Assembly (NCBI GenBank): GCA_030608385.1
Contig: JAUWEG010000005.1
Coordinates: 1 to 47,917 of the forward strand
Reading direction: 5' to 3'
Source of the DNA: Candidatus Heimdallarchaeota archaeon
Lineage (GTDB): Archaea > Asgardarchaeota > Heimdallarchaeia > Heimdallarchaeales > Heimdallarchaeaceae
DNA: 47,917 nucleotides
Positions within the stretch are counted from its first letter, which is position 1, and each line of letters begins with the position of its first letter. Made by a program: the position numbers and the translations under genes. This document shows, piece by piece, positions 1 to 47,917 of the stretch. The notes beneath the pieces were generated by a model. That model made no database searches. It worked only from the letters and a program-made list of their open reading frames with translations, and was not told the DNA's origin.

Positions 1-11
1 TATTCAGACAT
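1..11 (-). CDS. 5' end of a gene cut by the window edge
   Basis: Only three codons (Met-Ser-Glu) are visible. An ATG reads leftward from position 11 and is preceded, six bases upstream, by a GGGGATC Shine-Dalgarno-like sequence. A TATA-like TTATAAAT lies at 46-53 on the same strand. Downstream of rps12 many archaea carry rps7 or the elongation factor 1-alpha gene. rps7 is elsewhere in this window and many archaeal EF-1A proteins begin Met-Ser-Glu, so tuf is a guess only. No function can be read from three codons. Confidence 0.3.
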
Positions 12-45
12 TTTTTGATCCCCTTTGAAAATTCTTTTTTGTTCT

Positions 46-53
46 ATTTATAA
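46..53 (-). promoter_or_regulatory. TATA-like box upstream of the truncated left-edge gene
   Basis: Read on the minus strand this is TTATAAAT, 35-42 bases before the ATG at position 11. A second AT-rich candidate (TTTAAATATATT) lies at about 67-78. Together with the 175-base gap after rps12 this suggests the truncated gene has its own promoter. No other feature is seen in 54-162. Confidence 0.35.
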
Positions 54-162
54 GCTCAATTGATATAATATATTTAAAGGATTTTGGTCTTCATTTTCAA
101 ACTATCCTATACAAAAATGTAAACTAATGGAATCAGTTATGGACTAACTTAAGAATAGAAGA

Positions 163-178
163 GATGGATTTATCCATC
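163..178 (-). terminator. Small hairpin just after rps12
   Basis: Perfect six-base inverted repeat GATGGA-TTTA-TCCATC lying next to a run of seven T (minus strand) that directly follows the rps12 stop codon. Archaeal termination depends mostly on the U-run, so the T7 plus hairpin is a plausible end or 3' processing signal for the rpoA1-rpoA2-rps12 transcript. Confidence 0.35.
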
Positions 179-186
179 AAAAAAAA

Positions 187-630
187 CTATCTTTGAGGTT
201 TGGGCTTCTTACCAATAACAATTTGTTTGATAGCAACTCCATTAATATGAGTAACTTGCCATTTAACACCAGGAATGTCTCCCATTGCTCCCTTCTGAGC
301 TCCTCCAATACTACAAACAATTACTTCATCATGTTCATCAATATATAAGAGCCCACCGTCATGAGGAACAAAAGCACCCACTTGCTTTCCATTCTTAGTA
401 AGTCTAACTCTTACACATTTTCTTAAAGCTGAGTTTGGCTGTTTACTTTCTACACCATATTTTTCAACAACAATACCTCTTGCCGCTGGAGCACCCTCTA
501 ATGGATCTGTTTTTTTATCTAGTCTTAACATTCTTCGCTTGTACTGCATATCCTTCCATCGGAAGTGTTTTCTTTTATTTTTGAGTTTTCTAGCAGCGAA
601 TTCGCCTTTCGGACTTTTGGATCCTGTCAT
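187..630 (-). CDS. rps12: 30S ribosomal protein uS12
   Basis: Small-subunit protein at the decoding centre, 147 aa, the usual archaeal/eukaryotic length. The universal [11 protein letters not shown] motif and the following KNGKQV...VPHDGG block, which reach the A-site, are intact, and the basic N-terminal extension typical of archaeal uS12 is present. The start ATG at 630 follows GTGAT three bases upstream, which can pair with the AUCAC part of the 16S 3' end. It lies 145 bp downstream of rpoA2 on the same strand, matching the widespread archaeal order, and has its own TATA-like box in that gap. uS7, which normally follows, is about 34 kb away. Confidence 0.98.
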
Positions 631-695
631 AATATCACATTTTTGCTTAATAGTTCAAACATTAACCATTAGTTAAAGTTCCCTCATAAGATTTT

Positions 696-703
696 AATAA
701 AAA
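696..703 (-). promoter_or_regulatory. TATA-like box of rps12
   Basis: The minus strand reads TTTTTATT preceded by GAAAG, about 66 bases before the rps12 ATG. This would give a leader of about 40 bases containing the GTGAT ribosome-binding site. A TTTTTTCTTTT run at about 744-755 on the minus strand, just after rpoA2, could end transcripts coming from upstream. Confidence 0.4.
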
Positions 704-775
704 CTTTCTGTTCACTTACTTTTAACTTGGTTTAACTTGAATAAAAGAAAAAAGTAGATGTGTAATAAAGTTTGA

Positions 776-4737
<3,962 letters not shown>

Positions 4738-4773
4738 TCTATTTTCCTCAAAAAATTGTAGAATCTCTACACT

Positions 4774-4785
4774 AGTCACGTGACT
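4774..4785 (-). promoter_or_regulatory. 12-bp palindrome at the rpoA1 transcription start
   Basis: AGTCACGTGACT is a perfect palindrome. On the minus strand a TATA-like TTTTTATC lies at 4809-4816, which places transcription start at about 4785-4788, right on the palindrome. A site in this position is typical of archaeal repressor operators that block polymerase. It would control the rpoA1-rpoA2 unit. The rest of the 226-bp gap to folD shows only AT-rich promoter-like sequence (for example TTTATTAAG near 4908) for folD. Confidence 0.45.
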
Positions 4786-4963
4786 TTACAACACGGCTTT
4801 TAGTATTTGATAAAAACTTTTTGATTCCAAACCATTTACAAAGCTGAGATTCTGTTCTAGGTGCGTTTGGTCATTTGGAAAGGAAATCTGTAAATCCTCA
4901 TAATTTATTAAGTGCTTAAAGAATTATTAATCAAGAACATGAAAATATATTATAGTGATATTC

Positions 4964-5890
4964 ATGATAATTGATGGAAGAAAGTTTTCACAAGAGTATA
5001 CAAACAAAGTACTCAAACCTCGTTGTGAAGTTATCAAAGGAAAATACAGTAAAGCACCAAAAATATCTACCATACTTGTGGGTGAAGATCCTGCTTCAGA
5101 GTCTTATCGTAGAATAAGAGAGAAATTTTTTGCAAATCTTTGTGTTGAATCTGATGTTCTTCAGCTTCCTGAAGAAACAACAGAGGAGGAACTTTTAGAC
5201 ATAATTGATAAACAAAATAATGATGATAGTATCAATGGAATACTTGTTCAATTACCTTTACCTAAGCATATGGATGAAGATAAAGTCATAGAAAGTATCT
5301 CTCTAAATAAAGACATTGAAGGTTTATCTCCTGGCAATGTTCATGCTTGGACAAAATCTAGCCCTAATTTAGTTCCTGCAACAGCTTTAGGTGTTCTTGC
5401 ATTATTGAAACACTATAAAATACCATTACACGGAAAACATGCTGTAGTTGTTGGAAGAAGTATGATAGTTGGAAAACCAGTCGCTCACCTTCTTTTACGA
5501 GAACATGCAACTGTAACAATATGTCATTCAAGATCAAAACCACTTGAGAAATATACTCGTGAGGCAGATATTCTTATTGCAGCTGTAGGTCGCCCCCATC
5601 TTATTCGAAAAGGTATGGTGAAAGAAGATGTAGTGATTATAGATGTAGGCGTTAACTTCGAGGATGGCAAACTGATGGGAGATGTAGACTTTGACGACTT
5701 AAAAGATGATGTCGCTTATATTTCCCCTGTTCCCGGTGGAAGTGGACCAGCTACAGTTTGTATGCTAGCAAGCAACCTGCTTTTGGCTTTTGAGCTCAAA
5801 CATGCGAAAGATGACCTTAATCTTCAGAAATGTATTCGCGAGCACTATGCAGATTATGAAGCAAAAGGAGACAAAAACCCATGTATCTAG
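4964..5890 (+). CDS. folD: FolD family methylene-tetrahydrofolate dehydrogenase
   Basis: 308 aa from ATG 4964 (MIIDGRKF, the usual FolD beginning), with GTGAT four bases upstream. A GTG at 4955 in frame is part of that ribosome-binding site. FolD normally oxidises 5,10-methylene-THF with NAD(P) and then hydrolyses methenyl-THF. Family motifs GILVQLPLP, VVVGRSMIVGKP and SPVPGGSGPATV are present. Two of the three catalytic positions are changed: in the YxxxK motif (Y48) the cyclohydrolase lysine is Arg52, and the Asp of KDVDG is Glu119; Gln96 is kept. Yeast Mtd1, a dehydrogenase without cyclohydrolase activity, also lacks the lysine and has KDVEG. The second activity is therefore in doubt. It fits with the SHMT and glycine-decarboxylase genes nearby. 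A 21-bp gap links it to the next gene. Confidence 0.93.
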   Translation: MIIDGRKFSQEYTNKVLKPRCEVIKGKYSKAPKISTILVGEDPASESYRRIREKFFANLCVESDVLQLPEETTEEELLDIIDKQNNDDSINGILVQLPLPKHMDEDKVIESISLNKDIEGLSPGNVHAWTKSSPNLVPATALGVLALLKHYKIPLHGKHAVVVGRSMIVGKPVAHLLLREHATVTICHSRSKPLEKYTREADILIAAVGRPHLIRKGMVKEDVVIIDVGVNFEDGKLMGDVDFDDLKDDVAYISPVPGGSGPATVCMLASNLLLAFELKHAKDDLNLQKCIREHYADYEAKGDKNPCI

Positions 5891-5911
5891 TTCAAGAAAA
5901 CTATTTAGAAC

Positions 5912-6280
5912 ATGGTTAACAACACAATAACAATGACAGAACCTACACTTAATGCCAGATTAGAAATTGATGAGCGAGAATATCATATGATTGCAGTCTT
6001 CTTAGAAAACGCGGTTTCTATATATATTTATGAGGAGACTCCCAAACTTGGAACACTTGCTATATCAGTTCCTAGTACAGACATTATGCTAGCTTCAACT
6101 CTTTATGTTTCCGGATCATCAGATGCTCATTTTGTAAGAATGCTAGGAGAAAGGTTTGCTACACGGTTTCAGAAATTAGTTTTATTATCTTTATGTCTGC
6201 AAGAAACTTCAAATGAACTTATCCTAAAAATAATGCAACAGGTAGAAAATATAATTGTTGAAGAAAAAAAGAAAAAATAG
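5912..6280 (+). CDS. Possible proteasome assembly chaperone 4 (PAC4)-like protein
   Basis: 122 aa, or 115 aa from an internal ATG at 5933; no clear ribosome-binding site favours either. No signal peptide or membrane segment. The C-terminal half (GERFATRFQKLVLLS..LQETSNE....) resembles the PSMG4/PAC4 pattern AQRLARKTNKQVFVSYNLQNTDSN, followed by a final helix ending in lysines. The N-terminal half reads as alternating strands ending near STLYVSGSSD, compatible with the small beta-sandwich PAC3/PAC4 fold. In eukaryotes these proteins help build the 20S alpha ring. The match is by eye and local, so the function is inferred. It is probably cotranscribed with folD, and no proteasome subunit is in the window. 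Confidence 0.4.
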   Translation: MVNNTITMTEPTLNARLEIDEREYHMIAVFLENAVSIYIYEETPKLGTLAISVPSTDIMLASTLYVSGSSDAHFVRMLGERFATRFQKLVLLSLCLQETSNELILKIMQQVENIIVEEKKKK

Positions 6281-6284
6281 TGAA

Positions 6285-6300
6285 AGGGATAATAATCCCT
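6285..6300. terminator. Hairpin between convergent genes
   Basis: Perfect six-base inverted repeat AGGGAT-AATA-ATCCCT lying in the 28-bp gap between the convergent PAC4-like and glyA genes. There is no long T-run, so it may separate or protect the 3' ends rather than act as a strong terminator. Confidence 0.4.
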
Positions 6301-6308
6301 AATTCAAG

Positions 6309-7637
6309 TTATTTTAAGATAGACAAACCTGGATATAATGAGAACTGTTTTGTAAGTTCTAAAATATCTTCTTTAACTTTATCGCATACTTCTGGGCTTC
6401 CCTTTGCCTTTATAACTGTTGAAAGACCTTCTGCTATTACTTTCATTTCTGATTCTTTCATTCCTCTAGAAGTTATAGCTGGGGTTCCAAGTCTTAAACC
6501 TGAAGGATTGAAAGGACTTGAAGGTTCATAAGGTACTGTGTTTTTGTTTAGTGTTATACCAGCTTCATCTAAAGCTGTTTGAATTAAACCTCCTTGTCCA
6601 ATTAAATCTTCAGGACGCAAGTCAATGAGAATAAGATGATTGTCTGTTCCATTTGTAACAAGTTTTATTCCAAGCGCCATTAATTCATCTGCTAATACCT
6701 TTGCATTTTTAACAATTTGCTTTGCATAATCTTTAAATTCAGGTTTCATAGCTTCTGCAAATGCCACAGCTCTTGCTGCAGTAGAATGATCATGAGGTCC
6801 TCCTTGCAAACCTGGAAACACTGCTGAATCTATCAATCGTGCTAAACTAAATGGTTCTCCTGCCTTTGTTTTCTTATTTGGGTGGTGTATCTCATGTAAT
6901 CTATCTTCAGTTTTACACATTATGATTGCACCACGTGGTCCTCTAAGACTTTTGTGAGTTGTAGTTGTTACAACGTCTGCATAAGGTATAGGGCTTTCAT
7001 GTGCACCACCTACAACCAAACCTGAAACATGAGAAATATCTGCAAGCTGGTAAGCATCAACTTCTTCTGCAATCTCTTGGAAAGCCTTGAAGTCTATTTT
7101 TCTGGGATATGCGGTTAAACCAGATATAATCATTTTTGGTTTTTCTTTTCTAGCTAGCTCATGGATAACTGCCATATCTAGCATTTCTGTCTTTTTATCA
7201 ACATCATAACTAGTACAAGAATAATTCTTACCAGAGAAGTTTACATGACTTCCATGAGTAAGATGACCTCCTGATGTAAGACTAAAACCTAGGAATTTAT
7301 CCTTTAGATTTAGCAAAGCAAAGAAAACAGCTTGATTAGCTGGAGAGCCAGAATACGGTTGAACATTAACGTGTTCACATCCAAAGAGCTCCTTGGCGCG
7401 TTCTATAGCTAGAATTTCAACTTCATCTACAATTTCATTTCCACCATAGTACCTTTTCTTAGGGTAACCTTCGGAGTATTTGTTGGTGAAAACACTCCCC
7501 ATAGCCTGAAGAACAGATCGATAAGTGTAATTTTCAGAAGGAATAAGCTCTATGCCTTCTTCTTGACGCTTTAATTCTCTTAGAAGCATATCAGCAACTT
7601 CTGGATCGGAATTAGCTAAATTATTCATTAAATTCAT
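6309..7637 (-). CDS. glyA: Serine hydroxymethyltransferase
   Basis: PLP enzyme that interconverts serine + THF with glycine + methylene-THF. From ATG 7637 it is 442 aa. AGAGGATT lies about seven bases upstream of that ATG, and an upstream in-frame ATG at 7688 lies before the predicted transcription start, so I rejected it. Family landmarks: ELIPSENYT, KYSEGYPKKRYYGG, NVQPYSGSPAN, DISHVSGL and the PLP-lysine block TTTTHKSLRGPRG. Together with FolD and the two GcvP subunits it indicates THF-type one-carbon metabolism, although some archaeal SHMTs use tetrahydromethanopterin. It is monocistronic, with a promoter region rich in inverted repeats. Confidence 0.97.
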   Translation of the reverse strand: MNLMNNLANSDPEVADMLLRELKRQEEGIELIPSENYTYRSVLQAMGSVFTNKYSEGYPKKRYYGGNEIVDEVEILAIERAKELFGCEHVNVQPYSGSPANQAVFFALLNLKDKFLGFSLTSGGHLTHGSHVNFSGKNYSCTSYDVDKKTEMLDMAVIHELARKEKPKMIISGLTAYPRKIDFKAFQEIAEEVDAYQLADISHVSGLVVGGAHESPIPYADVVTTTTHKSLRGPRGAIIMCKTEDRLHEIHHPNKKTKAGEPFSLARLIDSAVFPGLQGGPHDHSTAARAVAFAEAMKPEFKDYAKQIVKNAKVLADELMALGIKLVTNGTDNHLILIDLRPEDLIGQGGLIQTALDEAGITLNKNTVPYEPSSPFNPSGLRLGTPAITSRGMKESEMKVIAEGLSTVIKAKGSPEVCDKVKEDILELTKQFSLYPGLSILK

Positions 7638-7670
7638 AATTAATCCTCTGAAGAATATCATTATGTTTTC

Positions 7671-7680
7671 TTTAAATATT
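7671..7680 (-). promoter_or_regulatory. TATA box of glyA
   Basis: The minus strand reads AATATTTAAA, preceded by an A/T-rich stretch with TTGAAA. Transcription would start near 7650, leaving a leader of about 13 bases that holds the AGAGGA ribosome-binding site of glyA. Confidence 0.5.
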
Positions 7681-7691
7681 TTTTTCAATCA

Positions 7692-7758
7692 CACTAGTGC
7701 GCAAAAACATAATTCTCGAGAATCTTACCACACAATAAATAATTTACGTGGTAAGATT
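7692..7758 (-). promoter_or_regulatory. Cluster of three inverted repeats upstream of the glyA promoter
   Basis: Three perfect dyads sit in 67 bp: CACTAGTG (7692-7699), ATTCTCGAGAAT (7712-7723), and AATCTTACCAC (7721-7731) paired with GTGGTAAGATT (7748-7758) across a 16-base spacer. The second and third overlap by three bases. All lie 12-80 bp upstream of the glyA TATA box, a position suited to activator sites or a looped operator. The 11-bp dyad also begins 40 bases after the UbiD stop codon and could form the 3' hairpin of that transcript. Confidence 0.5.
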
Positions 7759-7797
7759 TTCACACACTATGCAATTTGCTTGTTTTTTTCTTTTTTT

Positions 7798-9078
7798 CTA
7801 AAAAGGTATTGCTCTTTCGTATCCCGTTTTCCCTCTTTTCTTTGTTGCATCTACTATTACTTTAATTGAAGTATTGCTAGTTCTATTGCGTGAAGGATCA
7901 AGTGATGATCCACTCATATTTTCAAGTATGGTTATATCATTGGCCCCAGCTCTGGTAATTCTTGCCCATTCAACTGCCTTGATATCACATATATCTATGT
8001 CTTCATCCACAACTGTACACCATTTAAGTGAAGGGTGTGCCTCAAAAGCTGTTAGACCAACTTTCTGCCCATCTATATCTGTCTGAGTTGTCACTGAAAT
8101 TACCGCGCTTAACCACCCACACCCACTAGGAGTTAGGTAAACCCCATGCACTTTGGGGACAACTTTACTCACACGGTTGTGAATTTCTGCTTCACGTGGA
8201 AAACCCATAAGAATGAAATGTTCTTCATAAGCAGGAAGAATAGTCTGGAAGATAGGATCATCTCGATGAAGTAAGTCTTCAAATTGAACGATGGGTTGGG
8301 TACGAATATCATCAGGAGTGCCTGTTATGTCGACAAAGGGTCCTTCAGATACTTCTTCATCGGCTAGAATTCTCCCCTCTAGAATAAATTCAACATCAGA
8401 AGGAACAGAAATACCATAACGGGGGGTTTTGAGAATTGAAAGATTCCCCCTCATGAGAGAATTAGCAATAGCAAGTTCAGATTTACCTGAAGGAGAAGGA
8501 GAAGAAGCTGCCAAAGCTAGAATGGGATGATAACCATTAATGACAGCAATAGGCGTATCCAAACCCTTACGCTTGTTCTCTAAGAAGATTTTATGTAAAT
8601 TCCGGGGAACAATACGAATAACCCCTTGTTGATCATTGAGAACCATAATTCTATGGATGCTCATGTTAGAAACATCAATATTGGGAAATTGTGCGAAAAC
8701 AATACCTGATGTGAGATACTTCTCAGCATCAATAGGAAAGAATTTGGGGATAGGGAGATGGGAGAGATTAACGGATTTGGTGTTAGAAAAAGTAAGACTA
8801 GTTTCAACCTCCGAAGGATTTTGAGGGTTAAGAAGCGATTGTTGAAAGAAGTTATAATAGTCCTCATGCTCGTTTAGAACGAGTTTAAGTTGCTCGCGGG
8901 AAGAGAGAATATTACCTAAGAGAGGGAAGTGCGAATTTTCAACATTGGAAAACAAAACAGCTTTATTGTAGTTTGATTGAAGATGCTTGGTTATCTCATA
9001 TTCCAACTTAACTTCATCACTAATCTCAACTAGAAAATCAGATTGTTTGAGTTTCTCAAGATAGGGTCGTAAGCTCAT
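7798..9078 (-). CDS. UbiD-family decarboxylase, probably anhydromevalonate phosphate decarboxylase
   Basis: 426 aa from ATG 9078 (MSLRPYLEKL), which has GTGAT three bases and AGAGG further upstream; an ATG at 9120 in frame adds 14 unlike residues. UbiD enzymes use prenylated FMN to decarboxylate unsaturated acids. Landmarks are NMSIHRIMV, RIVPRNLHKI and EGPFVDITG (about residues 245-250). In the last, the first catalytic Glu is kept while the second, Glu in well-studied members, is Asp. In archaea a UbiD homologue makes isopentenyl phosphate from trans-anhydromevalonate 5-phosphate in the modified mevalonate pathway, the most likely role here. The flavin prenyltransferase and aconitase-X partners are not in the window. 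Confidence 0.8.
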   Translation of the reverse strand: MSLRPYLEKLKQSDFLVEISDEVKLEYEITKHLQSNYNKAVLFSNVENSHFPLLGNILSSREQLKLVLNEHEDYYNFFQQSLLNPQNPSEVETSLTFSNTKSVNLSHLPIPKFFPIDAEKYLTSGIVFAQFPNIDVSNMSIHRIMVLNDQQGVIRIVPRNLHKIFLENKRKGLDTPIAVINGYHPILALAASSPSPSGKSELAIANSLMRGNLSILKTPRYGISVPSDVEFILEGRILADEEVSEGPFVDITGTPDDIRTQPIVQFEDLLHRDDPIFQTILPAYEEHFILMGFPREAEIHNRVSKVVPKVHGVYLTPSGCGWLSAVISVTTQTDIDGQKVGLTAFEAHPSLKWCTVVDEDIDICDIKAVEWARITRAGANDITILENMSGSSLDPSRNRTSNTSIKVIVDATKKRGKTGYERAIPF

Positions 9079-9171
9079 AAAATCACAACTTCCTCTGAAT
9101 ACAAAAAACATAAGATACAATGATTTAAATATCTTGTTAGAAAGAGAACGATAGAAAAATCAGCCCTCCTT

Positions 9172-9256
9172 GCGGGGATTGCCGAGTGGTCAAAGGCGCT
9201 AGATTCAGATTCTAGTCCTTAGTGGTCCGGGAGTTCGAATCTCCCTTCCCGCACCA
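9172..9256 (+). tRNA. tRNA-Leu (anticodon CAG), no intron, CCA encoded
   Basis: Class II tRNA. Acceptor strands are GCGGGGA (9172-9178) and TTCCCGC (9246-9252), with discriminator A 9253 and encoded CCA 9254-9256. Anticodon stem CTAGA/TCTAG (9199-9203, 9211-9215) with loop TTCAGAT gives CAG at 9206-9208. A long variable arm follows, then T arm GGGAG-TTCGAAT-CTCCC. The palindromic ATTTAAAT at 9123-9130 could serve as TATA box both for this gene and for the divergent UbiD gene. Confidence 0.95.
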
Positions 9257-9295
9257 AAGTGATAATCAATTTTATCAAAAACATAGGTGTAAATT

Positions 9296-9790
9296 GTGAA
9301 AATAGGAATCATGAGTGATAGCCATGATCATCGACCAAATATAAGAAAAGCTCTGGAGCTTTTTGAAAAAAAAGAAATAGAAACAATAATTCATGCTGGA
9401 GATTTAGTTTCACCATTTTGTGTAAAAATGTTTGAAAAATACAAGGGCAAATTCTATCTCTGTTCGGGGAATAATAAAGGTGATACAGCTGTCATATCAG
9501 AAATGATGAAAAAAGTAGGCTTTTTTTATCAAGAAATAGGTGAATTCAGTTTAGATGAAAAGAGGTTTGCTCTCTATCATGGTACAGAAGAACTTGTACT
9601 TAATTCACTAATTTATTCAAAAGACCCTTATGACTATGTAATAACAGGACATACCCATAAGAAGCTTTTGAAGAAAGTCGGGAAAACTATAATAATAAAT
9701 CCTGGGGAAACTTTTGATTTATATGATCATCCGACAGTGGTAGTTCTTGATACAGAAACACGTAAAGCTGTGTTTCATTCACTAGATTAG
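9296..9790 (+). CDS. YfcE/MJ0936-type metallophosphoesterase
   Basis: 164-aa calcineurin-like phosphoesterase. Metal-ligand motifs run in the expected order: SDSHDH (about 7-12), HAGDLV, SGNNKGD (GNN in place of GNH/GND variants), YHGT and GHTHKK. Members hydrolyse phosphodiesters such as bis-pNPP in vitro, and the physiological substrate is usually unknown. Start is GTG 9296, with AGGTG six bases upstream at 9285-9289. It follows tRNA-Leu by 39 bp and precedes the NSUN6-like gene by nine bases, so the two proteins are probably made from one mRNA. Length is normal for the family. Confidence 0.9.
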   Translation: MKIGIMSDSHDHRPNIRKALELFEKKEIETIIHAGDLVSPFCVKMFEKYKGKFYLCSGNNKGDTAVISEMMKKVGFFYQEIGEFSLDEKRFALYHGTEELVLNSLIYSKDPYDYVITGHTHKKLLKKVGKTIIINPGETFDLYDHPTVVVLDTETRKAVFHSLD

Positions 9791-9799
9791 GGGAAAGAA

Positions 9800-10987
9800 T
9801 TGACATATTCTCATTTGCATTCCAATAGAAGAATAATCGGGAAAGAGTTTAGAGAATATGTTGAAGAACTCTTTGGTGATGTTTTAGCTAACAAATATTT
9901 TGAAAAAATATCTACACCCATGGAAGAATACACACTTCATGTTTTTCAGAAGTATGATATGATAGAGAGAATAGTAGACAGTTTTGAACAGATTGGATAT
10001 GAAACCAAAATACATAGCAAGTTCCCAAATGTAATAGTAACGAAACCAAAAGGACCATTCCCTTTAGAATTTGAAGAAAATACGAAAGAGATGGTTGTTG
10101 ATAATCGTGCAGCAGAGATGGTCTATCAAGGATCAGATATTTTTATTCCTGGAGTTAAAAGGGCGAATAAAGTAAGAGTAGATGATATAGTTCAGGTACT
10201 GAATCAAGTAAAAATTCCTGTAGCAAAAGCTAAGGCTTTACTAAATCATCATGATATGTTAGCTAAAGGGAAAGGAGTTGCAGCAAGGAATCTGATTTCT
10301 CCGTTCAAGGTTCCAAACCTTCAACAGGTAGGTTTAGATGATTTTCCTGCATATTTTCAAAGTTTACCTGCTTATTTAGCCAGTATGAATCTGGAACCAA
10401 AACCAAATGAAAAGATTCTTGATTGTTGCGCAGCACCTGGTAACAAAACAATTCATCTCAATGAACTTTCAAAAAGTGAAGCAGTGATTGTTGCAATCGA
10501 TAGATCAAAGAACAGAATACAGAAACTAAACAAGAAAATAGAGAAATATAAACTAAAAAACATTCAGACAAAAGTAGGAGATATAATTAGTTTCAGTAGA
10601 AGCTGGTCTATGAAATTTGATAAAATCTTAGTCGATCCACCCTGTACCTCCTTAGGATTAAGACCTAGATTGCTATTAGAAACAGACAGAAAAACTATCA
10701 AAGCAACAGCAATGTACCAGAAAGCAATTCTACATTCCTGTAATGATTTATTAAAACCAGGTGGCACGTTGGTTTATTCAACTTGTACTATCACGAAAGA
10801 AGAAAATGAAGAAGTTATTGATTATGCTAGTGAGGAATTAAGGTTGAGGATTGTAGAGCAACAGTATACTTTACCCAACTCAGGTTCAGTAGTTGCAAAT
10901 ACAACATATCCCGTTCAAAGGTTTATTCCGGGAGAACAAACTACATTGGGATATTTTATTGCTAAGGCTAATAAACCAGAAAGGTAA
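9800..10987 (+). CDS. NSUN6-like RNA (cytosine-5) methyltransferase with PUA domain
   Basis: 395 aa. An N-terminal region is followed by a PUA-like domain (about 95-165; VYQGSDIFIPGV matches the NSUN6 AHVYAPGI segment) and then the Rossmann methyltransferase with motif I DCCAAPGNKT (208-217), motif IV DPPCTSLGLRP (Cys 282) and motif VI YSTCT (Cys 329, catalytic). Human NSUN6 and an archaeal homologue methylate C72 at the tRNA acceptor end. The GLRP sequence after the Cys and the embedded PUA point to that subfamily over other Nop2/Sun enzymes. Start is TTG 9800 after AGGGGA. The next ATG is 40 residues in and would cut conserved sequence. All tRNA genes here encode CCA next to position 73, the region this enzyme type recognises. 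Confidence 0.88.
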   Translation: MTYSHLHSNRRIIGKEFREYVEELFGDVLANKYFEKISTPMEEYTLHVFQKYDMIERIVDSFEQIGYETKIHSKFPNVIVTKPKGPFPLEFEENTKEMVVDNRAAEMVYQGSDIFIPGVKRANKVRVDDIVQVLNQVKIPVAKAKALLNHHDMLAKGKGVAARNLISPFKVPNLQQVGLDDFPAYFQSLPAYLASMNLEPKPNEKILDCCAAPGNKTIHLNELSKSEAVIVAIDRSKNRIQKLNKKIEKYKLKNIQTKVGDIISFSRSWSMKFDKILVDPPCTSLGLRPRLLLETDRKTIKATAMYQKAILHSCNDLLKPGGTLVYSTCTITKEENEEVIDYASEELRLRIVEQQYTLPNSGSVVANTTYPVQRFIPGEQTTLGYFIAKANKPER

Positions 10988-10997
10988 TACCGAACCT

Positions 10998-11005
10998 TTT
11001 TTAAT
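10998..11005 (+). promoter_or_regulatory. TATA-like box of nadK
   Basis: TTTTTTAA centred about 27 bases before the nadK ATG at 11029, with no ribosome-binding site between. This suggests leaderless transcription. The same T-run follows the NSUN6-like stop codon by about ten bases and may also end that transcript. Confidence 0.4.
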
Positions 11006-11028
11006 TTCTATTCAATTTTAACCATAAG

Positions 11029-11868
11029 ATGAGTTTATTTTCCAAAGATTCATGCCTACTAATAACAAGTTCAAGTCATGATCATGCCCAAAAATCAGCA
11101 CTTAAGTTATTTGAGAAGCTGAAGAATCAAGGTTATACTGTATATCTAGATACATTTCTCGCCAAGAAGGAAGGTTCTTCTGAACATTCGTGCCCTAATA
11201 CAAAAGTAGACCTGATTTTTGTTTTTGGTGGTGATGGGACAATTCTAAAAACATTTGCAACTTGGAAAAATAGTCCAATTTTTGGAGTAAACTGTGGAAA
11301 AGTAGGTTTTCTTACCGAAATACAGCCAGAAGAAGTAGATGAAGCTTTGGTAAAACTTGAAAATAAAGAATATTTCGTTGAAGATTATTATACCATAGAT
11401 GTTTCTTCAGAAAATTCTCCAACTGTTCCTGCAGCAAATGATGCTATTGTTACCTCTGACAAAATTGGACATGTTATCACATTGGGGGTACATATAGATG
11501 ATCGATTCCTTTACACCTTGAATAGTGATGGGCTTATAATTGCTACAAGTACAGGTTCTAGCGCTTATAGTCTATCTGCTGGTGGTTCTCTGATTGTTCC
11601 TTCAATAGAAGCTATTACTTTAGTACCAATTTGTCCAATTTCAAGAAGTATTGTACCCATGGTATTTTCTCTGGAATCTACAATCAAAGTAACAAATCTA
11701 AGTGAATACAGATCTGGCAGTGTCGTGATTGATGGAAGGACTTACTTCAGTTTAGGATATGAGGAATCAATAGAGATAAAGAAGTCTTCTGAAAAGATAA
11801 GCTTTGTAAGATTTGCTGATAATTATGTTTCTCGTGTGAGAGAAAAGCTACTAAGATTTAACCTCTGA
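11029..11868 (+). CDS. nadK: NAD kinase
   Basis: 279 aa; phosphorylates NAD to NADP. The family motifs are in order: FVFGGDGTILK (ATP/metal site, about 65-75), GVNCGKVGFLTE, AANDAIV (the NE/ND motif), and SDGLIIATSTGSSAYSLSAGG. The N-terminal Rossmann-like half and the C-terminal beta-sandwich half are both complete. It is apparently leaderless. The stop overlaps the Nob1 start by one base (TGATG), so the two are cotranslated. A second, unrelated-subfamily NAD-kinase-like protein (COG3199 type) is encoded at 25.8-26.9 kb. Confidence 0.95.
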   Translation: MSLFSKDSCLLITSSSHDHAQKSALKLFEKLKNQGYTVYLDTFLAKKEGSSEHSCPNTKVDLIFVFGGDGTILKTFATWKNSPIFGVNCGKVGFLTEIQPEEVDEALVKLENKEYFVEDYYTIDVSSENSPTVPAANDAIVTSDKIGHVITLGVHIDDRFLYTLNSDGLIIATSTGSSAYSLSAGGSLIVPSIEAITLVPICPISRSIVPMVFSLESTIKVTNLSEYRSGSVVIDGRTYFSLGYEESIEIKKSSEKISFVRFADNYVSRVREKLLRFNL

Positions 11869-12395
11869 TGATTCAGATGAATGAGCATAGACAGGAAAAA
11901 AACTCCCAATATTTCATAGTTGATTCAACTGCTATTATTCATCATTTTATTTTTGAAAGAAAAATTGATGATAATGAAGTTTTGATAATTCCTGAGATAC
12001 TCAAAGAAGAGATTATATCTTTTCAAGCTAAATCAAATTTAGCATTGTTGAGCGAAGAAAGACAAATTATTTTTGCTACTCCAACAGAATCCGCTGTTTC
12101 TTTGGTAACTAATTCTGCTAAAGAATCTGGTGATTATTCTTCATTATCAAAAACTGATTTAAATGTAATTGCCTTATCACAAGACTACCCCAATAGTGTA
12201 GTTCTTAGCGATGATAATGCTGTTCAAAATGTTTGTAATAAGCTGAATGTGAAATTTCAATCTTTTCAATTCAAGATAAAACATCAACGTGAATATTTCT
12301 GGAAATGTACTGTTTGCGGAAGTAAATTTAAGCAAAAAGTGGATAGTTGTCCTGATTGTGGTAGTCCTACAAAACGCTATTACAAGAAAAAATAA
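11868..12395 (+). CDS. nob1: Ribosome maturation endonuclease Nob1
   Basis: 175 aa. N-terminal PIN nuclease domain with acidic residues at D19 (FIVDSTAII), in SKTDLNVIALS and in LSDDNAV, followed by a C-terminal zinc ribbon CTVC...CPDC and a basic tail. Nob1 cuts the 3' end of small-subunit rRNA precursors in archaea and eukaryotes. It starts at ATG 11868 overlapping the nadK stop; ATG 11877 is an alternative. A short T-rich stretch at 12407-12418 separates it from the convergent aminotransferase. Confidence 0.93.
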   Translation: MIQMNEHRQEKNSQYFIVDSTAIIHHFIFERKIDDNEVLIIPEILKEEIISFQAKSNLALLSEERQIIFATPTESAVSLVTNSAKESGDYSSLSKTDLNVIALSQDYPNSVVLSDDNAVQNVCNKLNVKFQSFQFKIKHQREYFWKCTVCGSKFKQKVDSCPDCGSPTKRYYKKK

Positions 12396-12418
12396 GGAAC
12401 AAGAATAATTTTTCGCTT

Positions 12419-13522
12419 TTAAAGCATGGTTTCTAAAGCTTCTATTGTAGCTAAAATGAATCTTTCATTTGTAGCTGTATCTCCTAGAGTAACAAGAATA
12501 GATTTTTCCTTATCTTTGAAAGATTGATTGTTATCAAAAGTCTGAACAATTATTCCTTTACTGCAGAGTTGTTCATACAGCTCGCTTATTTCATTCTTAT
12601 AGCGTATAAATAGAAAATTTGTATCGCTTCGAGAAACCTTTAACCCACTGAGTATTTTCAAGTGTTCTATTACTCGTTTTCTTTCAACAATGAAGTTATT
12701 TATCAATTCTACGAACTTATAAGGTGCTTGTAAAATATGTGTTGTTGCTAAAATATGAATTGGGGGGATTTCTTCAATGAAGTAATTTTCTTTTAGCAAA
12801 TTAATATACTTTGGATCAGATATCAGATATGCAGAAGAAGTTGCCCCCAATCCCCATGCTTTAGCAAAAGACCTAATTACAGTTAAATTATCAAAGTACT
12901 GCACCTGATTTATCAAACTGTATTTTCCAAATTCAACATAAGATTCATCAACTATTATGGGAATTTCAAGTTCTCTTGCTAGAGTTAGAACATCGCCTTC
13001 GTCAAATTGATTTGCAGTAGGATAATGTGGTGAGGAAAAAATAATTGCTTTTGGAGATGTCTTTTCTGCTAGTTCAATTATTGCATTTATATCTAGTTCA
13101 AAGTTGTCCATTAAGCTAATTCTTTGAACATTAAGCTTCTGATTTTGAGCAATTATGTCATAAATTTCCTTATCAGGAGCCAATAAAATAATATCGTTTT
13201 TTGGTTTTGTTGTAATAGAAATCATTCTTTGTAGAAGTTGAGTGTGAGTTAATCCGGGATAAATTGTGGGCACTTCAACGCCAGCAAAACGTGAAATCTC
13301 TTCAATGAAAGAGAAATAATTTATTGGATAACTGTCTCTTGGATCTATTGATTGAATAGTGTTTGTAATGATTTTCTGAACAAGAGCGGGTGGAACAAAG
13401 AGATTATCACCCAAACTAAGATCTAGAATCTGATCTATATTTAAATTATATTTATCAGCAATTTCCTGATGCTTCTTTATCCGATCAAGTGCATGTTTAG
13501 TAATAGAAATCCTGTTAGACAG
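12419..13522 (-). CDS. HisC-like class I/II aminotransferase with probable CTG start
   Basis: PLP fold-type I aminotransferase, 367 aa with the start proposed here. Signs: SSPHYPTANQ (the NPxNPTG-like loop), VDESYVEFG, SFAKAWGLG (PLP lysine) and a C-terminal SDTNFLFIRY. The first standard start codon, TTG 13414, would delete the N-terminal substrate-arm region. The frame is open upstream to 13523 and encodes a family-like ...DQILDLSLGDNLFVPP. The only well-placed start there is CTG 13522, five bases after GGTGA (13528-13532) and directly after an in-frame TAG. It may be histidinol-phosphate or threonine-phosphate aminotransferase. With no his or cobalamin genes nearby the substrate is open. 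It stands alone, divergent from the nucleotidyltransferase. Confidence 0.8.
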   Translation of the reverse strand: MSNRISITKHALDRIKKHQEIADKYNLNIDQILDLSLGDNLFVPPALVQKIITNTIQSIDPRDSYPINYFSFIEEISRFAGVEVPTIYPGLTHTQLLQRMISITTKPKNDIILLAPDKEIYDIIAQNQKLNVQRISLMDNFELDINAIIELAEKTSPKAIIFSSPHYPTANQFDEGDVLTLARELEIPIIVDESYVEFGKYSLINQVQYFDNLTVIRSFAKAWGLGATSSAYLISDPKYINLLKENYFIEEIPPIHILATTHILQAPYKFVELINNFIVERKRVIEHLKILSGLKVSRSDTNFLFIRYKNEISELYEQLCSKGIIVQTFDNNQSFKDKEKSILVTLGDTATNERFILATIEALETML

Positions 13523-13583
13523 CTATTTCACCTTTCTTTTTTGAACAATCTAGTCAAATTTGAGAAATAGAAAATTCCAATGA

Positions 13584-13592
13584 TTATAAAAG
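13584..13592 (+). promoter_or_regulatory. TATA box of the nucleotidyltransferase gene
   Basis: TTATAAAAG lies 20-28 bases before ATG 13612, putting transcription start at or next to that codon. The gene is probably leaderless, which supports ATG 13612 over the internal ATGs. Confidence 0.55.
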
Positions 13593-13611
13593 TATCCTTC
13601 ATCAAATTTGA

Positions 13612-14583
13612 ATGCTATTATCTATGGGGAAAACTAAAAAAGAACAAAAACTAAAAGAGCTACATAAGAATTTACTAGAAAGGTGGCAAGCAATGGTTCA
13701 TAAATTTACTGTTGAATTTCCTGAAAGTATATGGAAAGCTATTCAGGATAAGAAAGGAGCTGGATCGATAAAAGACTTCTTAGTCAGGTTAATAGAAAAA
13801 GAATTTGAGTTAAGAAAGAACAAGGTTTTAATTTTGGCTGGTGGTGAAGGAGCGCGTCTAAAACCATTAACAGAAACTATTCCCAAAGCAATGATTCCTG
13901 TGGGTTACAGACCATTACTTGAATACAATCTTGAATTAATTGCCAAAAGTGGAATCACTGATATTGTCCTGCTGATAGGAAAATTAGGTAATAGAATTAT
14001 GAAACACTTTGGTCAAAAATGGAATGGATTGGATATAAGTTATGTGAGTGAGTCTACAAACTTGGATACAGCGGGGGCGATATATAATGCTCGGAATCTC
14101 GTTTCTGATACATTTATTGTTATGAATTCTGATATTCTAACAGATATAAATCTAGTAAGTTTGATTGATTATCACAAGAACCACAAAAAGGATGTAATAG
14201 CTACTGTTTGTGGGATTGGAGTAAATGATTATTATCAGACTATGGGAAAAACTGCAGATAAAGGACTTTTTTCCGATTATGGAGTGTTCTATATAGATGA
14301 CATAATTAATAAACTAGTAACAAGGTTTGAGGAACCACCCACGAAATCACAGCAAAGTGGTTACATAAATACGGGAATTTATGTTTTTGAACCACAAATA
14401 ATGGATTATTTATCTGATTCAGAAGGAAAATCTATTTCGGGAGATACTTTACCACATTTGATTGATGATAACAAAGTAAAGGCATATCTTTGTCCCAAGA
14501 ATGTATTCTGGATAGATGTTGCCCATCCTGAACGTTGGAGTAAAGCATGGGATGTTTTGTTTTCTGGAGCATTTGAAATCTAA
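13612..14583 (+). CDS. Sugar nucleotidyltransferase with N-terminal ribbon-helix-helix segment
   Basis: 323 aa. From about residue 70 it is a nucleotide-sugar pyrophosphorylase domain: LAGGEGARLKPLT (77-87), PKAMIPVGYRPLLEY, NSDILTDI, and a metal/sugar region ending in the VFWIDVAHPERW block. There is no left-handed beta-helix, so it is a short GT-A enzyme making an NDP-sugar. The first 30 residues are basic and helical. Residues 31-66 (KFTVEFPESIWKAI...GSIKDFLVRLIEKEFE) look like a ribbon-helix-helix DNA-binding unit: one strand, then two helices joined by a Gly-Ser turn. That fusion is unusual. The sugar cannot be read. It may be an Rml/Man-type enzyme feeding the phosphohexomutase product (41-43 kb). 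Confidence 0.85.
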   Translation: MLLSMGKTKKEQKLKELHKNLLERWQAMVHKFTVEFPESIWKAIQDKKGAGSIKDFLVRLIEKEFELRKNKVLILAGGEGARLKPLTETIPKAMIPVGYRPLLEYNLELIAKSGITDIVLLIGKLGNRIMKHFGQKWNGLDISYVSESTNLDTAGAIYNARNLVSDTFIVMNSDILTDINLVSLIDYHKNHKKDVIATVCGIGVNDYYQTMGKTADKGLFSDYGVFYIDDIINKLVTRFEEPPTKSQQSGYINTGIYVFEPQIMDYLSDSEGKSISGDTLPHLIDDNKVKAYLCPKNVFWIDVAHPERWSKAWDVLFSGAFEI

Positions 14584-14677
14584 TCTAAAAAGCATATAAG
14601 AAATAAAACTCAAAAGTGCAAATATTTAATAATTTAAGTAGAAAGACAGCTTCAAGCAAAAGAAAGGTGACGAATTT

Positions 14678-14980
14678 ATGGACCTCAACCAAAGCATTAG
14701 AATCGCAGTAGATACTGGAAAAGTTTCTTATGGTGCAGACACTGCAAATAACGCACTATTGAACAAACAAGCTAAATTGGTAATATTATCAAACAACGCT
14801 CCTCAAAAAGTTAAAGAGGATGTACATAGGTATGCAAATCTTTCTGAAATACCTATTTTAGAATTCACAGGTTCCTCATTAGATTTAGGTGCAATTTGTG
14901 GAAGACCACACTTTGTTGCAGCTTTAACTATCTATGAAATGGGAGACAGTGATATACTCAAGGTGATTAAAAAGAAATAA
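14678..14980 (+). CDS. rpl30e: 50S ribosomal protein eL30
   Basis: 100-aa member of the L7Ae/L30e RNA-binding family. The kink-turn fold signature AKLVILSNNAPQKVKEDVHRYA and the C-terminal SLDLGAICGRPHFVAALTI are typical of archaeal eL30 rather than L7Ae. GGTGA lies seven bases before the ATG. In most archaea this gene sits between rpoA2 and nusA. Here it keeps nusA downstream but has lost rpoA2, which is 13 kb away on the other strand. Confidence 0.95.
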   Translation: MDLNQSIRIAVDTGKVSYGADTANNALLNKQAKLVILSNNAPQKVKEDVHRYANLSEIPILEFTGSSLDLGAICGRPHFVAALTIYEMGDSDILKVIKKK

Positions 14981-15014
14981 ATACAAGTGAGTATTGTAAA
15001 ACCGTATCCAACTA

Positions 15015-15038
15015 ATGTTTAAATAGACTTTTAAACAT
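15015..15038. repeat. Inverted repeat in the eL30-nusA gap
   Basis: ATGTTTAAA and TTTAAACAT form a perfect nine-base dyad with a six-base spacer. It lies 35 bases after the eL30 stop and 110 before nusA. Being pure A/T at its core, it may be a TATA-containing operator for nusA or an RNA hairpin separating the two genes. The rest of the 167-bp gap holds only AT-rich promoter-like sequence. Confidence 0.4.
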
Positions 15039-15147
15039 CCAAACTATAAAGATTACTTGAATCGCAAATAAAAAGGAACAACTCTTATCAAAATAGATTT
15101 ATGTCAATAAATACAAGAATATGGCTTTAAGATATGGATGAAATAAA

Positions 15148-15582
15148 ATGCCTGCAGTTAAACTATCACAAACAGAAATGCAATATATTACTATACTTCA
15201 AGGAATCGTTAACGTTACCATAAAAGATTGTATTGTTGATGAAGAAGATAACAAAGTCGTCTTTGTTGTTTCTGGGGGACAAGCTGGATTAGCAATTGGG
15301 AAGCGTGGAATGAACATAAACAAGTTAAAAGAAATGATTGCAAAGGATGTAGATATCATTGAGCATTCATCAGATCCTGCTAAATTCATTAGAAATTGTT
15401 TCTTACCAATCATCATAAGAGAAGTTACATTTTTGGATAGAAGAAATGGAAAAGCTGCTACAGTTGAAGTTGATAACAAGGATAAAGGAAGAGCAATTGG
15501 AAGAAGTGGAAAAAACATAAACAAAGTAAAAAATCTAGTCCTCCGACAATTTGACATTGTTGATGTTATGATCAAGCAATAA
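15148..15582 (+). CDS. nusA: Archaeal NusA-like transcription factor (two KH domains)
   Basis: 144 aa, the normal short archaeal form that consists only of two KH domains. GxxG loops are visible as IGKRGMN (first) and IGRSGKN (second), both in the right place. It lacks the S1 and N-terminal polymerase-binding parts of bacterial NusA. It probably binds nascent RNA or rRNA leaders and affects termination. Gene order eL30-nusA is ancestral. A good hairpin/T-run follows it at 15599-15625. Confidence 0.95.
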   Translation: MPAVKLSQTEMQYITILQGIVNVTIKDCIVDEEDNKVVFVVSGGQAGLAIGKRGMNINKLKEMIAKDVDIIEHSSDPAKFIRNCFLPIIIREVTFLDRRNGKAATVEVDNKDKGRAIGRSGKNINKVKNLVLRQFDIVDVMIKQ

Positions 15583-15598
15583 ATGGCTTAATTTCTTC

Positions 15599-15625
15599 AA
15601 AAATCTATTTTCTTCTAAGATTTTT
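15599..15625 (+). terminator. Terminator after nusA
   Basis: AAAAATCT (15599-15606) pairs with AGATTTTT (15618-15625) across an 11-base spacer, ending in a run of five T. It begins 16 bases after the nusA stop. Confidence 0.5.
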
Positions 15626-15679
15626 AGAAAAAATTAAAGTAGCACATTCAAAAGACAAAATATTGAAGATTGTGATTAC

Positions 15680-16087
15680 ATGATAAATCCATCATTATCA
15701 GATAATGAAAAATTAACTAAACTGATTAAGTTAATAAAAGAAGAGGGAACATTATCTGAAATTACAGAAAATGAAATTATCTCGCTTTTTGAATCTCGGG
15801 GTGAAAAAGCAGTGAAAGCTCTACGAGAAAATAGACTCCACAAATTAATTCTTAATGAAAGAATTGCCATATGGGAAATTGAAGGAACTGGTGGAAATTA
15901 TATCTTGATTGATAACAACTATTGTGAATGTAAGGATTTTCAAATCCGAGTTTTGAGCAGAGGAGAAAAAACGCTATGTTATCACCTATTGGCTAAAATA
16001 ATTGGAGAAGAGTTACAGCATTATAATCTTAAAAAAATCTCTAATGAGGATTATAATCAGATAATAAAAGACAAAATCTTTGAGTAA
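15680..16087 (+). CDS. Sws1/ZSWIM7-like SWIM zinc-finger protein
   Basis: 135 aa. The SWIM motif is complete: C82, C84, C100, H102 and the family's invariant A105 (CxC...CxHxxA). Similarity to human ZSWIM7 (SWS1) extends along the protein: a helical N-terminal part (ISLFESRGEKAVKALRE) like FLFGSSATQALDLVD, the SWIM core (YCECKDFQIRVL...LCYHLLA) and a C-terminal helix. Sws1/Shu2 proteins partner with Rad51 paralogues to help recombination-based repair, and archaeal members are known. Start ATG has GTGAT three bases upstream. No RadA paralogue is in this window. It converges on rpoB with a 35-bp gap. Confidence 0.75.
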   Translation: MINPSLSDNEKLTKLIKLIKEEGTLSEITENEIISLFESRGEKAVKALRENRLHKLILNERIAIWEIEGTGGNYILIDNNYCECKDFQIRVLSRGEKTLCYHLLAKIIGEELQHYNLKKISNEDYNQIIKDKIFE

Positions 16088-16122
16088 CTTCAAGAATAAA
16101 AAAAATTAAGTGAAAGAAATTT

Positions 16123-19100
16123 TTAAGCAATATCTTCAAGTTCTATGTGAGGTGCAATTCCTAGACTCATTAATTCTTGCAATAGTAGTTTAAACGCATA
16201 ACTGATAACCACTTTTGAAACAGTAGTTTCTTCCCTGCATATTGGACAATGATATCTGTCTTTGTTTCTATCGTACATTGCTAAGAATCCACATTTGGAG
16301 CAGATTAACGCATCCGTTTTATCAGACTCATCAAGTAATCTTTCCTTAAGCAAAATAGATGTTCCATGTCCTATAAGACAATCTCTTTCCATTTCACCGA
16401 ACCTTAACCCTCCTTCTCTGGCTCTTCCTTCAGTTGGTTGCCTTGTAAGCATTTGAATTGGACCGCGAGCTCGAGCATGGATTTTATCTTGCACTAGATG
16501 GTGAAGTTTTTGATAGAATTGAGATCCTACAAAGATAGTTCCTTCTAGTCTTCTGCCAGTTTTGCCATCATACATCACTTCCCTACCAAGTGGATGCATG
16601 CCTTGAACTTTTAGAGTATTATGCAAATCTGTTAAGCTAGTTTTATTAAATGCAGTACCATAAATCGCTTCTCCTGCATAAGCTGCTACTTTTCCGGCTA
16701 GTAATTCCATTAGCATTCCAATTGTCATTCTTGAAGGAACTGCATGAGGATTAATGATTATATCAGGAACGATACCTGATTCAGTGAAAGGCATATCTTC
16801 TTGAGGAATAATTAAACCAATAACTCCTTTCTGTCCATGTCTTGAAGCAAATTTATCTCCTATTTCTGGAATTCTCTCTGATCGAACTTTAACTTTTACA
16901 AGTCTGTTTCCTTCATTTGTATCAGTTAGCACAACCATATCCGATAAACCACTCTCACCATGTCTCATAGCTTTACTTGTTTCTCTTCTATTTTGAGGTG
17001 GGACATCAAATTCAGTATATTCTTCCAAAAATCTTGGAGGACTGGTCCTACCAATTAAAACCTCCCCTCTATGTCCATCAACAGCAATTTCTGGTTCTAT
17101 GATTCCATCTTCCCCTAGATGAACATATTGAGATTCATCTTTGTAACCTCTTACTGTATCATCAGGGATTTCAAAAGTATCCTCTTGACCATTTGGATAC
17201 TTTCTTTCTTCCGCATCGTAGGTTCGATAGAAAGTGCTTCTCCCTAATCCTCTTTCAATGGCTGCCTTGTTTATTAGAAGGGCATCTTCCATATTATATC
17301 CTTCATAAGATAACACAGCAACGATAAAATTTTGTCCTGCAGGACGGCTTTCAAATCCAATAGAATCCATACCATGAGTTTTAACTAAAGGTTTTTGTGG
17401 ATAATGCAGAATATGTGCTCTGGTATCCATACGATATCTAAAATTAGCAGAAAAGATTCCAAGTGCTTGTTTTGCCATTCCTGCCTCGTAGACGTTACGA
17501 TCAGAACGATTGTGCTCAGGGAATGGAATTAATGAAGCACATATCCCAAGGATGGTACTTGGAGTTATTTCCATATGAGTAATCTCAGAATTCAAAGCAT
17601 CTTCATCTATTGCAATATAAAGATTTTCTTCTTCTTCTGCATCAACATATTCAACAATTTGATTTCTTATCAAATCACTCCATGTCCATTTACCACTTTT
17701 AATCAAGGTGAACTTTTCTTTGGTAAGTTGTGGTTCTCCTTCTTTGACAATTATAAGGGGGCGGCGAACTCTACCTGCATCACAGTTAACCATTATCTCA
17801 TTGGTGTCTGGATAATAAGAAACATTAACTTCATGATGAAAGTCACCTGTTCTTCGTTTTTCTATTATTTTTTTATTGAACTCTTCACCGTTTTGAACTA
17901 CCCCTAGAAAACTTCCATTTAAGAAAACCTTGCAGTAATTTGGATCAGCAACTTTCTTAGCGAGGTCAGAGCTAGATTCAACTAAATCTGCAGGCATAAT
18001 TATATTTAATTCTAAACCATCAACAAGTTTTTTCTCAACATCTTTACCATTCAAACCTACACTAATATATGCTTGAAGTGCGAGATTCTTTACTAAACCA
18101 CAATTTGGTCCTTCTGGTGTTTCATTTGGACATATCTTACCAAAATGAGTTGGATGAAGATCTCTTGCTTCGAAGTGAGGTTGGCTTCTACTGAGAGGAC
18201 TTACCACCCTACGTAGATGACTTAAGGCTGACATATAATTTGTCCTATCTAGAAGTTGGCTTACTCCTGATTTTCCTCCTGTCCAATTTCCTGTAGCTAA
18301 TGCATGACGCAATCTTTCTGTAATTAAATCTGCACGAACAGCGGTTTTAAGATTTGGTTTTCTCCCTCTGACAGTAACTCTTTCTAGTTGATACTTGATA
18401 TCTCTACAAAGAGCGTGAAAGGCAACTCGATACAGCATTAACAAAAGATCACCTGCTAGTTTCAATCGTTTATTTGCATAATGATCTTTATCATCTTCAG
18501 GTCTGATACCAGCTTCTAATTCAAGAAGTCTTTGAGCCATCCTAGCTAGGAAGAATGCTTTCTTTAATCGTGATTCCGTGTCACTTCCAAGATGAGGTAG
18601 CAAATATTTATCTAAAACTTGCATGGCTCTGTTAATACGATATTCTTTAGTTTGTCCAACAGCTACTCTCTTTCCGATATAATCTAGTGACTCTTCAGTA
18701 GTATCAATTTCTGAGGATTCACGCATTAAAATCGACATTACGCGAGCACGCAATTCAGGTGTAGGACTTATTGCCATTGCAATCATATCATCTCTTTCAA
18801 TACCAAGTGCTCTCATCAGCAAGATAAGCGATATCTTTCTTGGCATACTTGGAAAACTAACTCTTAACTGAACATCACTGGTATGTTCTACTGTAACAGG
18901 TGCTCTAAAACCATGAATTACGCTGAAAACTTTAGCTTCACTAGTCACATTTCCTTTACTTGACGATTTTTCAATCAAAATTCTATTTGGAGCTAAATCT
19001 TCTTGTGTGACTATCACTCTTTCACTTCCATTCACTAAGAAATAGCCACCTGGATCTTTAGGATCCTCACCGAGTTTAATAAGAGATTCTGGAGCTCTAT

Positions 19101-19521
19101 TGTATAATTGGCAGCTTTTGGACTTTAACATAATAGGAAGATAACCAATGAAGACACTTATCTCTTCTAATGGAGTTTCCACACCATCTTCCCCACTTTT
19201 TTTAATGGGGATCATGTGAAGATTCAATCTTGAAGCATAAGTAAGGTTTCGAATTCTTGCTTCCATAGGATATATAGAACTCTGGGAGCCGTCAGCCTCT
19301 CTAATTGTTGGTTCCTCAACTTCAACTCTTTTAAGTTTCACATAAAATTCAGAATCTTCTGGTTCAATAACTTTAATTTCATTAATTACAGATTGCAATC
19401 CTTTTTCAATGAAATCATTATAAGAATCTAGATGTTGGCGAACTAGTCCTAATTCGTCAAACATAGAATTTACTAAAACCCATCGACTATTTGGATTTGC
19501 TTTACCTTTTTTCTTGGCCAT
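16123..19521 (-). CDS. rpoB: DNA-directed RNA polymerase subunit B (RpoB, unsplit)
   Basis: 1132 aa, one continuous polypeptide, unlike the B''+B' split of many methanogens and halophiles. Landmarks: GYFLVNGSERVIVTQE, the ETPEGPNCG region, YEGYNMEDALLINK, IGDKFASRHGQKG, HAVPSRMTIGMLMELLAGK, and the C-terminal zinc site CSKCGF...CPIC. It forms the catalytic core with RpoA1/RpoA2. Start ATG 19521 has AGGTG six bases upstream. A TATA-like TTTTTAATATAT lies near 19576-19588 on the minus strand. It is usually directly upstream of rpoA1; here it is a separate unit 11 kb away, and RpoH is absent. Confidence 0.98.
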   Translation of the reverse strand: MAKKKGKANPNSRWVLVNSMFDELGLVRQHLDSYNDFIEKGLQSVINEIKVIEPEDSEFYVKLKRVEVEEPTIREADGSQSSIYPMEARIRNLTYASRLNLHMIPIKKSGEDGVETPLEEISVFIGYLPIMLKSKSCQLYNRAPESLIKLGEDPKDPGGYFLVNGSERVIVTQEDLAPNRILIEKSSSKGNVTSEAKVFSVIHGFRAPVTVEHTSDVQLRVSFPSMPRKISLILLMRALGIERDDMIAMAISPTPELRARVMSILMRESSEIDTTEESLDYIGKRVAVGQTKEYRINRAMQVLDKYLLPHLGSDTESRLKKAFFLARMAQRLLELEAGIRPEDDKDHYANKRLKLAGDLLLMLYRVAFHALCRDIKYQLERVTVRGRKPNLKTAVRADLITERLRHALATGNWTGGKSGVSQLLDRTNYMSALSHLRRVVSPLSRSQPHFEARDLHPTHFGKICPNETPEGPNCGLVKNLALQAYISVGLNGKDVEKKLVDGLELNIIMPADLVESSSDLAKKVADPNYCKVFLNGSFLGVVQNGEEFNKKIIEKRRTGDFHHEVNVSYYPDTNEIMVNCDAGRVRRPLIIVKEGEPQLTKEKFTLIKSGKWTWSDLIRNQIVEYVDAEEEENLYIAIDEDALNSEITHMEITPSTILGICASLIPFPEHNRSDRNVYEAGMAKQALGIFSANFRYRMDTRAHILHYPQKPLVKTHGMDSIGFESRPAGQNFIVAVLSYEGYNMEDALLINKAAIERGLGRSTFYRTYDAEERKYPNGQEDTFEIPDDTVRGYKDESQYVHLGEDGIIEPEIAVDGHRGEVLIGRTSPPRFLEEYTEFDVPPQNRRETSKAMRHGESGLSDMVVLTDTNEGNRLVKVKVRSERIPEIGDKFASRHGQKGVIGLIIPQEDMPFTESGIVPDIIINPHAVPSRMTIGMLMELLAGKVAAYAGEAIYGTAFNKTSLTDLHNTLKVQGMHPLGREVMYDGKTGRRLEGTIFVGSQFYQKLHHLVQDKIHARARGPIQMLTRQPTEGRAREGGLRFGEMERDCLIGHGTSILLKERLLDESDKTDALICSKCGFLAMYDRNKDRYHCPICREETTVSKVVISYAFKLLLQELMSLGIAPHIELEDIA

Positions 19522-19623
19522 ATGAACACCTATATACCAAATAAAAACTAATGTCCTCGCAATAAGAGGGTTTTAGGATATATTAAAAAGATTATGAATC
19601 AAGACTATATTCGTTCATTCAGA

Positions 19624-21021
19624 CTAGCTCTTAATGAAGAATATAAGCGACCAGGGATAGCGTACAGCTATCTTATCTACAACATTTTTAACTTTCGTTT
19701 TCTCAGAGGTTTCATCATAAAATAGAAGAGTAACTTTACCACCACGACCTCTTTTCATCTTTTGGTAAACCGTTTTCGGAGAATTCACCAGGTCAAAAAC
19801 GATTATCATTTCAGTATGAGGAAGATCTATATCTCTCTCTCCAACAGGCGACATAATAAGAACGGATTGCTTATTTGTTATCTTGAAATTTTCAAGAATC
19901 TCAATCTTCTTCTTGATTTTGCCTGTTACATTGAAAACTTCAAAATTCTCCTTTATTAGACGTTGCGTTAGAGATTCAACTGTAGAAAGAAAGGAGCACA
20001 GAATTGTGGTTTTTTGATATTTTTTAGCTATCTTGATTACTTCTAGTTCTTTACCGCTAATTTCAGGCAAATCATCTAGTTCACTTTTTTCAATTCCATA
20101 TCTTATTAAGTAATTTCGATAAGTCTGTGCAGGCATTGAGTAAACATATTTCCTAAGGAGAAGGAGTCTATTCAATTTTTCAACAAGTTCTGTTTCAACA
20201 GAAAGAAGTGGAAGGTTATGGTAGAAATTTGAGCGTAACTTATTACTGTCTTTTGGCGATGTTTCGCTAACATCTTGAATTATTGTTTCCCTAATTTCTT
20301 CTATATTTTCAGTTAGTAAATTAATGATTCTAGCAGTTTTTGTATCTTCAATAGGGTGAATAATGACTTCTGTATCCTGTATATGCTCCTTGATGTCAGT
20401 ATCAATGAAGTCTTCAATAGTAATTACTTTGCTATCTGGAATAAATTCAGTAAGCGTTTTCAACTCATTTCTTAATTGTAGTTGATCGCCATCTAAGACT
20501 AGATGATCATCTCTGAGAGTACCACTCATTCCAACTATCTTGGCATCTAAATTGGGTATAAGTTTCCCCCAAGGGACACACAAAATTCTTCGATGCGACA
20601 CTCTTTTTACGATTTGATCAACTTCATTGATGATAACAATCTCAATTCCTTCACTTAGCTCTGGAAATTTTCGAATTGTATTGGAAAATACAATAGGTAA
20701 AGATAAAATCACCCGATTATTTTCAATGAGATATTTTCTGTATTGGGAATTAGAACCACTTTTAATAGCAGCTAAACCTTCTAATCCACCATATTCATTT
20801 TCAATGTACTTGACAGTTTCTTCTAATGATGAATGGGTTTGTAGAAAAACGACTACTTTCTTTTCCTTGAAAATCTCTGTAAGGAGACGATACATTAAAA
20901 CTCGTTTGCCCATACCACAATCCAATTCTAGAATAACACTGTGATTTGATTCAATCAATGATGAAATCTTATCAACAATAAAATTTTGATACTCACGTGA
21001 TTCTATGGTCAAACCAATCAT
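19624..21021 (-). CDS. Degenerate SF2 helicase, Hef/FANCM-like layout
   Basis: 465 aa. Two RecA-like lobes flank a helical insert (about 230-320), the layout of Hef/FANCM and RIG-I-like helicases. Motifs are altered: Walker A is DCGMGKR (K39 kept, the usual Thr/Ser is R40), motif II is NEVD at 132-135 instead of DEAH/DEAD, motif III is MSGT, and motif VI is KRGRGGK (423-429) instead of QRxGRTGR. ATP binding may remain, but hydrolysis is doubtful. There is no nuclease domain. ATG 21021 overlaps a near-consensus GGAGATGAT, and TTG 21012, four bases beyond it, is an alternative start. It sits between rpoB and surE on the same strand. The biochemical role cannot be read. Confidence 0.7.
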   Translation of the reverse strand: MIGLTIESREYQNFIVDKISSLIESNHSVILELDCGMGKRVLMYRLLTEIFKEKKVVVFLQTHSSLEETVKYIENEYGGLEGLAAIKSGSNSQYRKYLIENNRVILSLPIVFSNTIRKFPELSEGIEIVIINEVDQIVKRVSHRRILCVPWGKLIPNLDAKIVGMSGTLRDDHLVLDGDQLQLRNELKTLTEFIPDSKVITIEDFIDTDIKEHIQDTEVIIHPIEDTKTARIINLLTENIEEIRETIIQDVSETSPKDSNKLRSNFYHNLPLLSVETELVEKLNRLLLLRKYVYSMPAQTYRNYLIRYGIEKSELDDLPEISGKELEVIKIAKKYQKTTILCSFLSTVESLTQRLIKENFEVFNVTGKIKKKIEILENFKITNKQSVLIMSPVGERDIDLPHTEMIIVFDLVNSPKTVYQKMKRGRGGKVTLLFYDETSEKTKVKNVVDKIAVRYPWSLIFFIKS

Positions 21022-21082
21022 CTCCTTATTCAGATATTAGTATTTAAAGGGAAAAATAAAGAAGTTCCTATCTTCAAATATA

Positions 21083-21895
21083 TTAAAACATGTTATCCTT
21101 AATCTGCTGTTGTAAGATGTTAAGTAACTTTGATGCCGAATCAGTTGTATGATGCAAATTTAAACAAATAGGAGATATACTAATACTATTTTGATTAACA
21201 ACAGCCCAAGTATCTGTATTTTCCGGAAAAGATTCTTTCTTTTTTCCCCATAACCATAAATAAGTAAGTTTACGTGGATCCTTCTTTTCAACCATAAAAT
21301 TGTCGTATTTGTAAAGAGTTGGAGATGTAATATATACCTTAGTTTCGTCAGATATTTCCTTTGGATAATTAACATTTAGAAAGGCTAAATCTTTGGGCCA
21401 GTCCAATTCTAAAACTGCATCGACAATTTCTGCAGAAATTTTAGCAATTTTGCCAAAATCAATACCTCTTTGGTCTATCATCTGAGAATCTTCTGAAAGA
21501 TCAGCTGAGAACGCTATTGCAGGGACATTGTTGAAGTATGCTTCAAAAGCCGCAGCACAAGTACCACTGGTGAGTATAGAATGAATTGATGAGTTGTCCC
21601 CATAATTTATTCCACTAACAACGATATCTGGTTTTCTTTTTAAAACATGAAACCCTACTAATACATTATCAGCTGGGGAACCAGTTGTACTATATCCTGT
21701 TGTCCCGTCATCATAAGTTACAGGAAAAAATCTTATGGGTTTGTGAAAAGTTAGTGCTTTTGAAACAGCGGAACTAGCTTCAGCTGGTGCAAAACATACA
21801 ACATTTGCAATTTTACTTAGTTCATCTCTTAATGAATTAAGACCTGAAGACTTTATTCCATCATCATTTGTAAGTAGAATTAGTTTGTTTTTCAC
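21083..21895 (-). CDS. surE: 5'/3'-nucleotidase SurE
   Basis: 270 aa from GTG 21895. Acts on nucleoside monophosphates. The catalytic N-terminus ILLTNDDGIKSSGL with its Asp pair, plus GSPADNV, SGINYGDN and SGTCAAAFEA, identify the family. An in-frame ATG at 21970 would add 25 unlike residues and lies upstream of the likely TATA (TTTATCAA, about 21945), so GTG 21895, just before NKLILLTNDDG, is preferred and gives the normal length. It is divergent from ppdK, with a 109-bp shared promoter region. Confidence 0.93.
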   Translation of the reverse strand: MKNKLILLTNDDGIKSSGLNSLRDELSKIANVVCFAPAEASSAVSKALTFHKPIRFFPVTYDDGTTGYSTTGSPADNVLVGFHVLKRKPDIVVSGINYGDNSSIHSILTSGTCAAAFEAYFNNVPAIAFSADLSEDSQMIDQRGIDFGKIAKISAEIVDAVLELDWPKDLAFLNVNYPKEISDETKVYITSPTLYKYDNFMVEKKDPRKLTYLWLWGKKKESFPENTDTWAVVNQNSISISPICLNLHHTTDSASKLLNILQQQIKDNMF

Positions 21896-22004
21896 ATGTT
21901 CATTTTTCGAGATATTTGTTAAGTTTTGTCTTTCAAAAGAAAATTTGATAAATCGTAAGCTTAAAAACATAATACTAGAAGTTTATGACGAAGGTGTCAG
22001 TTCA

Positions 22005-24707
22005 ATGACAGAAAAATATGTTTACAAATTTTTCGATAAAGAAGTCTGCGAAGGAAGCGCAGATATGAAAAACTTACTTGGTGGAAAAGGCGCTAATCTA
22101 GCCGAAATGACCTCATTAGGCTTACCTGTACCACCAGGATTTGTTGTTTCTACTCAAGCTTGTCTTCATTTTCTTGCAAATAATGAGGAGTATCCAGAAG
22201 GGTTAAAGGCCGAAGTAGATGAAGCTTTGGAAGCTCTGGAGGCGCATATGGGTAAAAAATTAGGTGACAATGAAGATCCATTACTTGTATCTGTTCGCTC
22301 TGGGGCAAGAATCTCAATGCCAGGTATGATGGATACTGTGTTAAACCTAGGTTTGAATGATGTTTCTGTTGAAGGATTAGCTAAAATATCTAATGATCCA
22401 AGATTTGCTTATGATTCTTATAGACGTTTCATGTACATGTATGCTGATGTTGTGAAAAATGTTAGCAAAGAACATTTTGAGAAAGAGCTGGGAAAACTCA
22501 AACATGAATTAGGTGTAGAAAACGATACAGAAATACCAGCTGATGAGCTAAAGAAATTAATACAAAAGTACAAAGCGATTTACAAAGAGCATATGGGTGA
22601 GGATTTTCCTCAAGATCCAAGAAAACAACTAGATGATGCTATTCGAGCTGTCTTCAGAAGCTGGAATACTAGAAGAGCAATTGATTATAGGAATCATCAA
22701 GGTATTCCACATGATTTAGGAACCGCTGTTAATGTTATGACGATGATTTATGGTAATCTCGGAGAAACATCAGCTACAGGAGTTGCATTTACACGCAATC
22801 CATCTGATGGTGAGAAAAAACTTTATGGAGAATTTTTAGTAAATGCACAAGGAGAAGATGTTGTAGCAGGAATTCGCACTCCAGTACCAATTGAAGATTT
22901 AAAAGCTTCAATGCCAGATCTATACAACCAACTATTTGAAATCTCTGAGTTGTTAGAGAAAAGATACCGAGATATGCAAGATATGGAATTCACTATCCAA
23001 CAAGGTAAACTCTACATGCTTCAAACCAGAAGTGGAAAAAGAACAGGTATTGCTGCAAGCCAAATTGCTTATGATTTGGTAAAAGAAGGCGTAATAAGCA
23101 AGGAAGAAGCAATCCTTAGAATAGAGCCAAGTGATGTAGAAAACGCCTTGTTCCCCTCTATAGATTGGGGAAAAATAGATTCCAATGTACCAGTAAAACA
23201 AATCAAGGAAAACATAAAAGATAAGTTTCTTGGTACTGGATTAGCTGCCGGTGCCGCTGCTGCAACTGGTAAAGCGATTTTTGATGCAGATAGAGCACAA
23301 GAAATTGCTGAACAAGGTCAAGATGTGATTTTAATAAGAGTTGAAACCACTCCTGAAGATTTCCATGGAATGGCTGCAAGTAAAGGTATTCTGACAATGA
23401 AAGGTGGTCTAACTAGTCATGCTGCAATTGTTGCTAGACAAATAGGTAAAGCTTGTATTGTTGGTAGTGAAAAAGGTGGGATATCTATTGATGTAGAGAA
23501 ACGAGAACTTACTGCAAGTGGTTTAGTAGTTAGAGAAGGAGATTGGATTACCATAGATGGTGATGATGGGTCTATATATTCTGACAAATTACCCACTCGT
23601 CCCGCTGAATTACCAGAATCAATGAAAACTATTTTGGATTGGTGTGATGAAACCGCTAAAATTGGTGTGAAAGCTAATGCTGATAAACCTGATCAGTTCA
23701 TAAAGGCTTTAGAGTTTGGAGCGAAGGGTGTAGGCTTATGTAGAACAGAACATATGTTCTTTGATAATCTTGATTTAGTCAGGGGCATGATTTTAGCCAA
23801 AAATGACGAAGAAAGAAAACACTATGTTGATCAATTAGAACCTGTTCAAGAAGAAGATTTTAGAGGTATATTTGACGTTTCAAAAGGTTATCCTGTTATT
23901 ATACGTTTGATTGATCCTCCTCTACATGAATTCTTACTAAGTGAAGAAGAATTAATGACTGAGATTTTTGAAGCAAAACTAGCAGGTAAGAAAGATGAAG
24001 ATTTCAAGGAAACAGCTGATATGCTAGAAGTTGTAAGAGAAATGAAAGAACAAAATCCTATGCTCGGTCTGAGAGGTTGCAGACTCGGAATTACCATGCC
24101 AATTGTTACAGAAATGCAATCTCGTGCAATATTCAAAGCAGCTGCTAAAGTTATCAAAAGTGGTAAAAAAGTATTTCCTGAGGTAATGGTTCCTCTTGTA
24201 GGATTCCAAAAAGAATTCGAACATCAAAGAACAATTATTGACCGTGTTGCCAAGGAAGTGATGCAAGAAGAAGGCATTGAATTTAAGTATCTTGTTGGAA
24301 CAATGATTGAAGTACCAAGAGCCGCTTTGACAAGCGGTGAAATTGCAGGTGGAGACAAAGGTGCTCAATTCTTTAGTTTTGGAACAAATGATCTTCATCA
24401 AATGGCATTAGGTTTTAGTAGAGATGATGCTGGTTCATTTATCTCAAAATACATGGAAATGGGTATTCTTGAGTCTGATCCATTTGTTTCAATTGAAGAA
24501 ACAGGTGTAGGTCGTCTGATGAAGATGACTGTAGATGAAGGAAAAGAGGCAAACCCAGAACTTGAACTAGGCATATGTGGTGAACAGGGCGGGGATCCAC
24601 AATCTATAGATTTCTGTTACAGAATTGGTTTAGACTATGTATCTTGCAGTCCATTTAGAGTACCAATAGCTCGTCTTGCTGCAGCTCGCACTACACTGAA
24701 GAACTAA
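22005..24707 (+). CDS. ppdK: Pyruvate, phosphate dikinase
   Basis: 900 aa. Interconverts pyruvate + ATP + Pi with PEP + AMP + PPi, linking gluconeogenesis and glycolysis. N-terminal ATP-grasp domain (LLGGKGANLAEM), swivelling phosphohistidine domain (GGLTSHAAIVARQIG, catalytic His) and C-terminal PEP/pyruvate barrel (GICGEQGGDP, YVSCSPFRVP with catalytic Cys). Length and the GGKGANL beginning fit PPDK rather than PEP synthase. ATG 22005 has AAGGTG nine bases upstream. An open frame from 21885 would run through the promoter and the surE start and was rejected. Followed by a T-rich terminator. Confidence 0.97.
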   Translation: MTEKYVYKFFDKEVCEGSADMKNLLGGKGANLAEMTSLGLPVPPGFVVSTQACLHFLANNEEYPEGLKAEVDEALEALEAHMGKKLGDNEDPLLVSVRSGARISMPGMMDTVLNLGLNDVSVEGLAKISNDPRFAYDSYRRFMYMYADVVKNVSKEHFEKELGKLKHELGVENDTEIPADELKKLIQKYKAIYKEHMGEDFPQDPRKQLDDAIRAVFRSWNTRRAIDYRNHQGIPHDLGTAVNVMTMIYGNLGETSATGVAFTRNPSDGEKKLYGEFLVNAQGEDVVAGIRTPVPIEDLKASMPDLYNQLFEISELLEKRYRDMQDMEFTIQQGKLYMLQTRSGKRTGIAASQIAYDLVKEGVISKEEAILRIEPSDVENALFPSIDWGKIDSNVPVKQIKENIKDKFLGTGLAAGAAAATGKAIFDADRAQEIAEQGQDVILIRVETTPEDFHGMAASKGILTMKGGLTSHAAIVARQIGKACIVGSEKGGISIDVEKRELTASGLVVREGDWITIDGDDGSIYSDKLPTRPAELPESMKTILDWCDETAKIGVKANADKPDQFIKALEFGAKGVGLCRTEHMFFDNLDLVRGMILAKNDEERKHYVDQLEPVQEEDFRGIFDVSKGYPVIIRLIDPPLHEFLLSEEELMTEIFEAKLAGKKDEDFKETADMLEVVREMKEQNPMLGLRGCRLGITMPIVTEMQSRAIFKAAAKVIKSGKKVFPEVMVPLVGFQKEFEHQRTIIDRVAKEVMQEEGIEFKYLVGTMIEVPRAALTSGEIAGGDKGAQFFSFGTNDLHQMALGFSRDDAGSFISKYMEMGILESDPFVSIEETGVGRLMKMTVDEGKEANPELELGICGEQGGDPQSIDFCYRIGLDYVSCSPFRVPIARLAAARTTLKN

Positions 24708-24710
24708 CAT

Positions 24711-24731
24711 TCTTCTTTTTCTTCTTTTTTT
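24711..24731 (+). terminator. T-rich terminator after ppdK
   Basis: Nearly unbroken C/T tract with T runs of five to seven beginning three bases after the stop codon, as is usual for archaeal termination. It lies between convergent genes. Confidence 0.5.
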
Positions 24732-24739
24732 ATATACCT

Positions 24740-25690
24740 TTAGAGTGATATTATACTATCAATACTGTCTAAGAAAAATCCCACATCCTCAATAAATTCG
24801 AATAATAGTCTTACAAGATCTGATTTTAGTGATGTCCTATGCAATGCAATTAGTTCATCAAGCATTTGAATATTGGTTTTAGTATTTGAAAACTCTGTAT
24901 AAATACCAATGATGTCCTTTTCTTGAAGAGTACTTAACAGAGTTTCAAGAATTTCTAAAATGAAATAAATCTTATTATTGATATCGCCTGACTCCGCATA
25001 ACTCTCTAGCATGATTTTTGTAGATATTTCCTGTGCTTTTGTTGCAACGTCTTCATAAGCAATATCTAACATTTCAATGACTAAATCATCTATTAGAAGT
25101 TCATCTGCTTTTTCTTCAATGGGGACATCAGAAACCTCTAACTTTTTAGTAGTTTCTTTAATCTCTTCATCTAGCCATTTAACGAAAGAAGGAGTTATAA
25201 TCGGTTTTCTTTCTAGAAGTTTATCTGCAGAAGTAAAATCTTCTTGTTTTGGTTTAAGATTGAAATACTCTTCTTTGATTTGTGAATGAGTTGTAAACTC
25301 AGGATAATTATCATAAACATATTCAATCAATTGACGTAAGCTGTAATTCTTGAAATCATAACAAAGATCTTGAATAACTTGGTCATATATCTCACCAAAA
25401 TCGTTTTCTAACAAGTATTGCTCACCATATTCAGTAATTTGATAACGATGGAGAACTTCTGAACCTGTTTTTTCGACTTCTTCGTGTTCTATATACCCAT
25501 AATCAATAAGGTGTTGGATATCCTGTTGTACAACTTGGCAGTAAGGACCAAATTTGAACGGAATAAAGTCATATTCTGTCTTAATATGATAGTTTTTTTC
25601 CAAAAGGAAGATTAATTTTTGAAACTGTACTCTCCCATTAACAAACCCCATGTGTTTTAGAAGTAAAAGCAACGTTGCATAACGGGACAT
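24740..25690 (-). CDS. Winged-helix protein, YwgA/Panacea-like N-terminus
   Basis: 316 aa, not assigned to a known function. Residues 1-100 have a winged-helix look: a KHMGFVNGRVQFQKLIFLLE helix pair, then FIPFKFGPYCQVVQQDI and a YGYIEHEE...YQITEYGEQYL wing. FQKLIFLL plus FGPYC is the pattern of archaeal YwgA-type and DUF4065/Panacea-type domains. From 110 onward it is acidic and helical, ending in a bundle-like domain. Some Panacea proteins are antitoxins, but no toxin-like neighbour is present. It is probably leaderless: TATA-like GTTTAAATAC lies at 25715-25724. It is 72 bp downstream of the COG3199 gene and could also be read from that unit. Confidence 0.6.
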   Translation of the reverse strand: MSRYATLLLLLKHMGFVNGRVQFQKLIFLLEKNYHIKTEYDFIPFKFGPYCQVVQQDIQHLIDYGYIEHEEVEKTGSEVLHRYQITEYGEQYLLENDFGEIYDQVIQDLCYDFKNYSLRQLIEYVYDNYPEFTTHSQIKEEYFNLKPKQEDFTSADKLLERKPIITPSFVKWLDEEIKETTKKLEVSDVPIEEKADELLIDDLVIEMLDIAYEDVATKAQEISTKIMLESYAESGDINNKIYFILEILETLLSTLQEKDIIGIYTEFSNTKTNIQMLDELIALHRTSLKSDLVRLLFEFIEDVGFFLDSIDSIISL

Positions 25691-25762
25691 CTTACTAATA
25701 TTAACTTGAAATCAGTATTTAAACTCATAAAAACATAAAGGACAGGGTGTTAAGACAGTTTT

Positions 25763-26878
25763 TCACGAAATTACTCTATAAACAACACTTTCTTGATATC
25801 CAGTAATGACAATAACATAACCACCCAATAGCCGATCTAGCTCGGTATCTCCTGAATCTATTAAAAAAGGATGACCATTTAATGAATTGATTTTATGGCT
25901 TGTTGCTATGACAATAATGTTATCTTTTCCAACCTCCTTAATCACATTTGGACTTAATTGTTGGTTACCTCTACCAAATAAGAAACCTTGCCCCCCAATA
26001 GGAGTAATGACTAATTTCGCCTTCTTTCCTTTTATATGTTCCATCAATTTTTTCTCATTAAGGTCTTCTTCTATCAGTTTCTTTCTATAAAGAAGGTCGA
26101 CACCTAACAGAGTAAAATCAAGGTTTAATTTTTCCATGATAGTTCTGGTAGTAGTGCCTGGTCCAATAATATAGAAACAATCGTTCTCCATATCATCTAT
26201 AATTTTTTGAGCTATCGCTTCTTGAGAATATTTTTCAGTTGGAGGACTCCCTGCTTTTAATCCCTGAGTATATCTTCTCCCAAATGGAACCCTCAAATAA
26301 CCATATAGTTTTGCAGATACAAACCCATTTCTAAATGCTTCTTCATCAACATCCATAACTTCAGCTTCTTTTAGCTCTTTCACTTTTCCTTGAAGGTAAA
26401 TCATCGCTAAGTCTCCAGCTCTCAGTGGATTGTAGGCAAAAACAGATGAATGCATTTTAACACCAGTTGGAATACCTAGTACCACAATTTCATTTCCAAT
26501 TGAATTGTAAATATCTCTTGCAGTTCCATCCCCTCCAGCAAAAAGTAAAAGGTCGATTTTCATCTTAAGCAAATCTTTACATGCCTGTTTAGTGTCATCT
26601 GATGAAGTCATTCCTTGAGTAATGGAACCTATAACCTTAGGATTAAAGCCACATTGATTTGCTACTTCTTCTCCCATCTCTTGAGGATAGGTAATGAGTT
26701 CAATTGCATTCTTGAGTGGAATAAGTCTTTCTAATGCTTTAACAGTACGCTGCGGAGATACTTGTTCAGCACCCATACGTTTGGCTTCTGCCAAGATGGC
26801 TTGTCCATCAGTTCCTTTAAGTCCAACTTTACCCCCCATACCTGCAATGGGGTTTACAATTAAACCTACTTTTTTCAT
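25763..26878 (-). CDS. COG3199-type ATP-NAD kinase-like protein
   Basis: 371 aa of the NAD-kinase/diacylglycerol-kinase superfamily. Visible: LIVNPIAGMGGKVGLKGTDG at the N-terminus, FAGGDGTARDIYN (ATP site), GIPTGVKMHSSVFA, then the family-specific GPGTTTR, LLGVD, and PIGGQGFLFGRGNQQLSP blocks. These C-terminal motifs separate it from the canonical NadK encoded at 11-11.9 kb. Some relatives (AcoX) sit with catabolic dehydrogenase genes; the substrate is not firmly known. It starts 22 bp after gcvPB, so it is cotranscribed with the glycine decarboxylase subunits, suggesting a link to cofactor supply for that complex. Confidence 0.85.
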   Translation of the reverse strand: MKKVGLIVNPIAGMGGKVGLKGTDGQAILAEAKRMGAEQVSPQRTVKALERLIPLKNAIELITYPQEMGEEVANQCGFNPKVIGSITQGMTSSDDTKQACKDLLKMKIDLLLFAGGDGTARDIYNSIGNEIVVLGIPTGVKMHSSVFAYNPLRAGDLAMIYLQGKVKELKEAEVMDVDEEAFRNGFVSAKLYGYLRVPFGRRYTQGLKAGSPPTEKYSQEAIAQKIIDDMENDCFYIIGPGTTTRTIMEKLNLDFTLLGVDLLYRKKLIEEDLNEKKLMEHIKGKKAKLVITPIGGQGFLFGRGNQQLSPNVIKEVGKDNIIVIATSHKINSLNGHPFLIDSGDTELDRLLGGYVIVITGYQESVVYRVIS

Positions 26879-26900
26879 CTCAAATCATCTTTTGTAATTC

Positions 26901-28451
26901 TTACTTTTTACTTTTCTTTAAGTATGCTCTCCAAGTAATAGCCCATCTTGTTGGATCATCTAATGAATCTACATCAATTTTATGAACAACACTTCTATGA
27001 GGAGCAGTCTTAACTATTTCTGGATTTTCATACGCTTCTTCTACAACCTTCTTTAGTCCAGCAATATATTCGTCAATCTCAGCTTTGGAGTAAGATTCAG
27101 TAGGTTCTAGAGTAAAAGGTTGCGGAACAATGAAAGGATGATGACTAGACCACATGTGAAAACCAAAGTCAACCATGCGACAAGTTATGTCCTCTGTTGT
27201 AACTCCAGTTTCCTTGTAAAGTTCATCCCAACTATAACGAACTTGTTCAATTCGGTGTCTTCCCTCTGCATAAGGAGCACTTGCACCACGAAGTTCTAAC
27301 ACCTTCTTTAATAGATAGTTATTATTGAGTACAGCGACTTCAGATACTTCTCTTAATCCTTTACTACCTAAACTCATAATCCAAGAATATGCTTTCAATA
27401 TCGCGGGAACTACTCCATAAAAAGCTCTAACTTTACCTATGCTTCTGGGAACGTCGTAATTGAAAAAGTATTTACTTTCATCAAATTCAACTAAAGGAGT
27501 TGGTAGATATTTTATGAATTCTTCAGTTACGCCAAGAGCTCCAGCTGCTGGGCCACCACATCCATGAGGAGAAGAAAAGGTCTTGTGTAGGTTAAAGAAA
27601 CAAAGGTCAAATCCTGCTTCTTTTGCTCTAGTAATCCCTAAAATTCCATTAGCATTAGCTTGATCATAACCACACACTCCTCCAACCTCGTGGACAATTC
27701 GTGTAAATTCTCTTATTTTAGGATTAAAAATTCCTGTATCTTCTGGGTTGGTGATTAATAGTCCTGCAGTACGATTAGAAACAGCTTTCTCTAAAGCTTC
27801 AACAGCAGGTAAGCCATCTTCATTTGGATAAATATTTATTATCTTGTAACCTTTAACAATTGGTGCAGCAGCATCTGAAGGATGGGAAAACATCGTAGTA
27901 ATAATTTCATCACGTTTTTCTGATTCACCTGATGCTTCATGGTGAGCATGAACAATAGAAGCAATAGCGAATATTGCTTGGCTTCCCCCACTTGGTTGAA
28001 ATGTAAATTTGTCTAAACCTGAAATTTCCCTCAAAAATAAGTCTAGTTTATAGATTATTTCTAGAATTCCTTGAACAGTGGTTTCATCTTGTGATGGATG
28101 AAGTTCAGTAAACTTTGAAGATGTAGCTAATTTTTCATTTATTTTTGGACTATATTTCATCGTACATGTTCCTTGGCCAATATCAACATTCAAATCAGCT
28201 CCTAGGGTTTGCTGTGATAATCGAAGATAGTGTTTTAGGACTTGCATTTGAGAAAGCTCTGGTAGATTAGGAGGTTGTTTTCTTACCATATTTTTGGGTA
28301 AATTAGAGATTCCATCACCAATATCCATTTCTATCTCTTTCTCAATCTCAGGAAATAGAATACCCCGTTCTCCTTTGTTACTTAATTCAAAAATTACTGG
28401 TTCATCCCATTTAGCTTGGTGGAAATTTCTTACTTTGTTTTTCCTGCTCAT
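26901..28451 (-). CDS. gcvPB: Glycine dehydrogenase (decarboxylating) subunit 2
   Basis: 516 aa. PLP-carrying subunit of the split P-protein: decarboxylates glycine and passes the aminomethyl group to lipoyl-GcvH. The PLP lysine lies in FFNLHKTFSSPHGCGGP. Upstream parts FTFQPSGGSQA, TMFSHPSDAAAP and LITNPEDTGIF are typical. ATG 28451 overlaps the gcvPA stop (ATGA) and has AAAGGAGGG before it; an in-frame ATG eight codons earlier lacks this. Stoichiometric pairing with GcvPA is expected. GcvH, GcvT and lipoamide dehydrogenase are not in this window. Confidence 0.96.
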   Translation of the reverse strand: MSRKNKVRNFHQAKWDEPVIFELSNKGERGILFPEIEKEIEMDIGDGISNLPKNMVRKQPPNLPELSQMQVLKHYLRLSQQTLGADLNVDIGQGTCTMKYSPKINEKLATSSKFTELHPSQDETTVQGILEIIYKLDLFLREISGLDKFTFQPSGGSQAIFAIASIVHAHHEASGESEKRDEIITTMFSHPSDAAAPIVKGYKIINIYPNEDGLPAVEALEKAVSNRTAGLLITNPEDTGIFNPKIREFTRIVHEVGGVCGYDQANANGILGITRAKEAGFDLCFFNLHKTFSSPHGCGGPAAGALGVTEEFIKYLPTPLVEFDESKYFFNYDVPRSIGKVRAFYGVVPAILKAYSWIMSLGSKGLREVSEVAVLNNNYLLKKVLELRGASAPYAEGRHRIEQVRYSWDELYKETGVTTEDITCRMVDFGFHMWSSHHPFIVPQPFTLEPTESYSKAEIDEYIAGLKKVVEEAYENPEIVKTAPHRSVVHKIDVDSLDDPTRWAITWRAYLKKSKK

Positions 28452-29860
28452 TTTGGTCCCTCCTTTTTCAAACATTCATCCACCGCATGGACAAGTCTAT
28501 CAATATCTTCCTTGGTATGAATCTCAGTAATACAATAAACAGCACAGTTCCCCAATTCTGGAAACTCCTTTGAAATATCTTTTCCACCAAAAATTCCTTC
28601 TTCTAGTAAAGCTTTATTCACTTCTTTAACCATTTTACTAGAGGTACTAAAGTCTACAACAAATTCTTTGAAGTGAGATGACGCAAAGAATGGAATGCTT
28701 ACTCCTTCAATCTCTGAAAGTTTCTTCATAGCATATTGTGACTTTTGCATGATTAATTTTCCTAATTCTTGAATGCCCTGTGGTCCAACTAGCGCCAAAT
28801 ACACACCTGCAGTAATCCCCCACAAAGCAGTTGCTGTACCAATGAACTCCTTGCCTTCAATTCTATCATGAAAGGATGTTCGGTCATAAGTTACATCACC
28901 AAAACCATGCTCACCCTCAACAGCTGTAGTAGTTATCCCAAAAAGACGTGAAGGATACTCCATCACAAACCTTTCTTCATCCCTAGTCGCAATAAAACCT
29001 GCAAGACTTCCACCATATTGCATATGCATACCTAGTCCTTGGATGTCTCCACAAACAATATCTGCTCCATAGTTACTTGGAGGAATCAATATTCCCAAAG
29101 AAATTGGATCAACTCCAATAAGACTTAATGCACCATGTGTATGAGCAATATCTGAGATAATCTTACCTTGATCTTCTATACAACCAAGATATGAAGGATT
29201 CTCAAAATAGATGCCTGCTGTATTAGATGATATTTTTGCTTTTAAATCGTCAATATCAAGTTTTCCAGTTTTTTTATCATATTTGACCAATTCAATTTTT
29301 ATAATTGGCTTACAGTAATTTCTTATTATTAACAACCTATCTGGTGAGATTGATTCTGCAACTAATACTTCAGTGCGTTTTGTAATTCTTGCAGCCATTC
29401 TTATAGAAGTACTAGCAGCTTGCCCCCAATCATATGTTGGTACATTTACAACATCCATATCTAGAAGTTCTCCCATCATACTAGCATATTCGAAAAGTGT
29501 TTGAAATCTTCCATGATCTTCATAGGGCTCACCTGCATAAGCGGTTAAAAATTCCGCGCGTTGATTGATTTCATCACATATTGCAGGAACATAATGTTGC
29601 CAACAATCTCCTCCTAAGAAACTAAGATTTTCTTGACATGTTTGATTTTTTGCTAATAGTTTACTAACATGCCTTTCTAAAGCATATTCTGAAGGAAGGG
29701 GATCTGGTAAATTCATCTCACCTGTAAATCTCAAATCCTCTGGGATGTCCTCATATAGGGTGTCAATATCCTTAACACCAATTTCTTCCAACATTTGTTT
29801 CTTTATTTCTGGAACGGAATTTGGAATGTAAGGGTGAACCAAATTTCTCTTTTTATTCAT
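28448..29860 (-). CDS. gcvPA: Glycine dehydrogenase (decarboxylating) subunit 1
   Basis: 470 aa. N-terminal-half homologue of the glycine cleavage P-protein; PLP-fold subunit without the lysine. Recognised by the HPYIPNSVPEIKKQML beginning, SFLGGDCWQHYVP, QTLFEYASMMGELLDMDV, and CGDIQGLGMHMQYGG. Strong ribosome-binding site GGAGGTATAATTT directly before the ATG. It is coupled to gcvPB by a four-base overlap. Two SDR genes lie directly upstream on the same strand with gaps below 50 bp. Confidence 0.96.
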   Translation of the reverse strand: MNKKRNLVHPYIPNSVPEIKKQMLEEIGVKDIDTLYEDIPEDLRFTGEMNLPDPLPSEYALERHVSKLLAKNQTCQENLSFLGGDCWQHYVPAICDEINQRAEFLTAYAGEPYEDHGRFQTLFEYASMMGELLDMDVVNVPTYDWGQAASTSIRMAARITKRTEVLVAESISPDRLLIIRNYCKPIIKIELVKYDKKTGKLDIDDLKAKISSNTAGIYFENPSYLGCIEDQGKIISDIAHTHGALSLIGVDPISLGILIPPSNYGADIVCGDIQGLGMHMQYGGSLAGFIATRDEERFVMEYPSRLFGITTTAVEGEHGFGDVTYDRTSFHDRIEGKEFIGTATALWGITAGVYLALVGPQGIQELGKLIMQKSQYAMKKLSEIEGVSIPFFASSHFKEFVVDFSTSSKMVKEVNKALLEEGIFGGKDISKEFPELGNCAVYCITEIHTKEDIDRLVHAVDECLKKEGPK

Positions 29861-29909
29861 AAATTATACCTCCAACATAAACGAGTATGTGATTTCTTTG
29901 AAATTCAAA

Positions 29910-30701
29910 TTAAGCTAAACCCCCACCATCAACAATTATAGAAGTACCAGTTACCCAGCTTGAAAGGTCACTAGCAAGATAGAGAACTGTTTTAGCTACA
30001 TCTAATGGTTTACCTACTCGATTAAGAGGTCGATTAGCAGCTTCTCGCATGAACTCTTCATCATCAACACCTAATTGTTTTGCTTCTCCTCGCAAGAGTG
30101 GAGTATCAATATCCCCAGGGCATACACAGTTGACTCTGATCCCATGTTTACCATGATCAATTGCCATAGCTCGAGTCATATTTACAACACCTCCTTTTGC
30201 TGCACAGTAAGCCACTGCATCAGATCCACCTTTTATACCCCAGCCAGATCCATTGTTGATAATACTCCCCCCGTTACCTTTAATCATAATAGGGATAACC
30301 TGCCGAGAAAGCAAATAAATCGACTTCAAGTTAACATCAATTGTTAAATCCCATTCTTCTTCCTCTAAATCTAGAACAGTTTTTCGACGAATCACACCTG
30401 CGTTGTTGAAAAGAATATCAATTTTCCCAAATTCTTTGTGAATCACTTCAACTGTTTTCTTACAATCAGAATCAGAAGTTACTTCACATAAGAAAAACTT
30501 AGCTTTTCCTTCTGACTCATTAATCTGATTAGCGGCATTAATACCATTTTTTTCATTAATGTCAAGTAATGCTACAATAGCACCTGCTTCTGCAAGTAAT
30601 TCTGCAGTTGCTAACCCAATGCCAGATGCTGCACCTGTAACAAGTGCAACTTTACCCTCCAAAGAAACCATGTTTGAAATCCGATTGTTTTTATTGTTCA
30701 T
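29910..30701 (-). CDS. Short-chain dehydrogenase/reductase
   Basis: 263 aa classical SDR. Cofactor motif TGAASGIG, NNAG, the catalytic Ser region NNGSGWG, YCAAK (Tyr-x3-Lys) and a C-terminal TGTSIIVDGG. An Asp at the end of the second strand (LLDIN) predicts NAD rather than NADP. Start ATG 30701 follows AAGGAAG. A second ATG at 30671 (MVSLEGK) would match family starts but lacks a site. Substrate unknown. It lies 49 bp before gcvPA and 44 bp after another SDR. Confidence 0.9.
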   Translation of the reverse strand: MNNKNNRISNMVSLEGKVALVTGAASGIGLATAELLAEAGAIVALLDINEKNGINAANQINESEGKAKFFLCEVTSDSDCKKTVEVIHKEFGKIDILFNNAGVIRRKTVLDLEEEEWDLTIDVNLKSIYLLSRQVIPIMIKGNGGSIINNGSGWGIKGGSDAVAYCAAKGGVVNMTRAMAIDHGKHGIRVNCVCPGDIDTPLLRGEAKQLGVDDEEFMREAANRPLNRVGKPLDVAKTVLYLASDLSSWVTGTSIIVDGGGLA

Positions 30702-30745
30702 GAGTTTTACTTCCTTAATTGCTTTTAATCCAATAATTTACTAAA

Positions 30746-31513
30746 TTACTCGTCTAGCGGTGTATATGGTCCAGCTGTTTCTCCACCATCAATAGCTATT
30801 GCTTGTCCCGTAATATATGCGGCTTCTGATGAGGATAAAAATGCGAATAAACTAGCTACTTCCTCTGGGGCTGCATGACGGTTCAAAGGTATTTTTGAAT
30901 TAACCACTTCCAACATTTCAGGTGTATATTCTGCTTTTTGCATAGGCGTAAGAACATAACCTGGACAGATGGCATTTACTCGTAACCATGGAGCAAATTC
31001 TAGAGCTAACGATTTGGTTAGGAGGATAACTCCTGCCTTTGAACTATTATAATCAGCATATAGGGGATGTCCTTCAATTCCATTAGTGGAAGCAGTTAGC
31101 AAAACAACTCCTGATTGTTGTTTTTTCATTCTTGTTATTGCTTCTTTGGAACAAAGGAACATCCCATCTAAATTTACACGAAGAACTTTGGACCATTGTT
31201 CATAATCAATCTTCAAAAATGAGTTGCGATAACTTATTCCTGCATTTGAAATTAGAATATCAATACCTCCCAGAATTTCATCTATTTTTTCAAACGCAAG
31301 TTTAACATCTTCTGGATTACTGACATCAGCATACACCCCTCCTTTGAGTTCAGGAATAAGAGATAAAACTTTGGTTAACTCTTCTTTATTCCAATCAATG
31401 ATAACAACCTTTGAGCCTTCATTAACAAATCGTTGGGCAGTTGCCAATCCAATACCACTGGCCCCCCCAGTAACAACAACTCTTTTCCCTTCAAGATCTT
31501 TATACATACCCAT
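30746..31513 (-). CDS. Short-chain dehydrogenase/reductase
   Basis: 255 aa classical SDR: TGGASGIG, SNAG, catalytic Ser in LLTASTNG, YNSSK, PGYVLTPM and the ITGQAIAIDGGE end. Asp after strand 2 (IIDWN) again predicts NAD. It has diverged from its neighbour SDR, so this is not a recent duplication. ATG 31513 is preceded by GTGAT four bases upstream; the in-frame GTG at 31522 is part of that site. It is the first gene of the probable SDR-SDR-gcvPA-gcvPB-COG3199 unit. Substrate unknown. Confidence 0.9.
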   Translation of the reverse strand: MGMYKDLEGKRVVVTGGASGIGLATAQRFVNEGSKVVIIDWNKEELTKVLSLIPELKGGVYADVSNPEDVKLAFEKIDEILGGIDILISNAGISYRNSFLKIDYEQWSKVLRVNLDGMFLCSKEAITRMKKQQSGVVLLTASTNGIEGHPLYADYNSSKAGVILLTKSLALEFAPWLRVNAICPGYVLTPMQKAEYTPEMLEVVNSKIPLNRHAAPEEVASLFAFLSSSEAAYITGQAIAIDGGETAGPYTPLDE

Positions 31514-31640
31514 TTTGATCACAGCTCTGTACTTCTGTTAATCCTATTTTATTTTTTCCTAATAATTATAGTTTCAATTTGATAGGGTGAGTGATAAAAT
31601 ATATTATTCAAATTGCCATTCCAAGTAGGTTGTGAAAAAA

Positions 31641-31718
31641 AGATGAGAAGCTTTGAGAAAGGGAATTCTAGAGATCATGTCGGAAACAATACCACATAAA
31701 TAATACGAAAATAATGCA
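31641..31718 (+). repeat. PAP2 leader block, copy A
   Basis: 78-base block about 86% identical by hand alignment to copy B (32943-33019), including an identical stretch of 20 bases at its right end. It ends about 61 bases before the first PAP2 ATG, as copy B does before the second. In copy A the block is no longer part of an open frame with a start; a stop interrupts it. The rest of the 266-bp gap 31514-31779 shows a TATA-like TTTAATTATT near 31748, which would make the PAP2 mRNA leaderless. Confidence 0.75.
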
Positions 31719-31779
31719 TTATGTAGAAGAAAACTTATCACAAAAGGTTTAATTATTTCTGTAATCAAACTGTGCAATT

Positions 31780-32829
31780 ATGAAAAAACGAAACGTGATT
31801 GCTATTACTTTGATTTCTATAGGTGTTGCTCTTATTGTAGCAGCAATTACTATAGTATACAGTTTCAACCCTTTAACTCATAATAATCCTGTTGATGAAT
31901 CTCTAACAAATTTCTTCTATAACAATAGAAGTAAAGTATTTGGGGGGATTATGTACATCATTTCCTTTCTTGGAGATGCTTTAGTTTATATTGGGATTTT
32001 GCTTCTATTTTATTATCTATATGACAAAAAGAAGACTTACAGGGCAATGACATTGTTGGTGACATCTACAGTAATAAACGTTTCAACCAAAGCAGCATTT
32101 AACCTAGATAGACCAGAAACAAGTTTACAATATGGTCATAATCCAGAAGAAACATTGTTATCACCTGCTGATGAAGCTTCAACAGGAATACCAAGTGGTC
32201 ATACTCAGGTGAGTACGACTTTCTGGGGTTCTTTGATGATTTTTATTAAAAAATGGTGGATGGTTATAGTTGGATCTATTCTTGCATTTCTAATCGGTTT
32301 TTCCAGAATTGCTCTCAGAGTACATTGGTTTACGGATGTAATTATGGGACTTGGAATAGCATTAATAATCCTAGCAGTATACCTTCTTATCAAAGATCCA
32401 GTTGAGAACTTTATAGATTCTAGGACAACATTTGTTAAAATACTTCTTTGTATCGCAGTGTTCATTGTTTTCGCAATACCAGTAATTTTCCTCCAACACA
32501 ATAGAGTTGATAATGATTTTGAGCTTATCTCTAAATCTTTGAAACTGATAACCCTCTTCACAACAGTTTCTATATCCTATGCAATAGAAGGTAAATTAGT
32601 AAACTTTCATACAGATATTGACAAATGGTGGAAGTATCTTGTAAGAATCTTAATAGGTGCTGCTTTCTTTGCTGCTTTCTATTTCAGCTTATCTGAATTA
32701 TTTGGTTTAATAATTATCAATGTTGGATGGAATGGAATAGAATTGACACTTGATTTGATAAGATACGCAATTCTTGGTCCAGTAGTTATTCTTCTTGCTC
32801 CCTGGGTAATGATGAAATTAAAAATATAG
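31780..32829 (+). CDS. PAP2-family membrane phosphatase, copy 1
   Basis: 349 aa polytopic membrane protein, probably eight helices, starting with an N-terminal helix. The three phosphatase signatures are complete: K-x6-RP (KAAFNLDRP), PSGH (IPSGHTQ) and SR-x5-H-x3-D (SRIALRVHWFTD). Such enzymes remove phosphate from lipid phosphates or polyprenyl pyrophosphates, facing the outside of the membrane. The C-terminal 130 residues add further helices beyond the core. Roughly half identical to the next PAP2. Candidate substrates are a dolichyl-type carrier or a lipid precursor, which cannot be decided here. Confidence 0.92.
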   Translation: MKKRNVIAITLISIGVALIVAAITIVYSFNPLTHNNPVDESLTNFFYNNRSKVFGGIMYIISFLGDALVYIGILLLFYYLYDKKKTYRAMTLLVTSTVINVSTKAAFNLDRPETSLQYGHNPEETLLSPADEASTGIPSGHTQVSTTFWGSLMIFIKKWWMVIVGSILAFLIGFSRIALRVHWFTDVIMGLGIALIILAVYLLIKDPVENFIDSRTTFVKILLCIAVFIVFAIPVIFLQHNRVDNDFELISKSLKLITLFTTVSISYAIEGKLVNFHTDIDKWWKYLVRILIGAAFFAAFYFSLSELFGLIIINVGWNGIELTLDLIRYAILGPVVILLAPWVMMKLKI

Positions 32830-33015
32830 ATGAATTTAAGGAGAGCTTTCTTTAGTACAATACCTAAAACATGGGAATCAGTAGGGGCTGCAATGATAGT
32901 TGTGGCTGTTATAATCGTATCAATAAAAATAAAGAAAAAGGAAGATAGAAGCTTTGACAAAGGGGATTCTGGGGATAATGTCGGAAAAAACAACACGCAA
33001 ATAATACGAAAATAA
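32830..33015 (+). pseudogene. Small single-helix ORF or gene remnant between the PAP2 copies
   Basis: 61 codons beginning directly after the first PAP2 stop. The predicted product has one membrane helix (GAAMIVVAVIIVSI) followed by a lysine cluster and a polar tail. The tail lies in repeat copy B. The matching block in front of PAP2 copy 1 keeps part of the frame but lacks the helix and carries an earlier stop. Substitutions between the two blocks are mostly amino-acid-changing, so coding constraint looks weak. It may be a remnant of a duplication rather than a gene. Confidence 0.3.
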
Positions 33016-33019
33016 TGCA
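32943..33019 (+). repeat. PAP2 leader block, copy B
   Basis: Partner of copy A (31641-31718): about ten mismatches and one single-base gap over 77-78 bases. It lies about 58 bases before the second PAP2 ATG. A TATA-like CTTAAGTATTTC between the block and the ATG aligns with TTTAATTATTTC of copy 1. Confidence 0.75.
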
Positions 33020-33076
33020 CTGAGAAAAAACAAAGCTCAACAACCTTAAGTATTTCTTTGCTCTATTTTTACTATT

Positions 33077-34081
33077 ATGAAAACACGGAACTTAATTGCA
33101 ATTATAATGTCATCAGTAGGAGCAGCTCTCATAGTAGTTGCGTTGGTGCTTGTATACGCAAATGATCCTTTAAGAGGAGTAAGTTCTTTGGATTATAAAA
33201 TATCTGAGTTTTTCTTAAACAACAGTACAGGAACAGGTACTACAATAATGAAAATAGTTACTTTTTTGGGAAATGCAATTGTTTACCTAGCTATTTTAGT
33301 TATCTTATACTATGTATGGGATAAAAAGAAAGCATACAGAGCAATAGTAGCTCTTGTGACAACAAGAGTGGTAAATGCTTCTACAAAGGCTGCCTTTAAA
33401 TTACCTAGACCTGATGATACTTTTGGACACACAATAAAAGAAACAAGTTTTGGTTTGCCAAGCGGACACACTCAACTGAGCACTACTCTTTGGGGTGTAC
33501 TTTGTTCTTTTGTTGTTAAGTGGGGAATGTTAATAGTTTCAATTGCGTTACCACTTTTAATTGCCTTCTCTAGAATTTATCTTGCTGTGCACTGGTTTAC
33601 TGATGTTCTAATGGGATTCGGAATTGGGTTGATTATATTAGCAATATTCCTAGTTGTATTGAACCCAATAGAGAACTATTTTGAGAACAAATCTATAACA
33701 GTAAAAATCCTATGGAGCATTGCTGTTGGAATTGTATTTGCTATACCTATAGTGTTATTACATTATAAGATCCCAAGTACAGGCTTGGAATCAATGGTAG
33801 GTAATTTAAAGTACATTGCTATCTTTACAACAGCTTCTATATCATATGCAATCGAAGGCAAACTAGTTAATTTCGATAATAGAATTGAGAAATGGTGGAA
33901 AGGGATACTCAGAGTACTATTAGCTATTGTAGTCCTTGCAGGTGTTTACCTCTATGGTGAATTCTTTGATCCTGATCCATTAACAACTCTGAAGATGATA
34001 TTAGATTTAGTTATCTATGCACTGTTGGGACCAATATTTATTCTTTTACTACCTTGGATAATAAAGAAACTCAATTTATAA
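33077..34081 (+). CDS. PAP2-family membrane phosphatase, copy 2
   Basis: 334 aa, same architecture as copy 1 and clearly its tandem paralogue. Signatures are again complete: KAAFKLPRP, LPSGHTQ and SRIYLAVHWFTD. The loop between the first two motifs is shorter than in copy 1 (it lacks an NPEETLLSPADEAST-like segment), which may change substrate choice. It is probably leaderless and followed by a strong terminator. Confidence 0.92.
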   Translation: MKTRNLIAIIMSSVGAALIVVALVLVYANDPLRGVSSLDYKISEFFLNNSTGTGTTIMKIVTFLGNAIVYLAILVILYYVWDKKKAYRAIVALVTTRVVNASTKAAFKLPRPDDTFGHTIKETSFGLPSGHTQLSTTLWGVLCSFVVKWGMLIVSIALPLLIAFSRIYLAVHWFTDVLMGFGIGLIILAIFLVVLNPIENYFENKSITVKILWSIAVGIVFAIPIVLLHYKIPSTGLESMVGNLKYIAIFTTASISYAIEGKLVNFDNRIEKWWKGILRVLLAIVVLAGVYLYGEFFDPDPLTTLKMILDLVIYALLGPIFILLLPWIIKKLNL

Positions 34082-34083
34082 TC

Positions 34084-34110
34084 AGAGAATCTTTTCTCTT
34101 TTTTTCTTTA
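34084..34110 (+). terminator. Hairpin plus T-run terminator
   Basis: AGAGAA-TCTT-TTCTCT followed by seven T and a further CTTT, three bases after the second PAP2 stop. This is the clearest intrinsic-type terminator in the window. It separates PAP2 from rps7. Confidence 0.6.
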
Positions 34111-34197
34111 ACTATTACTACTTTAGTGTATTCTGTCTTTCAACATTAGATTTTTAAACGAAACTTGGCTTGCTAAATTAGTTGAAGAGGATTCAAA

Positions 34198-34767
34198 ATG
34201 AGTGACGAAATTAAGCTCTTCGGTAAATGGGATTTAAGTGAAGTAGAGGTATCTGACGTAGGGTTAAAAAGGTACATTTCTCTTAAACCAGTATATTTTC
34301 CTCATTCTGGTGGAAGATACCAGGTTCAACGTTTCAAAAAAGCAGAAATGAATATCGTTGAAAGATTCATTAACAAATTAATGAAAAAGGGAAAGAATGC
34401 TGGAAAGAAACAAAGAGCTATAAACTTTGTTAGAGTTGCATTTGAGATTATAGGTGAAAGAACTGGAAAGAATCCTGTTCAAGTTCTTGTAGATGCAATT
34501 TGTAATGTGGCACCAAGAGAAGAAACAACTCGTTTAACTTATGGTGGAGTAGCACAACATATAGCAGTTGATGTATCACCATTGAGAAGGGTTGACTTAT
34601 CATTACGATTCATGGCTAATGCGATAAAACAAAAGAGCTTTAATAACATCAAAAGTGTTGAAGAAGTTGTTGCTGAGGAATTAATAGTTGCAGCAACTGG
34701 CGATCAAGCTAGCGCAGCAGTTAAGAAAAAACAAGAGATAGAGAGAATTGCTCTATCAGCTAGATAA
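34198..34767 (+). CDS. rps7: 30S ribosomal protein uS7
   Basis: 189 aa. Organises the head of the small subunit. Typical: NIVERFINKLMKKGKNAGKK, VRVAFEII..RTGKNPVQVLVDAICNVAPREET, YGGVAQHIAVDVSPLRRVDLSLRF, and the C-terminal VVAEELIVAATGD. AGAGGATT lies before the ATG. Normally it follows rps12. Here it is separated from it and paired instead with rpl10e 16 bp downstream. Confidence 0.97.
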   Translation: MSDEIKLFGKWDLSEVEVSDVGLKRYISLKPVYFPHSGGRYQVQRFKKAEMNIVERFINKLMKKGKNAGKKQRAINFVRVAFEIIGERTGKNPVQVLVDAICNVAPREETTRLTYGGVAQHIAVDVSPLRRVDLSLRFMANAIKQKSFNNIKSVEEVVAEELIVAATGDQASAAVKKKQEIERIALSAR

Positions 34768-34783
34768 GGTAAGGTTGAAAAAA

Positions 34784-35461
34784 ATGGGTAAAAGACCAGC
34801 GAGATGTTATACAAGAGTAAGAGGACCAGCAAATACAAGAGTCGGAAAGTATGTTAGAGGAGCACCTGACTCAAGAATCAGGGCATATGATACTGGAAAC
34901 AGAAAAGGGGATTTTCCTTTACATGTTCATCTTGTTTCGAAAGATAGATGTCAGATTAGACATACTGCTCTAGAAGCTACAAGAATCGCAGTTAACAGGC
35001 ACCTTCAAAGACACTTAGGAGTTGAAAACTATCACATGACAATTAGAATACATCCACATCACATTCTAAGAGAAAATAAAATGATGGCAGTAGCAGGTGC
35101 TGATAGAATTCAAGATGGGATGAGATTATCTTTTGGAAAACCAACAGATAGAGCTGCAAGAGTAAAAGAGGGACAAGAACTAGTTACTGTTAGAACATCT
35201 GTTGAAAACTACTATATAACTCTCGATGCATTAAAAAGAGGAGCAGATCGATTTCCAACTCCATGCAAATACAAGATAGGCAAAGGCGAAGAACTCGTAA
35301 AAGAAATGCAGAAGACTGGTAAACAGTTCTTAAAAGTAGTGCAAAAGAGCAAAAAACAAGTAGATGAAGTGCCAGAGGGCGAAGAACGGGTAGATGAAGC
35401 TCAAGCAGCGGACGAAGAACAGGTAGATGAAGCTCAAGCAGCGGACGAAGAACAAAATTAG
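34784..35461 (+). CDS. rpl10e: 50S ribosomal protein uL16 (L10e) with acidic repeat tail
   Basis: 225 aa from ATG 34784 (MGKRPARCYTRVRGPANTR, the standard archaeal start); an in-frame ATG 12 codons earlier overlaps rps7 and lacks support. The conserved core, to about residue 180, includes CQIRHTALEATRIAVNRHL and RIHPHHILRENKMM. After it comes a roughly 45-residue extension, first Lys-rich, then highly acidic with repeats VDEVPEGEER / VDEAQAADEEQ / VDEAQAADEEQ. Most archaeal L10e proteins stop soon after the core. The tail should protrude from the ribosome surface near the A-site and P-site side. Confidence 0.95.
   Translation: MGKRPARCYTRVRGPANTRVGKYVRGAPDSRIRAYDTGNRKGDFPLHVHLVSKDRCQIRHTALEATRIAVNRHLQRHLGVENYHMTIRIHPHHILRENKMMAVAGADRIQDGMRLSFGKPTDRAARVKEGQELVTVRTSVENYYITLDALKRGADRFPTPCKYKIGKGEELVKEMQKTGKQFLKVVQKSKKQVDEVPEGEERVDEAQAADEEQVDEAQAADEEQN
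35390..35455 (+). repeat. 33-bp tandem repeat in rpl10e
   Basis: Two copies (35390-35422, 35423-35455), identical except for the last base. A diverged 30-base third copy lies just before (35360-35389). They encode the acidic VDEAQAADEEQ repeats. Near identity at synonymous sites means the last duplication is recent. Confidence 0.9.
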
Positions 35462-35473
35462 TAGCCCTTTACT

Positions 35474-35498
35474 ATTTTTTATTTTATTTATTTTTGTC
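35474..35498 (+). terminator. T-rich terminator after rpl10e
   Basis: ATTTTTTATTTTATTTATTTTTG tract beginning about 12 bases after the stop; U-run type archaeal terminator without a clear hairpin. Confidence 0.45.
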
Positions 35499-35624
35499 TA
35501 AAAATTACGAAGTTTGTCTTTATTAATTGATTTCTCTATGAATTAGTAGATAATAGTAACGTTATTTCTCAATACTACTGGGGAATTACAAGAGAATATA
35601 TTAAAAAAATACTTGTTGAGTATA

Positions 35625-35807
35625 ATGACAGAAGAATCAGATTACGGAATAAAATTCGGTATTATCTCTGAACTCGAAGAACAGCTAAGTGCTACTCTAT
35701 TCAGATGGTTGGAGAATAGAAAGGTAAAATTAGAAGAAAACGAAGATAAAAAGGTGCTCGGGGACCTTTTACAGGGAGCAGAAGAAGTTTTGAATAAATG
35801 GTTATGA
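35625..35807 (+). CDS. Small acidic hypothetical protein
   Basis: 60 aa from ATG 35625. Mostly helical and acidic, ending in a Trp-Leu helix (LLQGAEEVLNKWL); no motif recognised. Support for a real gene: a TATA-like TATATTAAA at about 35596-35604, 20-28 bases upstream, fits leaderless transcription, and the interval is otherwise free. A TTG at 35613 in frame could add four residues. Function unknown. Confidence 0.4.
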   Translation: MTEESDYGIKFGIISELEEQLSATLFRWLENRKVKLEENEDKKVLGDLLQGAEEVLNKWL

Positions 35808-35952
35808 TAAAAGAAAAATCTGTTTTTAGAGCTCTTCTTCTACTCTAGCTTCCTAATCAATTGCTTCAACAAATAGAAACATTCCACTGAACTTCAAGCT
35901 TGATTAAGAACAAAAGAATTAAAAGCAAGATTTCATGTTCAGTTTTAGAGAT

Positions 35953-36078
35953 GGCTCGGTAGCTCAGCTGGCTAGAGCGCAGGACTCATAATCTTAACAA
36001 ATAAGGGCTAGAATTATGTGCTGAGTCCTCAGGTGAGAAATCCTGAGGTCGCGAGATCGAAACTCGCTCGAGCCACCA
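35953..36078 (+). tRNA. tRNA-Met (anticodon CAT) with 49-base intron, CCA encoded
   Basis: Exon 1 is 35953-35990 and exon 2 is 36040-36075, with CCA at 36076-36078. Acceptor GGCTCGG/TCGAGCC, anticodon stem CAGGA/TCCTG, loop CTCATAA with CAT at 35987-35989, T arm GCGAG-ATCGAAA-CTCGC. The intron (35991-36039) follows base 37. AGGACTCA of exon 1 pairs with TGAGTCCT in the intron, and CCTCAGG in the intron pairs with CCTGAGG of exon 2, which gives the bulge-helix-bulge type fold cut by the splicing endonuclease. It lacks the GGG/CCC anticodon-stem pairs of initiators, so it is elongator tRNA-Met. tRNA-Ile2 (CAT) is the alternative. TATA-like TTAAAAGC lies at about 35919-35926. Confidence 0.9.
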
Positions 36079-36158
36079 TTTTCTATTTTTTCTTCATTCC
36101 ACTAATTTAGAAAATAAAAATAAAGTAAGAAAAATAGTTAGTTGGCTTTTTGACTTTA

Positions 36159-36632
36159 CTACAGTTTCTTGAGTTGATGGTTTTTGATTAAATCTGATTC
36201 TTCCTCAACTGTTACTTTGATCATATGATCTCCTTGATTTATCTTATTAACAACATTCATTCCATCAACAACTTTACCAAAAACAGTATGTTTGTTATTC
36301 AAGTGCTTACAACTATTAGGATTCAACACAATAAAAAACTGTGATCCATTTGTATTTGGTCCAGAGTTGGCCATACTTAGAGCTCCTAGAACATGTATTT
36401 GTACAGAGTTATCTACCTCATCAGCGATTTGGTATCCAGGTCCACCTCCACCTGTTCCTGTAGGATCTCCTCCTTGAACAACAAAATCTGGTATAACTCT
36501 ATGGAATTTAACTCCACTATAGAAACCTGATTGAGCCAATGAAACAACGTTTTTGACAGTATTAGGTGTTTGATCATCAAAGAATTCTATTGTAAAAGTT
36601 CCCTTGTTAGTTTCAACTTTTGCTTTAGTCAT
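36159..36632 (-). CDS. Cyclophilin-type peptidyl-prolyl isomerase
   Basis: 157 aa, single cytosolic cyclophilin domain without signal peptide. Catalytic landmarks are present: FHRVIPDFVVQGGDPTGTGGGG (Arg and Phe), MANSGPNTNGSQFFI, and NNKHTVFGKV. The position of the cyclosporin-contacting Trp of human CypA is His in NSCKHLNNKH, so low cyclosporin binding is likely. Start ATG 36632 has GGAG seven bases upstream. It converges on the tRNA-Met gene; the 80-bp gap holds nothing clear. Confidence 0.95.
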   Translation of the reverse strand: MTKAKVETNKGTFTIEFFDDQTPNTVKNVVSLAQSGFYSGVKFHRVIPDFVVQGGDPTGTGGGGPGYQIADEVDNSVQIHVLGALSMANSGPNTNGSQFFIVLNPNSCKHLNNKHTVFGKVVDGMNVVNKINQGDHMIKVTVEEESDLIKNHQLKKL

Positions 36633-36750
36633 TTAAATCTCCGAAGCTTAATCTTACCTTTCATTTTATATACATAATGATGAGACAACATCTCACACCA
36701 AGAATTTAATTAATGCGACTCACTTCAATCTACTAGTGGTGCAAAACCAT

Positions 36751-37215
36751 ATGAGTATAGAAGAAGTACAAAATCTGAAATCCACACCCAAAATTAAAAC
36801 ACCTCCATGGATTTCTGCAGTTTTAGCACTTGTTTATACTGTAACATTGGTTTTTCTCTTACTTACAAGCATGGAATCAGCCTTTGATTTTGTTGAAGAT
36901 TTCTTTAAGCAAATGCCTAATGGTGTTTGGTTTTTTGAAGTTCCGATTCCAATAATCTGTGCTCTATTGGTTTATTACGGTGCTCAACATAGTCAAAAAA
37001 GAAGTTTGAATATCTTAGTCTTCATGTCTTCAGCTTTGGGAATTGTTGCTATTGGAATTGGCGTTTACTTTATTCTCGATAAATATTCAATAATTCTTAA
37101 TAATAGTGATGCTGACTTTATTTTCTTCTTAATACTTCTAGCTACTTCTCTTATCATAGCAATCGGTTCTATATTTGTCATGAAATTTATTAGAAAGAAG
37201 AAAACCTTGCAGTAA
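36751..37215 (+). CDS. Four-helix membrane protein, unknown
   Basis: 154 aa from ATG 36751; an upstream GTG at 36736 in frame is possible because a TATA-like TTTAATTAA lies near 36704. A short polar N-terminus with a PPW motif precedes four membrane helices (about 31-51, 70-92, 97-118 and 128-151 in the longer form), and the end is basic (FIRKKKTLQ), presumably cytosolic. No family recognised. The 153-bp gap after it contains only AT-rich promoter-like sequence. Confidence 0.7.
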   Translation: MSIEEVQNLKSTPKIKTPPWISAVLALVYTVTLVFLLLTSMESAFDFVEDFFKQMPNGVWFFEVPIPIICALLVYYGAQHSQKRSLNILVFMSSALGIVAIGIGVYFILDKYSIILNNSDADFIFFLILLATSLIIAIGSIFVMKFIRKKKTLQ

Positions 37216-37368
37216 GGTCCCTTGACCAGAAAGTTGACCTAAACAACAAGGTTATTTTCAAAGATACTAACTCTTCTAATAAGGTGGAGACTATTTTTCC
37301 TTGTAATCTAGAACACTTTTCAGATTGGTCATATTATTTATTAATTTAGGTGAATAACAAGTTTAATA

Positions 37369-38376
37369 ATGAGTGTTTTCGAGAAAAAGTACATGGAGAA
37401 ACCAATTGACGAAACTCTACAGAAGGAACAATCTGTGCTTGATATAACTCCTGAATTAGAACAACAAGTTCACGAGATGCTCACAGCTACTGAAAGAAAT
37501 GTTCCAGATTTTTGGGAGAGTAGTACAACTGAAATCCTGTATGCTCCTGTTGATGATGGGGAAATTCGAATATATCATTTTAGACCTGCCAATCCAATAT
37601 CAAAACGTCCTTTAGTTTTTGTTCCTGGCTGGGGAGGAACTGAAATGGGGTATGTGGATTTTTATGAAGTCATCCATGATAAGGTTGAGTGCTATTATGT
37701 CGAAACTCGTGAGAAGAGAAGTAGTAAATTGGATAGAAAGAAAGCAAAATTGGATATGAGTCAAAAAGCTAAAGATATTCGAGATGTGATTAATTTCCTA
37801 GAATTAGATAAAGATGACTTTGTTCTCTTTGGTACTTGTTGGGGTGGAGCAATAGTTTTACATGGTTTAATAGATGGAACTATTGATGCCCCTACTGTAA
37901 TTATTCATGACCCTATGCATACTCTATGGTTTCCAAAATGGTTTCTGAGATACGTAACTCCTTTCCTACCTGTATTTGCTATTAGGATGATGAAACCTGT
38001 ACTTAGAAGACTTCAAATGAGAGGTATGAATGAGAAAATCCAAAGAAAGAGAGCTGAAAATTTTATAGCTAATGCAGAACCTTGGAAATGGAAGAAAGCT
38101 GCAGAATCTGTAAGAGATTTTGAACTCTTTGGCAATATTTCTGGAATAACAAAAGAAGTGTTTGTTATCAATGGCACTCAAGACAAAGTCCATGATCAAA
38201 TTACTTACCCAAAAATAGCTGCGGAAATGCCGTTTAGTCGATTCATCTTCATGAAGACAGATGAATCCAAAAGAGAGAGATTAATGGGGTTAGTAACATT
38301 AGAGTTCAGTAAAGTAACTGTGAATGATGGGCTTCCTCCTTCTCTTAGGGATTTCGAGAAAAAACTTCATCGTTAA
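37369..38376 (+). CDS. Alpha/beta hydrolase with Cys nucleophile elbow
   Basis: 335 aa. The fold signs are an oxyanion-loop VPGWGG (85-90), the nucleophile elbow FGTCWGG with Cys157, and a strand-loop acid NGTQD (Asp272). GxCxGG is the lipase-box form used by polyhydroxyalkanoate synthases. The catalytic His normally found after the acid is not visible: the matching loop reads MKTDES and the only nearby His is 275, close to the acid. It may be inactive, or use another residue. A helical cap lies at about 190-250. Shares the 11-base TTTAGGTGAAT upstream element (37345-37355) with the next gene. Confidence 0.75.
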   Translation: MSVFEKKYMEKPIDETLQKEQSVLDITPELEQQVHEMLTATERNVPDFWESSTTEILYAPVDDGEIRIYHFRPANPISKRPLVFVPGWGGTEMGYVDFYEVIHDKVECYYVETREKRSSKLDRKKAKLDMSQKAKDIRDVINFLELDKDDFVLFGTCWGGAIVLHGLIDGTIDAPTVIIHDPMHTLWFPKWFLRYVTPFLPVFAIRMMKPVLRRLQMRGMNEKIQRKRAENFIANAEPWKWKKAAESVRDFELFGNISGITKEVFVINGTQDKVHDQITYPKIAAEMPFSRFIFMKTDESKRERLMGLVTLEFSKVTVNDGLPPSLRDFEKKLHR

Positions 38377-38489
38377 GAATGAAAAGCTCGAAAAAATTGA
38401 TTTTTCTTACATTTTAGGTGAATCTTTAAAATAAACTAGTACAAATTGAACAATATTCTCCTTTGAGAGACATATTTAAGGTGAAAAAA

Positions 38490-39971
38490 TTGTCACATGA
38501 AGAAGTTGTTATAGATAAAAATGATATTAGAGAAACTGCTTTAGAATCAAAACAGACAAGTTCACGAAATGCTTGGCTATGGTATAGCTATGATATGGCT
38601 GATACTTTCTTCTCACAATCGGTAATAAGTTTAGCATTCACTCCATTTGTTTTGTTATTGGGTGTCCAAATGGGTTGGAGGTTCCCCACAGTATTTATTG
38701 TAATGTCTGTATTTATGGCTGGTTCAAATCTTTTGATTGCTATATTTGGACCAATTTTGGGTGCTATCTCAGATAAAGTTGGGAAAAGAAAGCCAGCAGT
38801 GCTTATTTCAGCAGGAATAATGGTGACCACAACGGCATTAATCACAGTTTGGTCAAACTTTTGGTGGGCATGCATCTTATTTGTAGTTGCGAATTTCTGT
38901 TATCAAGCAGGTCGAATGTTTTATGACGCTCAAATTCCTTTCATTGCTGAAACAGAAAAGAGAGGTTTTATGCAGGCCATCGGTGGTGCACTTGCAGCTT
39001 TTGGCTCAGTAATTGCAATAATGATAAGTATAGTCATAGGTCTTCCCAGCTTATTTGGTCCACATACTCAAGTAGATACCGGAATCTGGGAAGTAGGGGG
39101 AGTAATTATTGATCCAAATACTATAAACTATGGCGGATTAAGATATTTATTTGTAGTATCAGCTGTCGTCATAATTTTGATCAGCATTCCTTACTTCTTC
39201 CATAAAGAGGTACAAAATCCTCCTGAGGAAAAGATGACACCAAGAGAGCATTTGAAATCATCATTAACTGCTTTCAAAACTTCGCTTAAAGAAATTATCT
39301 CCGACAGAAATTCATGGTTGTTCTTCTTAGCTTGGTTTTTCATCACAGATGCTGCAAATACAACGATTCTCTATATGGTACCTGTGGTTTCAATTATGGG
39401 TGGACCCGCACTTGAGGGAATGACAAACTATATTATTCTAGGAGGAATAGTATTTTCTATAATCTTTGGTATTCTTGTTGGAAGACTTATGAATAGATTA
39501 GGACCAAAAAAACTATTCCTAGGAGTTGCCATGTCCTGGTTTATTGCGATAGTCATTTTCGTCCTAAGTGGATTGGATGTAGGTGCATTCACAATACCTT
39601 CCTGGGTAATATGGTTTGGTGCGATATTCATTGGAATAGGTTTTGGAGGAATTTGGATAGTTGGAAGACAATTCATTATGGTTCTTGCACCACCTTCAAA
39701 ACTTGCACAATATGGTGGTTTCCAAAAAATAGCTGGAAGAGTAAGTGCAATTGTATCTCCTCTTTTATTTGGTTTAGTGATTTTCCTTACTGATCCTTAC
39801 TTCCAATCTCCAGAAATAGTTGAACAAGCCATTCCAATGAGAATTGCACTTGCAAGTTTACTTGTACTTTTCTCAATAGGTATTCTTATTGCATGGTTTA
39901 TCAAAGATCCTCATAAGAGGTATATGAAAGGTGAAAGAGCACCATACAAAGGAATTTATGACAAAGAATAA
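38490..39971 (+). CDS. MFS transporter, Atg22/UMF1-like
   Basis: 493 aa with about 12 membrane helices. AWLWYSYDMADTFFSQSV at the first helix matches the WxxYDxANSxF signature of the Atg22/UMF1 group, and SDKVGKRKP is the MFS loop 2-3 signature. TTG 38490 is chosen because AAGGTGA sits five bases upstream; the first in-frame TTG (38463) lacks a site. Yeast Atg22 exports amino acids from the vacuole. Prokaryotic members are poorly known, so the substrate is open. It lies 113 bp after the Cys hydrolase. A T-rich stretch after the stop ends it. Confidence 0.85.
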   Translation: MSHEEVVIDKNDIRETALESKQTSSRNAWLWYSYDMADTFFSQSVISLAFTPFVLLLGVQMGWRFPTVFIVMSVFMAGSNLLIAIFGPILGAISDKVGKRKPAVLISAGIMVTTTALITVWSNFWWACILFVVANFCYQAGRMFYDAQIPFIAETEKRGFMQAIGGALAAFGSVIAIMISIVIGLPSLFGPHTQVDTGIWEVGGVIIDPNTINYGGLRYLFVVSAVVIILISIPYFFHKEVQNPPEEKMTPREHLKSSLTAFKTSLKEIISDRNSWLFFLAWFFITDAANTTILYMVPVVSIMGGPALEGMTNYIILGGIVFSIIFGILVGRLMNRLGPKKLFLGVAMSWFIAIVIFVLSGLDVGAFTIPSWVIWFGAIFIGIGFGGIWIVGRQFIMVLAPPSKLAQYGGFQKIAGRVSAIVSPLLFGLVIFLTDPYFQSPEIVEQAIPMRIALASLLVLFSIGILIAWFIKDPHKRYMKGERAPYKGIYDKE

Positions 39972-39976
39972 TTCCT

Positions 39977-40000
39977 CTTTTCTATTTTTTTACTTTTTTT
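39977..40000 (+). terminator. T-rich terminator after the MFS gene
   Basis: Runs of four to seven T starting six bases after the MFS stop, overlapping the last codons of the convergent HAD gene. Confidence 0.4.
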
Positions 40001-40743
40001 AGAAGCTTAATTATTACTTCTGGTAATTCATTCATATTTTCCACATAGTATCTATATGATGGTTCGAATTCTCCTGTTAAACAAGCTTGAACAACATTTG
40101 CTCCAATCTTTTCAGCAAATTCCAAGAAAATAGGTTTGTCATCAATTACTATTGCTCTTTTGGGATCTAAATTAATTTCCTTGAAAATCCTATCATAGAA
40201 AACCTCGTCGCTCTTATGAGTATTTACTAAATCTGATCCATAGAAGTTTTCGAAACAGTCTTTTAACCTCATTCCCCTTAAGTATCCTTTTAGTTCAACT
40301 GAGTGTTCTCCTGAAGAAGTAAACAGTCTAAACCCTTGGCTATGAAGGTTTTTAATTGCTTCAACCACCCCTGGAAAAGAGGCTTTGATATTAGGCGTTA
40401 TAGCTTCTATTACTTCAAAGTAGATTTTGTTGTGCATCTCTTCAGGGGGAACTTTAACTCCTACATACTCAAACATACTAGTTACCCATCTCAAAATAAA
40501 ATCTGAATAATAATCGTTATACTCAATTAATTCTTCATTTTCTGCAGCTTCAGTATATTCTGCCATAATTTCATTTATGAATTCAAAGTTCGCTTCACTC
40601 CATTTATGAGATTCTCCCCCATACTTTGGTGAAAAAAAATCCCCTATCATTTTCTGCCACTGAATGCCACGTAATATATTGTCATTCATTACCCCTCCAT
40701 CATCAAAGAATATTGAGAATTCAGAAGAATTATTTCTAGTCAT
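39982..40743 (-). CDS. HAD-superfamily hydrolase lacking the second Asp
   Basis: 253 aa with a helical C1-type cap. Motif I is FDDGGV: nucleophile Asp14, but position +2 (Gly16) is not the Asp that acts as acid/base in phosphatases. Motif II is TSS, motif III Lys is in HKSDEVFY, motif IV is VIDD. HAD members without the second Asp include phosphonatases and dehalogenases, which work differently. It may be one of these or a changed phosphatase. The chosen ATG has no clear ribosome-binding site. Confidence 0.8.
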   Translation of the reverse strand: MTRNNSSEFSIFFDDGGVMNDNILRGIQWQKMIGDFFSPKYGGESHKWSEANFEFINEIMAEYTEAAENEELIEYNDYYSDFILRWVTSMFEYVGVKVPPEEMHNKIYFEVIEAITPNIKASFPGVVEAIKNLHSQGFRLFTSSGEHSVELKGYLRGMRLKDCFENFYGSDLVNTHKSDEVFYDRIFKEINLDPKRAIVIDDKPIFLEFAEKIGANVVQACLTGEFEPSYRYYVENMNELPEVIIKLLKKVKK

Positions 40744-40994
40744 CCATCTATATCAAAATCTAGTAGTAAATAAGGATATTTCCTTAGCCTAGTTAGTAAT
40801 TTGTTCCTTCTAATAAGGTAGTGAATACTTTCAGTGAACTCTGGTTCTTTCAAAACCCCTCTTCTTCGACTGGAAGATTTACTAGAACTTGTAAGAAGGT
40901 GGTATATCAATTAATTGATTGACTCTTTAAAGAAAGAAAATGTGGGTTTGTCTAGTTTGAATCAACTATTTTCATTGAGTTAAAGCTAGAAGTT
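40744..40994. other. 251-bp gap with a 14-bp palindrome
   Basis: No open frame that looks like a gene. The main structure is the perfect palindrome ATCAATTAATTGAT at 40906-40919. The remainder is AT-rich, with short TTAG/CTAG motifs, and is consistent with the promoter of the HAD gene and the tail of the phosphohexomutase unit. Confidence 0.5.
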
Positions 40995-41381
40995 CTATAC
41001 CACTACAAAGAGTAAAGAAACCATCATCAATAGTATTGCAAAAATCAAAATAACCTCACTAATTTTGGTCCTTTTTTCAATACTTGGTTTTAATTTCTCT
41101 TCAGATTCCCAAAACTTGTTAATCTCTTTTCTATTTTTTATTACTTGTTTAAGTAGTGGTTCAGCTTGAATACCTAAAGCTAAAATCAGGAAAATGATGG
41201 CTGAAGCTGCCATGATTGCATAAATTAGGAATCCGAATCCTGCTGTATCCAAATTAATTATTCCTATAATATCTAAGGTAGTTAGTATGACCCAGAATAA
41301 TAAAACCACTATTGTAATTCTTAGTCTTTCGTTGGTTAATCTTAGCTCTTTTTTTATTACATCTGATACCATATATCTCAC
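40995..41381 (-). CDS. Three-helix membrane protein, unknown
   Basis: 128 aa from GTG 41381, which overlaps the upstream gene's stop (GTGA); ATG 41372 is the alternative. One helix (about 22-43), a short loop, a second (about 50-70), a charged helical stretch rich in Lys/Glu, and a last helix (about 108-127) at the very C-terminus. No family recognised. The overlap suggests coexpression with the phosphohexomutase. Confidence 0.65.
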   Translation of the reverse strand: MRYMVSDVIKKELRLTNERLRITIVVLLFWVILTTLDIIGIINLDTAGFGFLIYAIMAASAIIFLILALGIQAEPLLKQVIKNRKEINKFWESEEKLKPSIEKRTKISEVILIFAILLMMVSLLFVVV

Positions 41382-42772
41382 TTTTCTTTGATTATTATTT
41401 CTAAATCTTTAACAATGTTTTCAATCCACTCAAAACGATTCTGAGTAGGGGATTCATAATATATTCTTATCTTAGGCTCTGTTCCTGATTTTCTTATCAA
41501 GATCCAGGTACCATCATCCATATCATAACGTAGTCCATCGATAGTTAGCTCTTTCTTACTCTCATTTGCAAGAGAAAATCTAAGTTTGGTTTTACAATCA
41601 TCGAATATAGTTTCGACCCTTTTTTGGTCTACTAGGTAAGCATTTCTCTTAGCAATATGTAATGGAATATCCTTCATTATCTCAGAAACAGTAGTTTTAC
41701 CGCTTACAATCACTTTCAAAATTTTAACTAAGGAATATAATCCATCTATCCAGAAACCCCATTTAGGAAAGATGGGTTTCCAAGGTTCGGCGGCGAAAAT
41801 GACTTTTTCATTAGATTGAATTAACTCTTGACCTTTTGTGTGAAGTTCTCCTAATTTTGTTCTTATAACTTCTCCACCTATTTTCTCTACAGTTTTATCA
41901 ATTGTAGTTGACGAATCTATACTAACTATAATCTTTCCAGGTCCCCCTTCATTTATGGCATATGTAGCCAACAGTGCATTTATTCTAGATAATTCAACAA
42001 ATTCTCCTTGTTCGTTAATGATAGCTAGTCTGTCCCCATCCCCATCAAAAGCTGCTCCTAGAACATTTTCTTTCTTACAAAGTTCTATGAGTGTTGTAAG
42101 ATTTTCCGGACTGGGTTCTGCAAGTCTTCCTGGAAAAGATCCATCTATATGCGAATTAATTGTTGTTGGTAGGAATCCATAATGTGTTAATATTAACGGT
42201 GCAAGTTCTGACATGGGACCATTGGCGCAATCAAGTATGACCTTCTTTCCCTCTCCATTAATTTGAACTGCTTCTGTTATCCTTTTGAAATATTGATTGT
42301 TTGCATCTAGAACCTCTAATTGTGGTTCAATATTGTCCCAGGCTTCATGATGAATGAGTTTTATATTTTCATCTCTTTCTATAATTAGGTCTTCGATATC
42401 ATTTTGCTCTTGGAGTGTAAATTCTCTCCCATTTCTTAGTACCTTAATTCCATTGTCTGTTGGTGGATTATGAGAAGCAGTAATATAAACAGCAACGGAA
42501 TGTTTAGAATTCAAAGTTAGATTGGCGATAACTGGAAATGTGCACAAACCAATTTTGTAAACTTTAACTCCTGATAATGAGAGTGATGCAGAGGCAAATT
42601 GACTTAAGGCTTCAGATGAAGTTCTTGCGTCGTGACCAATGAGAATTCCCTCAGAAGAATAGAGTTGTGCAACTGCTTGACTAACTTGAATTGTGAGTTC
42701 AGCTGTAACCTTAGTACCAAAATGACCTCTTATTCCAGCTGTACCAAACAGCTTAGACTTTTTCTTCATCAT
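41378..42772 (-). CDS. Phosphohexomutase (PMM/PGM or GlmM type)
   Basis: 464 aa alpha-D-phosphohexomutase. Phosphoserine loop TASHNPPTDNG, metal loop DGDGDR, and phosphate-binding RKSGTEPKIRI are intact. The sugar-binding loop, usually GExSGG or GEPNGG, is AAEPWKPIFPKWGFW, which is atypical and leaves the sugar unclear: mannose-1-P, glucose-1-P or glucosamine-1-P. It could supply the sugar phosphate for the nucleotidyltransferase at 13.6 kb. Start ATG 42772 or 42769; no strong site. Overlaps the downstream membrane gene. Confidence 0.9.
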   Translation of the reverse strand: MMKKKSKLFGTAGIRGHFGTKVTAELTIQVSQAVAQLYSSEGILIGHDARTSSEALSQFASASLSLSGVKVYKIGLCTFPVIANLTLNSKHSVAVYITASHNPPTDNGIKVLRNGREFTLQEQNDIEDLIIERDENIKLIHHEAWDNIEPQLEVLDANNQYFKRITEAVQINGEGKKVILDCANGPMSELAPLILTHYGFLPTTINSHIDGSFPGRLAEPSPENLTTLIELCKKENVLGAAFDGDGDRLAIINEQGEFVELSRINALLATYAINEGGPGKIIVSIDSSTTIDKTVEKIGGEVIRTKLGELHTKGQELIQSNEKVIFAAEPWKPIFPKWGFWIDGLYSLVKILKVIVSGKTTVSEIMKDIPLHIAKRNAYLVDQKRVETIFDDCKTKLRFSLANESKKELTIDGLRYDMDDGTWILIRKSGTEPKIRIYYESPTQNRFEWIENIVKDLEIIIKEK

Positions 42773-42844
42773 TTAATCGGTCTCAATTCTAATTATAAAT
42801 TATTCTCTTATAGAAAGAATTATCATTATGAAGCTTTTACAAGT

Positions 42845-43501
42845 TTACAGAAAATCTGTCAAAGATTTCTGTTCTCCTTGTCCTTTGGTTGATCTCTTGT
42901 TATCAGAAGTTATTTCATTTTGATTTAAGAGATTTAGGTATAAACTCTTAATACCTTCGAAATGCTCATTATAAATATCCATCAAGTTATAGTTTCGTAA
43001 AATGTATGCAGGATGATATGTTACATACAATTTTATCCCAAAATCAGTGTCATAAGATTTTCCTACATACTTAGTTACTGCAGCAGAGGGGATAAAAAAC
43101 CTCAAGGCTATTGAACCTATGGTCACAATAAGTTTTGGTGAAAGTAATTCCAATTGTTTGAATAACCATCTCTCGCCACAGAATTTCAACTCTGAATTTG
43201 TTGGTGTTCTATTATTATTATCAGCTGTTGTTGGACGGCACTTAATTACATTAAGGATACTCAGATCCTTCTCCCTTTCTAAATCAATACCTGAGAGCAT
43301 ATTGTCAAGTAGCTTTCCTGATCTACCAACAAAAGGTATACCTTGTTTATCTTCATAATAACCTGGTGCTTCCCCGATAATACACAAACCATTTTTTGGA
43401 CCATAGAGACCTGGAACAACTTGAGTCCTACTATCCTTCAGGTGACAAGCTTCACATATGACGATATCTTCTGTCAACTTTGCTATCTCATCATTTGCCA
43501 T
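42845..43501 (-). CDS. Family 4-type uracil-DNA glycosylase with C-terminal PIP-box
   Basis: 218 aa. Iron-sulfur UDG: N-terminal Cys pair CEACHL, catalytic GEAPGYYEDKQGIPFVGRSG, KCRPTTADNNNRTP (with the other Cys ligands around KCRP and FCGERW), and TYHPAYILRN. Removes uracil from DNA in base-excision repair. The extreme C-terminus ends QKSLTDFL (211-218), a PCNA-interacting peptide, after a polar linker. Start ATG 43501 has GAGGAGAT upstream. Divergent from the amidohydrolase with a 65-bp shared promoter. Confidence 0.92.
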   Translation of the reverse strand: MANDEIAKLTEDIVICEACHLKDSRTQVVPGLYGPKNGLCIIGEAPGYYEDKQGIPFVGRSGKLLDNMLSGIDLEREKDLSILNVIKCRPTTADNNNRTPTNSELKFCGERWLFKQLELLSPKLIVTIGSIALRFFIPSAAVTKYVGKSYDTDFGIKLYVTYHPAYILRNYNLMDIYNEHFEGIKSLYLNLLNQNEITSDNKRSTKGQGEQKSLTDFL

Positions 43502-43566
43502 GAGTTCTATCTCCTCTGTAAAAATACAAAAAAAGAGGATTTATTAAGCTATTCCCTATAAAATCA

Positions 43567-44907
43567 ATGGTCAAGTTGAAAGATACTATCTTAGAAGCAG
43601 ATATACTAGTAACCAGTAATCTAAAAAACAGCGTTATCAAAGATGCTGCTGTTTATGTGTCTAATGGATTAATTCATGGTGTAGGGACAAAAAAAGAAAT
43701 TCATAAGGAATTTTCAGCAACGAAAATAGTTGACGGAAACAACAAAATTTTACTCCCTGGTTTAGTAAATACACACAGTCACAGTGTTCAAACATTTCTT
43801 AGAGGAAAGGCAGATGATTTTGCACTTCTAGATTGGTTAAAACAAGTGGTTTTGCCAGGCGAATCTCATTTTACTGCAGAAGAAGTATACAATTCCTCAC
43901 TTCTAGGATTTGCTGAAATGATAAGAACAGGTACTACTACAGCAAACGATATGCTTACTACTCATGATTCAAATTTTGGAATTAAGGCAGCAAAAGAAAT
44001 TGGAATCAGGACAAGAATAGGTAAAATGCTGATGGATTATAGTAATGATTTTCCAGAAATAATAATTGAGGATACTGAAACAGTAATTGAATCTGCTAGA
44101 AAGCAAATTGATGAATATCATCAAACACAAAATGGGAGAGTTAAATACTCTCTAAATGCAAGATTTCTTCTATCCTGTTCATCTGAATTGATGAAACTTA
44201 TTGTAGAAACAAAAGATGAATATGATGATTTAATGATCCATTCACACGCTTCAGAATCTCAAGCTGAATGTGCTGAAGTTGTAAGAATATTTGGTGATAG
44301 CTATTTTAGATCGCTGAAAAAACTAAATGCTCTAGGCTCAGAAACAATACTAGCTCATGGAATCTGGCTAGATGATGATGAATATAATTTAGTTGAACAA
44401 ACAAATACCCGAATAACTCACAATCCTAGCAGTAACAGCAAATTGGCTTCAGGAATATGTGATGTTTTACGATATCATAAGTTGGGTATTATTGTTGGGA
44501 TTGGCACAGATGGTCCTCCATGTAATAATAATTTTGATATGTTTCAAGATATGCGTTTAGCTGCATTCTTACAGAAAATTAAACATCTAGATGAACTGGC
44601 TTTACCTGCAGAGAAAGTTCTAAGAATGGCAACAATAGAGGGAGCTCAAGCTATAAATTGGGGAACAGAGATAGGTTCAGTTGAAGTAGGGAAAAAAGCT
44701 GATTTAGTAATGACTAATATTGATGAAGTCAACTCTTTTCCTCTTTACAACCCAGTTTCCCATTTAGTTTATTCAGCTAGTGGTAAAGATGTAAGTATGA
44801 CTATGATTGATGGGGAAATTGTTTTCCAAGATGGAAACTATCTGACTATTGATATTGAGAAAGTAAAAAGGACAGCTACCGAATATCAAGAGAAATGGAC
44901 GGAGTAG
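43567..44907 (+). CDS. Amidohydrolase, MTA/SAH deaminase or guanine-deaminase type
   Basis: 446 aa of the AtzA/TrzA/MtaD branch. Metal ligands HSHSVQTFLRG (HxH), HSHASESQAE, LAHGIWLD and GTDGPPCNNNFDMF are in order on the TIM barrel. The N-terminal and C-terminal strands form the small sandwich domain. Likely a Zn-dependent deaminase of adenosyl compounds (methylthioadenosine, S-adenosylhomocysteine, 5'-deoxyadenosine) or a nucleobase. It is separated from the GHMP kinase by one base, so they share an mRNA. Probably leaderless: TATA-like TTTATTAAG lies at 43540-43548. Confidence 0.88.
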   Translation: MVKLKDTILEADILVTSNLKNSVIKDAAVYVSNGLIHGVGTKKEIHKEFSATKIVDGNNKILLPGLVNTHSHSVQTFLRGKADDFALLDWLKQVVLPGESHFTAEEVYNSSLLGFAEMIRTGTTTANDMLTTHDSNFGIKAAKEIGIRTRIGKMLMDYSNDFPEIIIEDTETVIESARKQIDEYHQTQNGRVKYSLNARFLLSCSSELMKLIVETKDEYDDLMIHSHASESQAECAEVVRIFGDSYFRSLKKLNALGSETILAHGIWLDDDEYNLVEQTNTRITHNPSSNSKLASGICDVLRYHKLGIIVGIGTDGPPCNNNFDMFQDMRLAAFLQKIKHLDELALPAEKVLRMATIEGAQAINWGTEIGSVEVGKKADLVMTNIDEVNSFPLYNPVSHLVYSASGKDVSMTMIDGEIVFQDGNYLTIDIEKVKRTATEYQEKWTE

Positions 44908-44908
44908 A

Positions 44909-45973
44909 ATGCTAGAGATAATTTCGTCTTCTCCTGGAAGAGTTTGTCTTTTTGGTGAAGACGTAGATTACATGAACCTTGAAGTCATAACTATTGCAGT
45001 CAACCAAAGAATAGAAGTTAAAGGTAAAACAAACAATAGTGGAATTATTAAATTCACACTAACAGATTTAGGTAAAGAAGTTAAGTTTAGTAATGAAACA
45101 CAGCCACTAAACGAAAAAAGAGATTATATTCGTTCTGTTTTCAATATATTTCAAGAATATCTTCCAAAGAGCTTTGGGGCGAACGTTGAAGTTAATTCCA
45201 ACATCCTAATAGGAAAAGGACTCTCCTCTTCATCTGCACTCTGTTCGGCCTTGGTTGGGTTCTTTGATAAAGCCTCAGATTCAAATTTAACAGAGAAAGA
45301 ATTGGCATGGAATGCATATTTAACAGAAGTAGTAAACTTGGGAGAACCAGGAGGAATGATGGATCAATATGCCAGTGTATTTGGAGACATGCTCTATCTA
45401 GAGTGTAGGAAACCTTACAGGTTCGAGAAACTTGATACTAAACTTACAGGTATAGTTATTGGTGATACTTTAACAAAAAAAGAAACTATTCAAACGATAA
45501 GAAAGAGGAAAGAGGAGATAAATCAAGGAATAGAAATAATAAAAAGAAGAGATACTTCCTTTGATTTACAATCTTCATCCTTTAGTGAAGTATATCAAGC
45601 GTATAAAGAAAATACTAGTAGAGAATTACAAAGACTAGTAGCTGTTTTAGGAATTAGGGACGTTGTAAGAGATGGATATCATAAAATGAAAAAACAGGAA
45701 TTTAAACCAGAAGAACTTGCTGAATTAATCAATTCCCATCACCATTTCCAACAGAACTATTTTGAAAATGTCACAAATCATATGCAAAAATTAATTCTAA
45801 GCGCAAAAAACGCTGGAGCATTAGCTTGTAAACTATTAGGGAGCGGAAATGGTGGTTCATTCCTGGCCTATTCTCCAGAGAAGCAAAAAGAGGTTGCCCA
45901 AGCAATAATTCGTGCCGGAGGTAATGCCTATATCCTATATCAAGATAAAGGATTAATTGTTGAAGTTTCATAA
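44909..45973 (+). CDS. GHMP kinase, galactokinase-like
   Basis: 354 aa. The first motif, SPGRVCLFGEDVDYMN, follows the galactokinase GRVNLIGEHTDY but with Asp in place of the His. Motif 2 GKGLSSSSALCSA binds ATP. GEPGGMMDQYASVFG is the galactokinase-like catalytic-base region, and LLGSGNGGSFLAY is motif 3. GGAG lies five bases before the ATG, inside the end of the amidohydrolase. A sugar-1-kinase (galactose, glucuronate or similar) is likely, and the His change argues against plain galactokinase. Confidence 0.88.
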   Translation: MLEIISSSPGRVCLFGEDVDYMNLEVITIAVNQRIEVKGKTNNSGIIKFTLTDLGKEVKFSNETQPLNEKRDYIRSVFNIFQEYLPKSFGANVEVNSNILIGKGLSSSSALCSALVGFFDKASDSNLTEKELAWNAYLTEVVNLGEPGGMMDQYASVFGDMLYLECRKPYRFEKLDTKLTGIVIGDTLTKKETIQTIRKRKEEINQGIEIIKRRDTSFDLQSSSFSEVYQAYKENTSRELQRLVAVLGIRDVVRDGYHKMKKQEFKPEELAELINSHHHFQQNYFENVTNHMQKLILSAKNAGALACKLLGSGNGGSFLAYSPEKQKEVAQAIIRAGGNAYILYQDKGLIVEVS

Positions 45974-46050
45974 ATTATTGTTTACTATTTCAGCTGCAAT
46001 CCAAAAAACTGAAAAGTAAGATAAGTAAACCACTAGGAAAAGAAGAGCGC

Positions 46051-46464
46051 ATGATTGATATGGATGAAGAATGTCTTATTTGTAAGATTGTGAAAGGAGA
46101 ATTACCAAGCTATACTCTCTATGAGGATGACGAAATTAAAGTATTTCTAGATATATATCCCATGTCAAAAGGTCATAGTTTGTTCGTGCCAAAGAAACAC
46201 CTTGAACAAATATTCGATTTATCAGAAACTGAAATGAATTTCACAAAAAAAATACCTGAAATTACAAGTAGATTGAAACAAATAACCGGAGCTACAGGTT
46301 TGAACATTATTCAAAACAATGGTAGAGATGCAGGACAGATACTTAATCACATACACTTTCACTTAGTACCTCGATTTCCTGAAGATGGTTTAAACTTGAT
46401 TCCACCTAAGATAGAATTAACTGAAGAAACAGCAATAGAACTAGTTAAAATGTTTAATAATTAG
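46051..46464 (+). CDS. HIT-family nucleotide hydrolase
   Basis: 137 aa. Histidine triad NHIHFHLVPR and the N-terminal CLICKIVKGELPS (zinc-type Cys pair) place it with Hint/Ap4A-hydrolase-like proteins that cleave nucleoside phosphoramidates or dinucleoside polyphosphates. Start ATG 46051 or 46060, without a clear site. It lies between the GHMP kinase and the small GTPase, all on the plus strand, with gaps of 77 and 66 bp. Confidence 0.93.
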   Translation: MIDMDEECLICKIVKGELPSYTLYEDDEIKVFLDIYPMSKGHSLFVPKKHLEQIFDLSETEMNFTKKIPEITSRLKQITGATGLNIIQNNGRDAGQILNHIHFHLVPRFPEDGLNLIPPKIELTEETAIELVKMFNN

Positions 46465-46530
46465 AAAAAACAAGCAAAGACAAGCACAAACTTAATAAAA
46501 AAATACGAAGAGAAAATTGACAAGGGGAAA

Positions 46531-47103
46531 ATGATGACAGAAGACGAGGGGAAAGGCAAGAAGTATATTTTCAAAATAGTTCTACTAGGAGACCCAGGAG
46601 TAGGGAAAAGTTCTCTTATTACTAGATTTGTACACAACAAATTCCAAGCATCATATCTTATGACAATAGGAGTAGACATTCTAAGCAAACAATTGTTTGT
46701 TGAAAATGATGAAGTGCTGTTTCTAATAAGTGATATAGGAGGACAAGAACGATTTGCATCAGTTAGAGAAAAATTCTATCGAGGAGCAAGAGGGTGTTTC
46801 TTAGTTTATGATCTCACAAGAAATAACACTCTAAGTTCTTTGAAAGCATGGAAAAAAGGTTTAGAGAGCGTGGAAGAAGATGCAATATATTTCCTTATAG
46901 GAAACAAAGCAGATTTAAAAGAACAAATTGCTGTTTCACAAGAAAATATTGATACTATTATTCAAGAATTGAATATACCAAAGGATTCTTTCTTTGTTAC
47001 ATCAGCAAAAACAGGTGAAAAAGTAGAGGATTCATTCAGAACCTTTGCGCAAGAACTAATGAAAGATGTAGAACGAAAGAGAGTAGAATTTGGACTAGAT
47101 TAA
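46531..47103 (+). CDS. Rab/Ras-type small GTPase without lipid-anchor motif
   Basis: 190 aa. G1 GDPGVGKSS (20-28), G2 Thr45 in MTIGVD, G3 DIGGQERF (68-75, Gln72 kept), G4 NKAD (125-128), G5 SAK (158-160). Rab-like YRGARGCFLVYDLT follows switch II. G3 has DIGGQ, between Ras DTAGQ and Arf DVGGQ. No C-terminal Cys box (it ends VEFGLD) and no N-terminal myristoylation Gly, so it is soluble or held by partners. GGGG precedes the ATG; a second ATG follows directly. Large sets of such GTPases are a mark of Asgard archaea. Confidence 0.95.
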   Translation: MMTEDEGKGKKYIFKIVLLGDPGVGKSSLITRFVHNKFQASYLMTIGVDILSKQLFVENDEVLFLISDIGGQERFASVREKFYRGARGCFLVYDLTRNNTLSSLKAWKKGLESVEEDAIYFLIGNKADLKEQIAVSQENIDTIIQELNIPKDSFFVTSAKTGEKVEDSFRTFAQELMKDVERKRVEFGLD

Positions 47104-47171
47104 AATATTGAATTTCTCTTTTATCTATGTTAATTGATGTTCTATTGAATTTCTCGTTATACTAAACGACA

Positions 47172-47180
47172 AGTTTAAAA
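47172..47180 (+). promoter_or_regulatory. TATA box of tRNA-Asp
   Basis: GTTTAAAAG lies 36-44 bases before the mature 5' end of tRNA-Asp and is flanked by the five-base dyad ACGAC (47166-47170) / GTCGT (47184-47188). Confidence 0.4.
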
Positions 47181-47215
47181 GAAGTCGTAGAAGAAAAAAG
47201 AATGTCGAAAATAAC

Positions 47216-47324
47216 GGGGCAGTAGTTTAGCCTGGCCTATGATGGGGGACTGTCAAGTTCCTTGCAGTCTTGCATTGAATGCCGAACTCCTTCGACCCGG
47301 GTTCAAATCCCGGCTGCCTCGCCA
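47216..47324 (+). tRNA. tRNA-Asp (anticodon GTC) with 31-base intron, CCA encoded
   Basis: Exon 1 is 47216-47255, intron 47256-47286, exon 2 47287-47321, CCA 47322-47324. Acceptor GGGGCAG/CTGCCTC, anticodon stem GGGGA/TCCTT (two G-T pairs), loop CTGTCA+C with GTC at 47252-47254, T arm CCGGG-TTCAAAT-CCCGG, discriminator G, as expected for Asp. The intron follows base 37. GACTG of exon 1 pairs with CAGTC at 47265-47269, giving a bulge-helix-bulge type precursor fold. Confidence 0.92.
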
Positions 47325-47378
47325 CTTATATCTTTTTATTCGATAGCTTTTTATTATTTCAATAGTCAATTGTTCTTG

Positions 47379-47917
47379 ATGAAGCGATATGCTCTATTAT
47401 TCATGTTTGTTGTACCTCTGATTGTAGGGTTATCAATAGCTGGTACTCCCACTTCTGCAAATAAATATGTTGTAGAGGATGGGGACCTTCTTGATTATGG
47501 CTACCAAATGTATGTTGATGGACTTATTGCTGAAACTCGTGATGAGGAAGATCCTGTTAAAATAGCTATCAGAACTACTAGCATTGATCCTCCTGGTCTA
47601 TATCAACACCTTATCGGTATGAGAAACGGAGAAATACTACCCGATTTCGTCATCCCACCTGAGGAAGGTTTTATTGACGGAATTTATGTAGGTAAAGCTT
47701 TAACCTACAAAAATCTCCAGATTTACAAGATTAATGGTTATCATGTTACTGAACTTCCAACTGAACCACCAACGAGAAGTTTCGGATATTGGGTTCTTGT
47801 AGTAGGTGGAGGAATTTTAGGGACAGCAGGTGTAATATTCCTAATTTATGGTAGTTATCGTTTTTATCCTAAGATTTTTGGTAAACGATGTATGACTTGC
47901 AAAAAAAGTGCTCTAGG
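47379..47917 (+). CDS. Secreted, membrane-anchored FKBP-like protein (3' end missing)
   Basis: At least 179 codons, open to the window edge. Residues 1-25 form a signal peptide (MKRYALLFMFVVPLIVG...AGTPTSA). Next comes an FKBP-like domain: EDGDLLDYGYQMYVDGLIAET resembles the VxxxYxGxLxDGxxFD strand pair, and LIGMRNGEILPDFVIPPEEGF the GMxxGExxxxxIPPExxYG flap. Then one membrane helix (about 143-163), and a cytosolic part starting GKRCMTCKK, which looks like the beginning of a zinc ribbon. The isomerase domain would face outside. Probably leaderless, with a TATA-like CTTTTTATTA near 47347-47356. Confidence 0.7.
   Translation, partial: MKRYALLFMFVVPLIVGLSIAGTPTSANKYVVEDGDLLDYGYQMYVDGLIAETRDEEDPVKIAIRTTSIDPPGLYQHLIGMRNGEILPDFVIPPEEGFIDGIYVGKALTYKNLQIYKINGYHVTELPTEPPTRSFGYWVLVVGGGILGTAGVIFLIYGSYRFYPKIFGKRCMTCKKSAL

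Follow-up and report, generated by a model that had tools for sequence, protein, structure and literature searches.

An 11-bp phased tandem array as a putative regulator site upstream of PAP2 phosphatase genes in a Heimdallarchaeota genus

Archaeal activators usually bind upstream of BRE (PMC5512572). EarA sites lie upstream of archaellin (fla/arl) promoters, as four 6-bp sites in Methanococcus and as one to three adjacent sites in the Thermococcales (PMC5512572, PMC10665913), and Ptr2-type archaeal activators bind multiple sequences upstream of BRE (PMC5512572). In PHO boxes, which are recognised by PhoB/OmpR-type regulators, 7-nt repeats are separated by a 4-nt spacer (PMC3131613). Few if any cis-regulatory elements have been described for Asgard archaea, whose genomes are almost all metagenome assemblies, and we found none in the literature that we searched. 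In the current study, we analysed a window, i.e. the whole stretch of 47,917 nucleotides from a Candidatus Heimdallarchaeota archaeon, in which each of two PAP2 genes is preceded by a copy of the same block. The features of the locus, in window coordinates, are as follows.

31644..31697, plus strand: block copy a, upstream 54 nt, with the islands AGAAGCT and TGTCGG (31678-31683); repeat search and alignment.
31698..31718, plus strand: block copy a core, two strong 11-bp units preceded by a degenerate third in-register unit (CAATACCACAT).
31742..31755, plus strand: presumed BRE/TATA of PAP2a (AAAAGG TTTAATTA), 32 nt before the ATG; sequence and 21-promoter alignment.
31780..32829, plus strand: PAP2a, membrane PAP2-superfamily phosphatase, 349 aa; Pfam PF01569, E=8.9e-19.
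32830..33015, plus strand: 61-aa ORF, a fossil EamA C-terminal end fused to the PAP2a 3' flank; HMM, genus search and flank comparison.
32945..32998, plus strand: block copy b, upstream 54 nt, with TGTCGG at 32979-32984; repeat search and alignment.
32999..33019, plus strand: block copy b core, 11-bp phased array as in copy a.
33045..33052, plus strand: presumed weak TATA of PAP2b (CTTAAGTA), 32 nt before the ATG; sequence and alignment.
33077..34081, plus strand: PAP2b, second PAP2-superfamily phosphatase, 334 aa; Pfam PF01569, E=1.9e-17.

The two copies of the block form a direct repeat (31646-31718 and 32947-33019) that is about 86% identical over about 74 nt without gaps, whereas PAP2a and PAP2b share 48% protein identity over 349 aa and 64% DNA identity. 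This bears out the initial annotation, which had described a block more alike than the genes that it precedes, placed at a similar distance upstream of each (copy a starts 134 nt and copy b 130 nt ahead of its gene) and containing an exact stretch; the latter comprises 21 nt at the 3' end of both copies. Identity between the copies is 100% in these last 21 nt (31698-31718 and 32999-33019; AAATAATACGAAAATAATGCA) and 79% in the first 54 nt, and the last 25 nt or so consist of a tandem array of 11-bp units (AAATAATACGN). The block is made of two layers, the 3' tandem array and a subclade-specific upstream part of 54 nt. A wide-spread dispersed repeat, which the initial annotation had named as evidence against selection, is not what the full block is; a search of its own genome returned two copies only, and a mobile or dispersed repeat was rejected as its identity. 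The core, in contrast, recurs as a motif dispersed over intergenic DNA. In G007, a match of 36 nt falls at the end of another gene (L009; protein tail LDKGESEDQVG) and was attributed to chance.

The upstream regions of the PAP2 genes of the genus (n=21 aligned) share one motif, C-x-x-x-A-x-TAATAC, with a second copy 11 bases on. In 21/21 readable PAP2 genes the array precedes BRE/TATA, 54-84 nt from the start codon, and TAATAC is invariant in all 21 intact promoters, at a near-constant distance from the ATG. In the same alignment a TATA-like box lies approximately 32 nt before the ATG, downstream of both copies of the motif, and since the spacing between TATA and ATG fits the rules for BRE and TATA in archaeal promoters (PMC7289017), we infer that the PAP2 mRNA is leaderless. 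With five lineages anchored on the core, ungapped identity was 0.62-0.86 at positions -70 to +20 from it and 0.25-0.44 on both sides of this interval. Most of the 21 genus members share the gene order short-chain dehydrogenase (SDR; reverse), PAP2, ribosomal protein S7 and L10e; most also keep the core alone, without the upstream 54-nt frame, and promoters of PAP2 genes that share just 47-60% identity within the genus retain it. Among genus members, TAATAC is altered solely in G011, where it reads TAATGC; there the PAP2 gene (L288 2001-3016) has been disrupted by stop codons and a frame change, whilst its flanks are intact. This change of the array alongside decay of the gene is suggestive of a natural loss case, of which it is a single instance. 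In a sister genus of the same family, G021 carries the array at PAP2 (25.6 bits), and this genome was outside the training set of the model described below; the array is absent from the PAP2 promoter of G022 and from all seven other-family PAP2 promoters examined.

When the 11-base unit was scored at every offset from the central TAATAC (45 sites), the top two peaks were those at +11 (z of 5.1) and at -11 (z of 2.7); taken separately, PAP2, queC and DUF1028 each have +11 as the top offset. Aligned in register, a site consists of two strong units flanked on one side or both by a degenerate one. The units read AAATAATACRN, in which TAATAC is the invariant part and R is often G, and some read ATACAT. 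Close to the core, the PAP2 blocks and the DUF1028 and pilin-like promoters also share the hexamer TGTCGG/CCGACA; it was noticed post hoc and carries less weight.

The layout of EarA sites is the nearest described, as short AT-rich, TACA-containing repeated units are found upstream of BRE/TATA in both, and the targets here include pilin-like genes. However, the unit AAATAATACGN recurs with a strict 11-bp period, unlike EarA, and the array does not conform to the EarA-type units TACATA or A(C/G)(C/G)TACA(T/C). In the window, the array stops some 20 nt short of BRE (31719 to about 31742), compared with nine nt for EarA in the Thermococcales, and its targets are several unrelated genes. Because unit sequence, period and distance differ, we do not claim that the array belongs with EarA sites. 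The PHO box likewise has direct repeats with an 11-bp period, but its CTGTCAT sequence is unrelated to the array, and the host here is an archaeon. The likeness to Ptr2-type activators is one of layout (a position upstream of BRE and several sites per promoter).

To cover sites beyond PAP2, we scanned 21 whole genomes with a sequence-only model trained on 16 PAP2 cores, with the 150 best candidates scored per genome and with rough E-values. These genomes are draft assemblies that include many close relatives, and the matches are not all independent. The model returned 94 listed matches at E up to 0.056, whereas a column-permuted control model gave none at E<=0.06 in the same 21 genomes. The 94 comprise 21 at PAP2; 12 in the DUF1028 promoters of 12 genomes (at 73-75 nt, one at 100, and in the opposite orientation); nine, in eight genomes, about 132 nt upstream of a pilin-like gene divergent from nrdJ; seven, in seven genomes, about 30 nt upstream of queC; two before a coiled-coil gene that precedes a second pilin-like gene; and the remaining 10 within coding sequence and 33 elsewhere. 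The ten coding matches, mostly from one family (VYYENNTKRIIDAK), were set aside as false positives. Gene names other than those checked against Pfam were read from sequence. In the genome of the window itself, the motif pattern had 28 matches and the reversed pattern eight. The array is shared by several promoters of one genome. By alignment of orthologues, most genus members have the queC and DUF1028 elements, also where the model gave no match, and the coiled-coil/pilin-like operon carries the array in 11/11 loci scanned, at a different place in one (G013). The array lies upstream of BRE/TATA at a constant distance in PAP2 and DUF1028 promoters (73-75 nt before the gene for the latter) and not at queC, where it abuts the start codon, as it does at a zinc-finger-like gene. 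Further sites were intergenic in 29 of the 31 inspected, and many recur between species, for instance at the zinc-finger-like gene, an enoyl-CoA hydratase gene, a DinB-like gene, the 3' side of uvrA and a convergent ZPR1/acetyl-CoA synthetase gap.

Several of these places merit description in their own right. The DUF1028 promoters (loci L217-L235) hold a highly conserved element of about 50 bp (TCCCGACAAAAAGCGAATTACNNNCGTATTATTNNCGTANGATT) across most of the genus. In the convergent gap, the array sits between the 3' ends of ZPR1 and ADP-forming acetyl-CoA synthetase-like genes (L061 1500; L360, L368, L374), a place with no obvious promoter; this gene order was seen in L061 and L360. Behind uvrA it follows the stop codon by about 30 nt (L188, L364, L373), and in G018 a ribbon-helix-helix-like regulator gene starts about 77 nt downstream of this array. 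The nrdJ-type ribonucleotide reductase gene beside the pilin-like gene (L156, minus-strand protein) contains an intein with a LAGLIDADG domain.

We propose that the block controls PAP2 from upstream, with the array as its functional heart and a putative regulator site, and give this reading a rough probability of 0.7. Selection on DNA through a shared regulator, as suggested in the initial annotation, is supported for the core by its fixed promoter position, its presence at unrelated genes, its 11-bp phasing, the empty permuted control and its decay only together with PAP2. The array is most likely a transcription-factor site. A DNA-binding protein with subunits on one face of the helix, one turn apart, would bind it, the units spaced by a helical turn allowing cooperative binding of the regulator, and the bound protein would help to recruit TBP/TFB at PAP2-like promoters; the identical protein would bind the copies ahead of several unrelated genes. 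At PAP2, DUF1028 and the coiled-coil operon, the array lies upstream of BRE, as an activator site would; at queC and the zinc-finger-like gene the sites abut the start codon, which would fit repression. The regulator may therefore both activate and repress. Some sites are outside classical activator positions (at start codons, behind uvrA and between convergent genes), so the array may have several roles or may bind a chromatin-type protein. An architectural or chromatin protein in place of a gene-specific regulator would account for the sites between convergent gene ends or after uvrA, and helical phasing would also suit a protein that bends DNA or forms filaments; the strong sites are few per genome, though, and stand at fixed distances from particular genes, which makes this alternative unlikely.

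Returning to a gene-specific regulator, we tentatively extend the proposal to a genus-wide Heimdallarchaeota regulon, for which we would give somewhat less than even odds. In it, a putative regulator polymerising on 11-bp phased repeats would tie together the membrane phosphatase, pilin-like surface proteins, queC, the DUF1028 protein, genes beside nrdJ and uvrA, and possibly its own gene. Candidates for the latter are the coiled-coil and zinc-finger-like genes, each of them bearing the array. The positional rules, the permuted control and the G011 loss case turn this into a concrete, testable regulon and provide a bait sequence for the regulator.

The initial annotation had also raised a small RNA, and this suggestion fares poorly. 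In favour of a structured small RNA or RNA leader, the block is ungapped over 75 nt in all lineages compared; however, RNAalifold on the block alignment gave a weak fold of -1.69 kcal/mol with a positive covariation term and supported no covarying base pairs, Rfam returned nothing at E<=1, the presumed TATA is downstream of the block, and the core occurs in the opposite orientation at DUF1028. We regard an RNA function as very unlikely.

The upstream 54 nt behave differently from the core. Between orthologues they are less conserved than the gene (68% against 83% for coding DNA between G000a and G019), and conservation within the block is strong only in the 21-nt core and in a few islands (AGAAGCT, TGTCGGAA). 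The reading frame of block copy b is the tail of the 61-aa ORF (32830..33015), and the corresponding residual frame is open in relatives, with one TAA in copy a. Its codon differences are mostly non-synonymous, as the initial annotation had noted (seven against two synonymous), and the variable columns are spread evenly over codon positions (9/7/9); for these reasons we take the block frame to be free of coding constraint. A conserved small protein or gene end, with the frame ending ...NTQIIRK, would be in keeping with a frame that is open in most copies, free of indels and continuous with an EamA-like last helix in G000b and G015b. The substitution pattern speaks against it, as do the stops inside G000a and G010, those not far upstream in the other copies, and the absence of the frame from most genus members, which retain just the core. 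A functional small protein is thus highly improbable.

An HMM made from the EamA proteins of the genus matched the first part of the 61-aa ORF to the last helix of these transporters (E=1.6e-6, against 0.059 for the best of 2000 shuffles), and the remnant was recovered independently by a genome search with the G007 EamA protein; the ORF (32830-33015) has no Pfam-A match at E<=1. In G007 (L054 4408-5421), an intact EamA transporter gene lies directly upstream of PAP2, and the window holds the remnant of such an arrangement. In G010 and G020, S7 directly follows PAP2a, whereas in G000 and G015 the EamA end, the block and PAP2b are found just behind the PAP2a stop. Plain tandem gene duplication was rejected on this comparison, and PAP2b probably arrived, together with the EamA end, as a divergent unit with its own promoter, not as a simple tandem copy; in the reverse history, the EamA end, block and PAP2b might have been lost from G010 and G020.

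The tree of the 78-nt block clusters the a and b copies of the G000/G015 group (98/97), against the PAP2 gene tree; a b-only block clade is rejected (AU p=0.02), a test that relies on 78 columns, and the same copies share GGGRATTCT, unlike other lineages. Because the block tree contradicts the gene tree, homogenisation or recombination appears to have contributed to the upstream 54 nt in the G000 lineage, besides partial constraint, and the gene conversion proposed in the initial annotation stands for this part and falls for the core. Recent gene conversion or recombination as the sole source of the likeness, without function, is quite unlikely, as it offers no account of the core held at divergent PAP2 genes and before unrelated genes, the recurrence of which refutes it for the core, nor of the core loss in the decayed G011 gene. 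Under a regulator site at the core, the upstream 54 nt would be an accessory, subclade-specific part, kept alike in the G000 lineage by recombination together with partial constraint, and copy b would continue the fossil EamA 3' end. Promoter DNA can thus stay alike while a divergent version replaces the gene behind it. When the window (31523-34197) is compared with L042, L044 and L030/L288, the SDR and S7 proteins are 96-99% identical and the gene between them differs, being PAP2a, PAP2a plus PAP2b, or a decayed third type about 64% identical to PAP2a (G011); by its sequence, the SDR-S7 locus looks like a site of repeated allele replacement.
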